Positions 1-27,362 of a DNA stretch of 27,362 bases are shown piece by piece (the first letter of the stretch is position 1; each line of letters opens with the position of its first letter). The position numbers and the translations under genes are program-made. The stretch comes from a virus. The stretch is taken from positions 1 through 27,362 of the IMG/VR virus record IMGVR_UViG_3300020473_000105. One strand, written 5' to 3'. Under the pieces are notes generated by a model that searched no databases, was not told where the DNA came from, and saw only the letters and a list, made by a program, of their open reading frames with translations.

Positions 1-2493
1 GGTGACCATGTAGTAGTGGGTAATGATATCTACGTGTGTGTTCATCCAAACGGCGCAGCCGAGGGTAGTGTTTTGTCCGACCCTCAGTTGTTTGAACGCG
101 ACGATGTGGTGTCTCGTGAAGATCTGGTAGGGCTTGAAGTATTCTGCGTGGAGCTAGGTGATGAAGAGGGTATGGTGGATGCTGTTTACCCGTACGGAAA
201 TGTACAGTACGGACCTACCACTTGGAATGGTTTCTCGCTGAGTACCAATGCCATGCCGCAATCTTATAGTGCGCAGTACGAAGACGATACTCAGACCACA
301 GGACGTGGTTTAAAGTGGACGTCGTTAACACCCGAGCAGCGTAACCGCTGGGCGCAGCAATACGAAAATAACATTTTCGTTGATAACGGTAACTATTTCC
401 AATGGCAGTATCGTGCTCGTGTGTTAAAATCACGTGGCGGTCACTGGCATGTGGGTGCGGCGTGGGAAGCGACTTCATGGGCGCTTAGAGATAACCGTAA
501 CAATGGGGCAGGTAATGAGTTCAACCGCTACCCTACTTTACAAGGGTCATCTACCATTACCAGACCAGATCATTTACGAACAGAAGATGATAGTAACATT
601 AGTTTCTTCCTGACCACATTAAACTCAGGTTTCCCTCTAGGGTCATCACGTGGTGTAGCGGCAACCGGTATTACCAACGACAGCAAGCGTCGCTCTGCTG
701 GTGGAGTAGGTTATTTCTACTCTTTAGCGCGTGTGCGGCGCTTAAACGAAGGTGGGTATCATCCGGTTTACAATATGCTAGGTACAAAGACATGGCGTCG
801 TCAGGATATCAATGGGGATAACCGTTGGATAAATGGTAATACATTTCAACCTGAAAATGTTGCACAGTGTTTCCAAGAAGGCCCTGAAGCAATGACAGAA
901 GGGTATTATATCAACTCGGGATTACTTAACAGTCCGCGTTCTGGCCATCCTCAAGATTACCGCAGTGACATTATTTACGGCTGGCAAATACAAGACCTCC
1001 GCATGGATGCTCACGGGTATAATGTATCGTCTGAAGAATACTCTAGTAAATTACTACACGGTGATATTGCAGGTTGGGAGCAGCAAGTTGTAATGCGCTT
1101 AATGGATACCACCCTTGAAGAGATTGTAGATGATGTCATGTTTTATGTGGCTGACAATGTTCTTGACGAATGGGGTGTTGTAGGCGCGTATACAGGTGGT
1201 GGTTATATCTACAATAAAACCAAAGACGATTACAGACCTATAAGTATTTATCACCACAGTAGTGGCCGTATACTGATACAGCCGCTAAAAGAGTCTGTCT
1301 CTCCCGAGCACATTGATAATTTCTACTCTAGTAGTCTACTAGAACGAAGTAATCGACCTCTGTGGGATGTGGGAGATGTGGTGACACTTATTGGTTATAA
1401 AAGAACATACGTCGCCTCCAGCAAGTTGGAATGTATGGACATTATTGCCACAGCTAAAGGTTTAGTCGACACCTTTGAACGTTATGGTGTCGATCGAGTA
1501 TTTGGTGCACGTTGGCTGCCTGCTGAATTGGGCGTTAACGGCTCGGCTGGTGTTGTATGTAAAGCACGCCGACGCGTAATTAATCCTTTTAGTGTATATG
1601 TCAATAAACCAGAAGGGTATTATGCGAATGTTGATTATCCTCTTGAGTTTGCTACTGTTAAAAATGAAGCAACTATTACAGAAGGGGCTGATCATTCATT
1701 ATTCTTACTGTACGTTACAAGAGCCATGTCGGTCTCTTATTATGGGTTTGGCCATAGGTTATTAGACGGTCAGTTTGGTGATGTTAAAATCTCAAACATG
1801 GCACGCGACGATCTAGGCGGCGCATTGTGTTATGCCATGACCGGTAAAGTACCTGTAAGTGATGATTACATTGAGACGGTTACCTATAAAGTAGACAGTA
1901 TGGGGTTAGACTATAGTAGCGTGAAGAAGTTTGACATTGTGGCGACAGCAGCAGGGTCTGCTATTTCACATGTAGATATAAACTTCCAACTCTACAGTGA
2001 TGGCTTTAAATATTCACCTTTCTTTTCTTTAAAAGAAACACATGGATTGGTTTATGGACAAGCATCATTTAAAGAAGTGTTGGCTGGTACTACTTCTAAA
2101 GATTATACGGTCATAGACCTTACAGCTGGCTCTGTAAATGTTGAATTAAAGGCGGGTGATCGCTTCGTACTTAAAGGTACTGCGCGTAGTAGCTTGGATG
2201 ATAAATATCTAATTGCTATTTCTGACCATTCTGCAACATGGACACCAGGTGCATTTAATGGTTTTAGAATTAACTATGACGATAGACGCATCTATAGTTC
2301 AAGTGGCGCGGTCTGGCCTGTGGTTATGTTAGATCCTACTACCGTCTCAGGTGACGATGGGGAGATTACCCCACGTTCAAGTCTTCTTATTGTTAAAGAC
2401 TTAAACGATAACGATGTAATGTTGGGAACAGTAATTACCAACAAACCGTTAGGGTTCTTACCTAAAGAAAAACGTCGTAACAATCGTAATTAA
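1..2493 (+). CDS. Tail-fibre/appendage paralog 1, 5' end cut by window
   Basis: Long virion-type protein, probably a tail fibre or appendage. It is the first of three tandem paralogs. The frame is open from base 1 (reads GDHVVVGNDIY), so the gene starts upstream; the GTG at 16 is internal, since paralogs 2 and 3 carry about 130 more N-terminal residues. Blocks shared with the paralogs include GNDIY near the N-terminus, NYFQWQYR, a W/RRQDINGDNRW segment, a SGHP...DLR segment, GWEQ, and the C-terminal ending LGFLPKEKR. There is no enzymatic motif. The protein is aromatic- and Asn/Asp/Gly-rich, as expected for a beta-rich fibre. A hairpin and then paralog 2 follow 46 bases later. That it is a virion protein is inferred from repetition, size and the downstream fibre genes; receptor binding is not proven. 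Confidence 0.7.
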   Translation, partial: GDHVVVGNDIYVCVHPNGAAEGSVLSDPQLFERDDVVSREDLVGLEVFCVELGDEEGMVDAVYPYGNVQYGPTTWNGFSLSTNAMPQSYSAQYEDDTQTTGRGLKWTSLTPEQRNRWAQQYENNIFVDNGNYFQWQYRARVLKSRGGHWHVGAAWEATSWALRDNRNNGAGNEFNRYPTLQGSSTITRPDHLRTEDDSNISFFLTTLNSGFPLGSSRGVAATGITNDSKRRSAGGVGYFYSLARVRRLNEGGYHPVYNMLGTKTWRRQDINGDNRWINGNTFQPENVAQCFQEGPEAMTEGYYINSGLLNSPRSGHPQDYRSDIIYGWQIQDLRMDAHGYNVSSEEYSSKLLHGDIAGWEQQVVMRLMDTTLEEIVDDVMFYVADNVLDEWGVVGAYTGGGYIYNKTKDDYRPISIYHHSSGRILIQPLKESVSPEHIDNFYSSSLLERSNRPLWDVGDVVTLIGYKRTYVASSKLECMDIIATAKGLVDTFERYGVDRVFGARWLPAELGVNGSAGVVCKARRRVINPFSVYVNKPEGYYANVDYPLEFATVKNEATITEGADHSLFLLYVTRAMSVSYYGFGHRLLDGQFGDVKISNMARDDLGGALCYAMTGKVPVSDDYIETVTYKVDSMGLDYSSVKKFDIVATAAGSAISHVDINFQLYSDGFKYSPFFSLKETHGLVYGQASFKEVLAGTTSKDYTVIDLTAGSVNVELKAGDRFVLKGTARSSLDDKYLIAISDHSATWTPGAFNGFRINYDDRRIYSSSGAVWPVVMLDPTTVSGDDGEITPRSSLLIVKDLNDNDVMLGTVITNKPLGFLPKEKRRNNRN

Positions 2494-2499
2494 TTTACT

Positions 2500-2519
2500 G
2501 CTGGGGCGAAAGTCCCAGC
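2500..2519 (+). terminator. Intercistronic GAAA-tetraloop hairpin
   Basis: An 8-bp stem (GCTGGGGC / GTCCCAGC, one G-T wobble) closes on a GAAA tetraloop just after the first fibre gene. It is followed by TTACACTGG, not a T-run, and lacks the TATGCCGT tail seen at unit ends here. It is better viewed as a weak/attenuating terminator or an RNA-stabilising or processing hairpin. Confidence 0.55.
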
Positions 2520-2539
2520 TTACACTGGAGTATTAATCC

Positions 2540-5398
2540 ATGGGAAATTTAGCCAATCGAGTCCCTGGGACCCTAAAGGCGTTGTCAAAGGCCCAGTTTG
2601 AATCTAACCGTCAGCAGACTAGAGTAAATCTAGCTTGTTCTGGTATAGTTGAATATGGTAAGCATTATACCAGTAGTGAATCACATAACCCCGCTGAAGG
2701 TCTGTTTGCATTTCCAAATGTACCTCTATCGCTTCAATCTGGTCGCGATAGAGAATTGAGCGGTGTTCAGGGTAATAGTGTTTCTGACTATCCAATTTTA
2801 AACGTTGATGGTGTTATTATTCATCTAACCAACGCTAACCATATTTCAAGTGCAAGCGATTGGAGACTGCCTGAAGCGCCTAACGCGCATGTAGAGATTT
2901 CCGCTACAACATCACGAATTTACCGTCAAGGTGACCATGTAGTAGTGGGTAATGATATCTACATATGCGTTAGTTACAACGATGTTCCGGCGGGGAGTAA
3001 TTTACTTGACAATAACTTATTTGAATCCCGCGCGGTGGTTACCGATGAGTGTCTGTTAGGTGTTGAAGTGTTTTGTGTAGAGTTAGGAAAAGACATTGAT
3101 GTTGTCTATCCTACTGGTTGCGTGCAGAACCAAACACAAACCTGGAACGGTTTTACATTAAATAAAACGTTGATTTCCAAGACGTATAGTGAGCTTGGTC
3201 ACTGGCAGGGTGATAATGCTAAACCGGGTTACGGGCATGTTTGGTCCAGTATGGATGCTGTGCAAAGAAATGTTTGGTTATCGGATAGTAAAAATAACAT
3301 TTACGAGGAGAATGGTAACTATTTCCAATGGCAGTATCGCCTGAAGACGACACAAGGACTAGGTGAAGCATGGACAGTTGACAGACCAAGTACCTTATCA
3401 AACTCAGCCATTAGAGGTAGTAGTGGTCGTCTGTCGTCGCCAGAGACGCTACTCCGCCTTCGTGGTAAGCGGGTTGGGGAGTTTAAAGACATTGGACCGG
3501 ATAATGGTGCCATTGTTTTCACCTACCATCATGCTGATAGACCGATGGAGGTAGATTGGGGGGTGGGTGTAACACGAGAAAACAATGGGGCGGTGACAGG
3601 GCCGGTGACAGACTCGCCAGTAGCATACTACCTACCTATAGCTGCGGTAACACGGTTAAATCAGGGAGGGTATCACCCTATATTTAACCCATTGGGTACA
3701 AAGACATTCCGCCGTCAAGACATCAACGGGGATAACCGTTGGGACAATGTCAACGTGTTTCAACCCACCACGGTAGCAGATTGTTTTAAGATTGGCGAAA
3801 CAGCACAATCTGAAGGCATCCACCCCGCTACTGGTAATTACGAATCAGGTAAATCGGGCCACCCACTCAACTACTATCACGATTCAATCTATGCGCACCT
3901 TGTTAACGATTTGCGATTTAGCGCCTATGGTGCCGAACTAAGTGCAGAAAACATTGCATATAAAATGATGTTTAATAAACTTAGCGGTTGGGAGCCTTTG
4001 AAGCGTACAGTTCTACATCGTGCCACTATTACGGAGTTGCCGAATGATCACCGTGTTGTATTATCGTCTTTGCCAGCTAAAGTATATATAGGGGGTGGGT
4101 GGTTATATAATGTAACTAAGCAGATCCACTCGCCTTGTATGCGTTTTAATGCAGCGTCAGAGTTTGTACAAACACTTCCTATGTCAGTTAATCCTTTAGC
4201 AATATCACCCGGACTAGCGACGTCGTCGGCGTTAACTTTAGGTGAGCGGGAAGGTAATTGGGAGGTGGGCGATGAAGTAATACTGATCCAGTATGAAAAC
4301 ATCAACGTTTACATGAAAAACCACTGTTATACCGATGTTGTAGGTGTGCCGGATAAAATCCTCGACTATTTACAGGGTCACGGTATGTCGTCTGCCGTTA
4401 ACTTTAACTGGATACCGGTTGTGCCAGATGGTACGCTTAAAGAGTATCGAGCTAATAGAAAAGTTAATACGATTGCTAACGCGGTCTTGGTCAGTAACGA
4501 CGATGGTGGGACTTGGTTTCAAGATACCTCCGCTTTATCTGGCTATATAGATGCAGCTAACGGTAACCACCGCACGGTACAACTTAGTCAATTACAACTA
4601 GTCCAGTATGAGGCAACCGGTAAGATCTTTGGTTATGATGATTTAGTACCTGGAGTTGAATTCTCTCAGAAAATTCAACATGCAGAAGGTGCGGATATAA
4701 GTGGTGTCTGGGTAAGTGTGTCGGCACACGATCACCTGGGCGGTGCAGTGATGCAGAGCGCGTTGGGTGAAGTAGCCCGTGGTTCAGCCGCTACGCCTTT
4801 ACGCTACGCAATTGAGCGTCATGGGTTGAGTAAATTAAGCTATGGTTGGGGTATAGATGCATCGTTAATGCAGCGCCCAGCACATACTGAGCTTGATTAC
4901 ATGGAGCCGTCGCACGGTATTAAATACTTTGTTACGCTAGGCTATCACCCGACTACCGGGTTAGTCTACCCGCAGGTTACGTTTAAAAAGGTCTTCCACA
5001 ACGCCCCGCTTATTCCGACCACCCCTATAGATCTTTCTACTAACCCAGTTGTAGATCTTAAGAAAGGTGAGCGTATCCGCTTAGTAAATACTCGCAATTC
5101 TAATATAGAAAATGTTGTACTTTCTATGGTTGAGGATTACTCTGGGCAATGGGCAACGGCGACGTTCGACAAACACCAAATCAGCTACGATGATGGTCGC
5201 GTGTATCGTGAGAACGGTACGTATATGAGTATTGCAGTAGTTGCACCTATAGCTAAATATGGTGATGATGGAGAGTTTTATGCTAACCCATCAGACGCCA
5301 TCCAATATCAACTCGACCTTAACGGTAATATCGTTATGACGGGCACGCTACTTAGTACAAAACCTTTAGGGTTTTTACCTAAAAAGTATCGTAGCTAA
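2540..5398 (+). CDS. Tail-fibre/appendage paralog 2
   Basis: A 952-aa full-length member of the tandem fibre family. ATG at 2540 is preceded by CTGGAG about 10 bases upstream. The N-terminus (MGNLANRVPGTLKALSKAQF) resembles that of paralog 3 and has a GIVEYGKHY segment matching GFIEPGKHY there. It is followed by a short module GDHVVVGNDIYICV (near residue 130), conserved in all three. Middle blocks NGNYFQWQYR, RRQDINGDNRW and SGHPLNYYHD, and the C-terminal LGFLPKKYRS, tie it to its neighbours. No signal peptide, transmembrane segment or enzyme motif is visible. Bases 2930-2962 are identical to 1-33 in paralog 1, suggesting recent recombination. Likely role is a virion surface fibre or appendage; exact position and ligand are unknown. 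Confidence 0.7.
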   Translation: MGNLANRVPGTLKALSKAQFESNRQQTRVNLACSGIVEYGKHYTSSESHNPAEGLFAFPNVPLSLQSGRDRELSGVQGNSVSDYPILNVDGVIIHLTNANHISSASDWRLPEAPNAHVEISATTSRIYRQGDHVVVGNDIYICVSYNDVPAGSNLLDNNLFESRAVVTDECLLGVEVFCVELGKDIDVVYPTGCVQNQTQTWNGFTLNKTLISKTYSELGHWQGDNAKPGYGHVWSSMDAVQRNVWLSDSKNNIYEENGNYFQWQYRLKTTQGLGEAWTVDRPSTLSNSAIRGSSGRLSSPETLLRLRGKRVGEFKDIGPDNGAIVFTYHHADRPMEVDWGVGVTRENNGAVTGPVTDSPVAYYLPIAAVTRLNQGGYHPIFNPLGTKTFRRQDINGDNRWDNVNVFQPTTVADCFKIGETAQSEGIHPATGNYESGKSGHPLNYYHDSIYAHLVNDLRFSAYGAELSAENIAYKMMFNKLSGWEPLKRTVLHRATITELPNDHRVVLSSLPAKVYIGGGWLYNVTKQIHSPCMRFNAASEFVQTLPMSVNPLAISPGLATSSALTLGEREGNWEVGDEVILIQYENINVYMKNHCYTDVVGVPDKILDYLQGHGMSSAVNFNWIPVVPDGTLKEYRANRKVNTIANAVLVSNDDGGTWFQDTSALSGYIDAANGNHRTVQLSQLQLVQYEATGKIFGYDDLVPGVEFSQKIQHAEGADISGVWVSVSAHDHLGGAVMQSALGEVARGSAATPLRYAIERHGLSKLSYGWGIDASLMQRPAHTELDYMEPSHGIKYFVTLGYHPTTGLVYPQVTFKKVFHNAPLIPTTPIDLSTNPVVDLKKGERIRLVNTRNSNIENVVLSMVEDYSGQWATATFDKHQISYDDGRVYRENGTYMSIAVVAPIAKYGDDGEFYANPSDAIQYQLDLNGNIVMTGTLLSTKPLGFLPKKYRS

Positions 5399-5410
5399 GT
5401 GTTAAAGTAC

Positions 5411-5430
5411 AAGGAGGTTTCGACCTCCTT
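5411..5430 (+). terminator. Intercistronic TTCG-tetraloop hairpin
   Basis: A perfect 8-bp stem (AAGGAGGT / ACCTCCTT) closes on the extra-stable loop TTCG between fibre paralogs 2 and 3. The 5' arm contains a consensus Shine-Dalgarno sequence that is buried in the stem; the working site for the next gene is TTGGAG nearer the ATG at 5448. There is no T-run and no TATGCCGT tail. It may be a processing or attenuation hairpin rather than a full terminator. Confidence 0.55.
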
Positions 5431-5447
5431 AGTTTGGAGTTAAATTC

Positions 5448-8288
5448 ATGTCTAATTTAATTAACCTCTTGCCTGATTCTGGTAGGGGGATGACGGTATC
5501 TGAGTTTGAAGCAGTACGTGAGCAGCGTCGCCAGTCGTTTGCTGTCTCTGGGTTCATCGAGCCCGGTAAACACTACGAAGATACCGTTAACAAAGTTGTT
5601 AACCAAGGTATCTGGTGTACGGTTTCGGGAGGTATTTCTAATACGTTTAGAATGGGACGTGTCCCGGGTGAGTCTGTCGCCATGGGTGAGAGCGATACGG
5701 CATATCCTGTGTATAACGTAGACGGCTTGCGTATCGTCCAAGATAAAGTAGCCGCGACGGGCCGTAATAATATCGTATTACCACCGGCACCAAGTGCTAA
5801 AGTTGAAACCTCAACTACTACGACACGTGATTATGCGTGTGGTGATCATGTTGTTATTGGCAACGATACTTACATTTGTATTGAAGACGCCCCTGCAGGT
5901 ATGCTGATAACAGACATTACGTATTTCAAACCGGTTGATGTTATATCGCGCGAAGACCTGGTGGGGATGGAAGTATTCCTTGTTGAGATTGGCGATGGTC
6001 CAGAACAAGTGCCGGCCGTTTTCCCACTTGGTAATGTACAATACGCGGGTAGAACTTCACCAGCATACGCAGATGGTGTAATGCCGCAATCTTATAGTGC
6101 GTTTGGGACTTGGGATACTGAAACATGGGGTCGTGGATACACCTGGGATTTAATGTCAGAAGAAGACAAGATAAATTTCTTAAATGACCCTGACAACAAC
6201 ATGTATCGAGATGGAAAACGTATCTTTCAATGGCAGTATCGTTTCCGTTCATTTGCAGGCGTTGGTGATGATTGGCGTTATAATAGCGGGTTTGATGATA
6301 ACGCTAACGCCGACCTTGGAAACCGAGGCGATTTGGTTAAACTAGCTATAAGTGCCCAAGGTTACAATGAGACTCCATATCCGTACAACTCGGGTCGTAC
6401 TTTTTTCCAGATCAACTCAGACAACCGTCCAGCAGACGTAGATGCTGGCGTTGCCATTACTAATCCTGAATTTGTGCCAATCAAAGCCATAGGTTCTATC
6501 TATTGGATGGGTATTGCACGGGTAACGCGGTTAAATCAAGGCGTATACCATCCGGTCTTTAATTCTACCGGCACACTACATCATGGGTTTGCTAACGGTA
6601 GTGGTGGATCTAAATGGTGGGTAAGTGGTCTTGCAAAACCAGCCCAGTCAGTATCTGATTGTTTCTTAGATCAGTCTAATGGGGGATCTGCTATTCACGG
6701 CATGTATGGAGGTAGTATTGATCAGCCACATTCCGGCCACCCCATGAATTACTACCATGACATCATCTACGACTGGCAGATTCAAGACCTTCGTGTTTCG
6801 GCACACGGTATTGATGTCGACTCTGATGCGTTTGCAGGTGATCTTTTAAATGGCCGTATACGTGGTTGGGAGCAGATGAAGGGCCTAGCGGTCATGCGTT
6901 CAACCATCACAACACTTGATGTGGGAACTGGTGAAATTCGCATACCACCATCAGGGGCGTTGGCGCGCTTCGCCCAAGAGCGTCGCCTCGGTGGGGGTTG
7001 TTGGATTTACAATGTAGATAAAGATAATTTCATCCCTGCATCTAAAATTAAATGGACCGATACAGTAGGTGATGACCTTTACTACCCTATTGGTGAGAAT
7101 GTTAGCCCTACTATTTTAGAGGGTTCCACCATTACAGGGAGTTCTAACATTGCTACCTATCCGGGCGATACTAAATTGTTTACAACATGGGATGTTAATG
7201 ACAGCGTTATCGTGCTGATGCCAATCACACTACCGTACTCGTTAGAGCATAGATTTGTGACCGAAGTATGTGCAAAGCCGACAGTACTAGCGGATCTTTT
7301 AGATAACTTTGGGGTAGATTTTGTTCCAAATTTGAACTGGCTACCTGCATTACCTAATGATACAAATAAATCATTTAAATTGCTTCGTAGACTGGTTGAT
7401 AAATACCCGCCGGTGACAACAGATGATGGAGGGGTTAGTTGGGATATTGATTACCGATATACCAATAACTTTGACGTTGATGAAAATGCTGCTATGGTGA
7501 CAATGGCATCTGGATCAATCACCCTATTGTCCTATGTTTACCGTTCTAAGATGTTATTAAATTCATCTACAGGACGCGCGTTGGCTACGGCTGAGTTAGG
7601 CAAGGTCTACGCGGTGCGTGGTGGCGATAGCAACGTTATACTGCCAGCACTATTAGGTAAGGTAGGTGGTCCTGTGGGTGGTATGGCTTACACGTCCCAT
7701 AGTCTTGAACGCGCTTTGTTAAACTACGGCGATAAAGAAGGCGGGGTTTTTGAAAGTTCTTGGTCTGGTGAGGCAGTCAAGCATAGTTCAATTGCAGCGT
7801 TTTTCCGTGGTGATGGGGTTAAAATTCTACCCTACCTGTCTAGAGACCTAGCACCCCAGGCAGTATACGGTAATGTCATGTTCAGAGAGCTTCAACATTT
7901 TAAAGATCTTCATGATGTGAAAATTGTTGATCTTGCTACGTCGGTAACCCATGGGTTGGTTAGAGGCGATCGTTTTGTAATCAAAAACAGTAGCAATCCT
8001 GTTATGAATGATACCATCTTCGTAATGGTATTGGATCCTGACAGTAACTGGGATCATGATTCTTTTCAAAATTACTATATCAATTATGAAGATAATCATG
8101 TTTATAAGGCAAATGGCTACCTGCATCCAATGTTTATGGTTGAACCCATAAATAACGTTGGAGATGATGACACCATGCAGAACTACCATCAAGTTACCTT
8201 TTCAACAAACTTAAACAACCAACAAATTGCACGCGGTCAATCACGCACGGTCAGACCGCTTGGTTTTCTACCTAAGGAGAAACGCTAA
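5448..8288 (+). CDS. Tail-fibre/appendage paralog 3
   Basis: A 946-aa third copy of the fibre family, starting at ATG 5448 after TTGGAG. It keeps the N-terminal pattern (MSNLINLLPDS, GFIEPGKHYED, YPVYNVDGLRI), the module CGDHVVIGNDTYICI, FQWQYRFR, SGHPMNYYHDIIYDWQIQDL, GWEQM, and the ending LGFLPKEKR. It lacks the RRQDINGDNRW block of copies 1 and 2, carrying HHGFANGSGGSKWW there instead, so it is the most divergent of the three. Its stop overlaps the ATG of the next gene (TAATG at 8286-8290), so the two are translationally coupled. Likely a virion fibre or appendage subunit. Divergence among three adjacent copies suits alternative or hetero-oligomeric receptor contacts, but that is inference. 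Confidence 0.7.
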   Translation: MSNLINLLPDSGRGMTVSEFEAVREQRRQSFAVSGFIEPGKHYEDTVNKVVNQGIWCTVSGGISNTFRMGRVPGESVAMGESDTAYPVYNVDGLRIVQDKVAATGRNNIVLPPAPSAKVETSTTTTRDYACGDHVVIGNDTYICIEDAPAGMLITDITYFKPVDVISREDLVGMEVFLVEIGDGPEQVPAVFPLGNVQYAGRTSPAYADGVMPQSYSAFGTWDTETWGRGYTWDLMSEEDKINFLNDPDNNMYRDGKRIFQWQYRFRSFAGVGDDWRYNSGFDDNANADLGNRGDLVKLAISAQGYNETPYPYNSGRTFFQINSDNRPADVDAGVAITNPEFVPIKAIGSIYWMGIARVTRLNQGVYHPVFNSTGTLHHGFANGSGGSKWWVSGLAKPAQSVSDCFLDQSNGGSAIHGMYGGSIDQPHSGHPMNYYHDIIYDWQIQDLRVSAHGIDVDSDAFAGDLLNGRIRGWEQMKGLAVMRSTITTLDVGTGEIRIPPSGALARFAQERRLGGGCWIYNVDKDNFIPASKIKWTDTVGDDLYYPIGENVSPTILEGSTITGSSNIATYPGDTKLFTTWDVNDSVIVLMPITLPYSLEHRFVTEVCAKPTVLADLLDNFGVDFVPNLNWLPALPNDTNKSFKLLRRLVDKYPPVTTDDGGVSWDIDYRYTNNFDVDENAAMVTMASGSITLLSYVYRSKMLLNSSTGRALATAELGKVYAVRGGDSNVILPALLGKVGGPVGGMAYTSHSLERALLNYGDKEGGVFESSWSGEAVKHSSIAAFFRGDGVKILPYLSRDLAPQAVYGNVMFRELQHFKDLHDVKIVDLATSVTHGLVRGDRFVIKNSSNPVMNDTIFVMVLDPDSNWDHDSFQNYYINYEDNHVYKANGYLHPMFMVEPINNVGDDDTMQNYHQVTFSTNLNNQQIARGQSRTVRPLGFLPKEKR

Positions 8289-8941
8289 TGTCGCGTCCTA
8301 CTCGTCCAGATATCACACCCTGGATTATAACACCTGAAAGTGTCGATGAACAAGGTAATGTAGTAGAAGCTACCTACGACCTTAGTCATCTAAGTTACGA
8401 TATTGACTACATGCGTCGTTTGATGTCTAACAATGTAACGCCAGAAAGGCTAGCGTCTGCATTTGAGCAGTTTAAAGCGTGCCTTAAAGAAAACTGGGTG
8501 CTTCAAGTACTACGTGTCGATAAGGAAAACGACGAAGTAGATGCTTTTAACAAAGAAGCAATGAATTATAACGACACATTAACCGCAGAACAGGAAGGGT
8601 TTAAGCGCGAGTTAAAAACGTTCAAAGATTACCCGCCTGCGATGGACCCTGGTGCACTGAAAGATTACTTTGCCGGTAACGCCATATACATCAAATGGCG
8701 TAAATTGAATGCGTTTGAATTTAACGGTACGGTGTGTAGCGTTACTGAGAACGATCAAAATGGTTGGACGTCTATTGATCGTTTGATTGAAAAGCGTGAA
8801 GCGGCAGGTGCTGAGTGGCAGCCAATTCCATTTAAGAATGAGAATGGTAACACAGTAGTCCTTGCAACGAAAGAAGAATGGGAAGCCTTCTATTTCACTG
8901 CATGGGATGCGCGCGTTGCATTCTTTGGTGTAAGTGCTTAG
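8288..8941 (+). CDS. Possible fibre-assembly protein (DUF4376-like C-terminus)
   Basis: A 217-aa soluble protein with no signal peptide. ATG overlaps the stop of fibre paralog 3 and has AAGGAG just upstream, so it is coupled to it. The first ~120 residues are charged and helical (MRRLMSNNVTPERLASAFEQF). The last ~80 residues have the layout of small phage domains of the DUF4376 type: a short FNGTVCSV strand, a helix (IDRLIEKREAAG), a strand region with FKNENGNTVVLATKEEWEAF, and a final helix. Such domains occur next to tail-fibre genes and are often annotated as fibre assembly proteins. Family recognition here is by pattern only. Position directly after the fibres is the best argument for a chaperone or fibre accessory role. 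Confidence 0.5.
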   Translation: MSRPTRPDITPWIITPESVDEQGNVVEATYDLSHLSYDIDYMRRLMSNNVTPERLASAFEQFKACLKENWVLQVLRVDKENDEVDAFNKEAMNYNDTLTAEQEGFKRELKTFKDYPPAMDPGALKDYFAGNAIYIKWRKLNAFEFNGTVCSVTENDQNGWTSIDRLIEKREAAGAEWQPIPFKNENGNTVVLATKEEWEAFYFTAWDARVAFFGVSA

Positions 8942-8954
8942 GCGCTAACTTTTC

Positions 8955-8978
8955 GGGGTAGGTGTTAAAATCTACCCC
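8955..8978 (+). terminator. Hairpin after the fibre-accessory gene
   Basis: A 9-bp stem (GGGGTAGGT / ATCTACCCC, one G-T wobble) with a 6-base loop lies 14 bases after the stop of the 217-aa gene. It is followed by TCCATTTACTG, so there is no good T-run and no TATGCCGT tail. A second small stem, ACGAT/ATCGT (9002-9015), is followed by ATTTTT. One or both may reduce read-through into the 330-aa fibre gene or mark its separate expression. Confidence 0.45.
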
Positions 8979-9056
8979 TCCATTTACTGCGATACTATGA
9001 CACGATCGTTATCGTATTTTTAATCCGGGACCCATCCCATCTAGGAGTTTCACCCT

Positions 9057-10049
9057 ATGAGTACAGTCAACTCGACTTCAGGCGCGGAAAACGTAGCCAT
9101 TGATCTTGGTCAGATTCAATTTGACCGTTCAATCACATCAGGCGCAGCGCCGCTAGCTGCTGACTTGGAAGAAGGTGCAATTGCACTTAACTTAGTAGAT
9201 CGCAAGATCTTCACTAAAGACCACGAAGGTAACGTAATCACGCTAGGTCGTGACTACACTGCTGACATCGCTGCTGCACAAGCTAACGCGATCGCTCAAG
9301 CTAAGACTTACACTGACGGTCAAATCAACGGTCTTAAAGGTGGCACACTATCTGCTGACCTAGATACCCTGTTGAAAATTGGTCAACGTCTTGAAACTGC
9401 TGAGTCTAACATTGCTCAGGGTCAACAAGACACGCAAAACCTAACCAAAGAAGATGTTGGTCTAGGTAACGTTGAAAACTACGGTATCAGCGACTCAGTT
9501 GCAGAACAGACGTCTACTCAGTACGCGTCATCTATGGCTGCGTATACTGCCCACCAACGTGCGATTGATGCAGAAGCAGCAGCGATTGCTTACGCTGATG
9601 CAGTTAAGTCTGACATCCTTGGCGGTGCTCCACCAGAAGCACTTGATACGCTTCAAGAACTTGCTGCTGCATTGACAGACAACGACAGCGACATCGCTGC
9701 TATCACGTCTTCACTTGCAACTAAAGCAACAATCACTCAGCTTAACGATGGCTTGGATACCAAAGTAGACAAAACGTCTATCTCTGATTCAATCACGTCT
9801 AGCAGCTCAACAAATGTTGCTTCTTCAAATGCAATCCTACTTGCACTGACTGATGCTAAAGCTTACGCTGACGCGGGCCTTGCACTTAAAGTAGATAAGT
9901 CTGCTATCTCTAGCGCCATTGACTCTGTATCTGAAACTAACGTAGCATCGTCTAAAGCGGTTAACGATGCGCGCCTACAAGCAATCAGCCATGCTAACGG
10001 TCTGGTCGCAGACCTCGCAGCTAATCTTGATTATGGTCGCAGTTTTTGA
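9057..10049 (+). CDS. Repeat-containing tail fibre / fibre adaptor
   Basis: A 330-aa virion protein starting at ATG 9057 with AGGAG 10 bases upstream. Residues ~35-65 (EEGAIALNLVDRKIFTKD then GNVITLG) form an N-terminal module common in phage fibre and neck proteins. It is followed by helical Ala-rich sequence and the fibre signature ILGGAPPEALDTLQELAAAL (near residue 190-210). The C-terminal third holds two degenerate ~40-residue repeats, each starting VDK(T/S)(S/A)IS and containing (T/E)NVASS(N/K)A. It ends abruptly in LDYGRSF with no large receptor-binding head, so it may be a shaft, adaptor or collar fibre. Codons are biased to GCT, AAC, GAC, ACT and CTT more than in neighbours, suggesting high expression. 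It ends the tail unit; a tailed terminator follows. Confidence 0.75.
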   Translation: MSTVNSTSGAENVAIDLGQIQFDRSITSGAAPLAADLEEGAIALNLVDRKIFTKDHEGNVITLGRDYTADIAAAQANAIAQAKTYTDGQINGLKGGTLSADLDTLLKIGQRLETAESNIAQGQQDTQNLTKEDVGLGNVENYGISDSVAEQTSTQYASSMAAYTAHQRAIDAEAAAIAYADAVKSDILGGAPPEALDTLQELAAALTDNDSDIAAITSSLATKATITQLNDGLDTKVDKTSISDSITSSSSTNVASSNAILLALTDAKAYADAGLALKVDKSAISSAIDSVSETNVASSKAVNDARLQAISHANGLVADLAANLDYGRSF

Positions 10050-10096
10050 TGCGTAACTTGATTACTAAAAGCAGTGTAGCTTGAAGTAAAAAAAAA

Positions 10097-10108
10097 GAAA
10101 CATAGTCA
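10097..10108 (+). repeat. Inverted repeat, left copy
   Basis: GAAACATAGTCA here recurs in inverted orientation at 10608-10619 (TGACTATGTTTC). The two copies bracket about 500 bp that contain the minus-strand zinc-ribbon gene and the terminator of the fibre unit. It may be a boundary of an inserted segment, or chance. Confidence 0.4.
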
Positions 10109-10114
10109 GCATGA

Positions 10115-10150
10115 CCATGGGGCTGTAAAGGCCCCGTGGTTTTATGCCGT
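10115..10150 (+). terminator. Tailed terminator of the fibre unit (hairpin + TTTTATGCCGT)
   Basis: A 9-bp stem CCATGGGGC / GCCCCGTGG (10115-10123 and 10131-10139, one wobble) with a 7-base loop, then TTTTATGCCGT (10140-10150). It is one of six elements in the window with the same tail directly after a stem. It ends the plus-strand tail-fibre unit. The tail also overlaps the last stop codon of the shifted reading frame of the opposite-strand zinc-ribbon gene. Confidence 0.8.
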
Positions 10151-10529
10151 TATTCAAATACTTTTAATGCATACTCCTTATCTAACAGAGAACTCCGCTC
10201 AAGGTACCTGTAAGCCTCTCTCGCGTTAGAAAAGATAATATCCGGATGATTGGGTTGCTCTAAGATAACGTCCTCTGAGATCCCGCTACAGCCCCTTCTG
10301 CTTTGACAGTTAGCCGTCCATAGACCTTACCTATTAGGTCGTTCTTATTTAGACAACCACAACTTTGAGTATCACCCGCATTTAGACTTTTAGCCGAAGC
10401 AACTTTCGCATTCCCACAATCACATAAACAATTCCACCAATTGCCCCTCTGACCTTCCTTATTGGGAGCCTGATCTACTACGGTTAATTTACCGAACTTC
10501 CGTCCCGTTAAATCTATACCTCTTCCCAC
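10150..10529 (-). pseudogene. Zinc-ribbon DNA-binding gene, apparently frameshifted
   Basis: The N-terminal part matches the phage CxCDCG/SCGC zinc-ribbon family seen in homing-endonuclease-like and other mobile phage genes: DLTGRKFGKLTVVD, then WWNCLCDCGN, then SLNAGDTQSCGCL. A second copy then begins (DLIGKVYGRLTV) but stops at 10260. Reading shifts without a break into another frame after a GGGG run near 10291-10294, giving a further stretch (...EQPNHPDIIFSNAREAYRYL) that ends at TAA 10152-10150. The intact protein would be about 126 aa. The likely start is GTG 10529, preceded by AAGGTGG. The cause may be natural decay, a sequencing error in the homopolymer, or programmed shifting. The only minus-strand gene among plus-strand fibre genes, it looks like an insertion. 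Confidence 0.6.
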
Positions 10530-10701
10530 ATTTACCACCTTTTAATATCGTACACTATTTAGGTAATGTAGGTATGTAATTCTATAGAGCATAGAAGCTA
10601 TATCTTGTGACTATGTTTCGTAAATACCCCATTAGCTTTACCTGGTGTAAGGCAATTTATTTAAATAATCTTACTACAAATGTTACATCCAGGAGTATGC
10701 A
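10530..10701. promoter_or_regulatory. Divergent intergenic region
   Basis: An AT-rich 172-bp stretch between the minus-strand zinc-ribbon gene and the plus-strand 176-aa gene. Promoters for both should lie here. I cannot assign a convincing sigma-70 or T4-type late promoter. It holds the Shine-Dalgarno sites for each side (AAGGTGG for the minus gene; CAGGAG before ATG 10702) and the right copy of the inverted repeat. Confidence 0.4.
10608..10619 (-). repeat. Inverted repeat, right copy
   Basis: TGACTATGTTTC is the exact reverse complement of the 12 bases at 10097-10108. See the left copy. Confidence 0.4.
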
Positions 10702-11232
10702 ATGGCAACATTCCGCTTAGGGCCAATAGGTTTTCCTTACAGTACGACCCCCGGTAAAGTACCTGAGGCTGAACTGATCAATGTGGCAGGTATTGCCATT
10801 AACGTTAAAGATCAGATCCTTTACTCGAAAGACGAAGAAGGAAACATGTTCACCATCGGTTCGTCCTACGATGGAATCCTAGAAGCTCACTTTAGTGCGA
10901 TCGACCCCCACGGTACATTTAACGTCGTTAACACAGACGGCGACGTCACCCTATCTGGTTTTGCAGTATACCATGTTGTTAAAAGAATTGGATCAGGTAC
11001 GGGAACGGTCACGTTAGATATGGAAGACATCGCACAAGACGCGATCGTTAAAATTGACAATGTGTGGGACACGGCTGGTGAAGTCAATGTTGTATCATCT
11101 GACGGTGGAACGGTTTTCCATCTAGATGCAATGACCGAAGAAGCGTCGGTAAGCTTAACAGGGAAAGGTCAATTTGAGTTACTCGTTGATGTTGAGAATA
11201 ACAAAGTCTATTTGACAAACATTGAACAGTAA
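10702..11232 (+). CDS. Virion protein sharing the fibre N-terminal module
   Basis: A 176-aa protein; ATG 10702 is preceded by AGGAG at a normal distance. Residues ~22-55 (ELINVAGIAINVKDQILYSK then EGNMFTIG) are related to residues ~33-65 of the 330-aa fibre (EEGAIALNLVDRKIFTKD, GNVITLG), so both probably dock to the same virion site. The rest is beta-rich (GTGTVTLDMEDIAQDAIVKI, GEVNVVSSDGGTVFHLDAM), low in Cys, with no membrane segment. It is a single-gene unit ended by its own tailed terminator. Likely a small fibre, decoration or collar protein; the exact role is unknown. Confidence 0.65.
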   Translation: MATFRLGPIGFPYSTTPGKVPEAELINVAGIAINVKDQILYSKDEEGNMFTIGSSYDGILEAHFSAIDPHGTFNVVNTDGDVTLSGFAVYHVVKRIGSGTGTVTLDMEDIAQDAIVKIDNVWDTAGEVNVVSSDGGTVFHLDAMTEEASVSLTGKGQFELLVDVENNKVYLTNIEQ

Positions 11233-11245
11233 TCACTTTATTAAA

Positions 11246-11279
11246 ATGGGGCTCTTTAATAGGGCTCCATTTATGCCGT
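11246..11279 (+). terminator. Tailed terminator (hairpin + TTTATGCCGT)
   Basis: Stem ATGGGGCTC / GGGCTCCAT (11246-11254, 11262-11270; two wobbles), 7-base loop, then TTTATGCCGT at 11270-11279. It ends the 176-aa gene unit. T-run is only three bases. Confidence 0.8.
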
Positions 11280-11333
11280 CACGGTGTAAACAATCGTATG
11301 TATTGTTGTATTTGTTATCAAAAGGACGTTATT

Positions 11334-12197
11334 GTGTTTAAGTTAATTGCAAACATTATTAGAGAGACTATCTTGCTTATTAGCGAGTTACCCTATCTCA
11401 AGTATATCAACTCATCAGCAGGTCAGCCTATACCAGAATTCGGCAATGAAGGTACTGCTATCACTAAAGAGGTAGAACGCCGTAGTAAGGTTAAGTTAGC
11501 TTTAGCTATTGTAGTTACTGGGGACAGTAGGACAAAGATCTTAGATCGCTTCTTCGCCATGCCTGTTTATAAAGGCGAGGTTATGTCCATCATGGATTTT
11601 AATAAACAGGATGAACACTGGTATTTCATTAACGGCATCATGACAAATCAAGACGTTTTTGATGTAAATCTCCATGGATTATCTAAGCTCCTCAATCGTC
11701 CTGTAATGGGTCTTTATAACCCAACTAAGGGAATGTATCGTGATCTGGTAGAAAGTGTGTTAGGGAGGGCTACAGACAGCCTGACGCCTATTGCACGGGT
11801 TATGGCGCAGCATTTATTCTACCCGGTACTATCAGGTAAGCCTATTAGGATAATAGGACACTCTCAGGGTGCTATTATCTTATCTAATGTGGCTAAGATA
11901 CTACAGAGTTATGGATTTCAATTAGATAATGTAGAATTCTTTACTATTGCAGGGGCGCATGATGAGTTTCCTCAAGTCCCCATGGTAGAACATTTTGGTA
12001 ATGAAAAGGATTACGTATATCGTATAGGTGCTAAGCATTATCAAGCACGTATCTGTGGGGAACAGTATGTGAGGGACCTAGGTGGTCATCTATTGAATCG
12101 TCATTATCTGACGGGGATAAATCAAGGTGAATATTGCGGTGGGCGTTCTCGTCTATATTCGCATATTCAAAGCAAAAAAAGAAAAGTAAAGAGGTGA
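11334..12197 (+). CDS. Lipase-like alpha/beta hydrolase (GHSQG)
   Basis: A predicted alpha/beta hydrolase. The nucleophile elbow GHSQG lies at residues 175-179 (Ser177) after a strand KPIRII. An upstream strand and loop YFINGIMTN precede a typical GLYNPTKGMYRDLVES stretch. Late His residues in GGHLLNRHYL (252, 257) are candidates for the catalytic His. This layout matches bacterial lipase/esterase-like proteins that act on membrane lipids or other esters. GTG 11334 is the preferred start (AAAAGGACG just upstream), giving 287 aa; an in-frame ATG at 11298 has no ribosome site and adds a Cys-rich stretch. No signal peptide is evident, though the N-terminus (FKLIANIIRETILLISEL) is amphipathic. 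It is alone in its unit, next to the lysis genes. Substrate unknown; lysis or membrane remodelling is inference. Confidence 0.7.
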   Translation: MFKLIANIIRETILLISELPYLKYINSSAGQPIPEFGNEGTAITKEVERRSKVKLALAIVVTGDSRTKILDRFFAMPVYKGEVMSIMDFNKQDEHWYFINGIMTNQDVFDVNLHGLSKLLNRPVMGLYNPTKGMYRDLVESVLGRATDSLTPIARVMAQHLFYPVLSGKPIRIIGHSQGAIILSNVAKILQSYGFQLDNVEFFTIAGAHDEFPQVPMVEHFGNEKDYVYRIGAKHYQARICGEQYVRDLGGHLLNRHYLTGINQGEYCGGRSRLYSHIQSKKRKVKR

Positions 12198-12224
12198 GAG
12201 GGATAGCCCTCTCACCTATGCCGT
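12192..12224 (+). terminator. Tailed terminator (hairpin + TATGCCGT)
   Basis: Perfect 11-bp stem AGGTGAGAGGG / CCCTCTCACCT (12192-12202, 12207-12217), 4-base loop, then ATGCCGT at 12218-12224. The hydrolase stop TGA (12195-12197) lies inside the 5' arm. There is no T-run beyond one T, so the hairpin alone would be a poor intrinsic terminator for plus transcripts. On the minus strand the same stem is followed by a T-rich stretch and could serve the convergent small-gene unit. Confidence 0.8.
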
Positions 12225-12299
12225 TAATTGTTGTTGATGTAAGATTTCAAATTAGTTTTAATCTCATCTAACTCAATTAACTGTGTTAGAATTTTATCA

Positions 12300-12476
12300 T
12301 TAGATGCTAATGTTTACATCGCCGTCAAGATCTAAGATATTAACATTGTTACCATCTATCTCAAGCTGCACCATAGAAGGGTGCTTTTTATTAGCGGTAG
12401 TCTTTAGCTGATCTGTTGTGATGTAGCGTGTTTGAATCTGATTTTTAAACTCTTGCTTAATAACAATTATAAACAT
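12300..12476 (-). CDS. Small protein, 58 aa; reading continues in +1 frame
   Basis: A short gene: ATG 12476 with AAGGACAG just upstream, encoding MFIIVIKQEFKNQIQTRYIT through a QLEIDGNNVNILDLDGDVN segment to TAA 12302-12300. Function unknown; it is mixed alpha/beta with no membrane segment. After the stop, the +1 frame is open from about 12313 to TAA 12226-12224 and reads as plausible coding (NDKILTQLIELDEIKTNLKS, amphipathic), ending exactly against the shared hairpin at 12192-12217. The original gene was therefore probably ~86 aa (12224-12476) with a one-base shift in the region 12300-12313. A sequencing error, mutation or translational shift are all possible. Confidence 0.6.
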   Translation of the reverse strand: MFIIVIKQEFKNQIQTRYITTDQLKTTANKKHPSMVQLEIDGNNVNILDLDGDVNISI

Positions 12477-12522
12477 AACTGTCCTTATTTAATAATGTAA
12501 TATTTTTTATAAAAGGGCGGGT

Positions 12523-12543
12523 TAGGTACCGCTAAGGTACCTA
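12523..12543 (-). terminator. Hairpin overlapping a stop codon
   Basis: An 8-bp stem TAGGTACC / GGTACCTA with a 5-base loop. On the minus strand it includes the stop of the 38-aa gene and is followed by ACCCGCCCTTTT, so it is a plausible weak terminator or attenuator. It lacks the TATGCCGT tail. Confidence 0.5.
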
Positions 12544-12657
12544 CTTTCGTTTAAACCAGTTCTTAACTGCAGGGATAATAGCATCGCGATACAGAAGCGC
12601 AACCAGAATAGACATAAAGGCAATGTAGAAAATGAAATCTAATAATGAGAAGTCCAT
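12541..12657 (-). CDS. Small single-pass membrane protein, 38 aa
   Basis: A short gene read from ATG 12657 with AAGGAAAC seven bases upstream, ending TAG 12543-12541. Residues ~5-23 (LLDFIFYIAFMSILVALLY) form one clear transmembrane helix. The C-terminus is basic (KNWFKRK), which by the positive-inside rule puts it in the cytoplasm (N-out, C-in). Size and topology resemble pinholins, antiholins or other small lysis regulators, and the lysis genes lie directly upstream on the same strand. No family is recognised; a lysis role is inferred from position. Confidence 0.7.
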   Translation of the reverse strand: MDFSLLDFIFYIAFMSILVALLYRDAIIPAVKNWFKRK

Positions 12658-12719
12658 GATAGTTTCCTTTAGTAATAGGTTAATCTCCTTTAAATGATGT
12701 AGGTCTAAAAATATCTACG

Positions 12720-12752
12720 ACGGCATAAGAGGATGCTATTACGCATCCTCTT
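12720..12752 (-). terminator. Tailed terminator of the lysis/nucleotide unit
   Basis: Perfect 10-bp stem AAGAGGATGC / GCATCCTCTT (12727-12736, 12743-12752) with a 6-base loop. Reading the minus strand, it is followed by ATGCCGT (overall CTTATGCCGT). It lies just after the last gene of the long minus-strand unit (stop at 12759). This is one of two minus-strand examples of the tailed terminator. Confidence 0.8.
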
Positions 12753-12758
12753 TATAGT

Positions 12759-13148
12759 TTAACGATCTAAATACACTAGCAAGGGTAGAAGCCATACAGC
12801 CGCGTAAGGACTAACCAGGAGCCTGAATGCGACATGCATGCTTATCTCAGCAGCCAGTTCACCATCACAGGCCCTTACGACACTGATAGCAAGTAGTATT
12901 AGGATGTAACCATACATCCATATCGTAAAGACACCACTGGCTAAATAGAATAACCCGACACCTATTGCCGTGCTGGAATCCTTTAATAGCATAGCTAAAC
13001 GGTCATACCAGGTAATGATCCTAGCATCTAAAGAACGACAGCGTTTACAACGACTGACTCTAAATAGATACTCGCCATCTAAGACAGTATACGCGTTTAA
13101 AATGATAATTAAACTAATGCTAATAAAGGTGAGGTGCTGAAAAGTCAT
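12759..13148 (-). CDS. Multi-pass membrane protein, lysis cluster
   Basis: A 129-aa hydrophobic protein. Likely transmembrane segments at residues ~5-22, ~61-90 (long, possibly a hairpin) and ~108-126. A CKRC pair sits in the first soluble loop (residues 34-37). Its ATG overlaps the stop of the upstream gene (ATGA at 13148-13145), so translation is coupled. No family is recognised. It is the last gene before the tailed terminator and is downstream of holin and spanins, so a holin-like, antiholin or superinfection-exclusion role is possible but unproven. Confidence 0.7.
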   Translation of the reverse strand: MTFQHLTFISISLIIILNAYTVLDGEYLFRVSRCKRCRSLDARIITWYDRLAMLLKDSSTAIGVGLFYLASGVFTIWMYGYILILLAISVVRACDGELAAEISMHVAFRLLVSPYAAVWLLPLLVYLDR

Positions 13149-13420
13149 ATATCATCCTTGGAGACCTTTAATTTAATATTTTCAAACATCAGCTTAAGGG
13201 CACCTAAGAAACCACCCATATAAGCCACTACTGATACCATCTGCCATTCTTCAAATCGATCAAAGTTACTTTTATAAAAAGAATGAAAGTCCCATACCAG
13301 AAAACAGATAAACACCAAACACGCTACCTGTGCTATGCGTAGTTTCATTAGCAAATAGGCTATCTCATGTATCCTGTTGTCCAAGCGCCGCCGCTCAGGT
13401 TGGATCTCGTTACTCATCAT
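13145..13420 (-). CDS. Two-pass membrane protein, lysis cluster
   Basis: A 91-aa protein with a charged N-terminus (EIQPERRRLDNRIHEI), transmembrane segments at ~28-46 and ~61-79, and a basic tail. It starts at ATGATG 13420-13415, preceded by GGAG, and overlaps the end of the o-spanin gene by 11 bases and the next gene by 4. Size, two-pass layout and charged ends fit class II holin-like proteins, but a separate holin candidate is already present upstream. It could be an antiholin or accessory lysis protein. No specific family is recognised. Confidence 0.65.
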   Translation of the reverse strand: MMSNEIQPERRRLDNRIHEIAYLLMKLRIAQVACLVFICFLVWDFHSFYKSNFDRFEEWQMVSVVAYMGGFLGALKLMFENIKLKVSKDDI

Positions 13421-13967
13421 TTAACTCCATTACCGCTTTTTGTTGCATATCAGCAGAACGTTCTAGTTCTTTAATCACATTCTCAAGATAAGTGATTCTG
13501 TTTCGCAACTGTTCACTGTACAAACCTAATTGTATCAGTTGGCTTTCTAACATAAACCATCCTTGGACGGTATAGCCATAGATAGCCCAATTACACGCAC
13601 TTTCTCTAGTCATACCAGGGTAGCGCTCATAGACTTCCTCTACGGTATACGCACCCTCTTGACCAGCATCTTTAAACTCATCACAAACGTGCCTGTAGAA
13701 CATGGCATCCTGAGCAGTTAATGTAATGACTTCAGGTATGGTGATGTCAGGTTGAGGCACAGCTGCAGGTAGGGTAGTCTTAGGGAGTATCGGGATGGTT
13801 TTCACCTTCACGACCTGAGGTTCCGGCGATAGCGCGCAGGAGCTCACCAACACGCACAGAAGCAGCGTTACCCCGTGCGTAAGGTTCTTCCAAAGCTTTA
13901 ACAGCTTCGGTTTGTCTGAGGGTGTTGAGAGTGTTTTCCAGACGGTTGGCGCGAGCGAAGGCATCAT
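13410..13967 (-). CDS. Outer-membrane spanin lipoprotein (Rz1-type), unusually long
   Basis: The o-spanin partner of the overlapping Rz-type gene. A basic n-region (KPKLLKLWKN), hydrophobic stretch (VTLLLCVLV) and lipobox VSSC (Cys44 from the preferred start) mark a signal-peptidase-II lipoprotein. A Pro-rich segment follows (13 residues after the Cys: PILPKTTLPAAVPQP), as usual for Rz1. It then continues ~110 residues more, with a Cys-containing folded region (YRHVCDEF...SACNWAIYGY) and a terminal coiled coil (EQLRNRITYLENVIKELERS). Classical Rz1 proteins are far shorter. ATG 13967 has GGAG nine bases upstream inside the 5' codons; an in-frame ATG at 13982 is an alternative. About 190 bases overlap the i-spanin gene in another frame. 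Confidence 0.75.
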   Translation of the reverse strand: MMPSLAPTVWKTLSTPSDKPKLLKLWKNLTHGVTLLLCVLVSSCALSPEPQVVKVKTIPILPKTTLPAAVPQPDITIPEVITLTAQDAMFYRHVCDEFKDAGQEGAYTVEEVYERYPGMTRESACNWAIYGYTVQGWFMLESQLIQLGLYSEQLRNRITYLENVIKELERSADMQQKAVMELNDE

Positions 13968-14214
13968 TGTTTTGTTCTCCATATTCTACCAACAAATCAG
14001 CCTGTCTTTGGGTAAGCGTAGTGAGTTGGTCTATTGTTTCTAATTGTCGTTCATTGACACTGGTTAATGTGGCGTTATGTTGTTCTAACTCTACAATCGT
14101 TGCACTTTGTAACGCGTAGTCTCTTTCTAAAACAACATGCTTGTAGCTAATAAATCCAATTGCACCTAAAAGAGCAACAATGCTAAAACCGGCTATTTTA
14201 TATCCAAGTAACAT
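13780..14214 (-). CDS. Inner-membrane spanin (Rz-type)
   Basis: A 144-aa i-spanin candidate. It has an N-terminal membrane anchor (residues ~5-24, KIAGFSIVALLGAIGFIS) and a long periplasmic coiled coil (VELEQHNATLTSVNERQLET through ANRLENTLNTLRQ). Its C-terminus (VRVGELLRAIAGTS) would contact the o-spanin. ATG 14214 has AAGGAAAAG upstream, and the gene starts 12 bases after the holin. The downstream o-spanin begins inside this gene in another frame, the hallmark overlapping Rz/Rz1 arrangement. Together they span the periplasm and fuse inner and outer membranes in the last step of lysis of Gram-negative hosts. Confidence 0.8.
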   Translation of the reverse strand: MLLGYKIAGFSIVALLGAIGFISYKHVVLERDYALQSATIVELEQHNATLTSVNERQLETIDQLTTLTQRQADLLVEYGEQNNDAFARANRLENTLNTLRQTEAVKALEEPYARGNAASVRVGELLRAIAGTSGREGENHPDTP

Positions 14215-14225
14215 AGTCTTTTCCT

Positions 14226-14606
14226 TTATGTGGATTTATCAATATCTACCTTTAGATATTTGGCAGCAAGCGCCCCAATTACCTTATCTAATGTAGAGGG
14301 TGTATTAGGGTTTATCCCCAGCCCAGCAGCAGCGCGGGTCTTCTTATCTTGTGTGCGGTTGTTAAAGTAACTACGTAATACAAAAGCCGGTAAGCCTAAG
14401 AGTGCGGTAATGGCTTCCCATCCAGGTAATTCAACCTGACCTTTTACTACACCCATGACCATAGATACCATATAGGTGACGTAGAAGGCAGTGAACAATA
14501 TAGCCATTAACCATGTAATGCGTGGACGAGTCTTACCACCCTTAGCATCTTCCTTAGACAAGCTATCCTGCACCGCATTAAACTTATCAATATCTATATT
14601 AGACAT
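14226..14606 (-). CDS. Putative holin
   Basis: A 126-aa small membrane protein. N-terminal charged segment (DSLSKEDAKGGKTRPR), transmembrane helix ~31-54 (WLMAILFTAFYVTYMVSMVM), second hydrophobic segment ~62-80 (GWEAITALLGLPAFVL), then RSYFNNRTQDKKTR and a soluble tail. The GLPAFVLRSYFNNRT style of second segment resembles the phage 3-TM holin family (GTA-type holin), though I see only two clear helices. Chosen start is ATG 14606 with GAGGATAGAGGA upstream; an in-frame start at 14654 would add a Cys-rich stretch and lacks support. It heads the lysis cassette, directly before the spanins. Function: timed permeabilisation of the inner membrane. Confidence 0.65.
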   Translation of the reverse strand: MSNIDIDKFNAVQDSLSKEDAKGGKTRPRITWLMAILFTAFYVTYMVSMVMGVVKGQVELPGWEAITALLGLPAFVLRSYFNNRTQDKKTRAAAGLGINPNTPSTLDKVIGALAAKYLKVDIDKST

Positions 14607-14630
14607 TCCTCTATCCTCACCTAATGTGTT

Positions 14631-14656
14631 AAAAAAATAAATACAGCATAACACTG
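14631..14656 (-). terminator. Weak stem followed by T-rich run
   Basis: On the minus strand a short ACAGT/GCTGT-type stem is followed by ATTTATTTTTTT, between the 111-aa gene and the holin. It could be a conventional weak terminator, letting the lysis cassette be expressed partly apart from the upstream genes. The stem is only about 5 bp. Confidence 0.35.
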
Positions 14657-14705
14657 TTCATAAGAAGAGTCTTCTGACCCCTCCTATAAACAGTTTATTA
14701 TTTAA

Positions 14706-15041
14706 TCAGTTTTCTTTAAACCATAGCTCAATTACAGCGCTGGTGAACCCAGCACTATACTGTTGTTTGATATGGTTCAACATGGTGTTGTTTTCTTCGC
14801 AGAAATAACGCTGCTCTTCGATATTATCTTTAATCAAATCTCGTAGGTCGTTAAGATCTTTTTGGATTTGAGCCTCAGGCAGTGAAGATTCAATATTCTT
14901 CTGCATCACCAGAATTGCCAGATTAGCAATTTTAGAAATCCAATCTTTATTTTCATGGATGTCAGCAACGCATAAGCGATGTTCGTTAGCAACAACTACT
15001 TGACCTTTGCTGATTGCTGATATTTTAAATGTTATTTCCAT
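14706..15041 (-). CDS. Hypothetical protein, 111 aa, helical
   Basis: Not recognised. A short beta-like N-terminus (MEITFKISAISKGQVVVANE) is followed by helical, charged sequence with coiled-coil character (QIQKDLNDLRDLIKDNIEEQ). No membrane segment, no metal-binding Cys cluster (single Cys residues only). ATG 15041 has a GGAA upstream, which is weak. It sits between the nucleotide operon and the lysis cassette, with 75 bp free on its 5' side, so it may have its own promoter. The minus strand reads TATATAAATGG near 15060-15050, but one copy of a T4-like late motif is weak evidence. Confidence 0.6.
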   Translation of the reverse strand: MEITFKISAISKGQVVVANEHRLCVADIHENKDWISKIANLAILVMQKNIESSLPEAQIQKDLNDLRDLIKDNIEEQRYFCEENNTMLNHIKQQYSAGFTSAVIELWFKEN

Positions 15042-15116
15042 ACCGATTCCATTTATATACTATTAAAGGGCTTATTGCACAGTCTGTACTGCATAGTAGT
15101 GATGTAGAGGTATAAC

Positions 15117-15446
15117 TTAGTCGGTTTTGTCAGGGTAGGGTGTTGGTCTACCTAGCGCTTTATAAAGCGCCGTCCCTATAAGTCCTGTCTCAGTGTGTTC
15201 TAAGTTACCATTCTCATTTGTAAAGCAAGTACCTTTAGGTAGATAATGTCGCTTAAAACGATTGTGCCACTGTCCTGTGTACTTAGTAGGACTGCCGTCT
15301 TTATACGTAAAAGGCGCACACATACAACACAACGCCTCACCGTCTTTAACATCGCTAAAGAATCGTGAGTTTCTATGGCGGCTATTATAAACACCCAGTG
15401 CGGAGTTTTCCGCCACACCACACTGGTCACATTGAAAGACAGCCAC
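15117..15446 (-). CDS. Small zinc-binding protein, 109 aa
   Basis: Two Cys pairs, CDQCG (6-9) and CCMC (40-43), about 30 residues apart suggest one zinc ribbon. A characteristic stretch follows: YKDGSPTKYTGQWHNRFKRH, then LPKGTC and NGNLEH. I recall this type as a recurrent phage protein of unknown function. GTG start at 15446, one base after the dTMP kinase stop, so it is translated in the same operon. Possible roles are nucleic-acid binding or protein contacts; none can be assigned from sequence. Confidence 0.7.
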   Translation of the reverse strand: MAVFQCDQCGVAENSALGVYNSRHRNSRFFSDVKDGEALCCMCAPFTYKDGSPTKYTGQWHNRFKRHYLPKGTCFTNENGNLEHTETGLIGTALYKALGRPTPYPDKTD

Positions 15447-15447
15447 G

Positions 15448-16092
15448 TTAGATCAACTCGTTTACACTAAAGATAACATCATCGTAAACATCTTTAGGTG
15501 ACTGATTTGCATTGATGGTTAGCGTATGCGCACTTGCTGGCTTTAAGCTATTATACGTTGCCACGGTAGCGTTGTAACGTCCCGCCCATTGATTAAATAC
15601 TTCAATAGGTTGATCATCATTTTTATCCGCTACCTGACCTCGCCCCTCACCATACATGCAACGATTCTTCGCCACATGAGGATCTACATTTAAATAGATA
15701 AGAAAATCAGGAATAGCATACTCATCAAGTATCTCAGCGATCAATTCATTGAGAGGATGTGTGTTATAATAGTCGTGTTGGTATACAATAGTAGATAACC
15801 AATAACGATCTAACACAATCCATGTACCTTTAGCCAGTAGTGGTTTAATTATCTCTTCTAACAGACAACGACGTGATAACCACAATAGCTCAGATTGAGT
15901 CTGCGCTGAGATATTACTATCAGGGTGTTTGATCAACGTACGAACGGCTTCACCGATGTCAGTATCGCCGGGTTCACGATAGTTATTAACGTCTACACCA
16001 TGAACCTCGCGAAGCCAACTTACCAGTCGTTCTACTACCGTTGTCTTACCCGCACCTTCAATCCCTTCTACAACAATAAGTTTACCTGACAT
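15448..16092 (-). CDS. tmk: dTMP kinase (thymidylate kinase)
   Basis: A 214-aa nucleoside monophosphate kinase that phosphorylates dTMP to dTDP with ATP. P-loop GIEGAGKTT (residues 10-18), substrate segment YREPGDTDIGEAVR (38-51), DRYWLSTIVYQ (95-105) with the DRY motif typical of thymidylate kinases, and a LID-like GEGRGQVADKND. Length is normal for the family. ATG 16092 is chosen: it has AAAGGTG upstream and lies one base after the dUTPase stop; an in-frame extension to 16134 would disrupt the typical N-terminus. It acts after dUTPase, which supplies dUMP for thymidylate synthesis. No thymidylate synthase lies in the window. Confidence 0.92.
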   Translation of the reverse strand: MSGKLIVVEGIEGAGKTTVVERLVSWLREVHGVDVNNYREPGDTDIGEAVRTLIKHPDSNISAQTQSELLWLSRRCLLEEIIKPLLAKGTWIVLDRYWLSTIVYQHDYYNTHPLNELIAEILDEYAIPDFLIYLNVDPHVAKNRCMYGEGRGQVADKNDDQPIEVFNQWAGRYNATVATYNSLKPASAHTLTINANQSPKDVYDDVIFSVNELI

Positions 16093-16093
16093 A

Positions 16094-16816
16094 TTACACC
16101 TTTGAATAAATGAGATGGTTTGCCCACGCTGCATCTAATGCGTCATGAATATAGTCCGCTACTTTATCGCTGGGAATATTCAAATCAATAGCGGCTAATA
16201 CCGTAATTTCTAAGATGGCATTATCAGCAGTAGATTCACCAGTGCTAGAAACGCACCAGTTGCGACAATAAGTACCTTCTTTATCACCATGCTGTTGTCT
16301 GAAATGATTAAGTTGATTTTTACCAATATACCATGTATACAACGCTTCAAAACTTAGTCCTAAATCTTCCATGATACGCATGAAGTAAGTGATGTCGGGC
16401 TCACGAAATTCAATGGTATCGTTAATAAAACGCTCTACATCAACACATAGCTCTTCCACACCCTCTGGAAAGGTTAACGGCTTCCCAAACGGTCCTTCAT
16501 TTAAGATACTATCCGCTAGAACAATAGCAACATCTTGAAATGACTCTTCTTCGTCGCGGCGTTGTAAAAGATGCGATAGGTAGAAATGCCAAATATCGAC
16601 AACTTCCAACTGTGCCTGCTTAACGCTAACCTTGCCTTTCTTCCACCATTCCCAGTCAACCCATTCGGTAACGAGCTCAGACGCCTCTGTCCACATCGCA
16701 CGGTACCAGGGGCGTTCTAAACTTACCCAATCTTCCGTTTTATTCATCACTACATTAACATCGTGTTGTTTTTGAAGCATATCGGTTAAGGCGTTTATTA
16801 ATTGTACTTTATCCAT
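16094..16816 (-). CDS. All-alpha dUTPase (dimeric dUTPase family)
   Basis: A 240-aa enzyme of the all-alpha NTP pyrophosphatase superfamily that hydrolyses dUTP to dUMP and PPi. Metal-binding pairs TEASELVTEW (Glu44, Glu47) and QAQLEVVDIWHF (Glu71, Asp74) match the ExxE...ExxD pattern. The C-terminal signature YIGKNQLNHFRQQHGDKEG with YCRNW is diagnostic of dimeric dUTPases. ATG 16816 with AAGGATA upstream is preferred over in-frame 16873. It overlaps the preceding zinc-ribbon gene by 8 bases and is one base from tmk. Keeps uracil out of phage DNA and feeds dTMP synthesis. Confidence 0.9.
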   Translation of the reverse strand: MDKVQLINALTDMLQKQHDVNVVMNKTEDWVSLERPWYRAMWTEASELVTEWVDWEWWKKGKVSVKQAQLEVVDIWHFYLSHLLQRRDEEESFQDVAIVLADSILNEGPFGKPLTFPEGVEELCVDVERFINDTIEFREPDITYFMRIMEDLGLSFEALYTWYIGKNQLNHFRQQHGDKEGTYCRNWCVSSTGESTADNAILEITVLAAIDLNIPSDKVADYIHDALDAAWANHLIYSKV

Positions 16817-17087
16817 TATCTTTATCCTTGTTAGGTAAAATGTAATCGTTAATTTGATCAATTGAAAATCCATTTGGATCAGTCGACCATATTACTTGGG
16901 AGATATCAACGTTGAACGTATAGTCTTTACCACATACGCTACATTGATGAGGTACTTTCTTATTTTCAACCCCACCCCACCATTCTGTAACGTTTGCACT
17001 TTCTCTAAGAGACTTTACCGGACTACCACAAACATCACAGTCGTAGGCAATTTGAAAGGGAGTAAGGATCACTTGTCTAGCGGGCAT
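16809..17087 (-). CDS. Small zinc-ribbon protein, 92 aa
   Basis: Four Cys in two CxxC knuckles, CDVCG (17-20) and CSVCG (49-52), with NVTEWWGGVENKK between, form a likely zinc ribbon. The C-terminus is acidic and polar. ATG 17087 (MPARQVILTPFQ) is chosen because TGGAG lies eight bases upstream; the longer in-frame reading from 17162 would lie inside the DHFR gene. It overlaps DHFR by 11 bases and dUTPase by 8. Not recognised as a named family; being inserted between two nucleotide enzymes suggests co-expression but not necessarily a metabolic role. Confidence 0.75.
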   Translation of the reverse strand: MPARQVILTPFQIAYDCDVCGSPVKSLRESANVTEWWGGVENKKVPHQCSVCGKDYTFNVDISQVIWSTDPNGFSIDQINDYILPNKDKDNG

Positions 17088-17661
17088 AACGACGCTCCAG
17101 TGTAGTACGCATATCAGTATCAGGATTTTCTGTATCAACAAAGTGAAGAATCTGAAACCCAACGCCTGGGCTCTTAGATTTCTCTAATTCACTGATTTTT
17201 TCAATACAGTAATTATCAAGAAGAGAGGTGTCAAAGAACGTATCACAGTCGAAATGCGATACTTTAGCATGAGATATACGCGTAACAATATAACGGTCAA
17301 CCCAGCGATGCATGGTTTTATAGATCTCAGCCCCACCGCAGATGAATATCTTAGTACGCTTTCCACCTGTATCAATAGCGTCCGCTAGGGCTCTAGCCGT
17401 CCACATGGCATTTTCAGGACTTGAGGCAACAATAACACCCTGTGCATTTAATCGCATGTCTCTAGTAAGAACAATAGTAACACGCCCCGGCAAAGACTTC
17501 CCTATGCTTTCAAAGGTTTTACGACCCATAATGACAATTTGTTTATAGGTCGTTTCTTTGAAATGTTTAAAGTCTTCCGGACAGTACCAAGGAATGGCAT
17601 TATCACGCCCTATTCCCCAGTTGGCATCACAAGCCAATATACCGATAGCGCTATCATACAT
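17077..17661 (-). CDS. Dihydrofolate reductase
   Basis: A 194-aa DHFR reducing dihydrofolate to tetrahydrofolate with NADPH. Visible motifs: GIGRDNAIPW (16-25), catalytic acid in CPEDFKHFKETT (Asp30), the NADPH segment IMGRKTFESIGKSLPGR (44-60) followed by VTIVLTRD, CGGAEIY (108-114), and DTFFD (140-144). Length matches phage T4-type DHFR. ATG 17661 has GGAGAAAGG upstream and overlaps the preceding gene by 8 bases. It supports dTMP synthesis, which consumes folate, together with dUTPase and tmk. As a phage enzyme it need not confer trimethoprim resistance; I would not call it a resistance gene. Confidence 0.95.
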   Translation of the reverse strand: MYDSAIGILACDANWGIGRDNAIPWYCPEDFKHFKETTYKQIVIMGRKTFESIGKSLPGRVTIVLTRDMRLNAQGVIVASSPENAMWTARALADAIDTGGKRTKIFICGGAEIYKTMHRWVDRYIVTRISHAKVSHFDCDTFFDTSLLDNYCIEKISELEKSKSPGVGFQILHFVDTENPDTDMRTTLERRYAR

Positions 17662-17935
17662 TGCCTTTCTCCTTAATAGCGGTTAGTAACTCTCTAACAA
17701 TAATCTCACCCTTTGCTAGATGGGATTTTAAAGCTGTCACGCATTCTTCAGGGGTGTTGAAGAACCGCTCCTCACCTACTGTAGCGTTTGATGGCGGATA
17801 ACGCCAACCTCTAGTCAGACCATGTTTAACCTGTGCGCTACGTAATCTAACTAGAACGTCATCAGTTGCTCTAACAACGGTATTGAATGTATCGTCGTGT
17901 AGATCTTCAACGTTAACCGGATTATAGCTACTCAT
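17654..17935 (-). CDS. Hypothetical protein, 93 aa
   Basis: Not recognised. A soluble, helical small protein (MSSYNPVNVEDLHDDTFNTV start, ALKSHLAKGEIIVRELLTAI end). No Cys cluster or membrane segment. ATG 17935 overlaps the stop of the upstream gene (ATGA) and its end overlaps DHFR by 8 bases, so it is firmly part of the nucleotide-metabolism operon. Confidence 0.7.
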   Translation of the reverse strand: MSSYNPVNVEDLHDDTFNTVVRATDDVLVRLRSAQVKHGLTRGWRYPPSNATVGEERFFNTPEECVTALKSHLAKGEIIVRELLTAIKEKGNV

Positions 17936-18297
17936 TTCAATTCTCCAATATATTTAAAGGGAATATCGTAGTTGTTACAAATCTTTTCAAACATCTCAAT
18001 AAGTAGATGTCGATGGCAGAAGTCACCATCCTTGCAATAACAACCAAACGCTACCTGCTCGTGTTTACTCATCGCTTCAAATAAGTTACGATAACGTCGA
18101 TACCGCAGACGCATGAGTGTTTTAAACTTTTCAGTGTATTGTGCTTCTGTAATCTCACCTTGTTTATAGGCCATCAATAAAGCCCATGTGGGGGCTAGCC
18201 AGCGGTAGCCGCTTTTAACAGAACTATTTATAAGCAGTATATGCTCGTGTTCTGGGTTATCTTCAGCCTTACCAATTTGATATGTATAACACTGCAT
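17932..18297 (-). CDS. DUF488-like Cys-rich protein, 121 aa
   Basis: First gene of the operon, ATG 18297 with a strong GAGGAG site. The C-terminal part carries GCYCKDGDFCHRHLLIE (Cys86, Cys88, Cys94, His95-Arg96-His97), the signature seen in DUF488-type and related phage proteins. The middle is a basic helical region (FKTLMRLRYRRYRNLFEAM). The function of this family is not established; the CxC...CHR cluster could bind a metal or take part in redox chemistry. Its position at the head of a DHFR/dUTPase/tmk operon suggests a link with early nucleotide metabolism, by inference only. Confidence 0.65.
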   Translation of the reverse strand: MQCYTYQIGKAEDNPEHEHILLINSSVKSGYRWLAPTWALLMAYKQGEITEAQYTEKFKTLMRLRYRRYRNLFEAMSKHEQVAFGCYCKDGDFCHRHLLIEMFEKICNNYDIPFKYIGELK

Positions 18298-18341
18298 GAT
18301 GAATCTCCTCTATAGGTTTCATCATCCACGTTAGAGTTAAC

Positions 18342-18372
18342 ACGGCATAAAGCCAGGGACGCTGCCCTGACT
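18342..18372 (-). terminator. Tailed terminator (hairpin + TTTATGCCGT)
   Basis: On the minus strand: 8-bp stem AGTCAGGG / CCCTGGCT (one wobble, + positions 18365-18372 and 18351-18358), 6-base loop, then TTTATGCCGT (18351-18342). It ends the resolvase/virion unit (last stop at 18376). Only three Ts. It separates that unit from the nucleotide operon, whose first gene begins at 18297. Confidence 0.8.
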
Positions 18373-18375
18373 CGT

Positions 18376-18774
18376 TCAACTACCTACACGTGGTCTACCC
18401 GCAGGACCTTGATCAGGGCTAATGGTCTCCAAGAGATTACGTGACTCGTTGTTAATGCGTTTGATACGTATCAGTAAATCAATAATCTGTCGACTGTTTA
18501 ATTTAAGAGATTGGGCAGCCAGGCTTTTATCCTTTTCGATATATTCCTGTTTTTCATTCATCTCTGCAATTAACTGATCAACGATGTCCTCAAGGGGTAT
18601 GCCGTCAGGATTCGTTCGAGACATGAGGATAGGGGTCGTACCCATAGCGCCCGTCTTCCTAGTTACATGTGTTAACTGCGCCATTGGATCGACTTTAGCT
18701 TGAATGATCTTTTCTATATCTCCTAGCGTTTCATGTCCGACGTTTGTGGGTGTAACTAAAAAGAATGTTGCCAT
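18376..18774 (-). CDS. Hypothetical protein, 132 aa
   Basis: Not recognised. A helical charged protein: an N-terminal MATFFLVTPTNVGHETLGDI strand/helix, and a coiled-coil-like centre (QLIAEMNEKQEYIEKDKSLA, LLIRIKRINNESRNLLETI), then a Gly/Pro-rich end. ATG 18774 overlaps the RuvC stop as TGATG and has GAGG upstream, so the two are translationally coupled; a GTG one codon upstream is less likely. Last gene before the tailed terminator. Coupling to the resolvase suggests a recombination or packaging accessory role, but nothing in the sequence proves it. Confidence 0.7.
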   Translation of the reverse strand: MATFFLVTPTNVGHETLGDIEKIIQAKVDPMAQLTHVTRKTGAMGTTPILMSRTNPDGIPLEDIVDQLIAEMNEKQEYIEKDKSLAAQSLKLNSRQIIDLLIRIKRINNESRNLLETISPDQGPAGRPRVGS

Positions 18775-19349
18775 CACGACCTCTTTATATAAGGACCAAA
18801 TTGGAATTCATAAAGCCAGTAAGCTACAGCTACCGCATCAACGCTGTGCTCATCTAGCTCCTCAGGGTTTACATCTCGTTCCCAACTAATATCATCTTTT
18901 GCAATAAGTGCCTTTTGCATGTCATCTTTATCTTTACTGGAGCCTGACACACCAAGTGCGTTCTTAACACTCTTAGGGTCAATTTCATTAAGTTTCAATG
19001 AGAAATCATGGGCGAGTAATGCTTGATTAACAATACACACACATTCTTTTAATGCACCATACGCTGCAGGGAAGCGTCCTAAGAAAGGTGTTTCAATTGC
19101 AACGGCATGTGGGTCCCATTGATCGAAGATATGCAAAATTGCATTATAGTGACCGTGTAGTTTAGCTACTCTATCACCATGCACTTTGGCAATATGAGCG
19201 TATCGCTTAACATGGTCTTTACCTTTTAGTGTGAAAGACTGGGCGCAGATGACTTTATGGGTTCTAATGTCCACCTCTAAGATACCTACACCCATGTTAT
19301 CAACACTAGGGTCAAAGCCGATGATGCGAAAAGTGTTTACACCGAACAT
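18774..19349 (-). CDS. RuvC-like Holliday-junction resolvase
   Basis: A 191-aa protein with the RNase-H-fold pattern of RuvC: strand and first acid IIGFDPSVDNMGVGIL (Asp13), second acid AVAIETPFLG (Glu86), and C-terminal cluster DEHSVDAVAVAYWL (Asp166/Glu167, Asp171) where RuvC keeps its last two acids. Length is close to bacterial RuvC. It likely cuts branched DNA such as Holliday junctions during replication, recombination or before packaging. ATG 19349 with AGGTTAG upstream. It sits two bases after the upstream 100-aa gene and is coupled to the downstream 132-aa gene. Confidence 0.85.
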   Translation of the reverse strand: MFGVNTFRIIGFDPSVDNMGVGILEVDIRTHKVICAQSFTLKGKDHVKRYAHIAKVHGDRVAKLHGHYNAILHIFDQWDPHAVAIETPFLGRFPAAYGALKECVCIVNQALLAHDFSLKLNEIDPKSVKNALGVSGSSKDKDDMQKALIAKDDISWERDVNPEELDEHSVDAVAVAYWLYEFQFGPYIKRS

Positions 19350-19351
19350 AG

Positions 19352-19654
19352 CTAACCTAACCTGTTGTTATTGAGCTTGATTACAAGCATCTTTCTTTTA
19401 GCACGCTCAAGGCTATAAGAGGAGCGTTGGACTCCTCCCTCACCGGTTATCTCTAAGGGTAATGGTACATTAGAGATATAGAGCGCACCGCATTCCTTGC
19501 AGTGACATGGCCAGGCATGGCTACCATACAGTTTTTCCCGCGATGCTTCACTTATACTGGTAAGCGAAACTCTACCGCTACAGGTCTCTACTTCACACTT
19601 GTAATTAAGTGTGTGGGTAAAGGTACTTAACGTTTGTATATGGTCACTATGCAT
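19352..19654 (-). CDS. Small Cys-rich protein, 100 aa
   Basis: Cys at 20, 25, 50, 52 and 55 (CEVETC and CHCKEC) suggest a zinc-binding fold. The C-terminus is basic (SLERAKRKMLVIKLNNNRLG), compatible with nucleic-acid binding. ATG 19654 with GGTGATGG upstream; nine bases after the virion gene and two bases before RuvC. No family is recognised. It is the third small Cys-pair protein on this strand, but the three do not look alike outside the Cys pairs. Confidence 0.65.
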   Translation of the reverse strand: MHSDHIQTLSTFTHTLNYKCEVETCSGRVSLTSISEASREKLYGSHAWPCHCKECGALYISNVPLPLEITGEGGVQRSSYSLERAKRKMLVIKLNNNRLG

Positions 19655-19663
19655 GCCATCACC

Positions 19664-20497
19664 TTAGATTGACAGTGATTCAGTACCACCTAGGTTAAAC
19701 TCAAGCGTTAAGCTGTTATTTAACAACCATAACTGCTGATGCATGGTGATGTGTGTGTTAACCTGCGCGGCAATAACTTCGGCGTAAGTGAATGAACCAC
19801 CTTCGCTGTTAGTGGCACTGTGTGTGTAGTCCTGACCAGACACCAAGCCAATTTCAGACAACGTGGCGTATTCTTTCTCACCGTAGATGATTTTAGCAGC
19901 ATTAACAATCTCGTTGATAATGTCGCTAGTGAAGTTAAGCGTGATGCCCGCAGAGGCGGTTAGGTACTCACCGTCAGACACGTTAATACCTGTAGGCGAT
20001 ACTTCAGTTGGCGTTGGACTTAAGTCGCTCGAAGATGGCGTATATGGAACAGTCGATTGATCGCCGTCAGTAACGGTTACACGGTTGTAATCAATATCCA
20101 CGTTAGTGTTATCGATGCGCAGTAAGTAATAGGCGATGTAATTAACACCGTCAATAGTTTCTTCGCGACGCATACCGTAACGGGCACGCTGTGCTGCGGT
20201 AAGGTCATTATCTACCTCACGTAATACAAAGGGAAGGTGTTTAAATAACGCCGCGTCAGATGCTCTGTGGGTATTTAAACGCGTAAGCGATGCGCCGTCT
20301 GCGCCACTAGCGTTTCTATGACCACCACGACCGATTGCTAGGTACTGCATTACCGGATAGCCTTCGGTTGGATGGATGCCATCGAGGATACCAAACTTCT
20401 CATTCAGTGTGGTATTATCTACGATGTCGTAAGGAATACCTAAAACCTGTGCTGATTGAAGCGCACTGGCGTAGATAGTACGTGTTACATTAGTCAT
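19664..20497 (-). CDS. Probable virion structural protein, 277 aa
   Basis: A neutral, beta-rich protein with no signal or membrane segment and no enzyme motif. Recognisable stretches: GIHPTEGYPVMQYLAIGRGG, LPFVLREVDNDLTAAQRARY, a Ser/Thr/Pro-rich linker (VPYTPSSSDLSPTPTEVSPT) near residue 150-170, and a C-terminal domain (ITMHQQLWLLNNSLTLEFNL). ATG 20497 has AAAGGAAATAACAC upstream and overlaps the end of the 694-aa gene by 8 bases. Coupling to a large virion-type gene next to the portal suggests a baseplate, neck or tail protein. Exact function is unknown. Confidence 0.6.
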   Translation of the reverse strand: MTNVTRTIYASALQSAQVLGIPYDIVDNTTLNEKFGILDGIHPTEGYPVMQYLAIGRGGHRNASGADGASLTRLNTHRASDAALFKHLPFVLREVDNDLTAAQRARYGMRREETIDGVNYIAYYLLRIDNTNVDIDYNRVTVTDGDQSTVPYTPSSSDLSPTPTEVSPTGINVSDGEYLTASAGITLNFTSDIINEIVNAAKIIYGEKEYATLSEIGLVSGQDYTHSATNSEGGSFTYAEVIAAQVNTHITMHQQLWLLNNSLTLEFNLGGTESLSI

Positions 20498-22574
20498 GTG
20501 TTATTTCCTTTACGGCGACTTCAACGTTTGCAATGCGTATAGAACCTAAAGTCTTAGCACGAGTGTGAAGTGTTGCAGTATCTAATTGGTTAAGGGAGAA
20601 CTGTGCATACGATTGGCTTGTGTCATTTAACCTTAACACGCCAGGTTCGATATCGATAGAGCCCATGTTTGCATGTAAAGATGCGTCTTTAACACGCAGC
20701 GTAGAATCGTAGTCACCGTCGTTATGTGAGCCAGAGATATCCAATTCAGAAATCTTGAATCGGTTAGTGTCAACGCTAAATGCATTTTGACCTAATAACG
20801 TAGGAACAACGTTAATATCATAGCTGGTTAGTTGATTAAGGATAGACACAAGGGCATTTTGAATACTCTCAGCAGTTGTGTCAGTAGAAGCATCGCTACC
20901 TGTGGATGTTTCTACAATAATATCCATAAATGCTTGTGCATCTGTAATGCTAATTTCTTCAACGTCAATATCGTTAACAAACAACCATTGGTCGTAAGTT
21001 GCTATATTGCTAAGTGTGATAGTCTTAGATTCAGTTAAGCGATTAAACAGGATACGAAGTTCTGCCTTCTCTTCAATCTTACTGGCTAAATTAGAAGCCG
21101 TTAGAATAGAAGCAAGTACCGTATAGACACCGTGAACATGCTCAAAGAAGCCTTCCGCGTTAATAATGTTAGACGTGGTAGGCAAGCTTAAGAACAAATC
21201 ACGATACGGTTCTACATATTTAGGATTTAATCCCTCAGTGAATGCATCCCAATCTTGTATTACTGGTTCTACTGTTAAGAACGTAGTAAAGGTAGGGATT
21301 TCATCTAACGTCACACCCAGCGTGCGGTTATACAGATACATGTACAAGATAAACGCATCGGCTGCACTTATTTGAAGTATGTTACCACTATGTGGGTTAA
21401 CTAATGTTACATTACCGCTATAAACGTTGATGTTAGACAGATAAACCCAATGCTCAAGTAGTAGTTGATTAATATTAACAGCTTCAAAGCTATCGTTGAT
21501 CTCTACTACTGATTCTACCACTTTAGTTAAGACACGGTCTCTACCTGAGCGCTGCATCTTTAACACCCACTCATCGGTAAGCTCCTCTGCATTAAGCCCA
21601 TTATCAGGTGCAAAGTTACGAACCAATTCAGTCAATTCATCAGGTGTATAGATTTGTATTGCATCAACGCTAACTAGAGAGTCGTTAAGTGGATAACGAA
21701 TAACGTCAATCTCTGGACGTATTGAATCAGGCAAGCTGTCCGTACGATGACGTAAGTCGTAAGCGTATAGAGGTAGACCACGTTTGGTTAATAGATTTTC
21801 AATTAACAGCCTAAACGTTGATGTTTTCCCTGAGTTCTTATAGATGTATCGAATGTTCCTATATAGGAACAGAGCCTGTGCCGTATTCAGGCTATCACGA
21901 TAACCACTTAACCCACCATGACTTGCTAGGTAGGTCCATACATGATAGCTATGGGCCTTGTATGTCTTAGCGTTGTCTAACCGTATGTTAATAATAGCGT
22001 TAGGTAAGTGACTAAACATCACACCCATGGTGCTTGCTAGATACAGGTCATCGCTTAACGTGTAATCGTTAATATGCCAACGTAGCATGTGGCGATATAT
22101 CCAATTCTGTATACGGCTAATTAAATCAGCCTCGTTGATCTCAACAAGGTCATCGTTATAAAAAAGAATATCCCAATCGGAAGCGGCAATAGCCGTACCC
22201 ATATCAACCGGATTAACAATACCACGGATTAACGTTTCTTGATCAGGGTAGCGGGCAAGCAAAGACAGATACGCATCGCTATTAAAGGTATACGCTTTCG
22301 CCGTAGAGCGGTGTATCTCTAAACTCTCTCGAGTGAATGCTATGACCTCTAAAGTATCAAGTGATGTTACCGTCATCGGTTCGTCAAAAGGATGGTATTG
22401 ACCGCTTAAATTTAAATAATATTTCCATGTACTCGGGTCCGTTTCATCAACTTCTACCCCAAGCAGGTTAAGTTCTGCATTTATAGCAGATGCGACTTCG
22501 CTGGATTTTAAAATAATCGAACGGGCTAGATTAATACAGCTTTGTCGATAAAGATCGTAGGTAGAGTCAGACAT
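20490..22574 (-). CDS. Large probable virion (baseplate-type) protein, 694 aa
   Basis: Not assigned to a named family. A long acidic soluble protein, mainly helical in the first ~500 residues (SCINLARSIILKSSEVASAI, LLARYPDQETLIRGIV, YGSGKTSTFRLLIENLL-like GKTSTFR near residue 255 is not a full P-loop), then a beta-rich C-terminus with SIDIEPGVLRLNDTSQSYAQ. ATG 22574 has only a GAAG upstream. It heads a minus-strand unit and is divergently placed 41 bp from the portal candidate. Size, neighbours and lack of enzymatic motifs favour a baseplate, wedge or tail structural protein in a contractile-tail phage; this is inference. Confidence 0.55.
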   Translation of the reverse strand: MSDSTYDLYRQSCINLARSIILKSSEVASAINAELNLLGVEVDETDPSTWKYYLNLSGQYHPFDEPMTVTSLDTLEVIAFTRESLEIHRSTAKAYTFNSDAYLSLLARYPDQETLIRGIVNPVDMGTAIAASDWDILFYNDDLVEINEADLISRIQNWIYRHMLRWHINDYTLSDDLYLASTMGVMFSHLPNAIINIRLDNAKTYKAHSYHVWTYLASHGGLSGYRDSLNTAQALFLYRNIRYIYKNSGKTSTFRLLIENLLTKRGLPLYAYDLRHRTDSLPDSIRPEIDVIRYPLNDSLVSVDAIQIYTPDELTELVRNFAPDNGLNAEELTDEWVLKMQRSGRDRVLTKVVESVVEINDSFEAVNINQLLLEHWVYLSNINVYSGNVTLVNPHSGNILQISAADAFILYMYLYNRTLGVTLDEIPTFTTFLTVEPVIQDWDAFTEGLNPKYVEPYRDLFLSLPTTSNIINAEGFFEHVHGVYTVLASILTASNLASKIEEKAELRILFNRLTESKTITLSNIATYDQWLFVNDIDVEEISITDAQAFMDIIVETSTGSDASTDTTAESIQNALVSILNQLTSYDINVVPTLLGQNAFSVDTNRFKISELDISGSHNDGDYDSTLRVKDASLHANMGSIDIEPGVLRLNDTSQSYAQFSLNQLDTATLHTRAKTLGSIRIANVEVAVKEITHD

Positions 22575-22615
22575 ATTGTACTTCGCTCTTTATTACAGTT
22601 ATAGGTAATTACACA
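22575..22615. promoter_or_regulatory. 41-bp divergent start region
   Basis: Only 41 bp separate the starts of the 694-aa virion gene (minus) and the portal candidate (plus). It holds AGGTAA for the portal gene and GAAG for the minus gene. Back-to-back promoters must overlap here or lie inside the coding sequences. No clear host-type or T4-type late consensus can be read. Confidence 0.45.
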
Positions 22616-25285
22616 ATGGCAACAGAACATATTCGCAAACACTCCCATCCCCGCCATGACGCTGATCAAGGGATGTCGGCCGAAACTAAAAGCATCATTG
22701 ATAAAATAGTTAATCCCACACAATCAGATGGAGAGCCGCCTAGAAAAACAAAAGCGCCTTCAATGAATGTGATGGAAACTATTTCTAATGAGATAGCCAC
22801 TAACATTAACGATGCTAGGGCTATATTTGAAATTCTGCCTGATACCGAAATGGCGATGCAGGTATTAGTATCGTCAATACTTTCGCCTAAAGACATGATC
22901 TCTACAGACATCAACTTCACCTCCAGCGTATCTGGTGAGGCTGCTGATATAGCGGCTAGTGTCATAAAGATTGTGCAGAATTATTTCATCACCGAGTTTG
23001 GTCTTAAACGTCGCCTCAGTAGTATATTGCAAGACGCGTTATTTAAGACAGGTAGTTATCCCATTGCTGTTATACCTGAAAATACGTTAGATGATGTAAT
23101 TAACAGTAACGACCAGGTATCTACAGAAAGCGTGAAGTCTTTCTTCACTAAAGATACTACCAGTGTTCGTCCTCTGGGATTGTTAGGTAACCCTAGTAGT
23201 GGTAGCAAGAAAACCAGCATTGGTATAGAAAGTTTATTTAGCGCTAACACAACGCCTGATAAGTTTGAGGATTTTAATCCCTATACCACGGTGACGGATA
23301 ACTTTAACGCACTTAAAGTGCCTGCACTGTTAACAAAGGCACGCCAACATGCAGTAGCAGATACGTTTCAAAACAGAGCTGTTGCGGGTGTAAAAGTTGG
23401 GTTAGAATCATGGCGTGGTAAGCAGGGAGAAGACAAACCAACTGTACTTAAATCAGCATATCGCCGCCGTGTCTACACCCAGCGCTCTGCTGTACAGCTA
23501 CAGACCTCTGAGGCGCTCAACCGTGAAGCGGTGGGTCATCCCTTGGTGATGAAGTTACCTAGTGAATCTGTTATTCCTGTACACGTCCCCTCTGATCCAT
23601 CTAACCATGTTGGTTACTATGTGTTATTAGATAAGAACGGTAATCCGGTTACACGTGCTAAAGACTCTAAATATTTCATTAATTTAAAGCAACGTTTGAA
23701 AAAAGAAAACGAAGGCACGAGTGAGCTCATAGAACAAGTACGTCAAGGTATGTATGGTGAACGTAGTAACATTGCTGATCGTACTGAGTCTGAAATCATT
23801 GCTTCTTATACGTCTCTAATCGAAAACGATTTAGTCGCACGCTTAGAAGCGGGTGTGTACAATGAGAATGCCACATTATCATGCCCTAGTGAAGTAGGTC
23901 GTATCATGCTTGGTCGTGCATTAAGTAAAATGCATACTCAGGTATTATTCATTCCTGCTGAACTGCTGACGTATGTGGCTTTTGATTACAACGACAACGG
24001 TACAGGACGTTCATTGATTGAAGGTTCTAAGATTATAGCATCGCTGCGTGCTATGACCATGTTTGCAAACACTATGGCCGGTATCAAGAACTCTAACAAC
24101 CGCACTAAGTTGAACATTACCTTAGATGAAGATGATCCAGATCCAGCAAGCACTGTGGAGAAGATCATGCACAACTTTACTAAGAATCATCAACTTAGCT
24201 ATCCGTTAGGTACTATTGATCCATCGGACATTACAGGTTACCTGCAACGCTCGTCAGTTGACATTAACGTAGAGGGTCACCCTGCTTATCCTAATACCAA
24301 GACCAACGTAGAAGATGGTCAACGTAGCATGGTTAATGTTGATACGGCACTAGAGGAAAGCTTACGTAATCGTCACTTCATGTCGATGCATATTGCGCCT
24401 GAGATTGTAGACTCTACGCTAGATGTTGAATTTGCTACTAACGTAGTAGGTTCTAATTTACTGTTGGCTAAACGCGTTATCATCTATCAGGATACACTGT
24501 GTGATCACTTATCTGATTTCATTCGTAAGTTTACGTCTAATTCATCAGTATTGATGGAGCAGATTGTAGAGGTGATTGAAGAATCTTCATTAAGTAAGAA
24601 GCTTAAACAAGGTAAGAGTGATGTAACTGATGATGGTACCTTAGATACAGTAGAGTCACTAATTGCTGAAATCATTGATTCTATCCGTATTAGCTTACCT
24701 ACGCCAGATACTGCTAAGTTAGCTAACCAGGGCGCGTCCTTTGAAGAGTTTAACAGTCTTCTTGAAGCAGCACTGCCTGCTTACTTAGATGCGGAGATGT
24801 TTGACGGTATGTTAGACTCTGACCTTGAAGAAGGTATTGAAGGAACCATCGCCGCGCTGCGTAGTTACTTCCAGCGTCAATGGTTGCGTAAGAATAACAT
24901 CATGCCAGAACTTGACGGGATGGTTAATGATGGTTCAGTGGATAGTTTTGATATTGTAACTGTACATAAAGACCACGCTGAAGCCATTCTTGGACCAATG
25001 CAGAAACTATTAAGGATGATGCGTAAGGAAGGACGTAAAGCACAAGGTAACTTGGATGCTGATCAGGACAAGGATACACAAGCAGTAGAAGAGAAAGATG
25101 CAATGATTCAATCATTACAAGAAGAGTTAGAAGCGCTTAAAGCTAAGCTTGAAAGTAATGAGGAAGCGGAAACAGAGGAAGCTGTAGATGATAATACAGA
25201 CATCCCTGAAGACCTAGAAAGTGAAGAATCTGAAACACCACCTAGTGAAGAACCGGGTGCTGATGACGATCTACCACCACTTTAA
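22616..25285 (+). CDS. Probable portal vertex protein, 889 aa
   Basis: The likely portal, the dodecameric ring through which DNA enters the capsid and to which the tail attaches. Portal-like features: ARAIFEILPDTEMAMQVLVS (near residue 70-88), LSSILQDALFKTGSYPIAVI, the central VLFIPAELLTYVAFDYNDNG with GRSLIEGSKIIASLRAM (near 440-485), then an IKNSNNRTKLNITLDED clip-like stretch and helices VEKIMHNFTKN and LLLAKRVIIYQDTLCDHLSD. The C-terminus has a coiled coil (MIQSLQEELEALKAKLES) and a very acidic tail (EEAETEEAVDDNTDIPEDLE). At 889 aa it is longer than the T4 portal (~520 aa), as in some large phages. ATG 22616, AGGTAA upstream. It is the only gene of its unit. Confidence 0.7.
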   Translation: MATEHIRKHSHPRHDADQGMSAETKSIIDKIVNPTQSDGEPPRKTKAPSMNVMETISNEIATNINDARAIFEILPDTEMAMQVLVSSILSPKDMISTDINFTSSVSGEAADIAASVIKIVQNYFITEFGLKRRLSSILQDALFKTGSYPIAVIPENTLDDVINSNDQVSTESVKSFFTKDTTSVRPLGLLGNPSSGSKKTSIGIESLFSANTTPDKFEDFNPYTTVTDNFNALKVPALLTKARQHAVADTFQNRAVAGVKVGLESWRGKQGEDKPTVLKSAYRRRVYTQRSAVQLQTSEALNREAVGHPLVMKLPSESVIPVHVPSDPSNHVGYYVLLDKNGNPVTRAKDSKYFINLKQRLKKENEGTSELIEQVRQGMYGERSNIADRTESEIIASYTSLIENDLVARLEAGVYNENATLSCPSEVGRIMLGRALSKMHTQVLFIPAELLTYVAFDYNDNGTGRSLIEGSKIIASLRAMTMFANTMAGIKNSNNRTKLNITLDEDDPDPASTVEKIMHNFTKNHQLSYPLGTIDPSDITGYLQRSSVDINVEGHPAYPNTKTNVEDGQRSMVNVDTALEESLRNRHFMSMHIAPEIVDSTLDVEFATNVVGSNLLLAKRVIIYQDTLCDHLSDFIRKFTSNSSVLMEQIVEVIEESSLSKKLKQGKSDVTDDGTLDTVESLIAEIIDSIRISLPTPDTAKLANQGASFEEFNSLLEAALPAYLDAEMFDGMLDSDLEEGIEGTIAALRSYFQRQWLRKNNIMPELDGMVNDGSVDSFDIVTVHKDHAEAILGPMQKLLRMMRKEGRKAQGNLDADQDKDTQAVEEKDAMIQSLQEELEALKAKLESNEEAETEEAVDDNTDIPEDLESEESETPPSEEPGADDDLPPL

Positions 25286-25295
25286 CGCATAAGTT

Positions 25296-25329
25296 GTAGG
25301 GTAGGATCACCTACCCTACTTTATGCCGT
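25296..25329 (+). terminator. Tailed terminator after the portal gene
   Basis: Perfect 10-bp stem GTAGGGTAGG / CCTACCCTAC (25296-25305, 25310-25319), loop ATCA, then TTTATGCCGT (25320-25329). On the other strand the same stem is followed by AACTTATGCGTT, one base short of the tail, so it may also serve the convergent small gene whose stop is at 25350. Confidence 0.8.
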
Positions 25330-25349
25330 CACAATGGGATACAGGCGCT

Positions 25350-25550
25350 TTAATCGGACTTACGGTTACGACGTCGCTGTTGTCTTGCTACTTTGGCACG
25401 TTTACGTCCTTTAATGCGTTTATTGCGAGCAACCTCGTCTTCTAACCTGACTCTACCGGAATTAGATCGTCTAGCTGTAATTGGAGCATTAGAAAATGAA
25501 GAAGCCATAGCTGCTACTAGAGCAGCATCCATACGGGGTTTAGAGAACAT
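25350..25550 (-). CDS. Small very basic protein, 66 aa
   Basis: MFSKPRMDAALVAAMASSFS, then a strongly basic end (NKRIKGRKRAKVARQQRRRN). The start ATG 25550 has AAGGA eight bases upstream, which supports it being real despite its size. The Arg/Lys-rich tail could bind DNA or RNA, or the acidic tail of another virion protein such as the portal candidate next door. It follows a classical terminator on this strand, so it probably has its own promoter or is reached by read-through. Function unknown. Confidence 0.6.
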   Translation of the reverse strand: MFSKPRMDAALVAAMASSFSNAPITARRSNSGRVRLEDEVARNKRIKGRKRAKVARQQRRRNRKSD

Positions 25551-25580
25551 GAAACATTCCTTATTTTTATAATTGAAGAC

Positions 25581-25613
25581 AAAAAAATGGAGAGGGCAAA
25601 AACCCCCTCTCCA
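25581..25613 (-). terminator. Classical rho-independent terminator (minus)
   Basis: A 9-bp perfect stem TGGAGAGGG / CCCTCTCCA with an 8-base loop, followed on the minus strand by seven Ts (25587-25581). It ends the 25670-27362 gene. It is a normal host-type intrinsic terminator and has no TATGCCGT tail, unlike the six others. Confidence 0.85.
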
Positions 25614-25617
25614 AAAT

Positions 25618-25637
25618 GTCTGGCCCTAACACCAGAC
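25618..25637 (-). terminator. Second hairpin upstream of the classical terminator
   Basis: GTCTGG / CCAGAC, 6-bp perfect stem with an 8-base loop, between the stop of the low-complexity gene and the terminator at 25581-25613. A further palindrome CCCTTT/AAAGGG lies at about 25639-25651. The stack may protect the mRNA 3' end or reinforce termination. Confidence 0.5.
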
Positions 25638-25669
25638 GCCCTTTTAAAGGGGTAGCGACGTGTAGGTTA

Positions 25670-27362
25670 TTATCCCCACAGTCCCAATGCGTAGTAGTCT
25701 TTACTTAGCCAACCTGGCAGTACTTTTAGGCGGTACCCATCGATAGTGTCGATGAAATAATGACGTACGTTCAACTCGCCTGTGCGAGAGAATAGATCTT
25801 TTAACACTTTAAACTCAGTTGGATTAACTGATTGTTTAACCGATGCAATAGGTGTTTCTTTAGCGATGTTAAGCTCCATTTCTTTAAGGCTCCAAGGAAC
25901 CTGAGTAATAGAGATAACGTCTGCTAAGAATACCACAGCGTAATCTTCTTTAGTTAGATCTAAGATGTCTGGATCTTCGATGTTTTCTACAAAGCCCGAT
26001 AAGTCGGTAGATTCTGCTACTTCTACAATGTTATCTTTAAGACGCTCAGCATCGTAGGTAGATTGTAGATAGTTACTTACATCACCTGCTGGGACAGCAG
26101 AGAAGATAAGCGATAGTAGATCGTTAACTTTATCTTCAAACAATTTACACGTACGCTCACCGTGTTCATTTTTGATTTCAGTTAATAGATCACCGAAGTC
26201 AGCTAACTCATCTATAGTCCATTCAATAGACAACGAGTAGTTAAGTGCATCGTTGATAATACTGATAGCGCGATTAGCAATTTGACCACAGAAACGCTCA
26301 GGCATATCTAAACCGTTCATAGTCTTAATGAAATCACCCATCGTCTCTGCTGCAATCAGCTCATTTGCACCTTCGCGGTCAACACGATAAGCAATAGGTT
26401 TTAACTGACGATATTGGAATTCCAAGATAGCGTTTTCGGGGATCTTGATATTTTTGCTGATTAACGCTTGACGCAGATAGAACTCTGCTTGCTGATCAGA
26501 ATGCGCATCAATTAGATTGTTAAGCTGCACTGCTGGAACCATCTCATCCTCCTCAGCCTCATCCGACAGAATTGTCGCTGTGGCGTTTACGTAATGGTAG
26601 TTCCCCCATCCATCGCCTTGAGGAGAACCGCTAGGCTTACCTAGATTTTGAGTAGTAAGGGCTTTGTCTAATTCGTGCTGTTCGTAATCCATGAATTCAC
26701 CTTTTTCTTTAATGACTTCCACGACGTAACCGTCTTTGTGCGGTAAGTAAATACGCTCGTGTGTGTTAGGGTTGTGTAAAATGTTAACAGGTAGAGTAGG
26801 TAATGTACTCATATCGGTAGTTAAGTCGGTATAGTATAACGGTGCGTCGTATTTAGACGAAAGTTCATTGTCAAACGACACATCTTCAACAGGCTTAATC
26901 TCAGGGGTATCCCAGCGACCACGACCAAAAGATTCTACGGTGTTGGTTGCTGGTTTCTTATCCGTCTTACCCACATCGACTTCTTCATAGTTGTGTAACC
27001 CGCCACGACGACCTGTATCTACTGTCGAACGGGTAGGTGTGCGTTGGTTGGTGAACATCGATGAACCACCGTTATTCATACCGCCATAGTTATTACCTTG
27101 GTAGCTTGACTGGCTACTGAACCCACTCGTTGAATTAAATCCACTTGTGCGCGGTGCGTAACGATCACCACCGCCCTGGTTATAACCATAACCACCTTGA
27201 TTGTAGCCCCCGCCTTGATTGTAACCACCTTGGTTAAGGCCACCACCTTGGCTACCCCACTGACGACCACCACCTTGCTGTTGATTTTGAAACTGCATAA
27301 TTTGTTGCTTCAATTGCTCAAACTCAGCGAGCGTGGACTGTACAGAATTGATGATGTTTGGA
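25670..27362 (-). CDS. Large protein with Gly/Asn/Gln/Tyr-rich segment, 5' end cut
   Basis: Open to the window edge (reads ...NIINSVQSTLAEFEQLKQQI), so the true start lies beyond 27362; 27313 is internal. Visible order: coiled coil with Gln-rich end; a ~70-residue low-complexity stretch built of QGGYNQGGGYNQGGYGYNQG-type repeats and FNSTSGFSSQSSYQGNNYGG; a linker; then ~430 residues of globular, acidic, helical sequence (e.g. AVQLNNLIDAHSDQQAEFYL, WTIDELADFGDLLTEIKNEH) ending in KVLPGWLSKDYYALGLWG. The low-complexity part resembles prion-like or phase-separating domains and SSB-type linkers, but the folded part is not SSB. No function can be assigned; next to portal and virion genes it may be an internal virion or assembly protein. 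A classical terminator follows. Confidence 0.7.
   Translation of the reverse strand, partial: PNIINSVQSTLAEFEQLKQQIMQFQNQQQGGGRQWGSQGGGLNQGGYNQGGGYNQGGYGYNQGGGDRYAPRTSGFNSTSGFSSQSSYQGNNYGGMNNGGSSMFTNQRTPTRSTVDTGRRGGLHNYEEVDVGKTDKKPATNTVESFGRGRWDTPEIKPVEDVSFDNELSSKYDAPLYYTDLTTDMSTLPTLPVNILHNPNTHERIYLPHKDGYVVEVIKEKGEFMDYEQHELDKALTTQNLGKPSGSPQGDGWGNYHYVNATATILSDEAEEDEMVPAVQLNNLIDAHSDQQAEFYLRQALISKNIKIPENAILEFQYRQLKPIAYRVDREGANELIAAETMGDFIKTMNGLDMPERFCGQIANRAISIINDALNYSLSIEWTIDELADFGDLLTEIKNEHGERTCKLFEDKVNDLLSLIFSAVPAGDVSNYLQSTYDAERLKDNIVEVAESTDLSGFVENIEDPDILDLTKEDYAVVFLADVISITQVPWSLKEMELNIAKETPIASVKQSVNPTEFKVLKDLFSRTGELNVRHYFIDTIDGYRLKVLPGWLSKDYYALGLWG

Follow-up and report, generated by a model that had tools for sequence, protein, structure and literature searches.

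The disordered linker of a marine phage JADA ortholog varies in composition with the C-terminal tails of ChmA and the gp70 family

The low-complexity repeat segment encoded on the minus strand at positions 27040-27300 of the window (the whole stretch of 27,362 nucleotides analysed here, from IMG/VR virus record IMGVR_UViG_3300020473_000105) belongs to the disordered linker in a marine ortholog of the phiKZ gp124 protein, JADA, from a nucleus-forming phage (Chimalliviridae). In the structural model the linker connects a helical N-domain with a C-domain that has the JADA fold. The JADA family and its disordered linker are already known from published work. Between phages, the composition of the linker covaries with that of two C-terminal tails, of the shell protein ChmA and of the gp70 family; the ChmC tail shows no such relationship. 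No report of changes in linker style, or of a match with the ChmA and gp70 tails, was found in the open-licence papers searched. As judged from sequence, the covariation may reflect interaction or co-assembly of the linker with these two tails at the vesicle-to-nucleus stage, and the reading preferred here, with a probability of about 0.5, is that the linker is an interaction segment holding JADA at the site of shell assembly.

JADA is an essential, early protein that is found at early-infection (EPI) vesicles and whose C-domain activates the Avs5 defence (PMC12931631; PMC13282480). The C-domain homodimer, the localisation to EPI vesicles and the activation of Avs5 are published for the Pa36 JADA only (PMC12931631). 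The nuclear shell is thought, according to a review, to begin at the vesicle. The terminal segments of ChmA bind neighbouring protomers and are needed for self-assembly of the shell, at which PhiPA3 gp64, a member of the gp70 family, is also found (PMC10643120). The covariation is relevant given that (i) JADA is both an essential protein and a trigger of bacterial defence against jumbo phages, for which a concrete partner hypothesis is now provided, and (ii) it bears on how the phage nucleus starts beside the vesicle.

The minus-strand frame that ends at position 25670 stays open to the right end of the window, and therefore only the last 563 residues of the protein are present (25670-27361, residues 137-699 of 699). 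The intact gene in a close IMG/VR relative (L002:7593-9692) encodes 699 amino acids. Comparison with this relative sets the first residue in the window at residue 137 and the N-terminal 136 residues beyond the window end, such that the N-terminus noted as missing in the original prediction is supplied by the relative and is modelled as that of a helical domain. In a PHROGs search the protein matches phrog_15010 in two stretches (8.7e-23), and with phmmer it matches PDB entry 9rp3 ('Gp316/JADA') at 1.4e-6, most strongly on the N-domain. A tblastn search with its C-domain finds 201phi2-1 (2e-6), and the protein can be aligned with both 201phi2-1 gp204 and phiKZ gp124. The modelled C-domain, itself of moderate confidence, has 9rp3 as its sole significant PDB match in Foldseek (E 1e-11). 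Beyond the window, 47 bases upstream of the intact gene and in the same direction, lies a homolog of PHIKZ123 (L002:5929-7545; 7ogp_E, 3.5e-92). In phiKZ, gp123 is one of the subunits that form the non-virion RNA polymerase (nvRNAP), and the JADA gene comes after gp123 in all of the relatives compared. The plus strand of the window encodes a homolog of the portal protein (phiKZ gp129/PhiPA3 gp148; 22616-25285) that matches phrog_3004 at 8e-210 and, by tblastn, 271 phiKZ-like records. ChmA is encoded on the near-identical contig G001 (E 4.5e-43, and phrog_4795), the window being a fragment only. The family match, the upstream gp123, the phiKZ-type portal and the ChmA on the relative's contig thus place the segment in a JADA gene carried by a jumbo phage that forms a nucleus.

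The location of the gene among head genes (portal, capsid) is the one point that fits a flexible linker of a virion protein, as had once been suggested for this segment. JADA, however, is an infection protein that is expressed early, and the annotation of 201phi2-1 marks the neighbours gp200 and gp211-213 as detected by mass spectrometry and leaves gp204 unmarked, such that a place in the virion is extremely improbable. In PhiPA3 the JADA gene (L009:7944-10035) is broken into two frames, gp140 and one without annotation, and gp141 is annotated over it on the opposite strand, which could represent a frameshift, a sequencing error or a misannotation. Neither gp140 nor gp141 was found in the main text of the paper on shell interactions (PMC10643120).

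Other genes of the window include three consecutive large tail-fibre-like paralogs (1-8288, plus strand; phrog_14489), the second and third of which share 29% identity over their full length. Antisense between tail genes, a 92-residue fragment (10260-10538, minus strand) matches phrog_374, an HNH endonuclease family, over 60 residues and is possibly the remnant of a homing endonuclease. At 13410-14214 (minus strand) an Rz-like spanin gene (phrog_739) overlaps with a second gene that starts inside it and has a lipoprotein-like N-terminus, and the two probably form a nested spanin pair. A nucleotide-metabolism cluster of thymidylate kinase, dUTPase_2 and dihydrofolate reductase occupies 15448-17661 (minus strand).

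The repeat segment itself encodes MQFQNQQQGGGRQWGSQGGGLNQGGYNQGGGYNQGGYGYNQGGGDRYAPRTSGFNSTSGFSSQSSYQGNNYGGMNNGGSSMFTNQRT. The motif NQGG occurs four times within 27170-27235, against a mean of 0.016 and a maximum of 2 in shuffles of the whole fragment and a mean of 0.13 when the segment itself is shuffled. Across 60 residues (27083-27262), G, N, Q, S and Y together account for 82% (shuffle mean 46%, maximum 62%), and in this richness the segment ranks first among the 185 ORFs of a near-identical 190-kb relative. The repeated QGGYNQGG units of the original prediction are real as repeats, the exact unit occurring only once and the others being variants of it. No tandem repeat was found in the DNA of the segment and its codons are varied, so that the repeat lives at the level of the protein. 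A slippage array of tandem DNA repeats was rejected on the same ground, although one 7-residue unit of the array is missing in L004 and L015, an instance of repeat-length variation among relatives, for which the original prediction had proposed a search.

The AlphaFold2 model has a helical N-domain over residues of about 4-166, disorder over 166-333 (pLDDT below 50) and then the C-domain at moderate confidence. With the family alignment, the disordered linker is set at residues 161-295 (26885-27289), with the QGG/YNQGG array inside it at 27167-27277 and the C-terminal domain with the JADA fold at 25673-26884, all on the minus strand. The comparison with shuffles and the model bear out what had been foreseen, a prion-like linker of low complexity flanked by two folded parts. 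The supposed coiled coil upstream of it is modelled instead as the last helix (residues 137-166; 27272-27361, minus strand) of the folded N-domain. A PUA-like RNA-binding subdomain in the C-domain was also considered and was dropped, as the weak RsmE/YggJ matches (E 0.14) were not strengthened by a better model.

Could such a segment cause JADA to phase-separate alone and thereby build a compartment? Among the stickiest 75 residues in the L002 linker 16% are aromatic, the aromatic spacing in the window segment is more even than in 98% of shuffles, and the mean stickiness of the linker, on a published scale, is the highest among 40 family linkers and 185 ORFs. The segment is short, however, and most of the family linkers are poorer in aromatics. 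Moreover, a Pa36 JADA-mScarlet3 fusion that is expressed before infection is diffuse until infection (PMC12931631), its linker being aromatic-poor, unlike that of the window phage. Prion-like composition alone does not show condensation, and the diffuse Pa36 protein argues against self-driven condensation as the function of the family, which is left unsupported; an autonomous prion-like driver is accordingly quite improbable. Of the compartment role that was first proposed, the published presence of JADA at EPI vesicles (PMC12931631) stands and condensation driven by the segment alone is unsupported.

How the linker changes over time depends upon the distance at which it is viewed. Between the window and L002 there are 25 synonymous and 7 non-synonymous changes in the linker, a pN/pS of 0.08 that equals that of the C-domain and denotes purifying selection. 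In comparison with relatives at about 66% identity it varies in length and changes at about twice the rate of the domains, such that its residues are conserved on short time scales and remodelled on longer ones. On whether the repeats persist among relatives, a point raised in the original prediction, close relatives keep the repetitive segment and distant ones have a low-complexity linker of another composition. A linker is present in every family member compared, at 113-249 residues in length, but its sequence is not retained; for the distant members, homology was checked by comparing profiles, chiefly those of the C-domain. The style is YNQGG in the window phage, GGNQGGGW in FLC9, Arg/Asp in FLC6, GVGVG in Noxifer, RGG/FGR in DT01, Kodama and KpMJ359, and Met/Gln/Pro in phiKZ, PA1C and RVTF4. 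The genes that follow gp123 in Phobos (L035:5268-6821, with SNNPFLA repeats) and SPN3US (L036:4678-6354, with GGLGGSGG) are also of low complexity and represent either extreme divergence or replacement; their homology to JADA was not shown (hhalign probability 0.2% and 6%, respectively) and they were left out of the family statistics.

The RGG-type linkers bring to mind a nucleic-acid-binding segment that would hold nascent phage RNA or DNA beside the non-virion RNA polymerase, a notion that also draws on the constant position of the gene after gp123 and on the strong change in phage transcription upon depletion of phiKZ gp124 (PMC12571901). The window linker is nearly uncharged, though, in that of FLC6 acidic and basic residues are about equal in number and that of Noxifer consists of GVGVG, and there is therefore no nucleic-acid-binding chemistry common to the linkers, which makes such a role hard to credit.

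The link to the shell came from a similarity search within each genome, in which the phiKZ gp70 family (which includes PhiPA3 gp64) has a C-terminal tail of the same style as the JADA linker in each phage. The C-terminal tail of ChmA, which was noticed after gp70, also matches the linker style phage by phage. The control is the tail of ChmC (phiKZ gp67), which is GGN-type in nearly all phages; pir03 was excluded from the set as it has no gp70 match. For 14 phages, Mantel tests of tail and linker composition, which are lenient with related sequences, give r 0.81 for JADA with ChmA and 0.73 for JADA with gp70, against 0.05 for the ChmC tail, and partial Mantel tests that take account of phylogeny and folded-domain composition give 0.79 and 0.70 (p 1e-4). 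Since gp70 had first been spotted by eye, an unchosen ranking of 67 ortholog groups from 10 genomes was undertaken. By the C-terminal 45 residues ChmA ranks first (0.81) and gp70 second (0.71), with a mean over the groups of -0.01, an s.d. of 0.23 and ChmC in 49th place; by the lowest-entropy window gp70 ranks first and ChmA only tenth. Eleven further IMG/VR phages, from about six lineages, give partial r values of 0.54 (gp70), 0.58 (ChmA) and -0.12 (ChmC), and the 25 phages combined give a partial r of about 0.71 for ChmA and gp70. Removal of the four Arg/Asp-rich phages weakens the relationship, to 0.57 (p 0.008) for JADA with ChmA and 0.36 (p 0.04) for JADA with gp70, and leaves gp70 with ChmA at 0.09, which is not significant.

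Local motifs are clearly shared beyond composition with a mean z of 2.2 for JADA and gp70 and, weakly, of 1.2 for JADA and ChmA and 0.6 for gp70 and ChmA, values that run high because shuffling breaks internal repeats. In the window lineage the motifs common to JADA and gp70 include GYNQGGY/GWNQGGY. A common GLF/GFG motif as the basis of all ChmA-JADA pairs was rejected, as it is seen in few phages only. JADA, ChmA and gp70 jointly differ in style between the sister phages FLC6 and FLC9, and DT01 and the KpMJ359/Kodama pair have positions elsewhere in both trees, so that, as judged by tree topology, the style has probably changed more than once. In KpMJ359, an Arg-rich phage, the gene just before gp70 (the PicA position; L163, record 63261-64784) also has an Arg/Gly-rich stretch.

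The linker could instead be a passive flexible tether that spaces the N-domain from the C-domain dimer and drifts in composition, its match with the tails arising from shared ancestry or a phage-wide compositional habit. That a linker is kept everywhere without its sequence, and changes twice as fast as the domains, would be expected of a tether, as would the published JADA structure, a C-domain dimer in which cryo-EM density is absent for the linker and the N-domain (PMC12931631). Such drift is at odds with the strong constraint between close relatives, with the lack of any such covariation for ChmC and for most of the other proteins that these genomes encode, and with the joint change in FLC6 and FLC9. 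A mere tether is a candidate, albeit an unlikely one. Because its composition covaries with the ChmA and gp70 tails, we infer that the linker is an interaction segment and not only a tether.

As an interaction segment, the linker would work in the following manner. JADA would be produced early, from the genome enclosed in the vesicle, and multivalent, sequence-matched contacts of its linker with the tails of ChmA and gp70 would retain it next to the EPI vesicle, at the site of shell assembly. A linker in the style of the ChmA tail would thereby put JADA at the vesicle, where the shell is thought to begin. The targets of the N-domain and the dimeric C-domain would then be phage transcription or the handling of the genome, the C-domain being the part that Avs5 would sense. 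In the window phage the contact code would be of an aromatic/Gly/Asn/Gln type (YNQGG, WNQGG). A broader and more tentative proposal, possible though on the doubtful side, is that the ChmA C-terminal segment, the gp70-family protein and the JADA linker carry a lineage-specific disordered code, which when matched would allow recognition or co-assembly at the hand-over and which is rewritten jointly. If so, joint rewriting could help to separate the nuclei of co-infecting phages, and co-evolving disordered segments would be a feature of an organelle built by a virus of bacteria.

How does this linker compare with known systems? The linker of bacterial SSB is flexible and rich in Gly, Asn and Gln. 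The JADA linker resembles it in composition, but JADA has no SSB domain: the likeness drawn in the original prediction was rejected, as searches of Pfam and PHROGs found no SSB family and the C-terminus (KDYYALGLWG) is without an acidic tip. The SSB-like tail of the window phage belongs to its ChmC homolog (L075:12763-13464, on the contig of L002), whose C-terminal end is a GGN-rich linker followed by DFDDDIF, resembling the SSB acidic tip, and which has no match in the PDB by phmmer. Tips of a similar acidic/aromatic kind close the sequences of ChmC homologs, and ChmC may therefore recruit its partners in the manner of SSB. In Erwinia phage pEa_SNUABM_54 (L106, L116; record 235884-237047) two ChmC-like units are in tandem within one frame of 482 residues.

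Eukaryotic low-complexity domains of the prion-like or RGG kind consist of Gly, Asn, Gln and Ser with spaced aromatics, or of RGG. The likeness to them is one of composition, in the window linker and in the RGG linkers of sister lineages. Unlike them, the window segment is in a phage, is short and lies between two folded domains, and its phase separation is putative. Finally, the JADA proteins of Pseudomonas phages have only about 20-23% identity to the window ortholog, and the linker of phiKZ consists of Met, Gln, Pro and Gly where that of the window phage has YNQGG repeats. What they have in common (Pa36 gp316, phiKZ gp124 and 201phi2-1 gp204) is the N-domain, the disordered linker, the fold of the C-domain, the site after gp123 and a nucleus-forming phage.
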